In this document: piece by piece, positions 1-64,000 of the stretch
How the letters are laid out: every line of letters begins with the position of its first letter
Numbering within the stretch: the stretch's first letter is position 1
NCBI GenBank assembly: GCA_019116525.1
Contig: DXBM01000050.1
Location: forward strand, 118,211 to 182,210
DNA length: 64,000 bases
Origin: Candidatus Olsenella pullistercoris
GTDB taxonomy: Bacteria; Actinomycetota; Coriobacteriia; Coriobacteriales; Atopobiaceae
Direction of reading: 5' to 3'
Translations under genes and position numbers: made by a program
Notes under the pieces: generated by a model
Database searches by the model: none
What the model was told of the DNA's origin: nothing
Seen by the model: the letters and a program-made list of their open reading frames with translations, nothing else

Positions 1-333
1 GTGGCAACGCGCTTCGGCGTCATCTCGAGCGGCCGGCTCACGGCGGAGTTCACCGACGAGGAGCTGCACAAGCGCTGCGGCAGCTCCGTCCGCGTGCGCC
101 TGGCGGAGCCGGAGCGCGGGCTTGCCCTGCTCGAGCAGGCGCTTCCCGCGGCGGCCTTCCGCGCGGAGCCGGACGGCGCGCTCGTGGTCACGGGCGCCTC
201 GCTCGATGAGGTGAGCGCCGCGTGCTTCTCGGCGGGCATCGAGGTGCGCGAGCTCGTCCAGCAGGAGCGCGACATCGAGGAGTACTTCGTCGAGCTCATG
301 GAGGCCGGCGAGAAGGGCGGTGGCGCCCGATGA
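1..333 (+). CDS. ABC transporter ATP-binding protein, C-terminal part (5' end outside window)
   Basis: ORF open at window start; C-terminal ABC-ATPase-like tail; ATGA overlap with following ABC-2 permease. Confidence 0.7.
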   Translation: MATRFGVISSGRLTAEFTDEELHKRCGSSVRVRLAEPERGLALLEQALPAAAFRAEPDGALVVTGASLDEVSAACFSAGIEVRELVQQERDIEEYFVELMEAGEKGGGAR

Positions 334-1124
334 TCGCCCTGCTCCGCTCTGATGCCTACCGTGTGCTGCGCTCGCGCTGGTTTTGGGCGTTCGTCGTTGC
401 CATGGCGATCCTGACGTTTGCCCCGGCCCTGCTCATGCGGTGGACCAGCATGGGTCCCACCTCCTTTGACAGGCTCATCGGCTCGGGGGTCAGCCTCGGC
501 GGCGTCGAGATCCTCTCCGCCTGCATGGCAGCTGCCGTGGGCACGGGCGCGGGAGGATTTGACCGAACGGCCCTCTCCGCCCTCGGGCGGCGCGCGCGAA
601 CGGTGTGGTACGCCGAGAAGTGCGTCTTCGTGGCGCTCCTCTCGCTGGCGGCGGTCACCTACGCCCTGGCGCTCGGCCTGCTTGCGCTCCCGGTCTCGGG
701 CGTGCCCGTGCTGAGCGTCGAGCCGGCGTGGCAGGTGGCGGTCTGGCTCGGCTGCATGTGGCTCTGCTGCGCCGTCTACGCGACCCTCACCATGGCCGTG
801 GGCCTGCTCACCCGCAGCCAGACCGTGACCATTGGCTTTGCGCTGCTCGCGTCCACGGGCATCCTCGAGGGCGGTGCCCTGCTGGGCATCGACATACTCG
901 CGTTCCTTGCGGGCGGGGAGTTCCTTTCCGTCTCCTCGGTGGCCTCGCCGTGGGTGCCGGCGGGAATCGTTTCGGCCCTGGCCTCCGGCGCGCCGGAGGC
1001 TCTCTCGCTGCAGAACTCCACCGGGGTGGCCCCCGCTCTTCGCACGCTCGTCGTCTGTGTGCCGGTCGTGCTCGCGACAACGGCCGCAAGCGCGCTTGCC
1101 CTCTCGAGAAGGGACGTCGCATGA
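330..1124 (+). CDS. ABC-2 type permease, membrane subunit
   Basis: MIALLRSDAYRVLRSRWFW... hydrophobic TM protein; ATG at 330 overlaps upstream stop. Confidence 0.8.
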   Translation: MIALLRSDAYRVLRSRWFWAFVVAMAILTFAPALLMRWTSMGPTSFDRLIGSGVSLGGVEILSACMAAAVGTGAGGFDRTALSALGRRARTVWYAEKCVFVALLSLAAVTYALALGLLALPVSGVPVLSVEPAWQVAVWLGCMWLCCAVYATLTMAVGLLTRSQTVTIGFALLASTGILEGGALLGIDILAFLAGGEFLSVSSVASPWVPAGIVSALASGAPEALSLQNSTGVAPALRTLVVCVPVVLATTAASALALSRRDVA

Positions 1125-1951
1125 GCAAGCTTGTGAGCCTCCTGCGCTCTGACCTCCATCGCACGGTCCGCTCGCGCTGGCCGTGGGCCGTGCTCGCGTT
1201 CATAGCACTTGCCACCTTGGGCTCGGCCGTCCTCACGATCTGGTGGCCGCTCGATCCCGGGGTTGTCTACGACGGCCTCACCGGGAGATCGGGGGCGCTC
1301 CGCCTCGCTGGGCGCGGCACGAACATCGAGCTCGTCGTCATGCTGGCGCCGTTTCTGGCCGCGTACCTCTCGACGGCCGACTCGGACACCGGCTTCGACC
1401 GCACGCTGCTCTCCTCGCTTCGCGGCCGCGTGGTCTACTTTGTCGAGAAGTGCCTGTTCGTGGCCTTGCTCGCGGGCATGGTCCTGCTCGCGTACCTTTT
1501 GTTCAGCGGCATGGGCGTGCTCGTGACCATGCGTCCCGTGGTGAACGTGGAGCCGCTCTGGCAGGTCGTGGCCTGGGCGGGCGACGCGTGGCTCATCGGC
1601 TGCGCCTATGCGCTCGTCGCGCTGCTCGTGGGCCAGCTCACGCGCAGCCGCGCCCTTGCGCTCTCTGTGGCGTTCCTGCTGCTCTCATCTGCGCTTGAGC
1701 AGGGCTTCTTCACCTTCCTTCTCCTTGTGAGCGACGTGCTCGGCCTGGGCTGGGACTCCGCCCTCGAAGCGGCGTTCGCCTGGATGCCCTACGTGTCACT
1801 GGCGTCGGTTCAGCAGGGTGCAGCCGCGATGCTCGCCGTGGACTCGACCGGCGTGGCGCCAGCCCTGCGCGCGCTTGTCGTGTGCGTCCCGCTCTGCCTG
1901 GGGCTGACGTCGATCGCGGCTGTGGCAGGCTCGAGGCGTGACCTGGCGTGA
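1121..1951 (+). CDS. ABC-2 type permease, paralogous membrane subunit
   Basis: MSKLVSLLRSDLHRTVRSRW..., paralogue of 330..1124, translationally coupled. Confidence 0.8.
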   Translation: MSKLVSLLRSDLHRTVRSRWPWAVLAFIALATLGSAVLTIWWPLDPGVVYDGLTGRSGALRLAGRGTNIELVVMLAPFLAAYLSTADSDTGFDRTLLSSLRGRVVYFVEKCLFVALLAGMVLLAYLLFSGMGVLVTMRPVVNVEPLWQVVAWAGDAWLIGCAYALVALLVGQLTRSRALALSVAFLLLSSALEQGFFTFLLLVSDVLGLGWDSALEAAFAWMPYVSLASVQQGAAAMLAVDSTGVAPALRALVVCVPLCLGLTSIAAVAGSRRDLA

Positions 1952-2970
1952 TGAGCGAGGCGCTCCTCGAGCAGCTCTACCGCTGGCTCGAGTCGATCGC
2001 GGAGTGGCTGCTCGCGAGCTCTAGGATGGAATGGCTGGAACGCGTCGTGGAGGAGCTTCACATGGCCGAGGGACTCTTGCTCGTGGCGATGCTCGCGATC
2101 GGCGCGGGTCTGGGAGGCGTCTTCGTGGTGGCCTGCTACCAGAGCGAGCTCGGTCGCCAGGCGCGCTTCCTCGCCCGTCGCGAGCGCGCGAGCAACGCGC
2201 GGCTCACCTGCGGGAGCCGCCTGCCGGGCATGGTGGGCCTGGTGGACGCCGTGAACGCCGAGATCGACGCGGCGGACGCCGAGCGCGTGCGGGCCCTGCG
2301 CGCCTCCGACGAGTTCTCGCGCGGGCTCTCCGCGCTCTCCCATGACGTGCGGACGCCGCTCACGGGCGCCCGCGGGTATCTGCAGCTCGCGCGCGAGGAG
2401 ACGGACCCGGGCACGAAGGACGCCCAGCTCGCGGCCGCCGACGCGCGCCTCGCCGCCATGTCGTCGCTGCTCGACGAGCTCTTCTCGTATGCTCGCGCCG
2501 CCGACCCTGACGCCCCGCTCGAGCTGGGGCCCGTGGCGCTGAGGCCGCTCCTTGAGCGCGTCCTTCTCGGGCACTACCCGGAGTTCGAGGAGCGCGGGTG
2601 GGAGCCCTCGCTCGACGTGGAGGACCCTGCCCCCGAGGTCATGGCAAACGCTGAGGCGCTGGCGAGAATCGCGGAAAACCTCGTGGTGAACGCCTTGCGC
2701 CACGGCAGCGGGGCCCTGCGCGTCCGCGTTCGGGGCGCCGGCGAGAAGGGCCGCGTCACGGCAGAGTTCTCCAATCCTGTGGCGGATCCCGGATCCCTTG
2801 ACGCCGACCGCCTCTTCGAGCGCTTCTACCAGGCCGACGCCTCGCGCTCGACCGCCGGGTCGGGCCTTGGCCTCTCCGTTGCCGCCAAACTCGCGACCGC
2901 TCAGGGGATGGGGCTCTCCGCCCGTCTGGAGGGCTCGGTCCTTGTCGTTACCCTTGAGATGGCCCAGTAG
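1948..2970 (+). CDS. Sensor histidine kinase
   Basis: H-box [16 protein letters not shown]-box [12 protein letters not shown]-box GSGLGLSVA. Confidence 0.9.
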
Positions 2971-2990
2971 GGGGCCGTCCCTCTTTGACC

Positions 2991-3016
2991 GTGGCGGCGG
3001 GGCGCCCCTCCGCCAC
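2991..3016. terminator. Hairpin between histidine kinase and YbjQ-like gene
   Basis: GTGGCGG...CCGCCAC stem with GC-rich interior; no clear T-tract. Confidence 0.4.
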
Positions 3017-3032
3017 AGAGAAAGGAGCGCGC

Positions 3033-3344
3033 ATGATCGTCACGACCACCAACTCCGTTGAGGGCAGGGAGATCGTCGAGTACCTGGGAATCGTCACGGG
3101 CGAGGCCGTGAGCGGCATCAACATGTTCCGCGACATCGGCGCGAGCGTGCGCAACATCTTCGGCGGCCGCTCGGCCGGCTACGAGGAGGAGCTCTCCCGC
3201 GCCCGTGAGGAGGTACTCGCTGAGATGTGCCAGCGGGCAGATGCTCTCGGCGCCGATGCCGTGGTGGGCGCGAGCATTGGCTACGAGACCTTCGAGGGCA
3301 TGATCATGACGTGCTGCTCAGGGACGGCGGTGCGCCTGCGCTAG
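3033..3344 (+). CDS. YbjQ/UPF0145 family protein
   Basis: [28 protein letters not shown]...[13 protein letters not shown] pattern; RBS aaaggag. Confidence 0.85.
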
Positions 3345-3353
3345 CCCCTGCCG

Positions 3354-4442
3354 CTACTCGGTCGCCGCGTCGCCGCCGCTGGCGGCGTCGGCGGCCGTGA
3401 GCGCGTAGATGTTCGTGGCGGCGGAGGCCACGGTCGCGGCGTCCCAGGTGTGCGAGCTGACGTCAGGTGAGGTGGGGTCGAGCACCGTCACGGAGCCGTC
3501 CTCGTTCTCAGCGGTGACGAGCACCCAGTGGGCAGAGTCAGTGAGCGTCCCCGCGGAGACCTCGAGCAGGAGGTACGTGCCGGTGTCGAGCACCTGCAGG
3601 AGGTTGTCGGCGTTCGAGGCGTAGCTCGAGCTGGAGAGGCCGAGCGCGGAGAGCTGCTCTCCCAGGAAGTCGGCGGACATGCCCGAGTCTCCGCCGGCCA
3701 TGCCGGCGTCGCTCACGGCCTGCGCGATCGTGGCGGGCGTCTGCTCTGCGTTGCCGAGAAGCCCCATGCGCGCCATGGCGAGCGCCGTGGGGCCGGAGCC
3801 GGTGAGCGCGAGCGGGGCGTCGGCGTAGTCAACAGCGCCCCAGCGCTCGTCCCAGCAGTAGAGCTCCGGGACCGTGCCCTGGGTGACCTCGTCCTCGTAG
3901 GGCTGGGCCTCCTTGGAGGACTCGGGGTAGGCGGCCACGAAGTCGATGGCGGCGGGCTCGGAGAGCGCGAGCTCGAGCAGGCCCTGGTTCTCGTACTGGT
4001 CGGCGTTGGCGGCAATCTGCGCGAGCTTGTCGGCGCGGTCGAGCTCGGTGGCGAACTGGCGCGTGAGGTCCTCGCTCACGCCCGCCGCGACGCGGGAGTC
4101 CACGGGGTTCTCGCTGCCGGTCGTCTGGTCGGAGGAGCAGCTGCGCACGCAGCTCGAGATGCCCACCACGAGCAGGACGATCACGAGCAGCGCGATCACG
4201 GCGAGGATGATGAGGCGGCGGTTGGCGTTCATCCTGCGGGCGCGGCCGCTGCTGAAGTTGATGTTCCGGGCGCGGAGCGGGTAGCCAGCGCCCGAGGACG
4301 AGCCGCGGCGCGGGGCGCTCGAGCGCGTGCGCGTTCCGCGCGGACCGTGGTAGGGGCCCTGCTCGGGAACGCGCGGCCTCGTCTGGTGCCTCTGCCCGGA
4401 TCCCTCGCGGAGCCGTCCGCCGCGGTCGCTGTAGCTCGCCAT
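3354..4442 (-). CDS. C39-like (papain-like) peptidase domain membrane-anchored protein
   Basis: TM helix, then CWDERWG...GSGPTALAM...SAHWVLVTA...LDPTSP layout of C39-like domains. Confidence 0.7.
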   Translation of the reverse strand: MASYSDRGGRLREGSGQRHQTRPRVPEQGPYHGPRGTRTRSSAPRRGSSSGAGYPLRARNINFSSGRARRMNANRRLIILAVIALLVIVLLVVGISSCVRSCSSDQTTGSENPVDSRVAAGVSEDLTRQFATELDRADKLAQIAANADQYENQGLLELALSEPAAIDFVAAYPESSKEAQPYEDEVTQGTVPELYCWDERWGAVDYADAPLALTGSGPTALAMARMGLLGNAEQTPATIAQAVSDAGMAGGDSGMSADFLGEQLSALGLSSSSYASNADNLLQVLDTGTYLLLEVSAGTLTDSAHWVLVTAENEDGSVTVLDPTSPDVSSHTWDAATVASAATNIYALTAADAASGGDAATE

Positions 4443-4547
4443 AGTCCCTCCGAAACACGCCCTGTGCAGAATGACCCTTATCGCATGATACGGCAGCGGA
4501 GCAGGGCGGACGCGCGATGGGGCCCTAAATCGGGGAGCGGTATGACA

Positions 4548-4582
4548 GAGGGGACGGGGGCTTGCTCGGCCCCCGTCCCCTC
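4548..4582 (-). terminator. Terminator-like hairpin downstream of PBP gene
   Basis: GAGGGGACGGGGGC/GCCCCCGTCCCCTC perfect 14-bp arms, 7-nt loop. Confidence 0.6.
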
Positions 4583-4612
4583 GTTGTGCGAAGCTTTGCC
4601 CGTCAGGTCCGG

Positions 4613-6841
4613 CTACTGGGTCTGGTTGCCCGTGTCCGTTCCCCCGCCGCCAGCGCTCGGATCCTCGGGCGTCGTGGGCGTTTCGGGCGTGGTCGGGGTC
4701 TCCGGATTGGCGGGCGTCTCAGGCGTCTCAGGCGTCGTAGGCGTCTCGGGTGTCGTGGGCGTCTCCGGCTCGGTGGGCGTCGTGGGCTCGGTCGGGGTGG
4801 TGGGCTCCTGCGTGGTTGCCTCCCCCTCGGTCGTCTCCTCCGTCTCTTCCTCCTCGGGCTCCTCGCTCCAGCCCTCGGTGTTGACCTCGGTGCTCGTGCC
4901 GATGAAGACCCACGAGTCGTTGGGCTTGTACGTGGCTGCGTGGTCCGCCTGCGGGAACTCCGCGCGCGCCACCCCCTCGAGGATCGTGTTCATGTAGTCG
5001 CACCAGATGGGCTGCGGGAGCTGCTGGGTGGTTCCCTCGCCGCCCTGGTAGATGACCGTCGAGTTGCCGTGCATGTGGCCGCACCACACAACGGTCGTGT
5101 ACTGCGGGGTGAAGCCGCAGAACCAGAGGTCGGCACTGTTGTCGGAGGTGCCGGTCTTGCCGGCGACGGGCTGGTTCTGGTAGAAGCGGTTCGCAACGAC
5201 CCAGGCGGTGCCCTGCGAGGAGATGTCGCCCTCGAGGACCTCGATCACGTCGTCGGCGACGGCCATGTCGAGAACCTCCTGGGGGTCGTCCTCGTGCTCG
5301 TAGACGACGTTGCCGTTGCGGTCCTCGATGCGCGTGATGGCGATGGCGTTGCGGTGGACTCCGCCTGAGGCGATCGTGGAGAACGCCTCGCACATCTCGA
5401 GCGGCGTGACCTCCGAGGCGCCGAGCGCCGAGGCGAGGCCGGAGTCAATCGCGGAGTCGATGCCGAGGTCAGAGGCCGTCTCGATGACGGCGTCCATGCC
5501 GATGGCCTCGGCCACCTGCACGTAGCCGGTGTTGGAGGAGACCAGCGTGGCGCTCGCGAGCGTGCGGATGCCGTAGTCGTGGTAGCCGTAGTTGTGCGGC
5601 GTCCAACTGGGCGTGACCTGGAGCTCGGCGGGGTTGTCGATGAGGACCGTGGGGCTCATGCCGTTGTTCAGGGCGGCGGTGAGGACGATTGCCTTGAAGC
5701 TCGAGCCCGCCTGCCGCTGCGACGTTGCGAGGTTCACCTGGCTCTGGCCGTTCTCGGTGTCGCTGCCGTAGTTCTGGCCGCCCACCATGGCCACGATGTG
5801 ACCGTTGGAGTTGTCAATCGAGACGAGCGCGCCCCCGAGATCGGAGTTGTTGGCCCTTGCCACCCCCTCGCTCACCGCCTGCTCGGCGACATCCTGCTTG
5901 TCGGGCTCGAGGGTGGTGTAGACGTTGAGGCCGCCCTGGTAGATGGTGTCATAGGAGAAGTCCTGCAGCAGGAGGTTGCGCACGTAGTCGGTGAAGTAGG
6001 GGTAGGCGCTCTCGGAGTCGGTGAGCTCGCCGGGGTTGATCGGGATCTCCTCGGCGACGGTGGCGTCGTACTCCTCCTGCGTGATGGTGCCCGCGGAGAG
6101 CATGCGCGAGAGGACCACGTTGCGGCGGCTCTTGCAGGCCTCGTAGTTGGCGAAGGGGTCGTAGTAGGTGGGGGAGTTGGGGATGCCCACGAGCGTGGCG
6201 GCCTCGTTCAGGGTGAGCTCGCTGGCGCTCTTGTTGAAGTAGGTGATGCTCGCCGCCTCGATGCCGTACGCCCCGTTGCCGTAGTTGATGGTGTTGAGGT
6301 ACATGTTGAGGATCTGGTCCTTGGTGTAGGTCTTCTCCATCTGGATGGCGATATAGGCCTCGCGGACCTTGCGGCGGATCGTGTTCTCGAACTGCTCGTC
6401 GGAGAGCACCGTGTTTCTCACCAGCTGCTGGGTGATGGTCGAGCCGCCCTCGGAGCCGCCCGTGAGCTGCACCACCGCGGCGCGCATGATGCCCTCGGGG
6501 TCGATGCCGTTGTGGGTGTAGAAGCGCACGTCCTCGGTGTCGACCGTGCCCTGCTTCACGTAGTCGGAGATCTGGTCGAGCTCAACGGAGCGGCGGTTCT
6601 GCAGGTAGTAGGCAACGATCTCGTTGCCATCGGCGTCATAGACGCGCGTGGGCTCCGCCACGAGGAAGGCGTCGGCCGAGGTGTAGTCAGGCAGGTCCTG
6701 GAGCCACGTCGTGACGAGCGCGCCCAGGGAAACGGCGAGAGCCACGCAGAGAAGAGCTATGAACCCGAGCAAACCGGCGAGGCTGAAGCCCACGAAGTGC
6801 GTCTTGGAGTGCGCGCGCGCCCTGCGGGTCCTGATCCCCAT
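4613..6841 (-). CDS. Class A penicillin-binding protein (transglycosylase/transpeptidase)
   Basis: GT51 EDVRFYTHNGID and GGSTITQQL; SSFK, SSN and KTGTS transpeptidase motifs; RBS aaggagg. Confidence 0.95.
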   Translation of the reverse strand: MGIRTRRARAHSKTHFVGFSLAGLLGFIALLCVALAVSLGALVTTWLQDLPDYTSADAFLVAEPTRVYDADGNEIVAYYLQNRRSVELDQISDYVKQGTVDTEDVRFYTHNGIDPEGIMRAAVVQLTGGSEGGSTITQQLVRNTVLSDEQFENTIRRKVREAYIAIQMEKTYTKDQILNMYLNTINYGNGAYGIEAASITYFNKSASELTLNEAATLVGIPNSPTYYDPFANYEACKSRRNVVLSRMLSAGTITQEEYDATVAEEIPINPGELTDSESAYPYFTDYVRNLLLQDFSYDTIYQGGLNVYTTLEPDKQDVAEQAVSEGVARANNSDLGGALVSIDNSNGHIVAMVGGQNYGSDTENGQSQVNLATSQRQAGSSFKAIVLTAALNNGMSPTVLIDNPAELQVTPSWTPHNYGYHDYGIRTLASATLVSSNTGYVQVAEAIGMDAVIETASDLGIDSAIDSGLASALGASEVTPLEMCEAFSTIASGGVHRNAIAITRIEDRNGNVVYEHEDDPQEVLDMAVADDVIEVLEGDISSQGTAWVVANRFYQNQPVAGKTGTSDNSADLWFCGFTPQYTTVVWCGHMHGNSTVIYQGGEGTTQQLPQPIWCDYMNTILEGVARAEFPQADHAATYKPNDSWVFIGTSTEVNTEGWSEEPEEEETEETTEGEATTQEPTTPTEPTTPTEPETPTTPETPTTPETPETPANPETPTTPETPTTPEDPSAGGGGTDTGNQTQ
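4666..4808 (-). repeat. Degenerate tandem repeat encoding TPTTPET-type tail of PBP
   Basis: Repeated (E/T)PTTP units at PBP C-terminus. Confidence 0.8.
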
Positions 6842-6945
6842 GAAGTCCTCCTTGTTCTGGGACGTCCGTCCACAGTCAATCGACATTATACTATGCTAGA
6901 CGGCCACAGGGCTGCCCCCGAGCAGCTTGGAAAGACGTAGACCCT

Positions 6946-8178
6946 ATGGAGGACAGAGCATTGCTGCCAGTTAACGAGCAACTCAAGGTGATCACGTCCG
7001 GAACGATGCAGATCGTGCCGCTCGACGAGCTGAAGAAGAAGCTCGAGAAGGGCACTCCGCTCAACATCAAGCTGGGCGTTGACCCCACGTCGCCGGACCT
7101 CCACCTCGGCCATGCCGTGCCGCTGCGCAAGATGCGCCAGTTCCAGGACCTGGGCCACAACGTGACCCTCATCATCGGCAACGGCACCGCCCTCATCGGC
7201 GACCCGTCCGGCCGCGACTCCACCCGCCCGCCCCTCACCGAGGAGCAGGTCGAGGCCAACGCCAAGACCTACGTCGAGCAGGCCATGAAGGTCCTCGACC
7301 CCGAGAGGACCACGATCGTCCACAACGGCGACTGGCTCAAGGGCCTCAACCTCGGCGAGATGCTCGGCCTCATGAGCAAGTTCAACGTGGCCCGCATCCT
7401 CGAGCGCGAGGACTTCCACAACCGCTACACCGAGGGCAAGTCCATCGCCCTGCATGAGTTCATCTACCCGGTGCTCCAGGCCTACGACTCGGTGGTCATT
7501 AAGGCCGACCTCGAGATGGGCGGCAACGACCAGATCTTCAACCTCCTCGCTGGCCGCGACCTCATGCGCGCCATGGGCATGGAGCCGCAGGTGGCCCTCA
7601 CGATGCCGCTTCTGGTGGGCACCGACGGCCACAAGAAGATGTCCAAGAGCTACGGCAACTACATCGGCCTCACCGACGAGCCGGCCGACATGTTCGGCAA
7701 GGTCATGTCCATCACCGACGAGCTCGTGCCGCTCTACTGGCGCCTGTGCTCCACGGCGAGCATCGAGAGGATCGACGCGATCGACGCCGCCTTCGAGGAC
7801 GGCACGGCCGATCCCTACCAGCTCAAGCGCGAGCTCGGCGTGAACATCGTGGACCTCTACCACGGAGAGGGCGCGGGCGAGGCCGCGATGGCCGCCTTCG
7901 ACGCGCAGTTCAAGCGCGCCGAGGCCCCCGAGGACATGCCGGAGTTCCCGCTCTCTGTCGTCGAGGTGAACGACGAGGGCAAGGTCTACCTTGGCAAGCT
8001 CCTTGTTGAGGTGGGCATCGCCAAGTCCGCGGGCGAGGCGAGGCGTCTCGTCGACGGCGGCGGCGTCAAGATCGGCGGCGAGCCCGTTGCGCCCAAGTGC
8101 TACAACGTCGATCCGTCTCTCTTCTCGGCGGGCACCACGATCCAGTCCGGCAAGAAGCGCTGGGCTCGCCTGGTGTAG
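6946..8178 (+). CDS. tyrS: Tyrosyl-tRNA synthetase
   Basis: KLGVDPTSPDLHLGHAVPLRKMRQFQDLGH; KMSKSYGN; C-terminal S4-like domain. Confidence 0.97.
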   Translation: MEDRALLPVNEQLKVITSGTMQIVPLDELKKKLEKGTPLNIKLGVDPTSPDLHLGHAVPLRKMRQFQDLGHNVTLIIGNGTALIGDPSGRDSTRPPLTEEQVEANAKTYVEQAMKVLDPERTTIVHNGDWLKGLNLGEMLGLMSKFNVARILEREDFHNRYTEGKSIALHEFIYPVLQAYDSVVIKADLEMGGNDQIFNLLAGRDLMRAMGMEPQVALTMPLLVGTDGHKKMSKSYGNYIGLTDEPADMFGKVMSITDELVPLYWRLCSTASIERIDAIDAAFEDGTADPYQLKRELGVNIVDLYHGEGAGEAAMAAFDAQFKRAEAPEDMPEFPLSVVEVNDEGKVYLGKLLVEVGIAKSAGEARRLVDGGGVKIGGEPVAPKCYNVDPSLFSAGTTIQSGKKRWARLV

Positions 8179-8180
8179 GC

Positions 8181-10703
8181 GTGACGAGACGACCCACGTT
8201 CCTGGAGGCGCACGGCGTTCCGGAGCTGCTCGCGCCCGCGGGTGGGCCGGAGCCGTTCAACGCCGCGCTCGCCGCCGGCGCTGACGCCATCTACTGCGGC
8301 CTCGGCAACGACTTCAACGCACGTCGCGGCGCAAAGAACTTTGACGACGAGACCTTCTCGGCCGCGTGCCGGCGAGCCCACGTGGCGGGCGCGCGCGTCT
8401 ACGTGACAGTCAACGTGGCAGTCTCAACCGAGGAGCTGCCGCGCGTGCTCGAGCTGGTGCGTCGGGCGTGGCTTTTGGGCGCGGACGCCTTCATCATCCA
8501 GGACTGGGGCCTGCTCTCAGAGGTCCGTCGCCGCTGGCCCGAGGTCGAGACGCACGTCTCGACGCAGGCGAACGTCCATGACGCGCGCGGCGTGGCGTGG
8601 TGCCGCGACGTCTGGGGCGTCGATCGCGTGACGCTGTCGCGCGAGCTCTCGCTCGCGGAGATCGCCCGCATTGCCGAGGAGGGCGTCGAGCTGGAGTGCT
8701 TCGCCCACGGGGCCCTGTGCTTTTGCTACTCGGGCGTGTGCCTCATGAGCTCGCTGGGAGGCGGCCGCTCGGCCAACCGAGGGCTGTGCGCGCAGCCGTG
8801 CCGCCTGCCCTACGACCTGGTGGACGAGCGGGGCGAGGTGCTGGAGATTCCTGGCGTTGCCACGCAGGGCGTTCCCGAGACGAGCCGCGGAGTGGGCGGC
8901 ACGCGGCTGCTCTGCCCCAAGGACTACCGCACGGTCGACCGCGTGCGGGAGATGCGCGACGCGGGCGTGGGCTCGCTCAAGATCGAGGGCCGCATGAAGG
9001 CCCCCGACTACGTGCACTCCGTCGTGGCGTCCTATCGCGACGCAATCGACGCGCTGCGCGACGGCCGTGACAGCGACGATGCCCGTGCGGCGCGCGACCG
9101 TCGCCTGCGCCGCGCGTTCAACCGGGACTTCACCGAGAGCTACCTCTGGGGAGGCTCCGACAACGACATGATGAGCTACGAGCGCTCCAACAACCGCGGT
9201 GAGCTCGTGGGGCGCGTGGTGGCGTCGCGCGCGCTCGAGGACGCGGTCGTGCGGCGGGGCGGCGGCAACGGAGGGCGCGAGCGCCTGCGGCGGCTCACGC
9301 GGGCCGACGTGGAGGTCCTGCTCGAGGCCCCGGTCGGCGCGGGCGACCTGCTCGAGATCCGCCCGCTCTCCGACCCGTCGCAGTTCCTGACCGCGCACGC
9401 CGAGGCGGACGCCGCGGCGGGGGAGACCATCGTCTGTCGCGCGTCAAGGGCGATGGAGGCGGGCTCACTCGTGCGCGTGATCCGCTCGCAGGCCGCCCTC
9501 GACGCCGCCGCGCGCGTTGCCGACAAGGACGTGGTGCGCCGCCGGCCGGTGCGGGTGCGCGTGACGGCGCGCCTGGGCGAGCCGTTCGCGGTGGAGGTGG
9601 AGACGCTCGACGGCGCCGCGTCCGCGCGCGCCGAGGGGTTCGTCGTGGAGGCCGCTCGAACGCGCCCGGTCAGCGAGGGGGACCTCGTGGAGCACGTGGG
9701 CCGCATGGGCCAGAGCGCCTTCGCGCCCGAGGAGTGGGACGTGAGCCTCGACGAGGGCTGCGGCATGTCCTTCTCGGCCGTGCACAAGGTGCGCGCCGAG
9801 GCGTGCGCGCGGCTTGAGGAGGCCCTGCTCGCCCCCTATGCGTCCCGAAAGATGAGCATGGCCCCCCTCTCGCCGTCCCCCGTGGAAGGCGGAGGCCGCC
9901 CGTGTCCGTCTCCGGAGGTCTGCGCCCTCGTGGCATCGCCCGCGTGCGCCGAGGCCGCTCTCTCGGCCGGCGCGACGCGCCTCTACGCCACCGCCGACGA
10001 CCTCGCGCACGGCGCCTGGCCGGACGGCGTCATCCCCTGGCTCGACGAGGTCTGCCGCGAGGCCGACCACGCCCGCCTCGACGCGTGGGTGCGCGCGGGC
10101 GAGCCCGTGGCGATCGGAAACGTCTCTGAGCTTGCCCTTGCCGTTGCTCGCGGCGCGGCGCCCGAGGTCCGCTCCTGCGTTCCCGTCCACAACGCGTCCG
10201 TCCTGGCGGCGCTCGCCGAGAACGGGGCGGCGGGCGTCTGGCTCTCCCCGGAGCTCACCCTTGACGAGGTGTGCGCCCTCGCGCGCGTCTCCCCCGTGCC
10301 GGTCGGCCTGGCAGTGTTCGGGCGCGAGCGCGTCATGACGAGCGAGCACTGCGTCCTGCAGGCGCTCGGCCGCTGCCGCCACGACTGCGCCCGCTGTCCC
10401 GAGCGCGCCAGGAGGCTCTCGCTGCGCGACATAGACGGCAACCTCCTGCCCGTGCGCACCGACGTGAGCGGCCGCTCCAGGATCTTCTCGGCCCGCCCGC
10501 TCGACGCGACCCCGCAGATTGGGGAGCTCGTCGGCGCCGGCGTGACGCGCCTGCTCGTTGACGCGCAGCTCATGGACGAGCGTGAGGTCGCCGCTGCCGT
10601 GTCGCGTGCCGTGGCGGCCCTGCGCGCCGCCCGTGAGGGCCGCCGCCCCGCGCCGCGTGCCAAGGGCGCCACGTCGGGTCATCTCTTCTCGCCCATTGGG
10701 TAA
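8181..10703 (+). CDS. Peptidase U32 family protein (two-part, RlhA/YhbU-like)
   Basis: PELLAPAGGPEPFNAALAAGADAIYCGLG; SLKIEGRMKAPDYV; GTG start at 8181. Confidence 0.9.
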   Translation: MTRRPTFLEAHGVPELLAPAGGPEPFNAALAAGADAIYCGLGNDFNARRGAKNFDDETFSAACRRAHVAGARVYVTVNVAVSTEELPRVLELVRRAWLLGADAFIIQDWGLLSEVRRRWPEVETHVSTQANVHDARGVAWCRDVWGVDRVTLSRELSLAEIARIAEEGVELECFAHGALCFCYSGVCLMSSLGGGRSANRGLCAQPCRLPYDLVDERGEVLEIPGVATQGVPETSRGVGGTRLLCPKDYRTVDRVREMRDAGVGSLKIEGRMKAPDYVHSVVASYRDAIDALRDGRDSDDARAARDRRLRRAFNRDFTESYLWGGSDNDMMSYERSNNRGELVGRVVASRALEDAVVRRGGGNGGRERLRRLTRADVEVLLEAPVGAGDLLEIRPLSDPSQFLTAHAEADAAAGETIVCRASRAMEAGSLVRVIRSQAALDAAARVADKDVVRRRPVRVRVTARLGEPFAVEVETLDGAASARAEGFVVEAARTRPVSEGDLVEHVGRMGQSAFAPEEWDVSLDEGCGMSFSAVHKVRAEACARLEEALLAPYASRKMSMAPLSPSPVEGGGRPCPSPEVCALVASPACAEAALSAGATRLYATADDLAHGAWPDGVIPWLDEVCREADHARLDAWVRAGEPVAIGNVSELALAVARGAAPEVRSCVPVHNASVLAALAENGAAGVWLSPELTLDEVCALARVSPVPVGLAVFGRERVMTSEHCVLQALGRCRHDCARCPERARRLSLRDIDGNLLPVRTDVSGRSRIFSARPLDATPQIGELVGAGVTRLLVDAQLMDEREVAAAVSRAVAALRAAREGRRPAPRAKGATSGHLFSPIG

Positions 10704-10741
10704 GATGTCACCTGGAACGCTCTCCTGTCGAAAGGATCACC

Positions 10742-10978
10742 ATGGCCGTTGACCGCGCGCTTCTGGAAGCCACCCTCGACGTCATCCGCCAGAGCCTTCA
10801 GGCCGACGGCGGGGACGTCGCCCTCATCGACGTGACCGACGACGGCGTCGTCACCCTCGAAATGCAGGGGGCCTGCGCGGGATGCCCGCTCTCGAGCCTC
10901 GACATGTCCGAGGGCATCGAGCGCATCCTGCGCGAGCACGTCCCCGGCGTCACCCGCGTCCAGCCCGCCGCGTTCTAG
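10742..10978 (+). CDS. NifU C-terminal domain Fe-S scaffold protein
   Basis: IRQSLQADGGDVALIDV...GACAGCPLSSLDMSEGIERILREHVPGV. Confidence 0.93.
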   Translation: MAVDRALLEATLDVIRQSLQADGGDVALIDVTDDGVVTLEMQGACAGCPLSSLDMSEGIERILREHVPGVTRVQPAAF

Positions 10979-10993
10979 GCCGGCGAGCGGGAC

Positions 10994-11809
10994 GTGCTTC
11001 TGAACGACCTCTACCACGCGCTCGACCCGGTCGCGTTCTCGCTCGGGCCGTTCACGGTCAGGTGGTACGCGCTCGCCTACCTGGCGGGGTTCGTGCTTGC
11101 CGGCGTCATGATCTGGCGCACGCAGCGCCGCTGGGGCCTGGGGCTCTCGGTCGATGACGTGGTCTCCGTCGTCCTCGGCGTGGTCTTCGGCGTGATCGTG
11201 GGCGCGCGCCTGTTCTACGTCGTGTTCTACGGGGCGGGCTTCTACCTGGAGCACCCGCTCGAGATCTTCATGCTGAGCCATGGCGGCATGAGCTTCCACG
11301 GGGGGCTCGTGGGGGCCGTCGTGGGCGGCGCCCTCGTGTGCCGGCGCTACGGCATCTCCGTCCCCACGATGTGCGACCTCGGCGTCATCGGGGCGCCGAT
11401 CGGCCTGTTCTTTGGCCGCTGCGCGAACTTCGTGAACGGCGAGCTCTGGGGCAAGGAGACCGACCTGCCCTGGGGCGTCATGTTCGAGACGGGGGGCGCG
11501 GTGTACCGCCACCCCTCTCAGCTCTACGAGGCAATCCTCGAGGGGCTCGTGCTGTTCGCCGTGCTCTACGCGCTCTCGCGCCGCGTGCCGCCTCGCCCTC
11601 AGGGCACCTTCATCGGCGTGTTCCTGGCGCTCTACGGAGTCTTCCGCTTCCTCGTTGAGTTCGTGCGCGTGCCCGACGCACAGCTCGGCTACCTCTTCGG
11701 CCCCATCACGATGGGACAGCTCCTCAGCCTGCCGCTCGTCGTGGCAGGCGTGGCCGTGCTGGTCCTCTCGCACCGGCTCGCCCGCCCGCAGGCGGGCTAC
11801 GTGAGGTAG
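10994..11809 (+). CDS. lgt: Prolipoprotein diacylglyceryl transferase
   Basis: GGMSFHGGLVGAVVGG, FGRCANFVNGELWG, HPSQLYEAILEG. Confidence 0.96.
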   Translation: MLLNDLYHALDPVAFSLGPFTVRWYALAYLAGFVLAGVMIWRTQRRWGLGLSVDDVVSVVLGVVFGVIVGARLFYVVFYGAGFYLEHPLEIFMLSHGGMSFHGGLVGAVVGGALVCRRYGISVPTMCDLGVIGAPIGLFFGRCANFVNGELWGKETDLPWGVMFETGGAVYRHPSQLYEAILEGLVLFAVLYALSRRVPPRPQGTFIGVFLALYGVFRFLVEFVRVPDAQLGYLFGPITMGQLLSLPLVVAGVAVLVLSHRLARPQAGYVR

Positions 11810-11851
11810 GGCTCTCGCCCGCTCGTCGCAGGTCCGTGCGACCGAAGGGGC

Positions 11852-12493
11852 TCAGCCGGCGTAGTGCGCGAGGCACATGCCGATGAAGTCGCGCATCTCG
11901 GCGCGGAAGTCGGTCGTCGGCGCGCTGGTGCCGAGCTGCTCGCGCGCCTTGACGAGGAGCGGGTTTGTCCAGCAGGCGCTGACGTAGCCCACCGCGTGGT
12001 AGTAGACCGCCAGCAGCAGCGGCTCCACGCGCTCGGGGGCAACGGGCAGGATCTGCGGCAGGCGCTCGCGCATCTGGCCGACGCGCTCGTAGTAGCCGCG
12101 CTTGAACTCGACGAGGCGCTCGAGCGTGACGTTGGTCTCGACGATCGTGGAGAGCAGGTCGCCGAGGCGGAAGTACTCCTGGTGCGCGTTGGCGATCCCC
12201 GCCCACACCTCGGCGACGGTGTCGGGGGAGAGTCCGCACCCCTCGGGCAGCGCGGCGAGAAGGGCGTCGAAGTACCGGTCGCACTCGTCGGCCGTGAGCA
12301 GGAGGAAGACCTCCTCCTTGGTGCTCACGTACTTGTAGAGGTTCGCTCGCGACCACCCCAGCTCGTCGGCGATGGTGGTGAGCGTGATCTCGTGGTAGGG
12401 GCGCTCCGCGAACTGCTCGCGCACGGCGCCCTTGATCTCCTCGAGGCGCTGCCCCTTCTGCTCGGCGCTGCGCGCCCGTATGAACTCGGCCAT
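11852..12493 (-). CDS. TetR family transcriptional regulator
   Basis: ITLTTIADELGWSRANLYKYVSTKEEVFLLL HTH. Confidence 0.92.
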   Translation of the reverse strand: MAEFIRARSAEQKGQRLEEIKGAVREQFAERPYHEITLTTIADELGWSRANLYKYVSTKEEVFLLLTADECDRYFDALLAALPEGCGLSPDTVAEVWAGIANAHQEYFRLGDLLSTIVETNVTLERLVEFKRGYYERVGQMRERLPQILPVAPERVEPLLLAVYYHAVGYVSACWTNPLLVKAREQLGTSAPTTDFRAEMRDFIGMCLAHYAG

Positions 12494-12596
12494 GGAACCC
12501 TCCGTGCTTCTAGATAAGAGAAGTATAGCGCAGGCACCCTGCATGTGACGCGGCGTCGCGTATGTGGGGCGTCCGAGTGATGCCTGCCTTTAATTG

Positions 12597-12613
12597 TTCG
12601 CAAGATTAGCGAA
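12597..12613. promoter_or_regulatory. Candidate operator TTCGC-N7-GCGAA between tetR and ADH
   Basis: Inverted repeat in divergent TetR/ADH intergenic region upstream of a TATAAG-like -10. Confidence 0.4.
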
Positions 12614-12675
12614 TGAGAGGCAACAAATTATGGTATAAGTAACGTGACGTCATTAAACGAGAGAGAGGGACCGTC

Positions 12676-13857
12676 ATGCTCGGTGACTTCACCTACCACA
12701 ACCCAACCAAACTCATCTTTGGCAAGGACGCCATGGCGGCGCTCGCGGACGAGCTCCGCGCGTACGGACCTATGGTCCAGCTCGTCTACGGCGGGGGCTC
12801 CATCAAGAGGAACGGCATCTACGACCAGGTCATGGCGGCGCTCGCCGACGCGGGAAAGACCGTGGTCGAGGACGCGGGCGTCATGCCCAACCCCACGGTC
12901 GAGAAGCTCCGCGAGGGTGTTGCCATCGCGCGTGAGAACCACGTTGACCTGATCCTTGCCGTGGGCGGCGGCTCGTGCATCGACTACGCCAAGGGCGTGG
13001 CCGTCTCCGCCAACCTGCCGGAGGACGTTGACCCCTGGCAGAAGTACTGGGTGGACTTCGACGAGCCCGCCGCGGACCTCGAGGTGGTCCCTGTGGGCAG
13101 CGTGCTCACGATGGTGGGAACCGGCTCTGAGATGAACTGTGGCTCGGTCATCACCAACCACGAGGCAAAGATGAAGGTCGGCCACGTCTTTGCCGACGCG
13201 CGCGTGTTCCCGCGCTTTGCGGTGCTCAACCCGGAGTTCACCTACACGCTGCCGCGCTACCAGATGGTCGCCGGCATCTTTGACATCATGAACCACATCA
13301 CCGAGCAGTACTTCTCGGGCACCGACGACAACACCTCCGACTACCTCGCCGAGGGCCTCATGCGCAGCCTCGTGGCCGCGAGCCGTGCCGCCGTTGCGAA
13401 CCCCGAGGACTACGAGGCCCGCTCCAACATCATGTGGTGCGCCACGTGGGCGCTGAACACCCTCATCGCCATGGGCAAGAGCACGGACTGGGAGGTGCAC
13501 ATGCTCGGCCAGGCCGTGGGCGCGCACACCGACGCCACGCACGGCATGACGCTCTCCGCCGTGGCGCTGCCGTACTACCGCCTCGTCATGCCGTACGGCG
13601 CGGAGAAGTTCGCTCGCTTCGCGACCAACGTGTGGGGCGTCTCGCCGGAGGGTCGCTCGACCGAGGAGCTCGCCGCAGCCGGCCTCGACGCGATGGAGGC
13701 ATGGATGCGTGAGATCGGCTGCGTGATGACGACCGGCGAGCTCGGCGTCACGGAGGACATGCTTGAGGCCATCGCCGACTCTACGCTCGTGATGCAGGGC
13801 GGCTACCACCCGCTCACGCGCGACGAGATCGTGTCGGTGCTTCGCGCCAGCCTGTAG
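12676..13857 (+). CDS. Iron-containing alcohol dehydrogenase (BdhA/YqhD-like)
   Basis: FGKDAMAAL...GGGSCIDYAKG...TGSEMNCGSVI...EVHMLGQAVGAHTDATHGMTLSAV. Confidence 0.95.
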   Translation: MLGDFTYHNPTKLIFGKDAMAALADELRAYGPMVQLVYGGGSIKRNGIYDQVMAALADAGKTVVEDAGVMPNPTVEKLREGVAIARENHVDLILAVGGGSCIDYAKGVAVSANLPEDVDPWQKYWVDFDEPAADLEVVPVGSVLTMVGTGSEMNCGSVITNHEAKMKVGHVFADARVFPRFAVLNPEFTYTLPRYQMVAGIFDIMNHITEQYFSGTDDNTSDYLAEGLMRSLVAASRAAVANPEDYEARSNIMWCATWALNTLIAMGKSTDWEVHMLGQAVGAHTDATHGMTLSAVALPYYRLVMPYGAEKFARFATNVWGVSPEGRSTEELAAAGLDAMEAWMREIGCVMTTGELGVTEDMLEAIADSTLVMQGGYHPLTRDEIVSVLRASL

Positions 13858-13886
13858 TGATACGAAGGGACAGTCCCTTCGTATCA
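13858..13886. repeat. Perfect palindrome TGATACGAAGGGA-CAG-TCCCTTCGTATCA
   Basis: 13-bp perfect arms directly after ADH stop; central GGGACAGTCCC resembles other palindromes in window. Confidence 0.7.
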
Positions 13887-13919
13887 CCTTCGTGTCGCTT
13901 CTCGTGAAAAGGAGCCATC

Positions 13920-13999
13920 ATGCGCAAGAACATCGGGCTACCTGCGCACCGGTGACGTCATCGGGCCGTGCGCGGACTTTGCCAAGGCGGCGCGGGCAT
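13920..13999 (+). pseudogene. Probable gene remnant (start fragment joined out of frame to a C-terminal fragment)
   Basis: RBS plus ATGCGCAAGAACATC (MRKNI), then different frame GYLRTGDVIGPCADFAKAARA*. Confidence 0.4.
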
Positions 14000-14492
14000 G
14001 ATGGGTCGCCGCAACTTCCTCGCCGCGGCGGCCGCGCTGGGAACCAGCGCGCTTCTGGGCGGCTGCTCGGCGGGCGAGAGGGGCGCGGGCGCGGCGGAGA
14101 CGGACGCCCCGACAGGGAGCGCCGAAGAGGAGGAGACTGTGACAAGCGCGAGAACCATGACCGTGACCTGCGGGGACGCGGTGGTTACCTACGAGCTCAA
14201 CGACAGCCCCGCGGCCGATGCGCTTCTCGGCCAGCTGCCGCTCACGCTCGAGGTCGACGACTTCTCCGACAACGAGAAGGTCTTCTACCCGCCCGAGGAG
14301 CTCGACGTGACGGACGCCCTGCGCGCCGAGTCCGGCGAGGCAGGGACGCTCGCGTACTACGCGCCATGGGGCGACGTCGTGATGTTCTACGGGTCCTTCT
14401 CGCCCAATGATGCCCTCTACGAGCTGGGGTGGGCCGTGGATGGAGAGGAGAGGATTTCCGAGCTCTCCGGCACGATCGAGGTCGCGCTGTAG
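13998..14492 (+). CDS. Cyclophilin-like fold lipoprotein (secreted)
   Basis: MMGRRNFLAAAAALGTSALLGGC Tat/lipobox signal; VVTYELNDSPAADALLGQLPLTLEV...GELGW-like cyclophilin-like pattern. Confidence 0.8.
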   Translation: MMGRRNFLAAAAALGTSALLGGCSAGERGAGAAETDAPTGSAEEEETVTSARTMTVTCGDAVVTYELNDSPAADALLGQLPLTLEVDDFSDNEKVFYPPEELDVTDALRAESGEAGTLAYYAPWGDVVMFYGSFSPNDALYELGWAVDGEERISELSGTIEVAL

Positions 14493-14524
14493 GTGCGTGC
14501 CGTAGCGATTGGGGTGCGCGCGTG

Positions 14525-14619
14525 CGGTTATGTACACCTCCGCATGGGGTGACATCTATGAACTCGCAGCTCAGGGCAGTGCTGAGAACGTCGATGATCT
14601 GGTGGGGTGTACATAACCG
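14525..14619. repeat. 95-bp region bounded by perfect 14-bp inverted repeats CGGTTATGTACACC / GGTGTACATAACCG
   Basis: Arms 14525-14538 and 14606-14619; nested CTCAG...CTGAG hairpin inside. Confidence 0.7.
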
Positions 14620-14663
14620 GCGCAGGGGCACGAGACGCGTGGCGACAGGAGAAAGGACTGGAC

Positions 14664-15158
14664 ATGACTGACAGCGGAATTGGCAAAAGGCTCGTCGCGT
14701 ACTTCTCGGCGAGCGGGGCCACGGGGCGAGCGGCACGGGCGCTCGCGCAGGCTGCGGGAGCCGACCTCTTTGAGATCGTGCCCGAGGACCCCTACACGAC
14801 GGCTGACCTCGACTGGCGCAACCGACGCAGCCGCAGCTCGCTCGAGGAGCGCGACCCGTCCGTGCGTCCGGCGGTGGCGAGCGCGGTGGGGGACATGGAT
14901 GACTACGACACGGTCTTCGTGGGCTTCCCCATCTGGTGGGGGCACGAGCCGGCGATTGTGGACACGTTCCTGGAGCAGTACGACTTCTCGGGCAAGGTGG
15001 TGGCGCCGTTCGCGACCTCGGGCGGCTCGGGTGCAAGCGGGTCTGACCGCAGGCTGCGCGCGGCGTGCCCCACGGCCGGCGAGCTGCTGCCCGCCAAGCT
15101 CGTGAACGGCATGGGCGCGGACGCGCTCGGCACCTGGGTCGAGTCCGTCGCGCGGTAG
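14664..15158 (+). CDS. Flavodoxin
   Basis: RLVAYFSASGATGRAARALAQAAGADLFEIVPEDPYT...FVGFPIWWGHEPAIVDTFLE. Confidence 0.93.
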   Translation: MTDSGIGKRLVAYFSASGATGRAARALAQAAGADLFEIVPEDPYTTADLDWRNRRSRSSLEERDPSVRPAVASAVGDMDDYDTVFVGFPIWWGHEPAIVDTFLEQYDFSGKVVAPFATSGGSGASGSDRRLRAACPTAGELLPAKLVNGMGADALGTWVESVAR

Positions 15159-15172
15159 CGCGGAGGCAGCCA

Positions 15173-15301
15173 ATGAAGGTCCTGATACTGCAGGGAAGCC
15201 CCAACCGGGACGGGTCCACGGCCATGCTGGCCGATGAGTTTGCGCGTGGGGCGCGGCAGGCGGGCCATGACGTTGAGCGCATCGACGGGGCCCACGAAGA
15301 C
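15173..15301 (+). pseudogene. Truncated NADPH-dependent FMN reductase / flavodoxin family N-terminus
   Basis: MKVLILQGSPNRDGSTAMLADEFARGARQAGHDVERIDGAH then family similarity is lost; next AKR ATG follows immediately. Confidence 0.6.
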
Positions 15302-15314
15302 GAGGGAGACAGAC

Positions 15315-16199
15315 ATGGAGTACCGCGCGCTGCCTCATGGCGGCGAGAAGATCAGCGTGATAGGCCTGGGGTCGGCGGGGCTGCACAACGCGAGCGACGC
15401 CGAGGTCGAGCGCACCATCGACGAGGCGGTGGACGCGGGGGTCAACCACTTCGACTTCATCCCCAGCGAGTCGCGCCCGCTTGCGGCGATGGGACGCGCG
15501 CTGCGCCGCCACCGCGCCGACGTGCACGTTCAGGTGCACATCGGGGCGCTCTACGGGAGCGGCGCCTACGGCTGGACCACCGACGCCAAGCCTGCCATCG
15601 CAGAGTTCGAGCAGCGCCTGACAGCCATCGGCACCGACTACGCCGACGAGTCCGAGTACGGCAAGGGCGAGGCGGCGGACCGCATGGAGCTGCTGTGCGA
15701 GTTCGAGCGCGCTGGGATAGGGGTGAGCGTGATGAAGCCGTTCGCGGGCGGCCAGCTGCTCGATGCCGCTCAGTCGCCGTTCGGGCGGGTGCTCACGCGC
15801 ACCCAGTGCATCCAGTACGCGCTCGACAAGCCCGGGGTGGTGACGGTGCTGCCGGGCGTCCACGACCTCGCCGACCTGCGCGACCTTCTCGGCTATCTCG
15901 ACGCCACGCCCGAGGAGCGCGACTACTCCGAGCTCGCGAGCATGGCGCCGCAGTCGCGCGAGGCGCGCTGCGTGTACTGCAACCACTGTCAGCCCTGCCC
16001 GTCCGGCATCCAGGTGGGCCTGGTCAACAAGTACTACGACCTCGCCCGCGTTGGCGACGAGCTGGCGGCGGAGCACTACCGCAACCTCGAGCACCATGCG
16101 GGGGAGTGCGTGGGGTGCGGCCACTGCGACAGCCGTTGCCCCTTCGGCGTGGCGCAGTCCTCGCGCATGTGCGAGATCGCCGCGTACTTTGGCATGTGA
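15315..16199 (+). CDS. Aldo/keto reductase with C-terminal 4Fe-4S domain; central barrel segment missing
   Basis: GGEKISVIGLGSAGLHNA...; CVYCNHCQPCPSGI and CVGCGHCDSRCPFGV; about 84 residues shorter than intact paralogue at 37398..38546. Confidence 0.75.
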   Translation: MEYRALPHGGEKISVIGLGSAGLHNASDAEVERTIDEAVDAGVNHFDFIPSESRPLAAMGRALRRHRADVHVQVHIGALYGSGAYGWTTDAKPAIAEFEQRLTAIGTDYADESEYGKGEAADRMELLCEFERAGIGVSVMKPFAGGQLLDAAQSPFGRVLTRTQCIQYALDKPGVVTVLPGVHDLADLRDLLGYLDATPEERDYSELASMAPQSREARCVYCNHCQPCPSGIQVGLVNKYYDLARVGDELAAEHYRNLEHHAGECVGCGHCDSRCPFGVAQSSRMCEIAAYFGM

Positions 16200-16235
16200 C
16201 GACGGCGAGAAGCGCCAGGCGGAGAGGGCCCGCGC

Positions 16236-17117
16236 CTACGTCCGGAGGCTCTCCAGAAACAGGCTTGCCGCCCGCGAGGTCGTTGCGGTGCGCTTCCAGA
16301 CCACGTCAATGATGGAGACTGCGGGCGGATAGAGCAGGCGGAAGGCGAGCCCGCTACCCGGATCGGCGGGCGTGAGGCCCTCGAGGGTGAGCATGCGGCC
16401 CACGCCTTCCTGTACGAGCAGCGCGGCATTGAAGGAGAGGTTGTAGGTTGCCGCGACCTCGATTCCGTCTCCGTCGTCCCCGAACCATGCTGCGAGCGGG
16501 CCTGCGAGGCGCTCTCCCGTCCACGAGCGCTCCGGCATGACGAGCGGGCCCTCGGAGAGGTCGGCAGGCGAGATTACCTCGCGCTCGACGAGCGGGTCAT
16601 CCGCGCGCATGACGACGCCCCACGCGTCGCTGAGTGGCAGTCGCAGGTGCTCGTGGCGCTCGTCGTCAGGGTACGACATGAGCACGGCGAGGTCGTCGAG
16701 GCCGTGCTCGAGTCGCTCTATGAGATCGGTAGCCACAGCGCTGTGCAGGTGGAAGCGCACGTCGGGGTAGCGCTGGCGAAAAGCGCTTACGCGCCGTGCG
16801 ATGAGGCGCATGCTCGCGCTCTCGCCCGCGCCGATGTGAACGTCCCCCGCCACGATGTCGTCGCCGTGCGAGAAGTCCGCCGATGTCTGGTCCGCCAGAC
16901 CCACGATCTCCTGTGCGCGACGACGCAGGTAGAGGCCCTTTTCGGTTGGTCGCACGCTGCGGCTGCGTCGCTCGAGCAGTTCGCAGCCGAGCTCGCGCTC
17001 GAGTGAGGCAATCTGGCGCGAGAGCGCAGGCTGCGTGACGTGCAGCTCCTCGGCGGCGCGTGACATGGTGCCGTGCTCGCAGACGGCGAGGTAGTAGCGA
17101 AGACCCCTGAGCTCCAC
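16236..17117 (-). CDS. LysR family transcriptional regulator
   Basis: MELRGLRYYLAVCEHGTMSRAAEELHVTQPALSRQIASLERELGCELLER. Confidence 0.95.
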   Translation of the reverse strand: MELRGLRYYLAVCEHGTMSRAAEELHVTQPALSRQIASLERELGCELLERRSRSVRPTEKGLYLRRRAQEIVGLADQTSADFSHGDDIVAGDVHIGAGESASMRLIARRVSAFRQRYPDVRFHLHSAVATDLIERLEHGLDDLAVLMSYPDDERHEHLRLPLSDAWGVVMRADDPLVEREVISPADLSEGPLVMPERSWTGERLAGPLAAWFGDDGDGIEVAATYNLSFNAALLVQEGVGRMLTLEGLTPADPGSGLAFRLLYPPAVSIIDVVWKRTATTSRAASLFLESLRT

Positions 17118-17126
17118 GGTCCCCCC

Positions 17127-17139
17127 TTGCGACTCGCAA
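17127..17139. promoter_or_regulatory. Candidate LysR-type site TTGCGACTCGCAA
   Basis: Perfect 13-bp palindrome about 10 bp upstream of LysR start in divergent intergenic region. Confidence 0.4.
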
Positions 17140-17247
17140 CATATAAGGGAAAGTCATATCACGATATAGATTATAAGCAATTGTATTCTCTTGCATCCGG
17201 TTTCACACTGAAGACGTACGAAATGGCAAAGGCGAGGGGAGACGTCC

Positions 17248-17610
17248 GTGGGAAGGCGAGTCACCGTGCGCCTGGGAGACGTCACCGCGCGCGTCGCGCT
17301 CAACGACACCCCCGCCGCTCGCGCACTCGTCGAGCGCCTTCCGCTGGTCCTTCGCATGTGCGCCTCCTCTGTTGGATGCTGCGGCGCGCTGCCCTTCTCG
17401 CTCCCCGCTGACCCCGCGCTCGTGCACCGAGGCTGGACGGACGGGGACGTCAACTACAACCCGACGGGCGGCTGGCTTGCGATTTTCTTCGAGGACGAGC
17501 GCAACTCGCTTCGGTACGGAGACCAGCTCACCATCGGGCGCATTGAGGGTCAGCTCGATTCGCTGCGTACGCTCGACGGCCGGCTTGATGCCGTAATTGA
17601 TGTGAACTAG
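17248..17610 (+). CDS. Cyclophilin-like fold protein (cytosolic)
   Basis: VTVRLGDVTARVALNDTPAARALVERLPLVL...GDVNYNPTGGWLAIFFEDE...LTIGRIEG. Confidence 0.8.
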   Translation: MGRRVTVRLGDVTARVALNDTPAARALVERLPLVLRMCASSVGCCGALPFSLPADPALVHRGWTDGDVNYNPTGGWLAIFFEDERNSLRYGDQLTIGRIEGQLDSLRTLDGRLDAVIDVN

Positions 17611-17648
17611 CGCCGGGAACGCCCCGGGCGAGGACTGAGGAGGAAGAC

Positions 17649-18668
17649 ATGCGCTACGCGAAACTCGGCCACTCCGGCATCGAGGTCTCGAGGGTCTGCC
17701 TGGGAGGCATGAGTTTCGGCGTCCCCACGCCGGACCACCACCAGTGGACCATCGACCCCAGCGAGACCTGTGCCGTCATTGCCCGTGCGCTCGAGCTGGG
17801 CGTGAACTTCATCGACACGGCCAACTGCTACGCCAACGGCACGAGCGAGGAGTACATCGGCGCCGCCCTGCGCGATCTGGGCGTGGCGCGCGACCAGGTG
17901 GTGCTGGCGAGCAAGGTCTACTTCAACGAGGGGCGCCTCTCGGCCTCGGCCATCGAGCGCGAGATCGAGGGGACGCTGCGCCGCCTTGGCACGGAATACC
18001 TCGACCTCTACATCATCCACCGCTTTGACTACGACACGCCCATCGAAGAGACCATGGAGGCGCTCGACGGCCTCGTGCGCGTGGGCAAGGTCCGCGCGAT
18101 CGGAGCGAGCGCGATGTACGCCTACCAGCTCCACAACATGCAGGTCGCGGCTGAGCGCAACGGCTGGACCACGTTCACGTCCATGCAGTGCCACTACAAC
18201 CTGCTCTACCGCGAGGACGAGCGCGAGATGATCCCCGTCTGCCGCCAGTACGACATGGCGCTGACGCCCTACAGCCCGCTTGCGTCCGGCCACCTCTGCC
18301 GTCCCACCTGGGACTCCGACTCCGTCCGCAGCCGCACCGACCAGGTGATGGTGAACAAGTACGACGCCGCGCGCGACAATGACATGAAGATCGTGACGCG
18401 CGTGGCCGAGGTCGCCGAGCGGCACGAGGTGCCGATGTCGCGCGTCGCCCTTGCGTGGCACTGGGCGCGCGGGGTGGAGGCGCCGATCGTGGGCTGCTCG
18501 CGCCCCGAGCGCGTGGACGACGCCGTGGCCGCGCTCGACGTGGAGCTCTCGGCCGAGGAGCTGGCCTACCTCGAGGAGCCCTATGCGGCGCACGAGCTCG
18601 TGGGCCCGCTGGGCCGTCCCGGCGAGAAGCCCCTCGCTGGCACGACGGATCCCAATGCAAGGAAGTAG
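17649..18668 (+). CDS. Aldo/keto reductase
   Basis: MRYAKLGHSGIEVSRVCLGGMSFG...GVNFIDTANCYANGTSEEYIG...GTEYLDLYIIHRFD. Confidence 0.95.
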   Translation: MRYAKLGHSGIEVSRVCLGGMSFGVPTPDHHQWTIDPSETCAVIARALELGVNFIDTANCYANGTSEEYIGAALRDLGVARDQVVLASKVYFNEGRLSASAIEREIEGTLRRLGTEYLDLYIIHRFDYDTPIEETMEALDGLVRVGKVRAIGASAMYAYQLHNMQVAAERNGWTTFTSMQCHYNLLYREDEREMIPVCRQYDMALTPYSPLASGHLCRPTWDSDSVRSRTDQVMVNKYDAARDNDMKIVTRVAEVAERHEVPMSRVALAWHWARGVEAPIVGCSRPERVDDAVAALDVELSAEELAYLEEPYAAHELVGPLGRPGEKPLAGTTDPNARK

Positions 18669-18725
18669 ACGTGCCCGCGGGCGGCGCCTGCCGGCGCCGC
18701 CCGGCGGACGGGAAAGGAGAGGACG

Positions 18726-19454
18726 ATGGCTGACTATCAGGGCGTTGCGGGGCTCGATCGGACCGACCCCGAGTTCGCCGAGCGCTTCGCGTACTTCGCG
18801 GGCGAGGAGGTGCCCGGCGAGCCCGCCGCGGAGCTGCCCGCCCGCGAGCGCTACCTTGTGGTGCTCGCCGCCCTTCTCGGCTGCCAGGGGCTGGACGAGT
18901 TCCGTCTCATGGCCGCCGAGGCGCTCGACGCGGGCGTCACGCCGGTCGAGCTCAAGGAGGTCGTCTACCAGGCATGCGCCTACCTGGGCATCGGGAGGGT
19001 GAGGCCGTTCCTTGACGCCTCGAACGAGCTGCTCGCCGCGCGCGGCGTTGAGCTCCCGCTCGAGCCTCAGGCGACCACCACGCTCGAGACCCGCTGCGCC
19101 GCCGGCAACCAGAAGCAGATCGACTACTTTGGCGAGGGCATGCGCGAGAGCTGGGAGAGCGGACCTGCGGAGCGCTCGCACGTCAACCGCTGGCTCGCGG
19201 AGAACTGCTTCGGCGACTACTACACGCGCGGCGGCCTCTCCGACCTGGACCGCGAGATGGTCACGTTCTGCTACATCGCGGCCCAGGGCGGCTGCGAGCC
19301 GCAGGCCACGGCACACGCGGGAGGCAACATGAACCTCGGGCGCACCAAGGACTTCCTGTACCGCGTGGTGTCGCAGATGCTTCCCTACATAGGCTACCCG
19401 CGCAGCCTGAACGCGCTCGCCTGCATCGACAGCGCGGCGGCCGCGCGCGCATAG
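18726..19454 (+). CDS. Carboxymuconolactone decarboxylase family protein (two CMD-like halves)
   Basis: RERYLVVLAALLGCQGLDEF...GVTPVELKEVVYQACAYLGIGR; second half REMVTFCYIAAQGG. Confidence 0.9.
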   Translation: MADYQGVAGLDRTDPEFAERFAYFAGEEVPGEPAAELPARERYLVVLAALLGCQGLDEFRLMAAEALDAGVTPVELKEVVYQACAYLGIGRVRPFLDASNELLAARGVELPLEPQATTTLETRCAAGNQKQIDYFGEGMRESWESGPAERSHVNRWLAENCFGDYYTRGGLSDLDREMVTFCYIAAQGGCEPQATAHAGGNMNLGRTKDFLYRVVSQMLPYIGYPRSLNALACIDSAAAARA

Positions 19455-19480
19455 CAACCCATCGACCAAGGAGACAGATC

Positions 19481-19900
19481 ATGGCAGAGAGCAACGACTT
19501 CACCCCGATGTTCGGCATGGGCGCGCCCAACGAGGCCTTCGCCCAGTACTTCATCGGCAACTCCTACCTCAACCCGCTCACGAGCGCCGCGGAGTGCGGC
19601 GTGGGCCTCGCCAACGTGACCTTCGAGCCGGGGTGCCGCAACAACTGGCACGTCCACCACGCCGACAAGGGCGGCGGGCAGATGCTCATCGTGACCGACG
19701 GGCGCGGTTGGTACCAGGAGTGGGGCAAGGAGCCCCAGGAGCTTCTCCCCGGCAGCGTCGTCTACATCCCGGCGGGCGTGAAGCACTGGCACGGGGCGGC
19801 GCGCGACTCCTGGATGTCGCACATCGCCTTCGAGGTGCCGGGCGAGAACTGCTCCAACGAGTGGCTCGAGCCCGTGGACGACGGGGACTACCCGGCGTAG
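19481..19900 (+). CDS. Cupin domain protein
   Basis: VTFEPGCRNNWHVHHADKGGGQMLIVTDGRGWYQEWG...PGSVVYIPAGVKHWHGA. Confidence 0.95.
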   Translation: MAESNDFTPMFGMGAPNEAFAQYFIGNSYLNPLTSAAECGVGLANVTFEPGCRNNWHVHHADKGGGQMLIVTDGRGWYQEWGKEPQELLPGSVVYIPAGVKHWHGAARDSWMSHIAFEVPGENCSNEWLEPVDDGDYPA

Positions 19901-19974
19901 AACAGCAATCGCGACGAGTGCGCGCCAAGAAGGTCGCACTCGCCACGATTCGTGTCCGTATGGACGTTTTTCTC

Positions 19975-20023
19975 GCCGAGTGCGCGCTGCGGGGCAGGCC
20001 CCGGCGCGCACTCGGCCCTTTTT
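19975..20023 (+). terminator. Rho-independent terminator of redox operon
   Basis: GCCGAGTGCGCGC...GCGCGCACTCGGC stem followed by CCTTTTT. Confidence 0.9.
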
Positions 20024-20035
20024 GTGACGCAACGT

Positions 20036-20083
20036 GCCAAAAGGGGACAGCCCCCTTGTCTCATTGAGGGGCAGTCCTTTGGC
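20036..20083. repeat. Imperfect intergenic palindrome, family A (degenerate copy)
   Basis: GCCAAAAGGGGACAGCCCC...GGGGCAGTCCTTTGGC. Confidence 0.6.
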
Positions 20084-20095
20084 CTGCGTCCCCGG

Positions 20096-20368
20096 CTAGG
20101 CGAGAAGGGCGGCATGCTCCGGGTGCTTCTCAAACCAGCTCACGGCATACGAGCACGTGGGCCGGGCGCGGAACCCGCTCGCCGCGATGCTCGTCACGGC
20201 GCGGCGCATGAGCTCGCCCGCGACGCCCTGCCCGCGCAGCGACTCGTCCACGAAGGTGCGGCGAATCTCCACCACGCACCGCTCGACCTCGGGAAACGTT
20301 ACCTCCGCAAGCACGTTCCACGACTCGTCCAGAAGCTGGACGCGGTCTCGCTCCATCACGTAGCTCAT
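20096..20368 (-). CDS. GNAT-like N-acetyltransferase, short (COG2388-like)
   Basis: EVTFPEVERCVVEIRRTFVDESLRGQGVAGELMRRAV. Confidence 0.85.
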   Translation of the reverse strand: MSYVMERDRVQLLDESWNVLAEVTFPEVERCVVEIRRTFVDESLRGQGVAGELMRRAVTSIAASGFRARPTCSYAVSWFEKHPEHAALLA

Positions 20369-20385
20369 TGCTGTCCTCCTGTTCC

Positions 20386-21603
20386 TCAGCCCTGCACGCG
20401 CGCAGAGTCCTCGGGCGTGATCGTCATGGACTGGAAGCGGTTCTGCATGTAGGCGTTGTCATAGTGCTCCGCGTAGAACTCCTCAACGGGCGAGCTCGGC
20501 GCGAGGCCGCTCTCCCGCTGGTACCAGCACTCGAGCGCCTGGAGCGTCATCACGCCGTTCACGAGCATGAGCAGGGCGCAGAGCGTGGTGACGGAGTAGC
20601 GAGCCTTCCACGGGATGAGGTTGATGAGCTTGAGCAGCCACGGGAGGCAGAGCTTGATCCACACGAAGCCGAGCGCGCCCCACATGCACATGAAGAGCGT
20701 GGACGTGCGTCCGCCAAAGAGGATGGCGATGGGGTCGGGGAAGAGGCCAAAGATCGTGGAGCCAGAGTAGTCCCAGGCGACGGCGCCAAAGCCTACCTGC
20801 ATGAACCAGGAGACGGCGGCCTCGAACAGGCCCCCGATCACGGCCGACACGAGGAAGATGATCACGGGGTTGGCCTTGTAGAAGCGGTTGAGCGCCACGG
20901 TCATGAGCACGGCGCCAAAGCCGTAGATGGGCGAGAACGGGCCGTAGAGCATCCCGGCGCGGTCCTGGTAGACGCCCGGGTCGACGACGACCATGTGGTA
21001 GATGACCTCGATGACGAGGCCCAGCACGCAGCAGACGACAAAGACCCAGAAGAGGTTGAAGAAGTCCAGCTCGATGAAGCCGCGGTCGCCCTTGGCACGG
21101 CCGAGCGTGCCGGCCCGGACGTCCTCGGCCGTCTCCATCTCGCGCAGGCGTCGCTGGATGCGGCGCTCGGTGATGAGCGTGGGGTCGATGGTCGCGGAGA
21201 TGACGAGAAGGACGAGCAGGCGCGCGCCGTCGTAGATGAGGTTGTCGCCAAAGCCGTTTAGCATGATCTCAAGGACGAGGTTGACGATGCCCACGCCCAG
21301 GAGCGCGTAGGCGATCTGCGCCACGTGCCGGCGGCGGTTCCTGAGGACGAGCACGCCGAAGGCGACGTAGCCAAGCGCCGCGACGGTCATCGTCACGAGC
21401 TGGATGACGGTGAGCGACATGGTGAGCGTGACGTCGTTGCTCTCGCGGAAGAGCTGGGCGCCGTACTGGGCGAGCGGCACCGCGAGCAGCGCCACGAGGG
21501 CAAGGACCGCGAGCGCGGTGACGAGGCAGTAGACGCCGTAGACCTTGAGAAGGACGGAGATCTTGCGACTCTCTGCGGGCGCGGGCTTGGGCGCTGTGCT
21601 CAT
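20386..21603 (-). CDS. Putative ABC transporter permease, CmpB-type (PF06541-like)
   Basis: FFNLFWVFVVCCVLGLVIEVIYHMVVVDPGVYQDRAGMLYGPFSPIYGFGAVLM. Confidence 0.85.
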   Translation of the reverse strand: MSTAPKPAPAESRKISVLLKVYGVYCLVTALAVLALVALLAVPLAQYGAQLFRESNDVTLTMSLTVIQLVTMTVAALGYVAFGVLVLRNRRRHVAQIAYALLGVGIVNLVLEIMLNGFGDNLIYDGARLLVLLVISATIDPTLITERRIQRRLREMETAEDVRAGTLGRAKGDRGFIELDFFNLFWVFVVCCVLGLVIEVIYHMVVVDPGVYQDRAGMLYGPFSPIYGFGAVLMTVALNRFYKANPVIIFLVSAVIGGLFEAAVSWFMQVGFGAVAWDYSGSTIFGLFPDPIAILFGGRTSTLFMCMWGALGFVWIKLCLPWLLKLINLIPWKARYSVTTLCALLMLVNGVMTLQALECWYQRESGLAPSSPVEEFYAEHYDNAYMQNRFQSMTITPEDSARVQG

Positions 21604-21712
21604 GTTGCTCCTTAGGGGTGGGGGTGCGTTGCGTCCATCGTACCCCGACGAACGCAACTCAAGCACCTGTTGAGGCATTTTGTTCCCGAGCGCCCGGCGC
21701 GGGCCGCGGACG

Positions 21713-22228
21713 CTATCCGGCGAGCGCGCGCAGGGCGTCGGCGGTGCCCTCCTGAGCGGAGAGGTAGAGCGAGATCCCCACGAGCGGGACCCGGACGCCG
21801 AGCGTGTCGGAGCCCTCGTAGGTGACGACCTCGAGCACCTTGACCTCCTCGACGTCGCTCGCGTCCTGGCCGAGAAGGGCGGTGGAGGGCTGCCACAGCT
21901 CGATGACGTACTCCTCCTGCGCCTCGTCGGGCCTCGCGGCAACTCCGTTGACCCCGGAGAGGGGCTCGAAGGCAGCCTCGATGGCGGCCTGGTCCGTGAT
22001 CTCCGCGACCTGCTCGCCCGTGGAGGCGTCGAGGATGACGGCGCGGCTCAGCTTTCCCCACTCGACGCTCGAGAGGGCGTCAGCCGCCTCCTCCGCCTGG
22101 TCCGCGAGGCTCGACGCCGCGTCGGCGACGTCAGAGGCGACGTCGGTCGCCTCGCCCAGGCCAAAGCACCCGGCGAGTGAGAGGGGGAGCGCGGCGGAAA
22201 GGACGAGCGCGGCAAGGCGACGGCGCAT
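21713..22228 (-). CDS. Putative lipoprotein of unknown function
   Basis: MRRRLAALVLSAALPLSLAGC lipobox; no recognised domain. Confidence 0.75.
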   Translation of the reverse strand: MRRRLAALVLSAALPLSLAGCFGLGEATDVASDVADAASSLADQAEEAADALSSVEWGKLSRAVILDASTGEQVAEITDQAAIEAAFEPLSGVNGVAARPDEAQEEYVIELWQPSTALLGQDASDVEEVKVLEVVTYEGSDTLGVRVPLVGISLYLSAQEGTADALRALAG

Positions 22229-22332
22229 GGGGCCTCCTTCGAACGGCTTTGAGCGAATTGTCGCACATCGCCGCCGGCGTGCGAGGGGACGATTCCCGCT
22301 ACAATAGCTGCGCTCAAACCCATCGAAAATGA

Positions 22333-22357
22333 GTCAAAAGGGGACTGTCCCCTTTTG
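22333..22357. repeat. Family A palindrome GTCAAAAGGGGAC-T-GTCCCCTTTTG
   Basis: Near-identical to copies at 50092 and 53246; immediately upstream of prfC RBS. Confidence 0.85.
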
Positions 22358-22375
22358 GCCTATCAGGAGGAACGA

Positions 22376-23989
22376 ATGCCAAGCCTCGCGGAGGAGATTT
22401 CTTCTCGCCGTACCTTTGCCATCATCTCGCACCCGGACGCGGGCAAGACCACGCTCACCGAGAAGCTGCTGCTCTACACCGGCCAGGTGCAGTCCGCGGG
22501 CTCGGTCAAGGGGAAGGCGAGCGCGAGGCACGCGGTCTCGGACTGGATGGACATCGAGAAGGCCCGCGGCATCTCCGTGACGTCGTCCGTGCTCCAGTTC
22601 ACCTACGACGGCTGCTGCGTGAACATCCTTGACACCCCTGGCCACCAGGACTTCTCCGAGGACACCTACCGCACGCTCATGGCCGCCGACTCCGCCGTCA
22701 TGGTGATTGACGGCGCCAAGGGCGTGGAGGCGCAGACCGTCAAGCTCTTCAAGGTGTGCGCCCTGCGCGGCATTCCCATCTTCACCTTCGTGAACAAGCT
22801 CGACCACGAGACGCGCGACCCCTTTGAGCTCATGGAGGAGATCGAGAGCGTGCTCGGCATCGGGACGTACCCGATGAACTGGCCCATCGGCAACGGGCGG
22901 ACGTTCCGCGGCGTCTTTGACCGCGCGAGCCGCCGCGTGCTCGCCTTCGAGGGCGACGGCCGCGCCAACGCCACCAAGCGCGTTGCCGAGGTGGAGGCCG
23001 AGCTCGGCGACGCCGCGCTCGACGAGCTCATCGGGGAGGAGAACCACCGCGCGCTCGTGGACGACATCGAGCTGCTCGACGGCGCGGACCATGAGTTCGA
23101 CCTCGAGGCCGTGCGCACGGGCAAGCTCACGCCGGTCTTCTTTGGCTCGGCGCTCACCAACTTCGGCGTCGAGCCCTTCCTGCGCGACTTCCTGCGCATG
23201 GCGCCCGCGCCGGGACCGCACACCGACGCCGCCACAGGCGAGCCGGTCGAGGCGACAAGCCCGGACTTCTCGGGCTTCGTCTTCAAGATCCAGGCCAACA
23301 TGGACAAGAACCACCGCGACCGCATCGCGTTTTTGCGCATCTGCTCGGGGAGGTTCGAGCGCGGCATGGACGCCTGGCACGTGCAGGGCGAGCGCAAGAT
23401 CAAGCTCGCCACCGGCACAGCGATGATGGCGGACGACCGCGCCACGGTGGACGAGGCGTGCGCCGGTGACATCGTGGGCCTCTTCGACCCGGGGATCTTC
23501 TCGATCGGTGACACGCTGTGCCGCGTGGGCGCCCATGTGCGCTACGCCGGCATCCCCACCTTCGCGCCGGAGCACTTCGCGCGCGTCTCCCAGGTCGACA
23601 CGCTCAAGCGCAAGCAGTTCGTGAAGGGCATGGAGGAGCTCGCCCAGGAGGGCGCCATCCAGATCTTCCGCGAGCTTGGGGCCGGCATGGAGAGCGTGAT
23701 CGTGGGCGTGGTGGGCGAGCTGCAGTTTGAGGTGCTCGAGCAGCGGCTCAAGAGCGAGTACCGCGTGGAGGTGTACCGGCAGGGCCTTCCCTACACCGAC
23801 ATCCGCTGGATCGAGAACTCGGCAGACGAGGTTGACGTGCGCTCGCTTGACCTCACGCGCGACACGCTGCGCGTGGAGGACATGCGCGGCGGGCGCCTGC
23901 TGCTGTTCAAGAGCCCCTGGAACATCGACTGGGCGCTCGAGCACAACGAGGGCCTGCGCCTCTCGGAGTTCGGCAACGTGACGTTCTAG
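22376..23989 (+). CDS. prfC: Peptide chain release factor 3
   Basis: RRTFAIISHPDAGKTTLTEKLLLYTGQVQSAGSVKGKASARHAVSDWMDIEKARGISVTSSVLQF. Confidence 0.97.
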   Translation: MPSLAEEISSRRTFAIISHPDAGKTTLTEKLLLYTGQVQSAGSVKGKASARHAVSDWMDIEKARGISVTSSVLQFTYDGCCVNILDTPGHQDFSEDTYRTLMAADSAVMVIDGAKGVEAQTVKLFKVCALRGIPIFTFVNKLDHETRDPFELMEEIESVLGIGTYPMNWPIGNGRTFRGVFDRASRRVLAFEGDGRANATKRVAEVEAELGDAALDELIGEENHRALVDDIELLDGADHEFDLEAVRTGKLTPVFFGSALTNFGVEPFLRDFLRMAPAPGPHTDAATGEPVEATSPDFSGFVFKIQANMDKNHRDRIAFLRICSGRFERGMDAWHVQGERKIKLATGTAMMADDRATVDEACAGDIVGLFDPGIFSIGDTLCRVGAHVRYAGIPTFAPEHFARVSQVDTLKRKQFVKGMEELAQEGAIQIFRELGAGMESVIVGVVGELQFEVLEQRLKSEYRVEVYRQGLPYTDIRWIENSADEVDVRSLDLTRDTLRVEDMRGGRLLLFKSPWNIDWALEHNEGLRLSEFGNVTF

Positions 23990-24002
23990 GGCCTGCGCCT
24001 CC

Positions 24003-24113
24003 TTGCTCACTCGGCGACCTTGCCCCCGGTGTAGAGCCCCAGTAGCGACCGCGCCTCGCGTATGCGCACGTCGGTGGGGGCGAGGCCGAGCCCGGAGCGG
24101 CACGTGGCATCAC
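24003..24113 (-). pseudogene. Possible C-terminal remnant of an unidentified gene
   Basis: Minus-strand GDATCRSGLGLAPTDVRIREARSLLGLYTGGKVAE* with coding-like composition but no start. Confidence 0.3.
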
Positions 24114-24171
24114 CATGAACGTGGACGCTATCGTGGGACGGCCTGTCCGTTGCTTCCATACCTCTGATATG

Positions 24172-24189
24172 CTGTAGACACGTCTACAG
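24172..24189. promoter_or_regulatory. Candidate TA operator CTGTAGAC-AC-GTCTACAG
   Basis: 8-bp perfect arms overlapping the -10/RBS region of antitoxin gene. Confidence 0.65.
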
Positions 24190-24200
24190 AGGAGGCTCGC

Positions 24201-24479
24201 ATGTCAACTTCGGTCGTCTCTGGTCGCGTTGACGAGAAGGTCCGCCAGCGTGCGGACGCCTACATCCGGGCAGCGGGGTCAACGCCGGCAGAGGTCATCA
24301 AGGTGGTCTGGGAGAACATCGCGCGTACGGGCGAAGTTCCGGAGGAGGAACCGGAGGAGCCTTGCGGCGCCTGGGAGCGCTTCATGGAGTTCAGGGAGAG
24401 TCTTCCCGAGGCCGAGCCGTGGCTGGTCAATCTCACCAAGGAGCAGATGCGCGACATGATTGCGAGCCGCTATGCGTGA
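24201..24479 (+). CDS. RelB/DinJ-like antitoxin
   Basis: MSTSVVSGRVDEKVRQRADAYIRAAGSTPAEVIKVVWENIARTGEVPEE. Confidence 0.85.
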   Translation: MSTSVVSGRVDEKVRQRADAYIRAAGSTPAEVIKVVWENIARTGEVPEEEPEEPCGAWERFMEFRESLPEAEPWLVNLTKEQMRDMIASRYA

Positions 24480-24900
24480 CTTCAACAGCAGGAGGTTGCT
24501 TTTTGACACCAACGTGCTTCTCGACGCGGTCTGCAGGGAGCGGCCTCAGTCCGCGGAGGCATGCGAGGTCCTTCATCGGTGCAACGGCGGGGGAGACCTG
24601 GGGCTTGTCGTCGTGGGGTCGCTCAAGGACGCCTATTACGTGCTGCAGCGCCACTACGATGAGGCGCGGGCGAGAAGATCTGTGGAATGGCTGCGCGAGC
24701 TGCTTGTGATCGCGCCGCTGGGTGCGGAGGAGTGCGAGCTCTCGCTTGGCTGCGGCGAGCCGGACTTTGAGGACGGCCTCATCCGCGCCTGCGCCGAGCT
24801 CAATGATGTGGACGTCATTCTCACACGCGACGCGGGGGCCTTTGGGCGGTCCAAGGTGCGTGCCATGACCTGCGCAGAGTACCTCGAGCTCTTTGGCTAG
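24472..24900 (+). CDS. PIN domain toxin
   Basis: RRLLFDTNVLLDAVCRERP...DFEDGLIRACAELNDVDVILTRDAGAF acidic PIN residues; overlaps antitoxin. Confidence 0.92.
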   Translation: MRDFNSRRLLFDTNVLLDAVCRERPQSAEACEVLHRCNGGGDLGLVVVGSLKDAYYVLQRHYDEARARRSVEWLRELLVIAPLGAEECELSLGCGEPDFEDGLIRACAELNDVDVILTRDAGAFGRSKVRAMTCAEYLELFG

Positions 24901-25056
24901 GCGTTTTGTATGGCACAGGTACGAGAGTGCTGTTCTTCTCGCGTGGCGATCAGGTCTGTTGAGTAGATAAATACTGTATTCCGCAAACTGGAGGGATGAT
25001 CGGGTCCCTTCTTGCGGGCGAGTACAATGGGCGCAGCCAACGGCGAGAGGAGGGCC

Positions 25057-25614
25057 ATGCGCGAGAAGATTGACGTGTGGGGGCAGGCGCCGGAGATCCT
25101 GGGGCAGCTGCGCAGCGGCGTGCTGCTGACGAGCGCGGCCGAGGGCGAGGTCAACGTCATGACGATCGGCTGGGGCACGCTCGGCGTGGAGTGGGGTCGG
25201 CCGGTCTTTGTTGCCTACGTGCGCACGAGCCGCCACACCCATGAGCTGCTCGACAGGTCGGGAGAGTTCACGGTGAGCGTGCCGGTTGCGACGGGCGACG
25301 CCGAACGGGACGCCCGCGTTCGGGCGATTCTGGCCACGTGCGGGTCGAGGAGCGGTCGCGACACGGACAAGGTGACCGAGTGCGGGCTTACGCTCGTGGA
25401 GGGCGAGGAGGTTGCCTCGCCGGCCATCGCCGAGCTGCCACTCACGCTCGAGTGCCGCGTGATCTACCGGCGCGACCAGGACGTCGCACTGCTGCCCGAC
25501 GGCCTTCGCGAGCGCTACTACCCGCAGGACAAGGGTCCCGAGGTCGCGCTCGCCAACCTTGCCTCGCACACGGAGTACTACGGCGAGATCGTGTCTGCCT
25601 ACGTGCTGCGCTAG
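25057..25614 (+). CDS. Flavin reductase family protein
   Basis: GVLLTSAAEGEVNVMTIGWGTLGVEWGRPVFVAYVRTSRHTHELLDRSGEFTVSVP. Confidence 0.93.
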   Translation: MREKIDVWGQAPEILGQLRSGVLLTSAAEGEVNVMTIGWGTLGVEWGRPVFVAYVRTSRHTHELLDRSGEFTVSVPVATGDAERDARVRAILATCGSRSGRDTDKVTECGLTLVEGEEVASPAIAELPLTLECRVIYRRDQDVALLPDGLRERYYPQDKGPEVALANLASHTEYYGEIVSAYVLR

Positions 25615-26381
25615 GCGCCGCGTCGGCGAGAGAGCAGCGCGCGCTCGGCCGCGAGGGCGAGCGGGTAGGGGAGCAGCTTGGTGGCAACGTAGAGGGCGCG
25701 CATGTCCGGTGACGGGATGCAGAGCGCCCGGCCCGCCCGCGCCGCGGCGAGGCCCCTGCGCGCGACCCGGCCAACGTCCTCGAAGCCGGTGATCCGGGCC
25801 ATTCGCGCGGCAACGTCATCAGCGCCCGCGTGGTCGAGGAAGGCGGTGCGCATGAACTTGGGGCAGAGCGCCGTCACGTGGATGTTGGCGTCGCTGAGCT
25901 CGGCGTCGAGGGAGAGCGAGAGGTCGAGCACGAAGCGCTTGGCCGCCGCGTAGGTGGCGAGCTGGGGCTGCGGCATGAACGCGGCGACGCTCGCCACGTT
26001 GAGGATGCGCGAGCCGGGCCCCATGTGCGGCAGCGTGCGGTAGATGAGCTCGACGGGCGCGAGCATGAGCAGGCGCGCCATGCGCGCGTTGTCGGCAGCG
26101 GGCATGTCGGCGAAGTCGCCGAACGTCCCGAACCCTGCGTTGTTGACGAGCAGGGCCACGCTCGCGTCGCCTCGCTCGTCGAGCGCCGCCTCGAGCGCGT
26201 CGAGGGAGGCGGGGTCCGTGAGGTCGAGCGCGAAGGGGCGGATGCGCGCGCCGGCTTTCTCGGCATGGCGCGAGACCGTCCAGATCTCGTCGAGCCTCCC
26301 GAAGGCGCCGGCCTCGAGCTGGCGCACGATCTCGGCGCCGAGTCCCGAGGACGCGCCGGTGACGATGGCGATTCGTGTCAT
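25611..26381 (-). CDS. Short-chain dehydrogenase/reductase
   Basis: RIAIVTGASSGLGAEIVRQLE...LLVNNAGFGTFGD...YAAAKRFVLDLS. Confidence 0.95.
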   Translation of the reverse strand: MTRIAIVTGASSGLGAEIVRQLEAGAFGRLDEIWTVSRHAEKAGARIRPFALDLTDPASLDALEAALDERGDASVALLVNNAGFGTFGDFADMPAADNARMARLLMLAPVELIYRTLPHMGPGSRILNVASVAAFMPQPQLATYAAAKRFVLDLSLSLDAELSDANIHVTALCPKFMRTAFLDHAGADDVAARMARITGFEDVGRVARRGLAAARAGRALCIPSPDMRALYVATKLLPYPLALAAERALLSRRRGA

Positions 26382-26383
26382 GG

Positions 26384-26436
26384 CCCCTCCCTTGTGTGAC
26401 AATTGCCCATGTTCAGTTTGTCACACAAGGGAGGGG
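26384..26436. promoter_or_regulatory. Inverted repeat in divergent SDR/lipase intergenic region
   Basis: CCCCTCCCTTGTGTGAC (26384-26400) / GTCACACAAGGGAGGGG (26420-26436) perfect 17-bp arms. Confidence 0.6.
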
Positions 26437-26442
26437 ACGGAC

Positions 26443-27756
26443 GTGACAGAGCCTTCCGCACCTCGTCCGCGATGGGGCCTGCGCGCCCTTGTCGCCCTGC
26501 TGGTGGTCGTGGCAGTGGCCGGCACGGCGCTGGTCGCGGCGGTGCTGCATCGTCGGGAGCAGGAGCGCATGGGGCTCGGGGCGGTCTCGGAGCCGAGCGC
26601 GCCGCAGGAGCTCGAGGGCCCGGCGGGGCGCACCGGCGCCTTCACCGCGCGGATCGGCTTCACGAGCATGGCCACGGGCGCAGAGACCGTCTCCACCGAG
26701 GTCGCCTGGGACGACGAGTGGTTCTTCCAGGACCCGACCGTCTACAACCACGAGCTTGCCACCACGTGCGCGGTGCTCTCCGCCGTTGCCAACTCGGAGT
26801 CCGCCTACTACCAGGCTGGCTCCGGCTCCCCGGCATACATGGAGGCGGCCCTTGCCGAGCTGGGGTTCGAGGACGTCTCCACGGCCTCCTACCAGTACCG
26901 CAGCGAGATTCTCGACGAGGTCATCGACTTTCTCGCCGGCACGGACGACGTGGTGGCCTACTCCGTGGCAACCAAGCGCGTGACGAGCGCGGACGGAAGC
27001 GAGAAGACCCTCTACCTGGTCTCGGTTCGCGGGAGCTACGGCTCGGAGTGGCTGAGCGACGCTAACATGGGCGACGCGGCAGACTACGAGATGGACGCCA
27101 TCGACCACGAGGGCTTCATGCGCGCGGCGAACGAGATCGTGGAGGACCTCGCGGCGCGCATCACCGAGGAGGCGGGCACGGGCGGCACCGATGACATCGC
27201 GCTGCTCTTCTGCGGGCACTCGCGCGGTGCGGCGACGGCCAACCTCGCCGCCTCCTACGCCGACGACATGACGCAGGGCCTGCGCGCCCTGGCGCCGCTG
27301 AGCAGCATCTACTGCTACACGTTCGCGACGCCCGAGGTCACGCTGGTGGAGGGCACGGGCGACGCCCTCTACGACAACATCTTCAACGTCCTGAATCCGA
27401 GCGACATGGTGCCGCGGCTGCCGCTTGCCTCCTGGGGCTACTCGCGCTATGGCCGTGACCTGTGGCTTCCCGGCTACGGAGACGACGGCTTTGACGAGAG
27501 GCACGAGGCGATGCGCGCTGCGTTCGAGGCGAACACGGGCGTGGAGAGCCCCTACGTGCCCGAGGACCGCGAGCGCGTTGACAGGCTCGTGGAGGATCTG
27601 GGGCGCGAGATCCCCACGGCGGACGACTTCGCGAGCGCCGGCGGCATCTTCTCGCTCGTGCGCGACCTTCTCGCCGACGTGAATCCCGTGCAGGTGCTCT
27701 ACGGCCACTACCCGAGCGTCTACATAGCCTGGATGCAGTCCCTCGACACCCTGTGA
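26443..27756 (+). CDS. Lipase class 3 / Mbeg1-like serine hydrolase, membrane-anchored
   Basis: N-terminal TM; GHSRGAATANLAASYA nucleophile elbow; GTG start. Confidence 0.8.
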   Translation: MTEPSAPRPRWGLRALVALLVVVAVAGTALVAAVLHRREQERMGLGAVSEPSAPQELEGPAGRTGAFTARIGFTSMATGAETVSTEVAWDDEWFFQDPTVYNHELATTCAVLSAVANSESAYYQAGSGSPAYMEAALAELGFEDVSTASYQYRSEILDEVIDFLAGTDDVVAYSVATKRVTSADGSEKTLYLVSVRGSYGSEWLSDANMGDAADYEMDAIDHEGFMRAANEIVEDLAARITEEAGTGGTDDIALLFCGHSRGAATANLAASYADDMTQGLRALAPLSSIYCYTFATPEVTLVEGTGDALYDNIFNVLNPSDMVPRLPLASWGYSRYGRDLWLPGYGDDGFDERHEAMRAAFEANTGVESPYVPEDRERVDRLVEDLGREIPTADDFASAGGIFSLVRDLLADVNPVQVLYGHYPSVYIAWMQSLDTL

Positions 27757-28991
27757 GGGGGGACGGGCGCGCTCGTCACGGGGATGCCCGCCTCGCGGGC
27801 CGCGTCCAGGAGCTCGGCGTTGCGGGCGTTCGTCGTTCCGAACGCGCTCACGCAGCAGATGACGCGGCGGCAGCCGAGAAGGACCTCGCGCGCCTCGGCG
27901 ACGGCGCGCTCGCCCACGGGCTCGAAGTCTCGCTCGTAGACGGCGCGCAACGCGAGGCTGCGCGCCAGGAGGCCGTCGGCGTCGTGCTCGTAGAGCACGC
28001 CCGTGGCGAACGGCACGCCGTCGCGCGCGAGCCGGCGGAAGCACGCGGCGCCCGAGCCACCGCCCGCAATGACGAAGACCTCCGGATTGCCCTTTGGCCT
28101 CGCGAGCTCCACGCTGCCAAAGGCGGGCTCGAAGGCGCTCGGCTCGATGTCGTAGAGCTCCGCCATGCGCTCGGCCGTGAACACCTCGTCGGGCGTGCCC
28201 TGAAAGACGGTGCGGCCGTCGCGGACGCAGATCACGTAGTCGGCTGCCCTCTGCGCCAGGTCGATCTCGTGGAGCGACGCCACCACCGCGACGCCGCGCT
28301 CGCGCGCTTCCCGCCGCAGGAGCTCGAGCATCTCGAGCTGGGAGCGAACGTCCAGGTACGAGGTCGGCTCGTCGAGCAGCAGGACGCGGGGATCCTGGGC
28401 GAGCGCCCGGGCGAGAAGGACGCGCTGCCGCTGGCCGTCGCTCACGTGGGAGAAGTCGCGCTCCGCGAGCTCGGCCACGCCCGCGGCGGACATGGCCTCG
28501 CGCACGGCCTCGTGGTCCTTCTCGCCAAGGACGCCGAGACGGCCCGTGAAGGGGTAGCGGCCCGCCTCGACCACGTCGCGGCAGGTGAGGAGCTCGGTGT
28601 GCGGCCGTCCGGTGAGCATGACGGACATCGCGCGGGCACGCTCCGCCGCGGGGACGTCGTCGAGCGGGCGCCCGAAGAGCTCCACCGTGCCCCCGAGCCG
28701 GCGGAGCTGCCCGGCAACGGTGCGCAGGATCGTTGTCTTGCCGGACCCGTTGGGCCCGATCAGCGCCACGACCTGGCCGGGACGCACGGCGAGGCAGACG
28801 TCGCGCACGAGCGGCCGCGAGCCGTGCCCCACGTCCAGCCCCCGCAGCTCCAGCGAGAGGGGCTGCGAAAGGGGGACGTGCTTTTTCTCTCTGAGAGAAC
28901 GGGACAGGTTGCCGTCCTCCCGTGGCTCGTCCGAGGACAAGCCTGTCCCATTTTCTCTGAGAGAAAAAGCACGTCCCCCTTTCGCAGTCAT
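27720..28991 (-). CDS. Iron-siderophore/cobalamin-type ABC ATP-binding protein with extra C-terminal domain
   Basis: Walker A GPNGSGKTT, signature VSDGQRQRVLLARAL, Walker B LLLDEPTSYLD; ATG overlaps permease stop (ATGA). Confidence 0.92.
   Translation of the reverse strand: MTAKGGRAFSLRENGTGLSSDEPREDGNLSRSLREKKHVPLSQPLSLELRGLDVGHGSRPLVRDVCLAVRPGQVVALIGPNGSGKTTILRTVAGQLRRLGGTVELFGRPLDDVPAAERARAMSVMLTGRPHTELLTCRDVVEAGRYPFTGRLGVLGEKDHEAVREAMSAAGVAELAERDFSHVSDGQRQRVLLARALAQDPRVLLLDEPTSYLDVRSQLEMLELLRREARERGVAVVASLHEIDLAQRAADYVICVRDGRTVFQGTPDEVFTAERMAELYDIEPSAFEPAFGSVELARPKGNPEVFVIAGGGSGAACFRRLARDGVPFATGVLYEHDADGLLARSLALRAVYERDFEPVGERAVAEAREVLLGCRRVICCVSAFGTTNARNAELLDAAREAGIPVTSAPVPPHRVSRDCIQAM
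28863..28987. repeat. Long palindromic repeat, family B, inside the 5' end of the ABC ATPase ORF
   Basis: CTGCGAAAGGGGGACGTGCTTTTTCTCT.../...AGAGAAAAAGCACGTCCCCCTTTCGCAG. Confidence 0.9.
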
Positions 28992-30025
28992 CGGGCGGAC
29001 CTCCCCCGGAGCATGAGGGCGATCACGACGGGAGCGCCAAAGACGGCCGTGACCGCGCTCACGGAGAGCTCAACGGGCGAGAAGAGCGTGCGGGCGACGA
29101 GGTCGCAGCCGCAGCAGAAGGCCGCCCCCACGAGGAGGCACGCCGGCGTCACGTAGAGCGGGCGGGACGAGCCGACCCCGCGCCGCGCGAGGTGGGGCGC
29201 CGCGATGCCCACGAACGAGACGGGCCCTGCGAAGGCGGCCACGCATCCGGACAGAAGGCTCGAGACGAGCACGATGAGCATGCGCAGCCTGAGCACGCTC
29301 ACCCCCACGCTCTGCGCGTAGGGCTCGCCGAGCTGGTAGGCGCCGAGCGGCTTGGAGAGCGCGAACACCGCCGCGCCCATCGCGCCCACGGCAACGGCGA
29401 TCATGGCGACGTCGGACCACGTGGCGCCCGAGAAGCTCCCGCGCGACCAGTTGTCCAGGCTCACGATGCTCTGGTCGTCGGCAAAGGCAACGAGGAAGTT
29501 GGTGACGGCGGAGCAAATGTAGCCGACCATGATGCCGGCCACGATGAGCATGCCCTGCGTGCGGACGCGCCGCGAGATGACGAGCACGAAGCCCATCGTG
29601 GCGAGCGACCCCGCAAACGCGGCGGCCACCGAGACGGCCGGGCTCATGACCTGCCCCGCGCCGAGCACCACGATCATCACCACCGCCACCACGAGCTTGG
29701 CGCCCGAGGAGACGCCGAGCACAAAGGGGTCGGCGATGGGGTTGGCAAAGAAGGTCTGCAGGAGGAACCCCGAGAGCGAGAGCGCCCCTCCCAGGAGCAG
29801 CGCCTCGATCGCACGCGGCAGGCGAATCTGCCAGATGACCTGCGCGGAGGTGGAGGCGTCGCCGGCTCCGGCGGCAAGGATGCGCACGACCTCGGCCGGC
29901 GTTGTCTCGACGCTGCCGAGGCACAGGCTCGCCACAAAGAGCGCGACCAGGGCGAGAAGGACGACGAGGTCGAACGTCGCCGCCCGCGAGGCGCCCCCCG
30001 CCGCTCTGTCAGCCGTGCGCGCCAC
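28988..30025 (-). CDS. FecCD/BtuC family ABC permease
   Basis: RLPRAIEALLLGGALSLSGFLLQTFFANPIADPFVLGVSSGAKL. Confidence 0.95.
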   Translation of the reverse strand: MARTADRAAGGASRAATFDLVVLLALVALFVASLCLGSVETTPAEVVRILAAGAGDASTSAQVIWQIRLPRAIEALLLGGALSLSGFLLQTFFANPIADPFVLGVSSGAKLVVAVVMIVVLGAGQVMSPAVSVAAAFAGSLATMGFVLVISRRVRTQGMLIVAGIMVGYICSAVTNFLVAFADDQSIVSLDNWSRGSFSGATWSDVAMIAVAVGAMGAAVFALSKPLGAYQLGEPYAQSVGVSVLRLRMLIVLVSSLLSGCVAAFAGPVSFVGIAAPHLARRGVGSSRPLYVTPACLLVGAAFCCGCDLVARTLFSPVELSVSAVTAVFGAPVVIALMLRGRSAR

Positions 30026-31188
30026 TAGCCCAGCCGCCAGAAGAAGGTCGTGGGCTCGCTGGCGCCGCTGAGCGCCGCGCGCAGGTCCGAGATGATCTCG
30101 GCCATGCTCGTCATTTGCTGGTAGAGGTTGGAGTCGCAGGTCCAGACGTTGCCGCTTTGGACCGCGCGGAAGTCCGCGAGCAGCCCGTTCTTCTCGACCA
30201 GGGCGTCCAGCGTGGAGACGCCGTCGTCGATCGTGCCGTTGTAGATGATGACGTCGGCGTCGCGGGCGCCGGCGTAGAACTGCTCCATCTCCACGGTCAC
30301 GGTGGTGGGGGAGGAGTCCGCGGCGCCATCCTCGGAGAAGCTCACGTACTCGCCGCCCGCGGCCTCGATCATCTGGCAGAAGTAGTCGCCGGCGCGGCGC
30401 GTGACCGCGGCGCCGTCCTCGTTGACGTAGAAGAACGCGACGGTCGTGCCGAGCGGGCCCTCAGAGGAGACCTCCTCCACGCGCGCCGCAACGTCCTCGA
30501 AGACCTCGCCCGCCTCCTCGTCCCTCCCAAAGAGCGCCCCCATGAGACGAATCCACTCAAGGCGGCCGAGCATGTCCTCCTCGCGGCTCGACTGCTCCAT
30601 GAGCACGGTCACGCCGAGCTCCTCGAGCTTGGCGCGCACCTCGGGCACGTGGTCGATGTTGGTGTTCTCAATGGCGAGCGGGCAGCCTGTGGCGGAGATG
30701 AGCTCGTAGTCCGGGGCCCGGTAGATGCCGCCGTAGGTGATGGCCCCCTCCTCGAGGCGCTCGGTGAAGGCGGGGACGGGGGAGTCCTCGGCCGTGACGG
30801 AGGAGATGCTCACGGCGTCGAGCGCGCCGATGGCGTCAACGAGGCAGATCATGCCGGTGGAGGCCAGGTAGACGTTCTCGAGGGGCTGCCGGACGACGGC
30901 AACGCCGTCCTCGAGGCCCTCCGGGGCGACCTCCCCCTCCGGAACGACGAGAAGGCTCTCGCCGCTCGCGAGCGTGGCGAGCTTCCAGCCCCCCTCAAAG
31001 GAGTCGAGCGAGAACTGCGTGGCGCGGGCGAGCGGGACGGGGGACGGCTCCCCGAGCGCGGCGAGCCCCTGCGCCTGCGCGCCGTCCTTGTCGAGGTCGG
31101 CGGGCGTCTCGCCAGAGCAGCCGACAAGGGCGAGCGGGGCGAGCAGGGCCCCCTTCGCGAGGGTGCGCCGCGAGATGGCATGGGGCAT
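30025..31188 (-). CDS. ABC transporter substrate-binding lipoprotein
   Basis: MPHAISRRTLAKGALLAPLALVGC signal; PBP2-like ...NIDHVPEVRAKLEELGVTVLMEQSSREEDMLGRLEWIRLMGALFG. Confidence 0.9.
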   Translation of the reverse strand: MPHAISRRTLAKGALLAPLALVGCSGETPADLDKDGAQAQGLAALGEPSPVPLARATQFSLDSFEGGWKLATLASGESLLVVPEGEVAPEGLEDGVAVVRQPLENVYLASTGMICLVDAIGALDAVSISSVTAEDSPVPAFTERLEEGAITYGGIYRAPDYELISATGCPLAIENTNIDHVPEVRAKLEELGVTVLMEQSSREEDMLGRLEWIRLMGALFGRDEEAGEVFEDVAARVEEVSSEGPLGTTVAFFYVNEDGAAVTRRAGDYFCQMIEAAGGEYVSFSEDGAADSSPTTVTVEMEQFYAGARDADVIIYNGTIDDGVSTLDALVEKNGLLADFRAVQSGNVWTCDSNLYQQMTSMAEIISDLRAALSGASEPTTFFWRLG

Positions 31189-31244
31189 GGCAACTCCGTT
31201 TCCGTGTGCGCAACGCCACCATGATAGCCCCTCGCCGCGGGGCG

Positions 31245-32177
31245 CTAGTAGCTCCCGACGCTGCCCTCCGAGTCGAGGAGGCGCTTGAGGAGGGGGAGCT
31301 CGCCGCGGACGAGGCCCTTCAGCCGCTCGATCTCCGGGCGCGTGGCGCCCTCGAGCGTGACGAGGCACACGGGAACGGGCACGGCGTCGGCTGGGTCGAG
31401 CTCGTGGATGACGGCGAACGGCCGGACGCTGAGGGCCTTGAGGTGGACGCTCATGATGAAGCCCTGCCGGCGCTCCAGGAGGTCGACGACCTCCGCGTCG
31501 GTGCTGACGTCAACGGGAACGGACGCGAGCCCCCTGCGCTGGCACGAGGCGAGGATGGTGTCGTTGAAGCCGTCGACCGCCTCCGAGCGCAGGACGGGGT
31601 AGGGCCTGAGGTCCTCGAAGGTCAGCGTCCGCTTGTGCGCGAGCGGGTGGCTCCCCCCGAGGAAGACGCCGGGGGAGACGGTCCCGATCGTCGAGCAGGC
31701 GCAGTGCGGCGCGTCGAGCCGCCCTATCGTGACGAGCGCGTCGACGGTGCCGGCGCGCAGCCCGGCGAGCGCGTCAGGGCCGAGGGAGACGGAGACCTCG
31801 GTGCTCACGTCGAGCGTGTGGGAAAGGAGGCGGGAGATGAGGCCGCACACGAGCTGGTGCTTGGCAAAGGGCGGGGTGACGAGGGCTATCCTGAGCCCGC
31901 TGCGCGCATTCTCGACGCGGCGCCACGACTCGGCCACGGCCCCGACGGCGTCGAAGCTCGCGACCGCCTTCTGCGCGGGGTCGAGGATGGCCGCGCCCAG
32001 GGGCGTGAGGACCACGCCCTTGCCCGAGCGCTCGAAGAGCCGGTCCCCGAGCTCGTCCTCGAGCTCGGAGATCGACTTGGAGACCGCCTGCACGGTGACG
32101 TGCTGGGCAAGCGCCGCCGCGGAGAAGCTCCCGCGCCGTGCGGCCTCCTCAAAGAACCGAAGCTGTCGGATGTTCAC
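31245..32177 (-). CDS. LysR family transcriptional regulator
   Basis: MNIRQLRFFEEAARRGSFSAAALAQHVTVQAVSKSISELEDELGDRLFERSGKGVVLT. Confidence 0.95.
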   Translation of the reverse strand: MNIRQLRFFEEAARRGSFSAAALAQHVTVQAVSKSISELEDELGDRLFERSGKGVVLTPLGAAILDPAQKAVASFDAVGAVAESWRRVENARSGLRIALVTPPFAKHQLVCGLISRLLSHTLDVSTEVSVSLGPDALAGLRAGTVDALVTIGRLDAPHCACSTIGTVSPGVFLGGSHPLAHKRTLTFEDLRPYPVLRSEAVDGFNDTILASCQRRGLASVPVDVSTDAEVVDLLERRQGFIMSVHLKALSVRPFAVIHELDPADAVPVPVCLVTLEGATRPEIERLKGLVRGELPLLKRLLDSEGSVGSY

Positions 32178-32207
32178 GTCGGCCGGCCTTCGGCGCGCTC
32201 TCGCTGC

Positions 32208-32615
32208 CTAGTTGTCCCCGGCGGCCTTGAGGGCGCGCGACGCGTAGACGATCGCCGCAAAGGCGGTCGCAGCGTAGAGCGCGTTGACCCAGACCAGGTC
32301 GAGGGAGTTCTCGGCGACGCTGCGGATGATGGTGACGATGTTGACGACGCAGACGGCGCACGCCGCCCAGACAAAGGGCTTGAGCTTGGCGGGCGTCTTG
32401 GAGAGGCGCGCGCCCATGACGCCGCAGACGAGGTCGAGCAGGCCGACGGCGAGTAGGACGCCCGCGGAGACCTGGGCGATGAGCACGTCGTCCTCGCTGG
32501 CGAGGCCGGCGGAGGGGGCGTAGAGGAACATGATGACGGCGGCGGCAACGGAGACGACGCCGACGAAGCACAGGAACAGCGAGATTCCGCGCACGATCTT
32601 GCAGTCAGACGACAT
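32208..32615 (-). CDS. Small integral membrane protein, unknown function
   Basis: Four hydrophobic segments; RBS upstream. Confidence 0.75.
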   Translation of the reverse strand: MSSDCKIVRGISLFLCFVGVVSVAAAVIMFLYAPSAGLASEDDVLIAQVSAGVLLAVGLLDLVCGVMGARLSKTPAKLKPFVWAACAVCVVNIVTIIRSVAENSLDLVWVNALYAATAFAAIVYASRALKAAGDN

Positions 32616-32660
32616 GGGGCGCTCCTTTCGGGAGGGGATGGACGAGAGTGCCCCAAGGGT

Positions 32661-32692
32661 GCTGTGGGCGCCCGGGACAGGGCGCCCACAGC
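32661..32692 (-). terminator. Hairpin downstream of radical SAM gene
   Basis: GCTGTGGGCGCC/GGCGCCCACAGC perfect 12-bp arms. Confidence 0.55.
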
Positions 32693-32795
32693 ATAGGTTC
32701 GCGCGGCGAGGGGCGTCAAACGGCTGGCCCCGCTCTCACGCCGAGGTCAACGCACGGTTGAGGCGGCGCTGCCGCCGACGCCCTTTCACCTGGCG

Positions 32796-34229
32796 CTACC
32801 GCCCTCCCTCGTGCTCCAGGTCGCGTCCCACGCGGGCAAGCCGCGAGATGTCCGTCTCGGCCTGACCCTCGCGCCAGCCCCTTCGCTCGTGGTCGGGGTC
32901 GCTAGGGTCGCTCCACAGGCGCTCCGCGACCGGGGCCCAGGCGGCAGCCGCGGGCGCGGTCTTCTCGCGGAGCTCCTCGGGGGACTCCTGCTCCACGAGG
33001 TCGGTGCAGTGCGCCGCCGTCTCGGCCACCATGCGGGGCAGCTCGTTGGGATTCTCGAGCATCGGGCACGGGCGCAGGTGGTTGGCGTTGAACGGCTGAC
33101 CCTCGTAGTAGCGCATGAAGAGCGGCGAGCGCAGCGCGTCGAGCAGGCTGACGTCGTGGATGTTGACGTTGGCGTAGTGGATGAAGACGCAGGGCTCCAC
33201 GTCGCCCGCCGCGTTGATGTGCAGGTAGCGGCGGCCGCCTGCGATGCACCCTCCGACGTACTCGCCGTCGTTCTGGAAGTCCATCGTGAAGAGGGGCTTC
33301 TTGGAGCGCATCTCGCGAACGAAGCGGTACATCCGCTCGCGCTGCTCGGGGGTGGGCATGAGGTCGGCGGACGCCGCGCGCCCAACGGGCATAAAGTGGA
33401 AGTACCAGCAGAAGAGCGCGCCCTTCTCGATCATCCAGTCCATGTTCTGCTCGGTGGCGATGGCGTCGGCGTTGGCGCGGGTCCAGCAGGCCGAGATGCC
33501 GAACGGCAGGCCGTGCTCGCGCAGCAGGTCCATCGCGCGCTCGATCTTGGCGTAGGTGCCGCTGCCGCGCCGCTCGTCGGTCGTGGCCTCGCTGCCCTCG
33601 GCGGAGATGGCGGGCACGAAATTGGCGACGCGGATAAGGTCCTGGCAGAACTCCTCGTCGATGAGGGTGGCGTTCGTGAAGCAGAGGAAGGCGCAGTCCG
33701 GGTACCTCTCGCAGATGCGGATGAGGTCGGCCTTGCGCACGAGCGGCTCGCCGCCGGTGTAGATGTAGACGTGCACGCCGAGCTCGCGGCCCTGGTCGAT
33801 GATCGAGCAGATGTCCTCGTAGGAGAGGTTGAGCGCATGGCCGTACTCCGCCGCCCAGCAGCCCGTGCAGCGCAGGTTGCAGGCGCTCGTGGGGTCGAGC
33901 AGGATGGCCCACGGTATGTTGCACTGGTGGGCGTCGCGCATCCGCTCCTGGATGGGCCAGGCAAGGACGTTCGCGTCAACGAGGAAGCACTTGAGCAGTC
34001 GCCGCCGCACCTCGGGGTTGAGGTCAAAGACGCGCATCATGAGCTCGTACCAGTTGTTCCGGCTCTCGATCGCGCGCGAGAAGGCCGCGCGCTGCGCGGG
34101 GAAGACGTCGGACGGAACGTAGCGGTCGACCATGTCCATGAGCTTGGGGATGCGCGCCTCGGGGTCCTCGTCAACGTAGTCGATGAGCTTGCAGAGCGCG
34201 GCGCGCTCCGCCGACTGGGCCAGTGACAT
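32796..34229 (-). CDS. Radical SAM protein of unknown substrate
   Basis: LDPTSACNLRCTGCWAAEYG CxxxCxxC motif; IYTGGEPLVRKADLI. Confidence 0.93.
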   Translation of the reverse strand: MSLAQSAERAALCKLIDYVDEDPEARIPKLMDMVDRYVPSDVFPAQRAAFSRAIESRNNWYELMMRVFDLNPEVRRRLLKCFLVDANVLAWPIQERMRDAHQCNIPWAILLDPTSACNLRCTGCWAAEYGHALNLSYEDICSIIDQGRELGVHVYIYTGGEPLVRKADLIRICERYPDCAFLCFTNATLIDEEFCQDLIRVANFVPAISAEGSEATTDERRGSGTYAKIERAMDLLREHGLPFGISACWTRANADAIATEQNMDWMIEKGALFCWYFHFMPVGRAASADLMPTPEQRERMYRFVREMRSKKPLFTMDFQNDGEYVGGCIAGGRRYLHINAAGDVEPCVFIHYANVNIHDVSLLDALRSPLFMRYYEGQPFNANHLRPCPMLENPNELPRMVAETAAHCTDLVEQESPEELREKTAPAAAAWAPVAERLWSDPSDPDHERRGWREGQAETDISRLARVGRDLEHEGGR

Positions 34230-34376
34230 CGTCCTTCCTTTCGCTCGCACTTGTTGGGTGTCTTGCTTTATACCCAGATAGGTGAAAACCCTCAGATGTG
34301 GAATAATGTGCATGTCTCTTCCGTGAAGGGAGGGGACGGTGTCGCCTATCCCACAGTCGGACGGAGCTTGGGGACT

Positions 34377-34997
34377 ATGTCACAGGAGGGCCGGGGGGTG
34401 CGGCGCGTCGACCGCCGCGTGCGCAGGAGCCGTCGCGCCATCATCGAGGCGTTCGAACGGCTGATCATGGAGGAGCCGCTCGAGCGGATTACCGTGAGCC
34501 GCCTCGCGCGCGAGGCGGACGTGGACCGCAAGACCGTCTACCAGCACTTTGGCAGTATTGACGGGCTTCTCGACGCCATTGCCGAGGAGACTGTGTCAGA
34601 GCTGCTCGACAAGGTCGAGGATGCGACGAGGGAGCGCGTGGAGTCGGGCGGGGACGTGACGACCCTGCGGGCCTTCTTTGGTGCGCTCGCGGACCACCTG
34701 AGCGAGAACGTGGTGCTCGACCAGCGCTACTGCGAGCACGTGCCGGCGGACCTGCTCCTTGCGCACCTGGCGCGCCCCCTCATCAGGCAGATCGTGGATC
34801 GCGGCTTTGTGAGCGGCGAGCTCGCGGCGGGGGAGCTGGAGCCGCTGCTCGTCTTTGAGCTGGGAGGGCTCTTCGCGCTCTACCGGTGGTGGCTGCTCTC
34901 CGGCAGCGCGGTGCCCCTGCCCGAGCTGACCGCGCGGGCCTGTCTGCTGGCGGAGCGCGGCGTGGCGCCCCTCCTGGGCGAGCGGGACGCTACTTGA
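34377..34997 (+). CDS. TetR family transcriptional regulator
   Basis: ITVSRLAREADVDRKTVYQHFGSIDGLLDAI HTH. Confidence 0.92.
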   Translation: MSQEGRGVRRVDRRVRRSRRAIIEAFERLIMEEPLERITVSRLAREADVDRKTVYQHFGSIDGLLDAIAEETVSELLDKVEDATRERVESGGDVTTLRAFFGALADHLSENVVLDQRYCEHVPADLLLAHLARPLIRQIVDRGFVSGELAAGELEPLLVFELGGLFALYRWWLLSGSAVPLPELTARACLLAERGVAPLLGERDAT

Positions 34998-35463
34998 CCG
35001 TGAGCACCGGCACCTCGACGGAGCGGAGAACACCAAAGCTCACGCTCCCGAGCATGCCGCGCAGGGCCCCGAGCCCGCGCCTGCCCATGACCACGAGGTC
35101 GATGCCCTGCCGCTCGACGTACTCGGCGATGCCCTCGACCGGCGAGGCGGAGATGATCGCGTCGGTGACGACCTGGCAGCGGGCGTCGTCGAGCGAGCGT
35201 CGCACGGCCTCGTCCACCTCGGCGCGGACGCGCCCCACGACCGAGTCCATGAGCTCCTCGTAGCTCGCCGGGTTGGAGAGCGCGTAGGCGGTGCCGATGC
35301 CCTCGCCCATGAGGGTGGGGCCGGGCAGCGCCCCTGCGGGGATCACGGTGATCACGTGAACCCTCGCCTCGGGGTATGGGCCGGCCAGGGCGAGGGCCGT
35401 GTGCAGCGCGCTCAGCGCATGGTCGGACTCGTCGTAGGGGACCAGGATGTTCTTGAAGTGCAT
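34990..35463 (-). CDS. Universal stress protein (UspA family)
   Basis: KNILVPYDESDHALSALHTAL...DLVVMGRRGLGALRGMLGSVSFGVLRSVEVPVLTVK. Confidence 0.95.
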   Translation of the reverse strand: MHFKNILVPYDESDHALSALHTALALAGPYPEARVHVITVIPAGALPGPTLMGEGIGTAYALSNPASYEELMDSVVGRVRAEVDEAVRRSLDDARCQVVTDAIISASPVEGIAEYVERQGIDLVVMGRRGLGALRGMLGSVSFGVLRSVEVPVLTVK

Positions 35464-35582
35464 GGCGACCTCCCTCTGACGTGGCGACACTTACCAGACG
35501 TATACCCCTGCGGCGCGGGAGCTCCGCCCACTATTGGGCGACCGGTCTACAATGGGGCCCATGGCTCGGCGGGAGGGGCGAG

Positions 35583-36422
35583 ATGCGCGCAACGGTCCTG
35601 ATGGAGAACTCAACGCCCTCGAGCCGCCTGCTCGCTCGCCACGGCCTCTCGCTGTGGCTCGAGCTCGCGGACGGGAGGCGCATCCTCTTTGACATGGGCC
35701 CCGACGAGGGGTTTATCGCCAACGCGCGGACGCTTGGCGTGGATGTGACCACGGCTGACGCGGCGGTGCTCAGCCACGGTCACTACGATCACGGCGGCGG
35801 CCTGCCCGCGTTCCTCTCCGCGTGCGCCGCCGCGGGTCGCGACGTTCCCGTGTACGTGCGCGAGGGGTCGTTCGACGAGCACGTGTCGGGGACGCATGCG
35901 AGCCGTCACGCCATCGGGATCGACCCCGAGCTCGCGCGCGACCCGCGGGTGCGCGTTGTGAGCGAACGGCACGACCTGGGCGACGGGCTCACGCTCTTCT
36001 CGACGTCCCGGCGCGCCCACCCGTCCGCCCGCTCGAACGCGCGCCTGCTCAGGCGCTGCGAGGACGGACGCCTTGCCCCCGACGACTTTGCCCACGAGCA
36101 GAGCCTGCTCGTGCGGGAGGGAGGGCGCCTCATTCTGGTCTCGGGCTGCTCTCACGGGGGAGTCCTCAACATCATGGACGCTGCGGAGGGGCTTGCCGGA
36201 GCGCCGCTCGATGCCGTGCTGGCCGGCATGCACCTCATGGACCCGAGCGGGGGCTCCGTGGAGGACGCCTGCCTCGTGCGCGAGCTTGCCCGCGAGCTCG
36301 ACGAGCGCGGCGTCCGCTGCCTCACCTTCCACTGCACCGGCATCGAGGCGTTCTCGATCCTGCGCGACCGCCTTGGCGAGCGGGTCGGCTACCTGCACGT
36401 GGGCAGCCGCGTGGACGTCTGA
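35583..36422 (+). CDS. MBL-fold metallohydrolase
   Basis: VLSHGHYDHGGGLPAFL; GCSHGGVLNIM; AGMHL. Confidence 0.95.
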   Translation: MRATVLMENSTPSSRLLARHGLSLWLELADGRRILFDMGPDEGFIANARTLGVDVTTADAAVLSHGHYDHGGGLPAFLSACAAAGRDVPVYVREGSFDEHVSGTHASRHAIGIDPELARDPRVRVVSERHDLGDGLTLFSTSRRAHPSARSNARLLRRCEDGRLAPDDFAHEQSLLVREGGRLILVSGCSHGGVLNIMDAAEGLAGAPLDAVLAGMHLMDPSGGSVEDACLVRELARELDERGVRCLTFHCTGIEAFSILRDRLGERVGYLHVGSRVDV

Positions 36423-36460
36423 GGCGCGCCGGTCTTGTCGCCGTTCTTGTCGCCGTGGTT

Positions 36461-36522
36461 TGGGTGCGATCGTGGCCGTTGTTTGCCACATATTTCGAGA
36501 ACAGCTGCCAAAAACGCACCCA
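36461..36522. repeat. Intergenic element bounded by TGGGTGCG / CGCACCCA
   Basis: Inverted 8-bp ends plus GTTTGCC...GGCAAAC-like interior symmetry. Confidence 0.35.
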
Positions 36523-36567
36523 CGGGCCGTGCGCTAGAATCTCGGCAACCCGGGAGGCGAGAATCGC

Positions 36568-37071
36568 ATGGCAACACCTGATTTCATCCTGCGCCTGCGC
36601 GAGCGGATTGGCCACGACCTGCTGTGGCTTGTCGGCGTGACGGCGTACGTGGAGGACGGCCGAGGGCGCGTGCTGCTGGGGCGGCGTGCGGACACGGGCG
36701 AGTGGGCGCTCGTCTACGGCATCAACGAGCCCGGCGAGGAGCCGGCCGACACCGTGGTTCGCGAGGTCGCCGAGGAGACGGGCGTGGACGTGGTGCCCAC
36801 GGACCTGGTGCGCGTGCGCGCCCAGCAGGACGAGACCATCTATGCTAACGGGGACCGCACGCAGTACCTGGACCTCATGTTCGCGTGTCGGCTGGCGGAG
36901 GGCGGGAGCGCCGAGCCGCGCGTGGCTGACGACGAGAGCCTCGAGGTGGGATGGTTCGCGCCGGACGCGCTTCCGGAGCCGCTGGCCGCGTCGACGACGG
37001 AGCGGCTGGAGGCGATTGCCGTGTGGCGCGCCGCGGGCGCGGGACCCGCGCTCTTCTTGTTGGGGGAGTGA
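36568..37071 (+). CDS. NUDIX hydrolase
   Basis: GEEPADTVVREVAEETGVDV NUDIX box. Confidence 0.95.
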   Translation: MATPDFILRLRERIGHDLLWLVGVTAYVEDGRGRVLLGRRADTGEWALVYGINEPGEEPADTVVREVAEETGVDVVPTDLVRVRAQQDETIYANGDRTQYLDLMFACRLAEGGSAEPRVADDESLEVGWFAPDALPEPLAASTTERLEAIAVWRAAGAGPALFLLGE

Positions 37072-37397
37072 GGCGGCGCGTCTGTCGCTGCGACGGGCGG
37101 ATCGTGGTCTGCGCTTGCTCCGTGCGCCTCGGGGCAGGGAGAGGGACAGAGGTGCCTGCGAGGCGAGGAACTGGCTCGTTTTGGCGGAAGTGCGCGCCCG
37201 TCGTTTACAGAGAGCCCTGCTCAAACGGGTCCAACTGGGGCGACGCCCGACAAATCGAGCTCGGAAGGAGCCCTTGCGAATTTGAGCCGTGCACTTCGCC
37301 CCTTTGGAGCCAATGGATGTCCGTCTGACCTCCTCGATGGTCGCGAGCCGTCCCTGTTGGCTACCATGACGTGAACCATTGCAGCGAGAGGAGACGC

Positions 37398-38546
37398 ATG
37401 CGCTACAGGGAGCTGGGCCGCACTGGCCTGCGCGTCAGCGAGATCGGCTTTGGCGGCGAGTGGATGGACGGAGCACCGGAGGAGGCGCGCGCCGTGGTGG
37501 ACGCGGCGGAGGCCGCGGGCGTGAACGTCCTTGACTGCTGGATGCCCGACCCCACGCGCCGCTCCAACCTCGGCGACGCTCTGGCCGGCCGACGCGAGCG
37601 CTGGGTCATCCAGGGCCATCTCGGCTCCACCTGGCAGGGCGAGCAGTACGTGCGCACGCGCGACCTTGCGCAGGTGCGCCCGGCCTTCGAGGACCTGCTC
37701 GAGCGCTTCCACACCGACTACATGGACCTCGGCATGATTCACTACGTGGATAAGCCTGCCGAGTTTCTCGAGCTCATGGATGACAGCCCCTTCATGGGCT
37801 ACGTGCGCGAGCTGCGCGCGGCGGGCACCATCCGCCACGTGGGCCTCTCGACGCACAACCCCGAGGTCGCGCGGCTGGCCGTGGAGAGCCCCGAGATCGA
37901 GGCGATCCTCTTCTCCGTGAACCCGGCCTTTGACATGATGCCCGCTGCCGATGACCTTGACGCCTACTTCGACGAGCGCGGGGAGGCCGCGGCGACGGAC
38001 GGCATGACGCCCGAGCGCGCCGAGCTCTACGCTCTCGCCGAGGAGACGGGCACGGGCATCACGGTCATGAAGGGCTACATGGGCGGTCGCCTCTTCGACG
38101 CCTCGCAGTCGCCCTTCGGCGTGGCGCTCACGCCCGTCCAGTGCCTGCACTACGCGCTCACGCGCCCGGCGGTGGCAAGCGTGATGGTGGGATTCGGCGA
38201 GCCTGCGCACGTGGCCGACGCCGTTGCCTACGAGAGCGCGACGGATGCCGAGAAGGACTACGCCTCCGTGCTCGCCGGCGCGCCGCGCCACGCCTACGTG
38301 GGACAGTGCACCTACTGCGGCCACTGCGCGCCGTGCCCGCGCGGGATCGACATCGCCTCGGTGAACAAGTTCTTCGACCTGGCCACGAGCTACGACCAGG
38401 TGCCGGACTCGCTGCGCGAGCACTACCGCGCGCTCGGACCCACGGCGGCGGACTGTGTTGCGTGCCACGCGTGCGAGGGCCGCTGCCCCTTTGGCGTGCG
38501 CGTGGCCGAGCGCATGGCCGCGGCCGCGGAGCTCTTCGGCTGCTAG
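37398..38546 (+). CDS. Aldo/keto reductase with C-terminal 4Fe-4S domain
   Basis: MRYRELGRTGLRVSEIGFGGEWMDG...CTYCGHCAPCPRGIDIASVNKFFDL...CVACHACEGRCPFGV. Confidence 0.95.
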   Translation: MRYRELGRTGLRVSEIGFGGEWMDGAPEEARAVVDAAEAAGVNVLDCWMPDPTRRSNLGDALAGRRERWVIQGHLGSTWQGEQYVRTRDLAQVRPAFEDLLERFHTDYMDLGMIHYVDKPAEFLELMDDSPFMGYVRELRAAGTIRHVGLSTHNPEVARLAVESPEIEAILFSVNPAFDMMPAADDLDAYFDERGEAAATDGMTPERAELYALAEETGTGITVMKGYMGGRLFDASQSPFGVALTPVQCLHYALTRPAVASVMVGFGEPAHVADAVAYESATDAEKDYASVLAGAPRHAYVGQCTYCGHCAPCPRGIDIASVNKFFDLATSYDQVPDSLREHYRALGPTAADCVACHACEGRCPFGVRVAERMAAAAELFGC

Positions 38547-38549
38547 GCC

Positions 38550-39680
38550 GTGACGGGGAGGGGCGTGACAGAGCCCCGTCTCACTGCCACGCCTTACCGT
38601 TCGCTGACGTTGGTCTGCCATCATGCCCCTGAGAAGGGGGTGGTGGCCTTGGGCATTGAGGCGATGCTCGGGCACGCGAGCATTGCGGGCGTCCCGGTCT
38701 CGCAGGACCTCGTCAACGTTGCCTTTGTCGTGGTGTTTCTCGGCATCCCGCTCGTTGTCCTGCTCGTCGCGCGCCTCTGCGCGGCGCGGCGCGACCGCAT
38801 CGAACGGCGTGCGCCAAAGGCAGCGGTCTTTTCGGGGGAGCTGCTCGAAGAGCTGCCCGCGGGCGCGCGGCCAGAGGTGCTGGGGATTCCCTTCTGCGGG
38901 CAGGTGGGCCGCCGGACCTTCGCGCTCTCGGTGCTCTCGCTGCTGCGCGACGGGCGCCTCGCAATGACGCCGACGGACTCGCCGGGAGAGGGGGCCTATC
39001 GCTTTGACGTGCTCGACCGGAGCCTGCTCGCAGGGACAGACCTGGCCTCTGCGACCGTGCGCGTCTGCCTGCCTGAGGGCTCGCCTGACAATACGGTCGG
39101 GGGAGCCATCGCGCGCTACGTGAAGAAGCCCGACGACGCGCGCGATCCCGTGCGCAACTTCATGAAGCTCGCCAACGCCCGTGTCGCGGAGGAGAAATAC
39201 CTGTCCGAGAAGGACGGCGAGCTCGGGAACGCGACCGCCGCCCTCATGCTGGCGCAGATCATCGTGGGGTCGTGCCTCATCGCGTTCACGACGCTGCCCG
39301 GGCTCTCTGCGATCGCCGTCGTGATCGGAGGGTTCGTTGTCCTGATTTGCGTGCAGGGAGTTCGCGGCCCGAGAGCCGACGCCGACAAGCTCCGTGAGGC
39401 GCTCGCGCGTGCGGACGCGCACCGTCGGTGGATCGTCGAGCGCTGCCGCGCGGGCGAGGCGCTGCTGGGGTCGGCGGCGCACGTTGACCGGACGCTGCGC
39501 TTCGCGCTGGCGTTCGGTCTCAGCGACGAGGTCGTGGCCGGGCTCGCCCGCAGCTCGGACGACGACAGCATGACGCAGTTCCTCGCCCCGCCGGCCGAGG
39601 GCTTCCCCTCGCCGCTGCGCGCGCTCGAGGAGCTCTTCGATGTCGCGGTCCACGAGGACTATCGCGCGAGCGACAGCTAG
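38550..39680 (+). CDS. DUF2207-like membrane protein (start uncertain; true start may be about 38640)
   Basis: TM segments and DUF2207 C-terminal-like organisation, paired with 39690..40694. Confidence 0.6.
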   Translation: MTGRGVTEPRLTATPYRSLTLVCHHAPEKGVVALGIEAMLGHASIAGVPVSQDLVNVAFVVVFLGIPLVVLLVARLCAARRDRIERRAPKAAVFSGELLEELPAGARPEVLGIPFCGQVGRRTFALSVLSLLRDGRLAMTPTDSPGEGAYRFDVLDRSLLAGTDLASATVRVCLPEGSPDNTVGGAIARYVKKPDDARDPVRNFMKLANARVAEEKYLSEKDGELGNATAALMLAQIIVGSCLIAFTTLPGLSAIAVVIGGFVVLICVQGVRGPRADADKLREALARADAHRRWIVERCRAGEALLGSAAHVDRTLRFALAFGLSDEVVAGLARSSDDDSMTQFLAPPAEGFPSPLRALEELFDVAVHEDYRASDS

Positions 39681-39689
39681 GGGGCACAG

Positions 39690-40694
39690 ATGAGCGTCAT
39701 CACCAACTTCCTCTACTACGTCGTCCTTCCGTACGCGCTCGCCCTCGCCATGGTGCGCCTTTCGGACCGCGCGCGCTTCGCGCACGTTGACCGCTCGGAC
39801 ATCCGCGACGGCTACCTGCGCGAGCCTCCCAGCACCGACGAGCCGATGTTCCTGGCGCGCGTCATGGACGAGGACTTCGTGCTCTCCGGTGTCACGGCGA
39901 CCCTGCTTGCCCTCGAGCGCAAGGGCGTCGTGCGGATCGAGCGCGTTCCCACAGCGTGGCGCTGCCTGAGGATCGACGACCGGATGGACGAGGCCCGCGC
40001 GGCCAAGGCGCTCGCCCAGCGTGCTGCCAGCCTCGAGCGCGAGACCGTCCGCGTCTCCCTAGCGGCCGACGTGCGGCCAGAGCGCCTCACAGCGTACGAG
40101 CGCATGGCGCTTGAGCAGGTCTTTGTTGACGGGCGGACGAGCATCACGGCCGAGGAGCTCGCGGAGGCGCGCCTTGAGGTTCCTGCCTACCTCGCGCGCC
40201 AGGGACGTCGCCTGTCTGACATGGCGACGCGCGACATGCAGGGGCGCCATCTCGTCGAGGGCGTCTCGCCGTCGCTCTTCTGGCTCGCCGTCGTCCTTCT
40301 CGTTGCGTATGTGCTCGGGGCCTTCCTGCTCGTGGGCTTTGACGTGCTGCCCATGATTTTCTTCGGCCTGCCGGGGCTTGCCATGATGGTCGCGTACTCG
40401 CGGCCGCGCGAGGTCTACACGGCCGAGGGCCGCACGCTGCTCGTGCGCTGCCACGCGTTCCAGCGCTACCTCGTCGAGCTCACGCGCACGCGCGACGCGC
40501 GCCTCACCGACGTCGCGCTGTGGGGCGAACAGCTGGTCTATGGCGTTGCCGTCAATGCGGTGGGAGCCGCTCCGCGCGAGCTCTTCCCCAAGGTCGAGTC
40601 CGGCCGCGCCCCTGCAGCGCCCGACTGGTACGTTGCTTATGCGCGCGCCCACGACGAGAAGAACGCCAGCTCGCGCCCGCTCCCGCCCTCCTAG
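39690..40694 (+). CDS. DUF2207-like (C-terminal region) membrane protein
   Basis: DFVLSGVTATLLALERKGVVRIE...FQRYLVELTRTRDARLTDVALWGEQLVYGVAVNAV. Confidence 0.7.
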   Translation: MSVITNFLYYVVLPYALALAMVRLSDRARFAHVDRSDIRDGYLREPPSTDEPMFLARVMDEDFVLSGVTATLLALERKGVVRIERVPTAWRCLRIDDRMDEARAAKALAQRAASLERETVRVSLAADVRPERLTAYERMALEQVFVDGRTSITAEELAEARLEVPAYLARQGRRLSDMATRDMQGRHLVEGVSPSLFWLAVVLLVAYVLGAFLLVGFDVLPMIFFGLPGLAMMVAYSRPREVYTAEGRTLLVRCHAFQRYLVELTRTRDARLTDVALWGEQLVYGVAVNAVGAAPRELFPKVESGRAPAAPDWYVAYARAHDEKNASSRPLPPS

Positions 40695-42136
40695 GCGGTC
40701 TCCCTGGGGAGGATGCGCTCGCAGAACGCCTGGTAGTCGACCTCGTTCTGGTCTGCGTAGGCGCGGGCGAAGTCCCACATGGCGTCCTCGAGGGCGTGCC
40801 CGTCGTCGAGGTAGGCGGCGATGGCAACCTCGTCGCCGGTGCGGGCGTGCGCGTGCGCGAGCGACCACGCGCAGAGCTGCGCGACGTTCTCGAGGCTCTC
40901 CGGGCCCACCGCGGCGAGGTCGATCGAGCCCTTGCCGTTCCAGAGCTGGCGCACGTAGTAGTCGCGCGTGCCGCCGCCCGCCGTGGGCACGCTCGTCCAA
41001 CCCAATAGAAAGTCGCTTGTGGACTGCACGAGGCGCTGGCCCTCCACCACGCGCTCGCCGTGGCTCGCAAGGCCGCTCGGGCGCCAGTAGCGCTCCACGA
41101 CGGACTCCTCCGCCTCCTTGACCTGGAGGACCAGCGGGTCGTCCTCGTCGCGGCCGGTGAGCAGCGCGACCCAGGCGCGCCGCCCCACAGATCCCACGCC
41201 CACGACCTTGCGCGCGGCGTCCTGCAGGCGGTAGTGGCCGAGAAGGACGCGGCGGTCGCGGGGGATGCTCCCGAAGTAAGTGCTGAGCAGACCGCGCAGG
41301 GCGTGGGAGAGCTGTGCGGGATCGTAGCCCTGCTCCGCGGAAAGCTCCGCGAGCGGCACCAGCTCGGGCGGACGCGAATCAAAGCGCAGACGTCCGTCGT
41401 CGCGCACGGTCAGCCGGTCTGCCGCGCGCACGCTGTCCTTCTCGCGCGCCTTCTCGACGACCTTGCGAATCGTGCGGCCCGTCTTGCCGTCGAGCTCAAA
41501 CTCGTCGAGCATCCGCTCCACGTCGAGGTGGGCGTGCCAGACGTCCAGCTCGCCCATTTCCGCAAAGTGGACCATCGCGCGACGATACTGCTTGGCGCAG
41601 GCGCGCACGGCGTCCTTGCGATCCTGCTTGGAGAAGCCCCGGTCGCGCCCGCAGATCTCGATGCTCGCCACAAGGCGCATGACGTCCCACTCCCAGGGCC
41701 CGGGCGCGGTCTCGTCAAAGTCGTTGACGTCAAAGACGAGGTGGCGCGTGTGGCTCATGAAGATGCCGAAGTTGCCGACGTGCGCGTCGCCGATGCACTG
41801 GACCTCGATGCCGGTGACGGGCATGGTGGCGAGGTCGGCAGCCATGATGACGGCGCTGCCGCGGTAGAACGTGAACGGCGAGACGCCCATGCGCTCGTAG
41901 CGCAGCGGCACGAGGCTCGGGTCGCGCGTGACGGACTGCTGCTCGAGGAGGTCCACGGCGGTGTCACTGGACGCGCGTTGCTTCCAGGTGCCGAGCGAGG
42001 CGATCGGACACGCCTCGCGCGCGGCGAGGCCGGCGGCGCGGCGCTCCTCGACGGACGGCGCGGGCCGGTACAGCACTGCCTGCGGGCTGGGCGCGGCGTT
42101 CTTCTCGACCTCTTCGAGCGGCGTCTGCTCGTACAT
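40691..42136 (-). CDS. DUF2252 family protein
   Basis: RMGVSPFTFYRGSAVIMAADLA...CIGDAHVGNFGIF...FDVNDFDETAPGPWEWDVMRLVASI. Confidence 0.95.
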   Translation of the reverse strand: MYEQTPLEEVEKNAAPSPQAVLYRPAPSVEERRAAGLAAREACPIASLGTWKQRASSDTAVDLLEQQSVTRDPSLVPLRYERMGVSPFTFYRGSAVIMAADLATMPVTGIEVQCIGDAHVGNFGIFMSHTRHLVFDVNDFDETAPGPWEWDVMRLVASIEICGRDRGFSKQDRKDAVRACAKQYRRAMVHFAEMGELDVWHAHLDVERMLDEFELDGKTGRTIRKVVEKAREKDSVRAADRLTVRDDGRLRFDSRPPELVPLAELSAEQGYDPAQLSHALRGLLSTYFGSIPRDRRVLLGHYRLQDAARKVVGVGSVGRRAWVALLTGRDEDDPLVLQVKEAEESVVERYWRPSGLASHGERVVEGQRLVQSTSDFLLGWTSVPTAGGGTRDYYVRQLWNGKGSIDLAAVGPESLENVAQLCAWSLAHAHARTGDEVAIAAYLDDGHALEDAMWDFARAYADQNEVDYQAFCERILPRETA

Positions 42137-42259
42137 GGGGCTCCTCTCGTCTCGCGGGATCATGATACGTGAGTGCGGGCGGCTCCAATGCGTGCGCTGG
42201 GGAGTCGGCCGCATCCTCCCGGTCGACTTTTGCCCGCAGAGGCACTCAGGGACGCGGGC

Positions 42260-42414
42260 TGTGTCACTTTAGGCGAGATATGAGTGGCTGAAACGGCGTG
42301 TCACTCGACTTAAGCAGAAGTTGAAGCAAGTTACCTGGCCTTTCTCTGCGCTCGTCCAGCCATATTCCCGAGACTGGGAAGCGAGGTCACTCAAATCTCG
42401 CCTAAAGTGACACA
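42260..42414. mobile_element. MITE-like / IS-remnant element with 27-bp terminal inverted repeats
   Basis: TGTGTCACTTTAGGCGAGATATGAGTG / CACTCAAATCTCGCCTAAAGTGACACA, one mismatch; no ORF inside. Confidence 0.75.
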
Positions 42415-42457
42415 CCACCCCTCCCTAGGTGCCTTGCCTGCGCGTCGCGTCGCACTC

Positions 42458-42471
42458 GTGACAAAAGTCAC
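42458..42471. promoter_or_regulatory. Candidate operator GTGAC-AAAA-GTCAC
   Basis: Perfect inverted repeat upstream of ABC export operon. Confidence 0.4.
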
Positions 42472-42523
42472 TTCTGCGGTTGCGGGCCGCCTGTGACAAT
42501 GGCGCCAAGAGAAAGGGGCCGCC

Positions 42524-43486
42524 ATGTCACACACGCAGACCGCATCATCACAAGACGTCGTCCGCGTCACCGGGCTCGTCAAGCGCTATCGCGAGCTCGT
42601 CGCGCTCGATCACCTGGACCTCTCCGTGCGCAAGGGGGAGATCTTTGGCCTCCTGGGCCCCAACGGCTCGGGCAAGACCACGGCCATCAACTGCATCCTC
42701 CAGCTGCTCTCCTACGACCGCGGCACCATCGAGCTCTTCGGCGAGCCAATGGCGCCGAACCGCTACGACCTCAAGGCGCGCGTGGGTGTGGTCCCGCAGC
42801 AGGTGGCCGTCTTCGACGAGCTCACCGTGCGCGAGAACGTGGACGCCTTCTGCGCGCTCTACGTGCGCGACCGCCGCCGGCGCCGCCAGCTCGTGGACGA
42901 GGCGATCGACTTCGTGGGCCTCGGCGACTACGCGCGCTTCCGCCCGGCCAAGCTCTCCGGCGGCCTGGCGCGGCGGCTCAACATCGCCTGCGGCATCGCG
43001 CACCGCCCCGAGCTCATCTTCTTCGACGAGCCCACCGTCGCCGTGGACCCGCAGAGCCGCGCGAACATCTTGGACGGCATCTGCCGCCTGCGCGACAAGG
43101 GCGCCACGGTGGTCTACACGAGCCACTACATGGAGGAGGTCGAGCAGATCTGCGGCCGCATCATGATCTGCGACCGCGGGCGCGCCGTGGCGCAGGGCAC
43201 CGCCGACGAGCTCAAGCGCATGATCAGCCTCGGCGAGAAGATCACGGCTGAGGTGGGCGGGCTTCCCGAGGGCACGCTCGAGCGCCTACGCGGCCTCTCG
43301 CACGTGCTCTCGGCGGACTGCGCGGACGGCATGTTGCGCCTGACCTGCGAGGCGAGCGCTCACAACCTCACCGACGCGCTCGGCGTGCTGACCGCGGCCG
43401 GCGTGCGCCTGGGGCGCGTGTGGTCCGAGCCGCCCACCTTGAACGATGTCTTCCTCGAGCTCTGCGGCCGCGAGCTGCGCGACTAG
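42524..43486 (+). CDS. ABC transporter ATP-binding protein (drug/ABC-2 export type)
   Basis: GPNGSGKTTAINC; LSGGLARRLNIACGI; IFFDEPTVAVD. Confidence 0.95.
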   Translation: MSHTQTASSQDVVRVTGLVKRYRELVALDHLDLSVRKGEIFGLLGPNGSGKTTAINCILQLLSYDRGTIELFGEPMAPNRYDLKARVGVVPQQVAVFDELTVRENVDAFCALYVRDRRRRRQLVDEAIDFVGLGDYARFRPAKLSGGLARRLNIACGIAHRPELIFFDEPTVAVDPQSRANILDGICRLRDKGATVVYTSHYMEEVEQICGRIMICDRGRAVAQGTADELKRMISLGEKITAEVGGLPEGTLERLRGLSHVLSADCADGMLRLTCEASAHNLTDALGVLTAAGVRLGRVWSEPPTLNDVFLELCGRELRD

Positions 43487-43495
43487 GGGGCGGCC

Positions 43496-44698
43496 ATGGG
43501 AACCTCGTTTCTGGTGAGCGTCAAGAGCCTCGTGCGCACGCCCTCGGTGATCGTGTGGGTGCTGGCGTTTCCCCTCATCATGTCCGCCATCTTCCTCTTC
43601 ATGTTCTCCGGCATGCGCACGGACGGCGCGGTGGACCCGGTGCCGGTGGCACTCGTGACGCCGGCGGCCGAGAAGGACGGCGCTCCCGCGGGCTCGTTCG
43701 AGCAGGTCGTGGACGCCCTCGCGGAGCCGGGGGAGGACCAACTGCTCGACCTGCGACGCGTGGAGACCGCTGGCGAGGCCGAAGACCTTCTAGCCGCCGG
43801 CGAGATCGACGGCTACTTCGAGCTCGCGCTCGACGGCACGCCCGCGCTCACGGTGGGCTCGGCCTACACGCTCTCGAGCGCGGACGGCGAGACGGCGGTC
43901 AACCGCACGATCCTGGAGACCGTCGCCAGCTCCTACGTGCAGTCGCGGGCCCTTCTGGAGGAGGTGGCGCGGCGTGACCCGGCGGCGCTCGCGGATCCCG
44001 CCGCAGTGGCGGATGCCCTGGGCATCCAGGTTGACGTGGAGCAGGTGCAGATCACGCACGCCCGGCCGGAGGAGATCGTGCGCTACTACTACGCGCTTCT
44101 CGGCATGGGTGCGCTCATGGCCTCCCAGGCGGGCATGCTCGCCGTGGCGTATGCGCAGCCCGGCGTCTCGGCGCTCGGGGCGCGCCGGGCGGTCTCGGGT
44201 ACCTCGCGTCTGCGGCAGCTCGCCGGCTGCGTGCTCGGCGCGTGGGCGGTCTCGACCGTGGCGCTGACGTTGGCCTTCGCGTTCCTGCGCCTTGTGGCGG
44301 GCGTGGACTTTGGCGGCCGAGAAGGACTTGCCCTCGTGTCCGTTGCCGTCTGCGCGCTGCTCGCCACGGCGCTCGGTGCGTGCGTGGGGGCGCTGCCCCT
44401 CTCGGCCGGCATCTCCGCACGTTCGGGTATCCTCACGGCGCTGACCTGCGTGCTCTCGCTCTTTGCCGGCCTCTACGGAACTGCGGCGATGGAGCTCGCG
44501 GACAACCTCGCCCACACGCTGCCGTGGACGAGCTGGGTGAACCCGACCAAGCTCGTGTGCGACACGTTCTACGCGCTCTACTACTACACCTCGCTCGCGC
44601 CGTTTGCCGCGCGCCTCGCCGCCTGCGTGGCGGGCGCGCTCGCCCTTCTCGCCGTGGCCGGCGCCATCTTTAGGAGGCAGAGCTATGAGCACCTTTAG
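43496..44698 (+). CDS. ABC-2 type permease
   Basis: TM-extracytoplasmic-TM layout; DLRRVETAGEAEDLLAAGEIDGYFEL as in ABC-2 permeases. Confidence 0.9.
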   Translation: MGTSFLVSVKSLVRTPSVIVWVLAFPLIMSAIFLFMFSGMRTDGAVDPVPVALVTPAAEKDGAPAGSFEQVVDALAEPGEDQLLDLRRVETAGEAEDLLAAGEIDGYFELALDGTPALTVGSAYTLSSADGETAVNRTILETVASSYVQSRALLEEVARRDPAALADPAAVADALGIQVDVEQVQITHARPEEIVRYYYALLGMGALMASQAGMLAVAYAQPGVSALGARRAVSGTSRLRQLAGCVLGAWAVSTVALTLAFAFLRLVAGVDFGGREGLALVSVAVCALLATALGACVGALPLSAGISARSGILTALTCVLSLFAGLYGTAAMELADNLAHTLPWTSWVNPTKLVCDTFYALYYYTSLAPFAARLAACVAGALALLAVAGAIFRRQSYEHL

Positions 44699-45890
44699 GA
44701 CCGCCCTGCGCGTGGTTGCTGGACACCCCATCTACCTCGCGCTCTACGTGGTGTTTCTCTCCCTCATGGGCGTGTTCGTGGTGGGGGACATGGGCACGGC
44801 CACCGCAGGCGAGAAGGACGGTTATGCCGCCTACGAGGCGCGCGTCGCCGTGGTGGACCGGGACGGCACGGCGCTCTCGGGTGCGCTCGCGGCGTGGGCG
44901 GGAGACGCCTTCGAGCTCGTGGACGTTGCGGACGAGCCGCTCGCGCTGCAGGATAGCGTGGCCACGGGCCAGGCGGACTGCCTCGTGGTGCTGCCGGAGG
45001 GCTTCGAGCGGGAGCTGCTCGACGCGGCGCGCGCAGGGGACGAGGTGCCGGTGCTTGAGGTGGCCTACGGCCAGGACGTGCAGGCGGGCGCGCTCGCCGC
45101 GCAGGCGGCGTCACGCTGGGTCTCGCTCGCGGCCGCCGCGGCGGCGCTCGAGCCGCAGGCGTCGGCGTCCGAGGTCGCGGACCTCGCGCTGGTTGCGGCG
45201 GAGGAGCGGGCCGAGGTGGGCGTGCGGGAGTCCGAGGGCGCGCTCGGCGGCGCCGATAGGCTCGTCACGTACCTGAACTTCTCGACGTACTCCGTCATGA
45301 GCTCCATCGTGGTGGTGGCCGGCGTATCGCTCGCGGCGTTCCAGCGGCCGGAGCTGCGGCGTCGCACGGCGGCGGGCCCTGTCTCGCCCGCGCGCCTCTC
45401 CGTGGGGCAGGTCGCGGCGTGCCTCGTGCTCGCGGTGGCCGTGTGGGCATGGACCTGCGCCGTGGCCCTCGCGTCGTGCGCGGGCGCGCTCGTGGGGACG
45501 GACCCGGTGCTCGTGGCCTGCGCGCTCGGGAGCGTGCTGTCCTTTGCCCTGGTGCCGCTCGCGCTGGCGTTTTTGCTTGCGCAGCTCGGCCTCAGCGAGG
45601 ACGCGGTCAACGCCTGCGGCAACATCGGCGCCATGATGCTCTCGTTTCTCGGCGGGGCGTGGGTGCCGCTCTCCATGCTGCCCGACGTCGTTCAGATGGT
45701 GGCGCGCCTCTCACCCTCGTACTGGGTGAGCCGGGCGGCCGAGTCGGCGCTGCACGCCGAGGTGCTCACGCCCGAGCTGGCCGCCGAGCTAGGGACCAAC
45801 CTGGGGATCGTTCTGCTCTTCGCGGTGACGCTCTTTGCTGTGGGGCTCGCGCTCGGCCGCGCGCGCCGCCGCGTCGCCGGCGCGGCGTGA
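44685..45890 (+). CDS. ABC-2 type permease
   Basis: Paralogous topology; overlaps previous gene. Confidence 0.9.
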   Translation: MSTFRTALRVVAGHPIYLALYVVFLSLMGVFVVGDMGTATAGEKDGYAAYEARVAVVDRDGTALSGALAAWAGDAFELVDVADEPLALQDSVATGQADCLVVLPEGFERELLDAARAGDEVPVLEVAYGQDVQAGALAAQAASRWVSLAAAAAALEPQASASEVADLALVAAEERAEVGVRESEGALGGADRLVTYLNFSTYSVMSSIVVVAGVSLAAFQRPELRRRTAAGPVSPARLSVGQVAACLVLAVAVWAWTCAVALASCAGALVGTDPVLVACALGSVLSFALVPLALAFLLAQLGLSEDAVNACGNIGAMMLSFLGGAWVPLSMLPDVVQMVARLSPSYWVSRAAESALHAEVLTPELAAELGTNLGIVLLFAVTLFAVGLALGRARRRVAGAA

Positions 45891-45938
45891 GCGACGCCCG
45901 TGTGTGTTGTTGTCCGGCCGCGCTGCTAGAATCGCCCC

Positions 45939-47069
45939 ATGGAGAGACTGGCCGACAAGCTCGTGGTGTTCGTCGCCTGCCTGCCCGCGCTCGTCGCGAC
46001 GGCGGGCGGGACGGCCGGCGTCGGCCTCGTGGTCGCGCTGCTGGCGGCGGTTGCCCTGGCGGCCCTCTGCGAGCTCGCCCGAGGCCGGGCGGCCCTCGTG
46101 CCGCCGCTTGCCCTCTGCGCCCTCGCGTGCGCCCTGCCCGAGGCCGCGGCGCTTCTCGGCGTGGCTGCCTACGACCTGTGCCGCGTGAGCGCCGGGGAGC
46201 GGGGATGCGTGCGCGCCGCGCCCTCCGCTGTGCTCGTGCCGCTTGCCTGGGGCGCAGCGCGCGGCGTGCCTGACGGACGTGCGGTTCTTCTCGCCGCGGT
46301 CGGGATCGTTGTGGGCGGCTGGCTCGGCCTGCGCGTTGGGGCGTCCGAGCTGCGATGCCGCGACGCCCTCCGCACCCGGGACGACCTCGCTGCCGCCCGC
46401 CTCGCCCTTGTCGAGAAGAACCGCGAGCTCCTGGACGCCCAGGACTACGAGGTGCGCCTGGCCACGCTCGCGGAGCGGGCCCGCATCGCGCGTGACATCC
46501 ACGACAACGTGGGCCACCTGCTCACGCGTGCCGTGGTGCAGGCCGAGGCGTACCGCGTGGTGCACAGCGGCGAGCCTGCCGAGAAGGACCTCGCCGCCGT
46601 GGCGCTCACCCTGCGCGAGGCGCTCGACGAGGTGCGCGCGAGCGTGCACGATCTGCGTGACGATGCCTGCGACCTCTCGGTTCAGGTGCGCGCAGTCGTG
46701 GAACGCGCCTGTGCGGGGACGGCGGTCGTGCCCGCGGTACGCGTGGAGGCGGGAGAGGCGCCGGCCGCCGTGGCGAGCTGCCTCACAGCGGTCGCGCGCG
46801 AGGCCGTCTCCAACGTGCTGCGCCACGCGGACGCGCGCCACGTGAGCGTGGAGCTGGTGGAGCATCCGGGGCTCTGGCGCCTTACGGTAACTGATGATGG
46901 GACAGCGCCGGCCGGCGCGCCCGGCGGCGGCTCCGGCATGGGGCTCGCCTCGATGGAGGAGCGCGTGCGGGCGCTCGGCGGGGCGTTTCGCGCCGGTCCC
47001 GGCGCACGCGGCGGCTGGACCGTCTTCGCGAGCGTGCCGCGCTCTGGTGGAGAGAGGGGGAGCGCATGA
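45939..47069 (+). CDS. NarL-type sensor histidine kinase (HisKA_3)
   Basis: ERARIARDIHDNVGHLLTRAVVQAE; DDGTAPAGAPGGGSGMGLASMEERVRALGG. Confidence 0.95.
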   Translation: MERLADKLVVFVACLPALVATAGGTAGVGLVVALLAAVALAALCELARGRAALVPPLALCALACALPEAAALLGVAAYDLCRVSAGERGCVRAAPSAVLVPLAWGAARGVPDGRAVLLAAVGIVVGGWLGLRVGASELRCRDALRTRDDLAAARLALVEKNRELLDAQDYEVRLATLAERARIARDIHDNVGHLLTRAVVQAEAYRVVHSGEPAEKDLAAVALTLREALDEVRASVHDLRDDACDLSVQVRAVVERACAGTAVVPAVRVEAGEAPAAVASCLTAVAREAVSNVLRHADARHVSVELVEHPGLWRLTVTDDGTAPAGAPGGGSGMGLASMEERVRALGGAFRAGPGARGGWTVFASVPRSGGERGSA

Positions 47070-47704
47070 GGGTGGTCATCGCAGACGATGACGCCGTTGT
47101 GGTGGAGTCGCTCCGGATTGTGCTGGACGCGCAACCGGACATCGAGGTCGTGGGCTGCGGGACTGACGGGGCCGACGCCGTACGTCTGGCGGCTGACTCT
47201 GCGCCTGACATCGTTCTTCTCGACATCCAGATGCCCGGCATGGACGGCCTGAGCGCTGCCGAGAGGATCCTCGCCGCACCGGTGCCGCCGCGCGTGGTCT
47301 TTCTCACTACCTTCTCCGACGACGAGTACATCGTGCGAGCCCTGGCGCTGGGGGCTGCGGGCTACCTCATCAAGCAGGACGTGGCGGGCGTCGCGCCGGC
47401 GCTGCGCGCGGTCATGGCGGGGCGCAGCGTGCTGGAGGGCGAGGTGCTCGAGCGTGCGGTCGCCCTCGGCGCGGGTGAGCCGGTTGCCGAGAAGCCCGAC
47501 CTCGCGACGCTCTTTCCGCAGCTCACGGATCGCGAGCGCGAGGTCGTGGCGCTCATCGCGGAGGGTCTCGACAACCGCGAGGTCGCGGCTGCTGCCTACA
47601 TGGGCGAGGGCACCGTTCGCAACCACATCAGCTCGATCCTGGCAAAACTGGGCCTTCGCAACCGCACCCAGATCGCCGTGGCCTACTGGAGGGCGCTCAG
47701 ATGA
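47066..47704 (+). CDS. LuxR/NarL family response regulator
   Basis: RVVIADDDAVVVESLRIVL...DIVLLDIQMPGMDG...LTDREREVVALIAEGLDNREVAAAAYMGEGTVRNHISSI. Confidence 0.97.
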   Translation: MRVVIADDDAVVVESLRIVLDAQPDIEVVGCGTDGADAVRLAADSAPDIVLLDIQMPGMDGLSAAERILAAPVPPRVVFLTTFSDDEYIVRALALGAAGYLIKQDVAGVAPALRAVMAGRSVLEGEVLERAVALGAGEPVAEKPDLATLFPQLTDREREVVALIAEGLDNREVAAAAYMGEGTVRNHISSILAKLGLRNRTQIAVAYWRALR

Positions 47705-48954
47705 CAGACGGCAAGGACTCCTGGAAGCTCAAGCTCGCGTGCGTGTGGGGCGGCGAGCTGGTCTCGGTGCTCACGAGCTCTGTGCTGCAGATGGGCTTCG
47801 TCTGGCACATCACGCTCACGACGGGCTCGGCGAGCATGCTCTCGCTGGCATCCCTCGCCGGGTTCCTGCCGCTCGCGCTCTTTGGCACCTTTGCTGGGGC
47901 CATCGTGGACCGGCTGCCGCTCAGGGTCACGCTGATCGGCGCGGACCTCTTCATCGCCGCGGTGAGCGCCGTCGTTGCTGCGGTCTCGCTCACCGGCGCG
48001 CTTCCCGTGTGGGTGGTCATGGTCGCGCTCTTCTTCCGTGCCGTGGGCAGCTCGCTGCATACCCCTGCCTTCCAGGCGCTCACGCCGCTCGTCGCCCCTG
48101 CCGAGCACCTCACGCGTCTCGCGGGCGTGACGCAGGCGGTCCAGTCCGGCGGATACATCCTCGGAACGGCGCTCGCGGCGGTGATCTACCCGCTCTGGGG
48201 CTTCACGGCCATGATCGCGCTCGACGTGGCGGGCGCGCTCGCTGCCACGGCCGCGGTGCTCGCGGCGCGCCTCGACGTGGGCGGGTCGGGCTCGTCGGCA
48301 GGCGAGAAGAACCTCAGCCTTGTTGCCCAGGCGCGGGCCCTTGCCGCCGAGACGCGAGAGGGCTACCGCGTGCTGCGCGGCTATCGGGGCCTCTTCTCGC
48401 TGCTGTGGTGCGGATTCGCGTTCACGCTGGTCTTCTCGCCCATCCCCGCCCTCTTCCCGATCATGACGCTCGACCACTTTGGCGGCACCACGGGCGACGC
48501 CGCCACGGCGGAGATCGTGCTCTCGGTGGGCATGATCGCGGGCTCGGCGCTGCTCACGGCTACGGGCGGCCTCAAGAACCGTGCGTACACCGTCTGCTTT
48601 GCCACGGCGCTCTACGGCTTTGCGACGCTGGCCGCGGGCTGCGCGGGACCGAGCGCTGGCGGCATGCAGCTCTTCTTTGTGACGAGCTTCCTCATGGGCC
48701 TGAGCTCGCCGTTCTACTCCGGCCCGCAGACCGCCCTCATGCAGGAGAAGGTCCCGCCCGAGTACCTGGGCCGCGTCTTTGGCCTCTACGGCGCCATCAT
48801 GTCATGGGCGCTGCCGCTCGGACTTGCGTTCTCGTCCGTCTTCGCGGATGCCGTGGGCGCGCCGGTGTGGTTCGTGGGAGCCGGTGTCGCGATGGTCCTT
48901 CTTGCCTGCGTGACCTGGTCAATCCCCGCCATCCGCCATATCGAGAACGCGTGA
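47701..48954 (+). CDS. MFS transporter (macrolide-efflux-like)
   Basis: 12-TM-like; LQMGFVWHITLTTGSASMLSLASLAGFLPLALFGTFAGAIVDR. Confidence 0.93.
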   Translation: MTDGKDSWKLKLACVWGGELVSVLTSSVLQMGFVWHITLTTGSASMLSLASLAGFLPLALFGTFAGAIVDRLPLRVTLIGADLFIAAVSAVVAAVSLTGALPVWVVMVALFFRAVGSSLHTPAFQALTPLVAPAEHLTRLAGVTQAVQSGGYILGTALAAVIYPLWGFTAMIALDVAGALAATAAVLAARLDVGGSGSSAGEKNLSLVAQARALAAETREGYRVLRGYRGLFSLLWCGFAFTLVFSPIPALFPIMTLDHFGGTTGDAATAEIVLSVGMIAGSALLTATGGLKNRAYTVCFATALYGFATLAAGCAGPSAGGMQLFFVTSFLMGLSSPFYSGPQTALMQEKVPPEYLGRVFGLYGAIMSWALPLGLAFSSVFADAVGAPVWFVGAGVAMVLLACVTWSIPAIRHIENA

Positions 48955-48972
48955 CGGGGGACGGGCGCGCTG

Positions 48973-49407
48973 TCACTCCCAGGTCTCGTTCACGATTCTC
49001 AGCGTGAGCTCGTCGCGGCTGCCGGCGTAGTACTTGTCCAGCACGGCACCGAAGACAGGGTCCACGTCCGTGAGCTCAAAGAGCGTCATCGACGAGCGAA
49101 CCTTGAGCGCGTCGATGTCTCCCAGCACGGCAACAGGGTCGCTCCCCGGCAGGGCGAGAAGCGCGTGCGAAATCTCAAGCAAACGTGCTCTGAGTAGGGG
49201 ATGGTTGACGTACTCGTCAAGCTCCTCGCGGCCGCCGATGCCGTAGCGCTCCGCCATGGGGCTGCGCCCGAGGCCGCGAGCCTGCGGGAAGACGAACCAG
49301 ATCCAGTGGCTCCGCTTGTGCCCCGCGCGAATCTCAGCGAGCGCCTGCTCGTAGGCGCCACCGCCCTGTGCGCGCACAAAGCGCTCGATGTCAAAGCCTG
49401 CGGGCAT
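48973..49407 (-). CDS. DUF1810 family protein
   Basis: FDIERFVRAQGGGAYEQALAEIRAGHKRSHWIWFVFPQARGLGRSPMAERYGI. Confidence 0.95.
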   Translation of the reverse strand: MPAGFDIERFVRAQGGGAYEQALAEIRAGHKRSHWIWFVFPQARGLGRSPMAERYGIGGREELDEYVNHPLLRARLLEISHALLALPGSDPVAVLGDIDALKVRSSMTLFELTDVDPVFGAVLDKYYAGSRDELTLRIVNETWE

Positions 49408-49470
49408 GCCGGCCTCCCTCCGTTTGTCAGATAATAGACCCGTCGCCTGCCGAGAAGAGCGGAGGCCCGC

Positions 49471-50091
49471 ATGTCCTACTGCGACTGGGACACCACCGAC
49501 GAGCTCTGCCTGCGCTACCACGACGAGGAGTGGGGCGTGCCGCTGCACGACGACCGCGGGCAGTTCGAGTTTCTCTCGCTCGAGGTCATGCAGTGTGGGC
49601 TCAACTGGACCATGATGCTGCACAAGCGCGAGGTGTTCCGTGTGTGCTTTGCGGGCTTTGACTTTGACGCCGTGGCCGCATTTGGCCCGGACGACGTCGA
49701 GCGCATCCTGGAGACGCCGGGGATGATTCGCTCCCGCCGCAAGGTCGAGGCCATTGTGGGCAACGCGCGCTGCTTCCAGCAGGTCCGCGCGGAGTTCGGC
49801 AGCTTCGACGCGTACCTCTGGGGTATGGCCGGAGGCGCCACGATCCTCTACAACAAACACGCCGACGGGTGGATCCCCGTGAGCAACGGGCTCTCCGCGC
49901 GCGTGGCCGCCGACCTGCGCCGGCGCGGCTTCAAGTACCTGGGTCCCACGACGGTCTACTCGCACCTGCAGGCCTGCGGCATCATCAACGACCACGGTCG
50001 CGACTGCCCGCGCTACGCGGCGATAAACGCCATGGGGCCCACGGTCGAGAAGCGTCGCTACCTCGAGAAGGGCGTCTACCACTATAAGTAG
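49471..50091 (+). CDS. tag: DNA-3-methyladenine glycosylase I
   Basis: YHDEEWGVPLHDDRGQFEFLSLEVMQCGLNW; RRRGFKYLGPTTVYSHLQACGIINDH. Confidence 0.97.
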   Translation: MSYCDWDTTDELCLRYHDEEWGVPLHDDRGQFEFLSLEVMQCGLNWTMMLHKREVFRVCFAGFDFDAVAAFGPDDVERILETPGMIRSRRKVEAIVGNARCFQQVRAEFGSFDAYLWGMAGGATILYNKHADGWIPVSNGLSARVAADLRRRGFKYLGPTTVYSHLQACGIINDHGRDCPRYAAINAMGPTVEKRRYLEKGVYHYK

Positions 50092-50262
50092 GTCAAAAGG
50101 GGACAGACCCCTTTTGACTCATAATTTCGAACTCAATGCGTTCACAATTCAGATTCGGCACACGCCGTGTGCCGAATCCTTGGGCTGAAGATTCTTGACG
50201 CAATGCGTCAAGAAAGTGCACGCAGCGCGTGCACAATTCGAGACGTGCTGTGTCTCGAATTG
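50092..50262. repeat. Array of successive perfect hairpins with unrelated arm sequences
   Basis: Palindromes at 50092-50118, 50152-50178, 50192-50214, 50216-50234, 50234-50262 between convergent genes. Confidence 0.85.
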
Positions 50263-50270
50263 AAGGAGCG

Positions 50271-50759
50271 TTACAGGTCAACCACGCGGACGTTGTGGCC
50301 GTGCCGGCGCAGCAGCGCAGTCAAGTCCGTCGTGGCGAGAAGGACGGTCGCGGTGTTGTCGCATGGGTGCACGGTCACACGTCTGGCATCGACAATCGCC
50401 TGGTCGAGCACGACCTCCACGCGCCGCTCGGTGTCGTTGAGCGCGCCGAGCGGTGTGACGGCGCCCGGCACAAGACCAAGCATCGATCTCAGGTCCTGCT
50501 CGCTGGCGAACGAGAGGCGGCGCGAGCCAAGGCGCTCCTGGACCTCTCGCAGCGAGACGCGCTTGTCGTCCGGAAGACAGACGAGGTAGTACGCTCGGTG
50601 CTTGTCGTCGCGCAGGAAGAGGTTCTTGGCGCCGAGCTCGCGGTGGGGGATGCCCGCCGCGCGCGCCTCCTCCACGGTGAAGACCGCCTCGTGCTCGTAG
50701 AGCTCGTAGGCGACTTCCTCGCGGTCGAGCAGCTCGAGCACCTCCCGCCTGCCGAGCAC
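50271..50759 (-). CDS. YbaK/ProX-type prolyl-tRNA editing protein (PrdX-like)
   Basis: YELYEHEAVFTVEEARA...GAKNLFLRDDKHRAYYLVCLPDDKRVSLREVQERLGSRRLSFA. Confidence 0.95.
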   Translation of the reverse strand: MLGRREVLELLDREEVAYELYEHEAVFTVEEARAAGIPHRELGAKNLFLRDDKHRAYYLVCLPDDKRVSLREVQERLGSRRLSFASEQDLRSMLGLVPGAVTPLGALNDTERRVEVVLDQAIVDARRVTVHPCDNTATVLLATTDLTALLRRHGHNVRVVDL

Positions 50760-50761
50760 GG

Positions 50762-51424
50762 CTAGCGCTCCAGCTTCTTGACCACAGTGACCGCGGGTCC
50801 CACAGCGGAGGCGAAGGCGTCGAAGTCGGCGTAGGTGCCGACGATGCTGCCGTAGTGGATGGGCACGGCGATGCGCGGTCGCACGGCATTCGCGAAGGCA
50901 GCAGCCTGGAGCGGGTCGCAGGTGTACGTTCCGCCGATGGGCAGCAGCATGACGTCGCAGCTCACGGCCTCGTTGTCGGGGTTCTGGTCCGTGTCGCCGG
51001 CGACATAGTAGCGCGTGGGGTCGCCGTCGAGCGAGAGTACGTAGCCGAGCCAGCCGTTTGCCTGCGGGTGCATGGCAAGGCGCGCAGGCTCCACGTTGTA
51101 GGCAGGCACGGCCTCTACGACGAGTCCGGGCAGCTCGAGCTTCTCGCCAGCTCGCATGAGGTGCGTGGCGGCGGCGTCGAGCCCCGCGACGTCGGCCTCC
51201 ATGCTGGCAGGCGCCACGAGCACGGTCCTCTCACTGGCCACGCGGGCGTAGTCCTCGGGCGAGAGGTGGTCGTAGTGGGCGTGCGTGATGAGCACATAGG
51301 TGGCGTCGTGGGCGGCTTCGCCCTCCGTGAGGCCAAAGGGGTCGAGATAGACAACTGTGCCGCCCGTCCCCTCGATGCGGATGGCGCTCTGCGTGAACAC
51401 GCGGACGTTCCCAAGGCTGCTCAT
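50762..51424 (-). CDS. MBL-fold metallohydrolase (UPF0173-like)
   Basis: VLITHAHYDHLSPEDYARV; YYVAGDTDQNPDN; PIGGTYTCDPLQAA; PIHYG. Confidence 0.93.
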   Translation of the reverse strand: MSSLGNVRVFTQSAIRIEGTGGTVVYLDPFGLTEGEAAHDATYVLITHAHYDHLSPEDYARVASERTVLVAPASMEADVAGLDAAATHLMRAGEKLELPGLVVEAVPAYNVEPARLAMHPQANGWLGYVLSLDGDPTRYYVAGDTDQNPDNEAVSCDVMLLPIGGTYTCDPLQAAAFANAVRPRIAVPIHYGSIVGTYADFDAFASAVGPAVTVVKKLER

Positions 51425-51563
51425 GGGGCCTCCCTCTCTCGTTGAGACACCCAGATTCTACGCCAGGGCGCTCCGCGCGCCTCCTCTCCGGTGAACCTGT
51501 CCGCTGGTTACGGGTAGAACTCATAGGGAACTCTTTCGTTTCAGGCGATCGTGGAGGCGCAAC

Positions 51564-52493
51564 ATGGCGCGGGCTTGGCACATCGCGAACGGGCATCTCG
51601 CGACGGGCGAGAAGGACGGCGGGTACGTTGTTATCCTCCTGCGCTTGGAGGAGGCGCGGGCGCGCAACCTCTCCCACACTCAGCGTGAGGTCCTCGGCCA
51701 GCTCGAGCACGCCACGATGCCCTTCTTGGAGCGCACGTCCACCGGGGCGGCGGGCCTCGTGGTCACGCCGAGCGGGCGGCGTCGCTTTGGCTTCATCCTC
51801 ACCATCGGCGAGCTGGTGCTCATTGACGACGAGGACGTCTGCGTCACGGCGCTCGGCCGTGCCGTGGAGGACCGAGCGCCCGTCGAGGGGCCTGCCGGCG
51901 CCCTCTGTGCGCTGCTCCGCGAGCTGCTGCGCGACCATCCGGCTCGCCTCTCTCGCATGCGCGAGGACTTCGAGCTGATGGAACAGCAGATCCTTGAGGG
52001 CAGAGAGCGTCCGGACCGACGCAAGATGATGGCGGACTCGCGTCGCATGCTGGGGCTCGACACGTTCTACCAGGGCATGTCTGACCTTGCCGCAGACCTT
52101 GCCGAGGGCGACTCCGGCCTTGTGGCGCCGGTAGACCGCTCGAGGCTCCGCTCGCTCGCGCGCCTCCTGGGCCGGCTTGCCACGCGTCTTGAGTCGCTAC
52201 AGGACTACAGCCTGCAGGTGCACAGCCTCTACCAGGAGTCCATCGACGTGCGGCAGAACAACGTCATGCAGTGGCTCACGGTGGTGACTACAATCGTGAT
52301 GCCGCTCACCTTTGTCACTGGGTGGTATGGCATGAACTTCCCGCATATGGCGCTCTTTGATGTGCCGTGGGGCTACGCTGCGGTGATTGTGGTGTGCGTT
52401 GTGATAGTTGCCGTTGAGGTGGCGTTCTTCTGGCATCATGGCTGGCTGAGCTTTGGCGAGCGGCGCCGCAAGGGCGGCGAGCGGCGAGATTGA
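51564..52493 (+). CDS. corA: CorA family Mg2+ transporter
   Basis: MPLTFVTGWYGMNFPHM with GMN motif; C-terminal TM pair. Confidence 0.93.
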   Translation: MARAWHIANGHLATGEKDGGYVVILLRLEEARARNLSHTQREVLGQLEHATMPFLERTSTGAAGLVVTPSGRRRFGFILTIGELVLIDDEDVCVTALGRAVEDRAPVEGPAGALCALLRELLRDHPARLSRMREDFELMEQQILEGRERPDRRKMMADSRRMLGLDTFYQGMSDLAADLAEGDSGLVAPVDRSRLRSLARLLGRLATRLESLQDYSLQVHSLYQESIDVRQNNVMQWLTVVTTIVMPLTFVTGWYGMNFPHMALFDVPWGYAAVIVVCVVIVAVEVAFFWHHGWLSFGERRRKGGERRD

Positions 52494-52549
52494 TATGTGT
52501 TCACGGAGGGGTATTACATCGCGCATCAGGTTCGTCTGAGGAGGCTCTC

Positions 52550-53242
52550 ATGGCTGGCTTGAACTACACGACGCGCGACAAGGCCCTGTGGATCGCGCTG
52601 CTCGCCCTGTGCCTGGCGAGCGCCGCGGCCTACGTCCTCTGGGCGCTGCCCGCGATGCCCGAGACGGTGCCCACGCACTGGGGCGCCGACGGCGCGGCGG
52701 ACGGCTGGGGCGACAAGGGCTCCACGCTCTTCATGGGCGTGGCCATGCCGCTTCTGATGCTCGCGCTGCTCTTCGCAGTGCCGCACCTCGACCCGCGCGG
52801 CGGGAGCTTCAACCACTTCAAGGGCATCTACCAGGGATTCTCTGCGGCCTTCACGGTGTTCATGGTCGTCGCGGCGTGGATCACGCCGCTCTCGGCGCTC
52901 GGCGCCCTCCCAACGACGGGCGTTCCGATCGTCAACATCATAGTCTTCGGCTTCATGGGGCTGCTCCTCGTCGGCCTCGGCATCGTGATGCCGCGCATCG
53001 AGCCCAACTACACCTTCGGCGTCCGACTGCCCTGGACGCTCGCGGACCCGGAGAACTGGCGTCGCACGCACCGCTTCGCGGGTCCGGTCTTCGTGGTCAT
53101 GGGCGTGGCCACGGTCGCCTCGGCCCTTTTCTCCTCCACGGCGCCCGAGCTCATGCTGGTCGCAATGCTCGTCGCCCTTCTCGGCGGGGTGGCACTCGTT
53201 GCGCTCTACAGCTTCCTGCTCTGGAAGGGCGTCGTCCGCTGA
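52550..53242 (+). CDS. SdpI/DUF1648 family membrane protein
   Basis: ALPAMPETVPTHWGADGAADGWGDK; GRLPWTL-like VRLPWTLADPENWRRTHRFAGPVFVVMG. Confidence 0.9.
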   Translation: MAGLNYTTRDKALWIALLALCLASAAAYVLWALPAMPETVPTHWGADGAADGWGDKGSTLFMGVAMPLLMLALLFAVPHLDPRGGSFNHFKGIYQGFSAAFTVFMVVAAWITPLSALGALPTTGVPIVNIIVFGFMGLLLVGLGIVMPRIEPNYTFGVRLPWTLADPENWRRTHRFAGPVFVVMGVATVASALFSSTAPELMLVAMLVALLGGVALVALYSFLLWKGVVR

Positions 53243-53245
53243 TGG

Positions 53246-53272
53246 GTCAAAAGGGGACTGTCCCCTTTTGAC
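53246..53272. repeat. Family A palindrome GTCAAAAGGGGAC-T-GTCCCCTTTTGAC
   Basis: 13-bp perfect arms, single central base, between convergent genes. Confidence 0.9.
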
Positions 53273-54775
53273 TCATTTCTCGGTCAGGTGGCCGTCGCGG
53301 ACCTCCCAGGTGCGGCTCGTGCAGGCCGAGAGGAACCTCCGGTCGTGGCTCACTAGGAGCAGCGCGCCCGGATAGGCAGCTAGGGCCCGCTCGAGCGCCT
53401 CGGTGGAGTGGAGGTCGAGGTGGTTGGTCGGCTCGTCCATGACGATGAGCACGGGCCGGCGCAGGATGCCCTCGGCGAGCATGAGCTTGCGGAGCTCGCC
53501 GGGACTCGTGCGCCCGCCCTCGAGGATGCGGTCCGGGTCCGAGTTGAGCTGCGCCACGCTGGACAGCACGCGCCCGCGCTCGGAGGGAGCGAGGTCGGAC
53601 ACGCGGGCCACCAGCGCATCGCGCGCGGCGGCTGGAAGCTCCTGCGGAATGTCCAGCACCTCCACGCCCAGGCCGGCGTCAGCGGCGTTGGCGAGAAGAA
53701 CGCGCAGGTGCGCGAGAAGCGTGGACTTACCGGCGCCGTTTGGCCCGACGATTCCCACGTGGTCGGTGTTGCCCACCCAGAGCTCGGGAAGCTCGAGCGT
53801 GCCCTCCGGCCCGCAGGGAATGGTCGCGGCCGGAACGTGCAGCACCGTGCGGCGGCGTGCGGGCTCTGCGTCCATCCACAGGTCGCCGTCGTAGCGCTTC
53901 TGCACGCGCACGGCGGCGAGGCGCTCCTGCGCGGCAGCTACCCGTGCGTCCATCTGCGAGGAGAGGCGCCCTGCCTGCCCGTCCTTGCCGGTGTAGACCG
54001 CGAGGTCGATCTTGCCCTTGGCGTCGCGGTCCCTGGGGTCCAGGTTGCGCTTGCTGCGCCGCGCGTCGGCGCGCGCCGCCTCGTGGGCGCGCTTGTCCTT
54101 CTCGGCGGAGAGACGGGCGAGCTCGCGCTTGGCGTTTGCCCGCTCGGCTGCGGCAGCGCTGCGCTCGAGCTCTGCCTGGTCGTGCGCGGCGCTGTAGCCT
54201 CCCGGCCTCACGACGATGCCGCCGGGCTCGAAGGATGCGCAGCGGGTCGCGAGCGCGTCCACGAGGTCTCGGTCGTGGCTCACGAGGATGCCGATGCCGC
54301 GGAAGCGCGCGAGCGCCACCGTCAGCTCCGCACGGGCGTCCGCGTCGAGATGGTTGGTGGGCTCGTCCGCCACGAGGACGTCGGGACGGCTCCAGAGCGC
54401 TGCAGCGACCTGGAGCTTCTTGCGCTCGCCAAAGGAGAGTTCGGAGAAACGCCAGGGCATGTCATCGGCTATGCGGAACGCCTCGCGCAGCTCGCGGGCG
54501 TCGCGGCCGTAGTCCAGGGCGAAGTCGGCGAGTCCCTCGGGAGGCTCGTCGGCGTCCTGTGCCACGTAGGAGCAGACAAGCCCGCGCGTGACCGAGCCTG
54601 CGTCCGGTTGCAGCAGCCCGCAGGCGATTCTGGCCAACGTGGTCTTGCCGCAGCCGTTGTCTCCCAGGAGCGCGGTCCAGCCGGTCGGGAAGGTTATGGT
54701 GACGTTGTTGATGACGGCCTCGCGGGCCGCGGGGTAGGCGTAGCTGACGCCGGAGAGCACAAGCTGCATAGACAT
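53273..54775 (-). CDS. ABC-F family ATPase (two ABC cassettes; antibiotic-resistance-type candidate)
   Basis: GDNGCGKTTLARIA...FSELSFGERKKLQ...ADEPTNHLD; GPNGAGKSTLL...TSPGELRKLM...MDEPTNHLD; no TM. Confidence 0.93.
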   Translation of the reverse strand: MSMQLVLSGVSYAYPAAREAVINNVTITFPTGWTALLGDNGCGKTTLARIACGLLQPDAGSVTRGLVCSYVAQDADEPPEGLADFALDYGRDARELREAFRIADDMPWRFSELSFGERKKLQVAAALWSRPDVLVADEPTNHLDADARAELTVALARFRGIGILVSHDRDLVDALATRCASFEPGGIVVRPGGYSAAHDQAELERSAAAAERANAKRELARLSAEKDKRAHEAARADARRSKRNLDPRDRDAKGKIDLAVYTGKDGQAGRLSSQMDARVAAAQERLAAVRVQKRYDGDLWMDAEPARRRTVLHVPAATIPCGPEGTLELPELWVGNTDHVGIVGPNGAGKSTLLAHLRVLLANAADAGLGVEVLDIPQELPAAARDALVARVSDLAPSERGRVLSSVAQLNSDPDRILEGGRTSPGELRKLMLAEGILRRPVLIVMDEPTNHLDLHSTEALERALAAYPGALLLVSHDRRFLSACTSRTWEVRDGHLTEK

Positions 54776-54784
54776 CTCTTCTCT

Positions 54785-54810
54785 GCGCGCTGGGGCCGTG
54801 CCCCGCGCGC
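54785..54810 (-). promoter_or_regulatory. GC-rich leader hairpin upstream of ABC-F gene
   Basis: GCGCGC-T-GGGGC-CGT-GCCCC-GCGCGC. Confidence 0.45.
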
Positions 54811-54878
54811 GTCAGGGCGAATCTGATCGAGAGTGTCTAGCGAATGCGCACGTCTCCCTGTCCTCCTGCCGGTCCGAT

Positions 54879-54929
54879 GGCGGCGCCACCCGCGCTGCGG
54901 GGCCCATTCCCCGCTCGGCCGACGCCGCC
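54879..54929. promoter_or_regulatory. Nested leader hairpin in divergent ABC-F / TetM-like intergenic region
   Basis: GGCGGCG...CGCCGCC enclosing GCGGGG...CCCCGC. Confidence 0.4.
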
Positions 54930-55005
54930 AGTATGCCCGTGGGGCACGTTTGCGTCAAGCTATGATGAAGGCGGGTGACAGCTTGGTGAAAGAGAGGGGC
55001 GTCGC

Positions 55006-57009
55006 TTGAGACAGGCGGTCGTGGGGCTTCTGGCGCATGTGGACGCAGGCAAGACCACGCTTGCGGAGGCCATGCTCGCCGAGGCGGGGGCCATTCGCGC
55101 GCCCGGGCGCGTGGACGACGGAAGCACCCACCTCGACACCGATGCGATGGAGCGCGAGCGCGGCATCACGATCTTCTCGTCCACCGCGGCTCTCGACTGG
55201 GCGGGAACGCACCTCATGCTCGTGGACGCGCCCGGCCACGTGGACTTCTCCGCCGAGGCGGAGCGCACGATCGCCGCGCTTGACGCCGCGATTCTCGTGG
55301 TGGGCGCAAACGACGGCGTTCAGGGCCACACCGAGACCCTGTGGGACCTGCTCGAGCGCCACGGCGTCCCGACCTTCGTCTTCGTGAGCAAGTGCGACCT
55401 TGAGAACCCCGGGCGAGAGGGGCTTCTCGCCGAGCTCTCCGCGAGGCTTTCCCCTGCCTGCCTTGACGCTTGCGCCCTGCTTGCCGGGGACGCTGCCGCC
55501 ACGGAGGAGGCAGCCGCGAGCGACGAGGCAGCCATGGAGGAGTTTCTGGAGAGCGGGGCGCTCGCCGTGCGCACGCTTGTGCGCCTGGTGGCCGCTCGCG
55601 ATGTCTTTCCGGTCTTCTTTGGGGCGGCGCTGCGAGGCGAAGGCGTGCGCGACCTGCTCGACGGCATGTGCGAGCTGCTTGCCGAGAGGGACTGGCCGGA
55701 GGAGTTTGCGGCGCGTGTGTACCGGGTCTCGCGCGGGGCGCGCGGTGAGCGCCTCGCGTGGGTGAAGGTGACGGGCGGCTCGCTGCGTGCCAAGGCGCAG
55801 CTTGCGGGCAGCGACTGGGGAGTTTCGTGGCAGGAGAAGGTCAACGAGGTGCGCCTCTACCAAGGGGCGAGCTTTGAGACCGTGACGGAGGTGCCGGCGG
55901 GGCGGGTATGCGCCGTCACCGGGCTCACCCACGTGATGCCGGGGAGCGCCCTCGGCGCGGAGGCGGCGGGGGAGCGTCCGATGCTTGCGCCCGTGCTCTC
56001 CTACCAGGTGATTCCCGAGCCCGGCGCAGACGTGACCGCGCTCGTGCGGGCGCTGCGCGAGCTCGCTGGCGAGGACCCGATGCTTGGCGTGACCTGGCAC
56101 GAGGAGCTCCAGGAGGCGCACGTGCAGCTCATGGGGGAGGTCCAGCAGGACGTGGTGGCTGCGCTCCTGCGCGAGCGCTATGGCATGAGCGTCACGTTCG
56201 GCCCCGGTGGCATCCTCTACAAGGAGACCGTGACGGCGCCCGCGGAGGGCGTGGGCCACTTCGAGCCGCTGCGCCACTACGCGGAGGTGCGCCTTCTGGT
56301 GGAGCCGCTGCCGCGCGGGTCGGGCGTGGAGTTTGGCACGCGCTGCTCGACGGACGACCTCGACCTCAACTGGCAGCGCCTCATCCTCACGAACGCGATG
56401 GAGCGCGACCACCTGGGCGTGCTCACGGGCTCGCCGCTCACGGACGTGAGGGTCACGCTGCTCGCGGGCCGCGCGCACGCCAAGCACACCGAGGGCGGAG
56501 ACTTCCGCCAGGCCACCTACCGTGCCGTCCGACAAGCCCTCATGGGGGCGCGCGAGCGCGGGGAGTGCCTGCTGCTGGAGCCGTGGTATCGCTTTCGGCT
56601 TGCGGTGCCGGCCGAGCGCGTGGGCCGCGCGCTCACGGACCTCACGCGCATGGCGGCGGAGTTTGGTGCCCCGGAGCCCTCGGGGGATCTGTCGAGAATA
56701 ACCGGCGAGGTCCCAGCGTCCGAGGTGGGGGAGTACGCGCTCGAGGTTGCTCGCTACACGGGCGGGCGTGGGAGGCTCTCGCTCGAGCTCGCCGGCTATC
56801 GGGAGTGCCACAACGCGGACGAGGTCGTTGCCGCAGCGGGGTATGACCCAGAGGCAGACCTGCCCAACACGCCCGACTCCGTCTTCTGCAGCCACGGCGC
56901 GGGCCACACGGTCAAGTGGGCTGACGTGCCCGCGCACGCGCACACGGTTGCGGACCCGGCGCGACTGCGCCCGTACCGAGCCGCCGACGCCTCGTTCTTC
57001 TCGGCGTAG
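55006..57009 (+). CDS. TetM-like ribosomal-protection-type translational GTPase
   Basis: GLLAHVDAGKTTLAEAMLAEAGAIRAPGRVDDGSTHLDTDAMERERGITIFSSTAAL; DAPGHVDFSAEAERT; TTG start. Confidence 0.93.
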   Translation: MRQAVVGLLAHVDAGKTTLAEAMLAEAGAIRAPGRVDDGSTHLDTDAMERERGITIFSSTAALDWAGTHLMLVDAPGHVDFSAEAERTIAALDAAILVVGANDGVQGHTETLWDLLERHGVPTFVFVSKCDLENPGREGLLAELSARLSPACLDACALLAGDAAATEEAAASDEAAMEEFLESGALAVRTLVRLVAARDVFPVFFGAALRGEGVRDLLDGMCELLAERDWPEEFAARVYRVSRGARGERLAWVKVTGGSLRAKAQLAGSDWGVSWQEKVNEVRLYQGASFETVTEVPAGRVCAVTGLTHVMPGSALGAEAAGERPMLAPVLSYQVIPEPGADVTALVRALRELAGEDPMLGVTWHEELQEAHVQLMGEVQQDVVAALLRERYGMSVTFGPGGILYKETVTAPAEGVGHFEPLRHYAEVRLLVEPLPRGSGVEFGTRCSTDDLDLNWQRLILTNAMERDHLGVLTGSPLTDVRVTLLAGRAHAKHTEGGDFRQATYRAVRQALMGARERGECLLLEPWYRFRLAVPAERVGRALTDLTRMAAEFGAPEPSGDLSRITGEVPASEVGEYALEVARYTGGRGRLSLELAGYRECHNADEVVAAAGYDPEADLPNTPDSVFCSHGAGHTVKWADVPAHAHTVADPARLRPYRAADASFFSA

Positions 57010-57047
57010 GTGGGAGTCAGGCAGAGATGGGGAAAGGGGCCACGGAC

Positions 57048-57539
57048 ATGGCTGACGAGGTTGCGTTCAGGCCGGCAGTGAGGGCAGACGTGCCGCTCAT
57101 CCTGGCGTTCATACGCGAGCTGGCCGAGTACGAGGGGATGCTCGACGAGGTCGTGGCAGACGAGGAAACGCTTGAGACATGGGTCTTCGACCGTCACGGG
57201 GCCGAGGTGATCTTTGCGCTCGACGCGGGCGTCGAGGTCGGCTTTGCTCTGTTCTTCCACAACTTCTCGACGTTCCTCGGGAGGTCGGGCGTCTACCTGG
57301 AGGACCTGTACGTCAAGCCCGAGTGGCGCGGGAAGGGCTTTGGCAAGGCCATGCTGCGCAGGCTCGCCCAGATTGCGCTCGAGCGCGGCTGCGGGCGCCT
57401 CGAGTGGTGGTGCCTCGACTGGAACCGCCCGAGCATTGAGTTCTACCTCTCGATGGGGGCGGAGCCCATGAGCGACTGGACGGTGTATCGAGTCGCGGGC
57501 GACGCGCTCCGGGAGCTGGCCGGAGACCCTGCCCAGTAG
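57048..57539 (+). CDS. GNAT family N-acetyltransferase
   Basis: VYLEDLYVKPEWRGKGFGKAMLRRLAQIALERGCGRLEWWCLDWN. Confidence 0.96.
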   Translation: MADEVAFRPAVRADVPLILAFIRELAEYEGMLDEVVADEETLETWVFDRHGAEVIFALDAGVEVGFALFFHNFSTFLGRSGVYLEDLYVKPEWRGKGFGKAMLRRLAQIALERGCGRLEWWCLDWNRPSIEFYLSMGAEPMSDWTVYRVAGDALRELAGDPAQ

Positions 57540-57540
57540 T

Positions 57541-57648
57541 GAAATTGGGGACGTGCTTTTTCTCTCAGAGACAATGGGACAGGTTCACGCTCGGCCAAGA
57601 GCGAACCTGTCCCTTCTTCTCTGAGAGAAAAAGCACGTCCCCAATTTC
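57541..57648. repeat. Long palindromic repeat, family B
   Basis: GAAATTGGGGACGTGCTTTTTCTCTCAGAGA...GGGACAGGTTC...GAACCTGTCCC...TCTCTGAGAGAAAAAGCACGTCCCCAATTTC. Confidence 0.95.
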
Positions 57649-57660
57649 TGCCAATTTCTG

Positions 57661-58659
57661 TCAGATGAGGTCGTAGGGCATCTGGCGGACGAAGAGGTAG
57701 AAGAGCGCGAGCAGGGGCCATGCCATTGGGAGGAAGAGGTACGCGCCCCCAAGGACCATGAGGCGTGCTACGTAGAACGCCGCTCTCCGCACGCCCGTGC
57801 GCGGCCTCGTCTCGCAGCTCATCCGCACGAACGCCCCGCCGGGCGTGGAGCCCCCGCTCATCGCCGGTCGCACAAGCTCGACGAGGACGAACGCCACGCA
57901 GCCCGCCGCGAGCGCCCAGGGCCCGTCGACCCAGCGCTCGCCGCCGGGCACGTTGTGGAGGACGAGCACCACAATGCCCGCCACTACCGTGGAGGCGAGC
58001 GTGACGATCAGCGTGTCCAGCCAAAACGCCACGCAGCGGCGCACGAAGCCAGGCTCGTGCGTGACCTCCCCCTCCTCCGCGAGCGCGCCAGGCGGCAGCA
58101 CGCGGGAGAGCGCCGCGGCAGCAAGCCAGCCCAGTGCGGCGCCGGAGGTGTTGTAAATGAGGTCGTCCACGTCGGCGGTGCGATAGGCGTACGGATAGAT
58201 GCCAAAGAGACCGGTCCCCTGGGCCGCCTCGACGCAGAGCGAGACGGCGAGCCCCGTGAGGACGGACCTCCAGAAGCCCCAGCGCAGCAGGCGTCCGGCG
58301 ATGAAGCCGAGCGGCATGAAGAACACAACGTTGAAGGCGATCTGCGGCAGCGTTCTCACGCCGTCGCGGGCGAAGTCGCCGATGAAGGCGAGGGGGTCGA
58401 GCTGCCAGGGAATGCCGTAGGTGATGCCCGGTCCGGAGCTTCCGCTCGGGAGCGGCCAGAGCGTGAAGCACCCGATGCCGAGCAGGTAGAGCACGGCAAG
58501 GTACGTTGACATGCCCGTTCCGAGGCGCAGACGGCCGTCGCGGTGGTAAAGCCAGGCGAGGATCGGGAGCGTCAGGGCGATGGAGGCCATCGGCCACAGG
58601 ACGAGCGCCAGAAGGAAGTTCTCCGTGTAGCCGGCAAGAAAGTGCCTGATGAGGTTCAT
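57661..58659 (-). CDS. VanZ-family domain fused to RDD-like membrane domain
   Basis: VanZ-like NVVFFMPLGFIAGRLLRWGFWRSVLTGLAVSLCVEAAQG...ADVDDLIYNTSGAALGWL; RDD-like FVRRCVAFWLDTLIVTL...GGSTPGGAFVRM. Confidence 0.88.
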   Translation of the reverse strand: MNLIRHFLAGYTENFLLALVLWPMASIALTLPILAWLYHRDGRLRLGTGMSTYLAVLYLLGIGCFTLWPLPSGSSGPGITYGIPWQLDPLAFIGDFARDGVRTLPQIAFNVVFFMPLGFIAGRLLRWGFWRSVLTGLAVSLCVEAAQGTGLFGIYPYAYRTADVDDLIYNTSGAALGWLAAAALSRVLPPGALAEEGEVTHEPGFVRRCVAFWLDTLIVTLASTVVAGIVVLVLHNVPGGERWVDGPWALAAGCVAFVLVELVRPAMSGGSTPGGAFVRMSCETRPRTGVRRAAFYVARLMVLGGAYLFLPMAWPLLALFYLFVRQMPYDLI

Positions 58660-58775
58660 GTTGCCCGTTCTTCTCGCAGGGTTGGTCCGTACATTGTGCG
58701 GGAGCGCGCCGCGAGATGCCATTGCGTCCCCTTGCGGTTGAGTGAGCATTTCGCAAGGTGCAGAAATTGGGGACA

Positions 58776-58883
58776 GAAATTGGGGACGCGCTTTTTCTCT
58801 CAGAGAAAAGGGGACAGGCCCGCTTCCGGCCGGGAGCGAACCTGTCCCTTTCGCTCTGAGAGAAAAAGCACGTCCCCAATTTC
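58776..58883. repeat. Long palindromic repeat, family B (with an extra 13-bp partial end copy at 58763-58775)
   Basis: GAAATTGGGGACGCGCTTTTTCTCTCAGAGA...TCTGAGAGAAAAAGCACGTCCCCAATTTC. Confidence 0.95.
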
Positions 58884-58896
58884 TGCTATGATGTGA

Positions 58897-58910
58897 TGGA
58901 AACGTTTCCA
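58897..58910. promoter_or_regulatory. LacI/CcpA-type operator TGGAAACGTTTCCA
   Basis: Perfect 14-bp palindrome 30 bp upstream of MFS start. Confidence 0.65.
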
Positions 58911-58939
58911 CGCCAATCCGCCCCCGCAGGGAGCTCACC

Positions 58940-60139
58940 GTGACCGTTGTCCTTCTCGTTGTCATCTACGTGGCCTTCGTTGGCCTTGGCATCCCGGACT
59001 CGCTCTTTGGCGCGGCGTGGCCCGCCATCTACGCCGACTTTGGCGTCCCAGTCTCGTGGGGCAGCCTCGTCACCATGGTCGTCTCGTGCGGGACCATCGT
59101 CTCGAGCCTGGCGTCCGCCACGGTGATCTCGCGCTTTGGGACGGGGCGCGTCACCGCGGCCTCCACCGCGCTCACGGTCGTTGCCCTCGCCGGCTTTGCC
59201 GTGGCGCCCGCGTTCCCGTGGCTGTGCGTGCTCGCCGTGCCGCTGGGCCTGGGCGCCGGCGCCATCGACACAGCGCTCAACAACTACGTGGCGCTGCACT
59301 ACCGTGCCACGCACATGAACTTCCTGCACTGCGCCTACGGGGTGGGCGTCACGCTGAGCCCGTTCCTTATGTCGATGGCGCTCTCTGTTGGGACCTGGCG
59401 CGAGGGCTACCTCGGCGCGACGCTCTGCCAGGTGCTCATCTGCGCGCTCACGGTCGCGATCCTGCCGCTCTGGGGTCGCGTCGGGCACGAGGCCGGAGAG
59501 CGGGGCGAGCAGGGCGAGAAGGACGTTGAGACGCGCGCCGCAAGCCCGCTCTCCCTTGTGCGCCGCCACGACGTGCGCTTGGCGTGCCTGGTCTTTCTCT
59601 GCTCGGTTGCCATCGAGTGCATCTGCAACAACTGGGGGTCGAGCTACCTCGTCAACGACCGGGGGCTGGGGCCCGCCGAGGCTGCCGGCACGGTCACGGT
59701 CTACTACGTGGGCGTGACAGCGGGCCGCTTCCTTTCCGGCGTGCTCGCCAACAGGCTCTCGAGCAAGCAGCTTGTGGGGCTGGGCCAGGCGGTGACCTTC
59801 GCGGCGGTTCTCGCCCTGCTCCTGCCGCTGCCGTCGGCGGTGGCTCCGGCGGGCCTGTTCTTCGTTGGGTTCGGTAACAGCCCGCTTTACCCCAACATGC
59901 TCCACCTCACCCCGCGCCTGTTCGGCCGCGAGCTCTCGCAGGCGGTGATAGGCGTGCAGATGGCGGCGTCGTATCTGGGGTCGCTGCTGCTCGCCCCGCT
60001 CTTTGGGGTTCTCGGCCAGTCGTTTGGGTTCTGGCTCTTCCCGGTGGCGCTGCTCGCGCTGAGCCTCGTGGTGCTGGGAGCGTTCGTCGCGCTCATGCGG
60101 CTCAAGGGGTGGCGCCCGCGCCGACCCGCGCGCTCCTAG
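58940..60139 (+). CDS. MFS transporter (FucP/GalP-like set)
   Basis: FVGLGIPDSLFGAAWPAIYADFGVPVSWGSLVTMVVSCGTIVSS; 12 TM segments; GTG start. Confidence 0.92.
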   Translation: MTVVLLVVIYVAFVGLGIPDSLFGAAWPAIYADFGVPVSWGSLVTMVVSCGTIVSSLASATVISRFGTGRVTAASTALTVVALAGFAVAPAFPWLCVLAVPLGLGAGAIDTALNNYVALHYRATHMNFLHCAYGVGVTLSPFLMSMALSVGTWREGYLGATLCQVLICALTVAILPLWGRVGHEAGERGEQGEKDVETRAASPLSLVRRHDVRLACLVFLCSVAIECICNNWGSSYLVNDRGLGPAEAAGTVTVYYVGVTAGRFLSGVLANRLSSKQLVGLGQAVTFAAVLALLLPLPSAVAPAGLFFVGFGNSPLYPNMLHLTPRLFGRELSQAVIGVQMAASYLGSLLLAPLFGVLGQSFGFWLFPVALLALSLVVLGAFVALMRLKGWRPRRPARS

Positions 60140-60225
60140 GGGGCGGGACCTAGGCCCTCCTGGGGCCGCGGGCTCCTGACGCCCCTCTCGGGTGGTATCG
60201 TCGACACCGTCAACCGAGGGAGGGG

Positions 60226-61173
60226 ATGTCCGTGCTCCACACGACCGCCTACGATTCTCCGCTTGGCGAGATGCTGCTGGCAAGCGACGGCACTGCCCTC
60301 ACGGGCCTGTGGTTCGCGGGCCAGCGCCATGCTGCCGCGGGACTCTCGCCGGACGCGACGCCCCGTGACGACCTGCCCGTCTTTGATGCTGCCCGCGCCT
60401 GGCTCCGCTCGTACTTCTCGGGCGAGAAGAACCTGGGGCCGCTGACCCTCAGGCTCACGGGGACCCCCTTCCAGACCTGCGTCTGGGACGCCCTGTGCAA
60501 GGTGCCCTACGGCCAGACCGTCACGTACGGCGAGCTTGCCGCGCGCGTCGGACAGCGCCTGGGGCGCGTCACCTCCGCCAGGGCGGTGGGGTCGGCCGTG
60601 GGCCGCAACCCCGTTTCCGTCATCGTGGGCTGCCACCGGGTACTCGGCTCGCGCGGCGAGCTCACCGGCTACGCCGGTGGCGTCTGGCGCAAGCGCGCCC
60701 TTCTCGCCCTCGAGCTCGAGGGCCTTTCGATCGAGGAGGCGCGCGAGCGCCCCGCGACCCTCGTGAGCGCGCTCGCAGACGCGTGGGAGCGCTCGGTTCG
60801 CGCGACGCACGACTTCCTCCTCCCCGGGGAGGTGGAGCGGATGCGCCCCACGGTTCCCGGCGTGATCGGTCGCGTGCCGCGCCTGCTCGTGGCGCGCCGG
60901 GAGGGCGTCCCGATTGGGTTTCTCGGCATGGACGGGGACTTCGTGGAGATGCTGTTCGTGGGCCCCGGGGAGCGAGGGCGCGGTGTGGGGCGGCTGCTCA
61001 TGGAGCGGGCGACGGAGCTCCTCGGTGCGCGCGAGGTCTCGGTGAACGAGCAGAACCGCCAGGCCGTTGGCTTCTACGAGCGCATGGGGTTCGTTGTCCT
61101 TCGCCGCACGCCCACGGACGAGGACGGGCGCCCCTATCCGCTGCTCTACATGGGGCTCTCGCCCGATGCCTGA
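60226..61173 (+). CDS. Ogt-type methylated-DNA-protein-cysteine methyltransferase fused to GNAT acetyltransferase
   Basis: TPFQTCVWDALCKVPYGQTVTYGELAARVG...NPVSVIVGCHRVLGSRGELTGYAGG; C-terminal LFVGPGERGRGVGRLLMERATELLG. Confidence 0.92.
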   Translation: MSVLHTTAYDSPLGEMLLASDGTALTGLWFAGQRHAAAGLSPDATPRDDLPVFDAARAWLRSYFSGEKNLGPLTLRLTGTPFQTCVWDALCKVPYGQTVTYGELAARVGQRLGRVTSARAVGSAVGRNPVSVIVGCHRVLGSRGELTGYAGGVWRKRALLALELEGLSIEEARERPATLVSALADAWERSVRATHDFLLPGEVERMRPTVPGVIGRVPRLLVARREGVPIGFLGMDGDFVEMLFVGPGERGRGVGRLLMERATELLGAREVSVNEQNRQAVGFYERMGFVVLRRTPTDEDGRPYPLLYMGLSPDA

Positions 61174-61201
61174 CGGGGTCGTCGACTTTGGAGGCGCACA
61201 T

Positions 61202-61744
61202 CTATTCCATTGAGCGCAGGTGCTCGAGCACCGGCCGCAGGTGCTCGCGGCGCGTCCCGTCAAAGCCCTCGCGCATGGCGTCGAGCGCGAAGGCGACGCG
61301 CGGGTCGGTCCTGGCCTCCTTTGCCTGCATGCGGAAGAACGCGCGCATGGCCAGCTTGTCGAGGGCACACAGGCGGTCGAAGTCAAAGCCGCCCTGGCAG
61401 TAGAAGCGCGCGAGGCGTGGGTAGCGCTCGCTCGGGAACGCGCGCTCGAGGGCGGCGTCGGTCTCGCTCCTGGGCCACTCCTCGCTCGGCATGGGGTAGG
61501 CTCCCACGCCCACGACCACGTAGCGGCACTCGGGGCGCTCGTCCATGAGGTCGCGCAGCCAGCGGGCGCCCTTGAGCCCTCCGGCGTGGAACCAGCTGAG
61601 AAAGACGATCGTTCCCGCGTCGGCCACGCCGGCCGACGCGCGCCCAGCGAACGGGACAGCCTTGGTCCCGAGCGACTCCGCGAGCCAGCGGGCGTACTTC
61701 TCGGTGAACCCGGTCTGCGAGCAGTAGACGACGGCGGTGCTCAT
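61202..61744 (-). CDS. Flavodoxin-domain protein (HemG-like)
   Basis: TAVVYCSQTGFTEKYARWLAESLG...FLSWFHAGGLKG...RYPRLARFYCQGGFDFDRL. Confidence 0.88.
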   Translation of the reverse strand: MSTAVVYCSQTGFTEKYARWLAESLGTKAVPFAGRASAGVADAGTIVFLSWFHAGGLKGARWLRDLMDERPECRYVVVGVGAYPMPSEEWPRSETDAALERAFPSERYPRLARFYCQGGFDFDRLCALDKLAMRAFFRMQAKEARTDPRVAFALDAMREGFDGTRREHLRPVLEHLRSME

Positions 61745-61746
61745 GC

Positions 61747-62370
61747 TCACTCCTTTGCTCGGTGCTGGGTGAGAAACGCGTCGAGGTGCCGCTCCACGAG
61801 GTCGCGCGCCTGCGGCCAGGGCATGTCCTCGCAGAGGGCCAGGAACACGGGACCGTGAAACTGCCGCGCGGCGAGGGCTACGTCGCAGGGGGAGAAGAGC
61901 CCGGCGTCGACGAGGCGCGAGAAGATCGTGCGCTGCAGCTCGAGCGGCCGCTCGATGAACACGGTGCGGAAGAGCTCGTCGCAGCGGGGGTCCGAGCGGC
62001 GCGCGCCCTCGAGCACGTGGCGCAGGCGCGTGATGCCGGCGTCCGCGAAGAGGGGCTCGTAGCTGGCGAGAACCACCTCGGCGAGCTCGGGCCCTTCCGT
62101 GAGGTAGGCGCTTGGGTCGTCGGTGGGGTGGGCGAGGGCGTGCTGGGAGCGCAGCGCCTGCGTGAGGCGATCGAGCTGGTGTTCCACCGCCGCGTCGAAG
62201 ATGGCCTGCTTGCTGGGGTAGTGGCTGTAGAGCGAGGCGTCGCGCATGCCCACCGCGGCCGCGACGTCGCGCATCGTCGTCGCGGCGTAGCCCTTCTCAG
62301 CGAACACCTCGAGGGCGCGCTCGCAGATGAGGCGCTTGGTGTCGCGCGTTGGCCCGGACGGTCGTCCCAT
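61747..62370 (-). CDS. TetR family transcriptional regulator
   Basis: RLICERALEVFAEKGYAATTMRDVAAAVGMRDASLYSHYPSKQAIFDAAV. Confidence 0.95.
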   Translation of the reverse strand: MGRPSGPTRDTKRLICERALEVFAEKGYAATTMRDVAAAVGMRDASLYSHYPSKQAIFDAAVEHQLDRLTQALRSQHALAHPTDDPSAYLTEGPELAEVVLASYEPLFADAGITRLRHVLEGARRSDPRCDELFRTVFIERPLELQRTIFSRLVDAGLFSPCDVALAARQFHGPVFLALCEDMPWPQARDLVERHLDAFLTQHRAKE

Positions 62371-62390
62371 GCTTCCTCCCGTGGTCGCCA

Positions 62391-62412
62391 AAACCTAGTA
62401 TACGATAGGTTT
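62391..62412. promoter_or_regulatory. Candidate TetR operator AAACCTA-N8-TAGGTTT
   Basis: Palindrome 21 bp upstream of TetR start (minus strand). Confidence 0.55.
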
Positions 62413-62460
62413 AAGAGAAAGGGCAAGGTGCGTGACGGCAGGGATCCGTCGAGACATTAA

Positions 62461-62475
62461 TTGACTAATGTTCAA
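62461..62475. promoter_or_regulatory. Candidate TetR operator TTGACTAATGTTCAA (copy 1)
   Basis: Matches in reverse complement to 63158-63172. Confidence 0.6.
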
Positions 62476-62509
62476 TAGAGTGGTAGTCTCCTGTCAGGAG
62501 GTGGCGCGT

Positions 62510-63112
62510 ATGGCGAGAACCGTGAAGGAACCCGAGGAGCGCAGGCGCGAGCTTTTGGCCTGTGCGATGCGGCTCTTCGCCGAGCAGGGCTACGACAACG
62601 TGTCCGTGCGCGCGGTGGCGCGGGCTGCGGGCGTGGCGCCGGGCCTCGCGTACCACTACTTCGAATCAAAGCAGAGTCTCTTCTCCGCCGCGATAGAGGA
62701 CTACGCTCGCCGCTGTGCGGAGTGCGTGTGCGAGATCCTGGACGAGCGTGGGCCCTCGCTCGACGAGAGGCTCGAGCGCGCGCTCGAGACGGGGGCCGCG
62801 CACGGCGGCTACCCCTACGCCGACTTCTTCCATGCCGAGGGCGCCGGTGCCCTGCACGACCGGCTCTCGCTCGCCATGTGCGAGGCGGTACGGCCACACC
62901 TGCGCGCCGCGCTCGAGCTCGACGCAGCGGAGCGGGGGGCATCCGCCGCGGACGCGGACCAGCTCGCGGCCATCATGACCTACGGGTGCGTGGGTCTGGC
63001 GGGCGGCCCGAGCATGCCGGACGAGGCCGCGATCGCCGCGGCAAGGCGCTACCTGCGGGCGCTTCTCGCCGAGTTCCGCACTGCGGGCGCTGACGGCACC
63101 GACCCAAGATAG
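62510..63112 (+). CDS. TetR family transcriptional regulator
   Basis: RRELLACAMRLFAEQGYDNVSVRAVARAAGVAPGLAYHYFESKQSLFSAAI. Confidence 0.95.
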   Translation: MARTVKEPEERRRELLACAMRLFAEQGYDNVSVRAVARAAGVAPGLAYHYFESKQSLFSAAIEDYARRCAECVCEILDERGPSLDERLERALETGAAHGGYPYADFFHAEGAGALHDRLSLAMCEAVRPHLRAALELDAAERGASAADADQLAAIMTYGCVGLAGGPSMPDEAAIAAARRYLRALLAEFRTAGADGTDPR

Positions 63113-63119
63113 GAAAACC

Positions 63120-63145
63120 GCCCCGGCATGGTCCGGGGCTCTTTT
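63120..63145 (+). terminator. Intrinsic terminator after TetR gene
   Basis: GCCCCGG-CATGGT-CCGGGGC followed by TCTTTT. Confidence 0.75.
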
Positions 63146-63157
63146 CGAGACGCTGTA

Positions 63158-63172
63158 TTGAACATTGCTCAA
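63158..63172. promoter_or_regulatory. Candidate TetR operator TTGAACATTGCTCAA (copy 2)
   Basis: Same site as upstream of tetR, just before methyltransferase RBS. Confidence 0.6.
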
Positions 63173-63187
63173 CAAAAGGAGATAAGA

Positions 63188-63829
63188 ATGGACGAGAAGA
63201 ACGCCGAGCTTCTGCGCGCCCGCTCGCGCGCCGCGTTCGACGCGCAGGCAGCGACCTACGACGAGGGCATGGAGGGCGATCATGCCCGACGCCTCTACCA
63301 GCACGTTGTTGGCGAGGTGACGCGCGTTGCGGCGGGGGTGCCCTCCCCGCGCGTGCTCGACCTCGGCTGCGGGACGGGTGCGCTCGCGGAGCGCCTGCTC
63401 GATGCGATCCCGGGTTGCTCCCTCGCGGGGGTGGACCTCTCTCCGCGCATGGTCGAGGTGGCCCGTGCGCGGCTGCGCGATCGTGCCAAGGTCCTTCTCG
63501 GCGACGCGGAGCGCCTGCCCTTCCATGACGCCGCCTTTGACGTGGTGGTTTGCAACGACTCGTTCCATCACTACCCGGACCCGGAGAGGGCAGTGTTCCA
63601 GGCGTGGCGGGTGCTTGCGACGGGCGGGGCGCTCGTGCTGGGAGACGTCTGGCAGCCCGCGCCGGCCCGCGCGCTCATGAACGCGTGGATGCCGCGCTCG
63701 CGCGAGGGCGACGTGCGCATCTACTCCGAGGCGGAGCTGCGCGACGTCCTGGGCACATGGTTCAGCCGGGTGAGCTGGCGCCGCGTGGGCGTCACGGCCT
63801 GTGTCGCGGTGGCGCGCAAGGACGCATGA
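63188..63829 (+). CDS. Class I SAM-dependent methyltransferase
   Basis: RVLDLGCGTGALAERLLDAIPGCSLAGVDLSPRMVEVARARL...LPFHDAAFDVVVCNDSFHHYPDPER. Confidence 0.95.
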   Translation: MDEKNAELLRARSRAAFDAQAATYDEGMEGDHARRLYQHVVGEVTRVAAGVPSPRVLDLGCGTGALAERLLDAIPGCSLAGVDLSPRMVEVARARLRDRAKVLLGDAERLPFHDAAFDVVVCNDSFHHYPDPERAVFQAWRVLATGGALVLGDVWQPAPARALMNAWMPRSREGDVRIYSEAELRDVLGTWFSRVSWRRVGVTACVAVARKDA

Positions 63830-64000
63830 CGCCCTGCCGACGAGCCTCGAGGTTGCGACATGTCCCACGACAATGCTCATGTACGGTAAAGAAGCAAGCA
63901 ACCGAAAACAATAGATAGACCGCCAGCACTACACTATTCCGAACCAAAGACCAAAAGATAAGCATTTTGAGAAAATCTAAACTTTTGGATTTTCCTACAA

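Follow-up and report, generated by a model that had tools for sequence, protein, structure and literature searches.

An array of palindromes between tag and prdX as putative docking sites for DUF1016/YhcG proteins

Palindromes in the tag-prdX interval

The window, by which we mean the whole 64-kb stretch of DNA that was analysed, contains a series of palindromes between two convergent genes, tag on the + strand and a gene on the - strand which we take to be prdX/YbaK, following an earlier note made from the sequence alone and general knowledge of the family. This setting had been described correctly in that sequence-only reading. The features of the locus are listed below.

49471..50091, + strand: tag (DNA-3-methyladenine glycosylase I), left border of the locus; ORF and orthologs
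50092..50118, no strand: REP-like family A hairpin, neighbour of the array and not a member; dispersed copies, does not fit the array motif
50124..50148, no strand: array unit 1, type TGA, 5' arm degraded in the window; ATTTCGAACTCAATGCGTTCACAAT
50152..50178, no strand: array unit 2, type GGC; GATTCGGCACACGCCGTGTGCCGAATC
50192..50214, no strand: array unit 3, type TTG; TTCTTGACGCAATGCGTCAAGAA
50216..50234, no strand: array unit 4, type TGC; GTGCACGCAGCGCGTGCAC
50234..50262, no strand: array unit 5, type GAG; CAATTCGAGACGTGCTGTGTCTCGAATTG
50271..50759, - strand: presumed prdX/YbaK-type deacylase, right border of the locus; ORF and orthologs

The five perfect palindromes reported in the sequence-only reading are present (50092-50118, 50152-50178, 50192-50214, 50216-50234 and 50234-50262), and the degraded one placed near 50123-50149 corresponds to an imperfect palindrome at 50124-50148. 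The 64-kb window holds 10 perfect hairpins (arm length 11 or more, loop no longer than 8), more than chance would give, each of three Markov-2 shuffles having 0. Folding of the segment 50119-50266 as single-stranded DNA gave z = -7.4 relative to dinucleotide shuffles.

The units had been regarded as unrelated in sequence, which does not hold from 50124 onwards. The five palindromes after the first (50124-50262) share a common frame, ATTS-NNN-ACRC-NNN-GYGT-N'N'N'-SAAT, with some departures, and are distinguished by a variable triplet that reads TGA, GGC, TTG, TGC and GAG in units 1 to 5, respectively. Unit 1 is intact in sibling species as ATTGTGAACTC..GCGTTCACAAT. The first palindrome was rightly assigned to a dispersed family, family A (CAAAAGGGGACNGNCCCCTTTTG), copies of which are found in the window at 50092-50118, 13857-13887, 22335-22357 and 53246-53272, and in large number in the window genome and related genomes of the genus; as a member of the array, however, it fails to fit the motif.

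The array is conserved in relatives and is not the unique arrangement that would have spoken against the sequence-only reading. Fifteen genomes of the genus have at least two non-coding units at this locus: seven also have a DUF1016 gene there, seven lack it, and one (G017) has the locus at a contig edge. The window genome, which is 81.5% complete, is one of the seven that keep the array without this gene at the locus, and no DUF1016 gene was detected in it. Unit order and spacing (29, 38, 22 and 23 bp) are constant in all complete copies, and units are fused in G004, while G011 and G021 have each lost one. Variation among orthologs amounts to 2.9% at bases 6-9 from the centre, 7.4% at inner bases, 11% in the linker and 26% at the centre. 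The proposal that pairing is kept while sequence differs applies between units, in which the triplet varies, but not between sibling orthologs, where the sequence itself is conserved and 3 of 54 pairs (4 cells) changed on both sides. As far as sequence comparison can tell, the array orthologs are conserved in the manner of protein sites. We concur with the sequence-only reading that the palindromes are under selection and that they form a modular array.

Palindromes within DUF1016 genes

To follow the array motif through the genus, its strict form (ATTCNNNACRCNNNGYGTNNNGAAT) was searched against 31 Thermophilibacter genomes, with the reversed motif as a control. This search revealed 30 sites in 21 genomes and none with the control. 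All sites are located either in the tag-prdX interval or within genes encoding a DUF1016_N domain. The latter belong to DUF1016/YhcG, a family of uncharacterised function listed as a candidate phage-defence gene. A DUF1016/YhcG gene occupies the tag-prdX interval or lies beside prdX in 16 genomes of sibling species (G010, in which an LGW variant escaped the motif search, is counted by its in-gene GGC site), and each of these 16 genes carries one of four types found in the array: TGA in G022 and G026, GGC in G010, G012, G013, G018 and G025, TTG in G002, G009, G023 and G024, and TGC in G001, G003, G014, G027 and G030. The in-gene palindromes encode the peptides IVNALRSQL (TGA), IRHTLCAEL (GGC), ILDTVCQEL (TTG) and KVHALRAQL (TGC), flanked by FP and LSW motifs. 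GAG sites also occur within DUF1016 genes, namely those of L252, L325 and a Victivallales genome (L276), while other DUF1016 paralogs of Thermophilibacter carry the types GTG, GGA/GGT and GCC.

Comparison of the locus across siblings shows repeated gain, loss and swap of DUF1016 types, with gene copies located between array units in G023 and G022. Seven occupied loci retain array units and every DUF1016 gene at the locus carries its own site, indicating insertion without loss of the target. The idea of a landing zone for a mobile element may apply in part, with DUF1016 genes occupying the interval in 16 siblings, some of them between array copies. In some siblings (L146, L147, L145, L140) the interval has additionally acquired genes for a SWIM zinc-finger protein, a DUF4160 protein and an unassigned protein of 102 residues, and it is expanded to 11-13 kb in G025 and G030.

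The analysis was extended to 140 distinct DUF1016 genes from Actinomycetota, the phylum of a Victivallales genome, Pseudomonadota, Bacillota, Cyanobacteriota, Bacteroidota and viral contigs. The best palindrome at one codon position has a median score of 10.7, compared with 4.1 for synonymous recodings, and 113 of the 140 genes score above all 60 recodings; the remainder, about a fifth, do not. In most of the genes the palindrome is positioned just after a putative ParB-like recognition helix, and in 69 of an earlier set of 79 genes no other palindrome in the gene scored higher than that at the fixed position. Odd palindromes are centred at the first base of a codon without exception (122/122). 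Multiple in-frame units, two to four, are present in 19 genes, with their centres in one codon phase, unlike the array, in which spacings are not multiples of 3. The longest arms, with as many as 17 pairs, occur in a GC-richer subclass (L208, L211, L245, L324, L346) that is characterized by the in-gene core AACAG/CACAA together with a PWGH motif.

As an illustration outside the genus, yhcG of E. coli K-12 contains three in-frame units and one non-coding unit, which starts 15 bp after the stop codon in the convergent gap between yhcG and nanQ, a layout the same as that in the window. On NC_000913.3 the in-gene sites lie at about 3368129-3368236 and the non-coding one at about 3368970-3368994. 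Among E. coli yhcG variants, one deletion, which is in frame in L266, takes out units 2-3, and the truncation of the B-type gene has its endpoint at unit 3. In E. coli B-JRPT-4119 (L272, 1501-2420), the truncated B-type yhcG is followed by a small ORF that is annotated as a transposase and does not resemble one.

In general, palindromes in DUF1016 flanks are modestly enriched (0.20 vs 0.07 per kb, a difference inflated by repeated E. coli copies), and few non-coding sites lie close to other DUF1016 genes, so arrays are not a general feature. Two free-standing palindromes of DUF1016 type lie beside DUF1016 genes of other types in G393 (L251, upstream at -223; L235, downstream at 70), one of them with a 17-base score (TTTGAATTGTGCACACGACGTGTGCACAATTCAAA). 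On plasmids of Azotobacter and Chryseobacterium (L258, L259), DUF1016 is located between the methyltransferase gene and the specificity or helicase gene of restriction-modification loci.

Covariation of protein and palindrome

Alleles with different palindromes, compared in E. coli and in Thermophilibacter and hence in two phyla, differ mainly at residues ~80-125, which comprise the helix before the palindrome and the palindrome itself; this region varies little among alleles of one type. Triplet changes in E. coli affect both arms jointly (GCC/GGC, TCC/GGA, TGC/GCA).

Throughout the family, base -7 of the first unit can be predicted from the residue 12 positions ahead of the FP motif. The base is G in 53/53 genes with Arg at this residue, C in 25/25 with Ala, Lys, Gln or Asp, and T in 12/16 with Thr. 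On a tree built from the nuclease domain only, Arg at this residue changed 25 times, and among 14 independent supported pairs base -7 followed in 13.5 on average and never in the contrary direction (p=1.2e-4). The flanking bases -8 and -6, used as controls on this tree, were not significant. Because base -7 is the third (wobble) base of a codon located 15 codons downstream of the predictive residue, the link cannot come from coupled changes between amino acids. In addition, the residue 13 positions after FP tracks base -3 (Ser with A in 49/54, Gly with C in 22/22, Phe with C in 7/7), with weaker tree support than that for base -7. A third candidate, between helix position -8 and base -6, was strong in raw counts, failed the tree test and was dropped. 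By the resulting code, secondary units of multi-unit genes mismatch their local reader.

In an AlphaFold model (mean pLDDT 70 overall, about 80-92 in the region of the helix-turn-helix and loop), the predictive residue is placed at the start of the second helix of the helix-turn-helix (59-77, 83-95), and the residues encoded by the palindrome form a mostly loop segment ahead of the next helix. Foldseek matched the nuclease domain to NucS/EndoMS, and the DNA-binding part to domains of ParB and Noc with a probability of 0.96-0.99 but weak E values of 0.06-0.2. Profile similarity to ParB is likewise weak (hhalign E 0.015), the Pfam HTH_ParB match of 20.4 bits is below the cut-off of 22.6, and the only families above cut-off are DUF1016_N and YhcG_C, with no CTPase domain of the ParB/Noc kind among them. 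A structure search for a solved member of the family gave only a chance-level match.

When DUF1016 was aligned by eye to ParB of the same genome, the predictive residue coincided with Caulobacter R173, the spacing to LP/FP being 13 residues in both, and the residue 13 after FP coincided with G201. In the published structures, guanine 1 of parS is contacted by R173 of ParB and position 6 by the counterpart of G201 in Noc, and residues at both positions switch specificity between parS and NBS (PMC7383237). Combined with the by-eye alignment, these contacts place the two best-covarying DUF1016 positions at known specificity positions of ParB/Noc.

Possible roles of the array

From sequence evidence of five kinds (the motif, its location, its conservation, the family-wide in-frame palindromes and the covariation of helix and site), we infer that the array at 50124-50262 very probably represents five docking sites for different specificities of DUF1016/YhcG. 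Each palindrome would be a putative site for a different specificity allele. The reader would combine a ParB-like helix-turn-helix with a NucS-like PD-(D/E)XK nuclease, and two copies of the protein would presumably sit on the two arms of one palindrome. The R173 equivalent is predicted to read base -7 and the G201 equivalent base -3. In most genes of the family the cognate site would form an in-frame part of the loop that directly follows the recognition helix, and such embedding implies that reader and site would be inherited and swapped as one cassette. The tag-prdX array of Thermophilibacter would then provide a site for each specificity of the DUF1016 alleles at the locus, plus GAG. Counted against docking are the weak profile similarity to ParB, the scarcity of non-coding sites beside other DUF1016 genes, the fifth of the genes that does not exceed all recodings and the mismatched secondary units, and it leaves unaccounted for the conservation of the array in the seven genomes without the gene at the locus.

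What docking would accomplish is less certain. Gain, loss and swap at the locus, genes between units, fused and lost units and the deletions in E. coli favour a recombination or homing-like role. Docking at the array might direct the nuclease to the locus and promote gain, loss or exchange of DUF1016 cassettes, a suggestion that we regard with some doubt. Docking might also serve to exclude rivals. Synthetic lethality of yhcG with dnaB, dnaN and parE alleles (PMC2672614) fits a role at replication intermediates and is not decisive.

Alternatively, DUF1016 could bind within its own gene and block transcription, with the array sites titrating the alleles or cross-regulating them. The in-gene site is the only one in most genes, and its place beside the recognition helix would preserve autoregulation through changes of specificity. 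We nevertheless find this unlikely, as the array and the E. coli sites are positioned at gene ends between convergent genes and not at promoters, and the presence of all allele types in one array is left unexplained. Rather less likely still, the units might be sites of DUF1016 type of which the non-coding array is a functionless remnant, left by lost DUF1016 genes or by their recombination. The seven array-bearing genomes without the gene at the locus, the units lost or fused in G004, G011 and G021, and the existence of multi-unit coding loops that could leave such remains all agree with it; half-site positions more conserved than linker and centre, the order and spacing fixed in all complete copies, and spacings out of step with the codon phase of in-gene tandem units do not. 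These two alternatives and the recombination or homing-like role overlap, in that all three accept the identity of the sites.

The explanations that dispense with DUF1016 fare worse. Bidirectional terminators or a structured 3' RNA, both raised in the sequence-only reading, would suit the location between convergent genes and the high stability of the hairpins. A search for T-tract terminators, however, found none on the + strand and one weak match on the - strand, no more than in shuffles (0.6 expected); there is no Rfam match, little compensatory change was found among orthologs, and the same motif occurs within ORFs together with a protein-base code, all of which makes this origin highly improbable. 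A REP/BIME-like origin, with mobile palindromes disseminated by a RAYT transposase, can be practically dismissed in spite of four Y1 (RAYT-like) transposase genes in the genome and the true dispersed REP-like repeat adjoining the array, as the array motif is not dispersed and occurs only in DUF1016 genes and at the tag-prdX locus in the 31 genomes. An integron or attC-like cassette array, considered on account of genes between hairpins in siblings, was rejected because the gene is DUF1016 and some of the hairpins are inside it.

The protein assigned to the array sites, DUF1016/YhcG (PF17761 and PF06250; PADLOC PDC-S02), is not mentioned in connection with in-gene palindromes, a target or arrays in the sources examined, and its assignment as a nuclease dates from 2005 (PMC1189080). 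In the titles, abstracts and inspected passages of the open-access literature, with subscription journals outside the search, we found no description of in-gene DUF1016/YhcG sites or of such arrays, in line with the sequence-only reading, which put the array forward as a candidate for an undescribed one.

Several known systems share some of these features. Closest in concept are the PARCEL coding palindromes and a parS site that is located within spo0J, a parB gene. ParB-parS and Noc-NBS (PMC7383237) resemble the proposed system, in which a putative helix-turn-helix of the ParB kind would likewise read a palindrome, in R173 and G201 equivalents that vary with the base, and in a G, contacted or predicted to be contacted by Arg, about 7 bases from the dyad. 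DUF1016 differs in its NucS-like nuclease domain, in its hypervariable specificity, and in a site that in most members lies in its own ORF after the recognition helix, whereas parS and NBS are nearly fixed and mostly located elsewhere. Homing endonucleases likewise tie a nuclease gene to a specific site and show a patchy distribution with repeated gain and loss at one locus, but here the occupied locus keeps its sites, the gene contains one and insertion spares the target. REP/BIME arrays are also clustered intergenic palindromes; units of the present array are non-dispersed and tied to DUF1016, not to RAYT. Palindromic DNA within coding sequence is known from the Rickettsia palindromic elements. 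It is also found in the PARCEL coding palindromes (PMC2996958). These known cases are membrane-protein repeats or insertions scattered over many different genes, in contrast to the DUF1016 sites, which are restricted to one family, one codon position and one phase and are linked to the reader by a code.

More broadly, and tentatively, DUF1016/YhcG proteins may be self-addressed nucleases, each gene encoding a reader together with its DNA word, and arrays could gather the words of all alleles of a lineage, either serving for docking or exchange of cassettes or providing an identity system between resident and incoming mobile elements. If true, a gene that holds the binding site of its own product, with residue and base coevolving, would represent a new way of keeping reader and target matched as specificity diversifies. 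For the widespread DUF1016/YhcG family, including the member in E. coli K-12, it would supply part of a recognition code, partner sites in chromosomes and, for most of the genes studied, a predicted DNA target.
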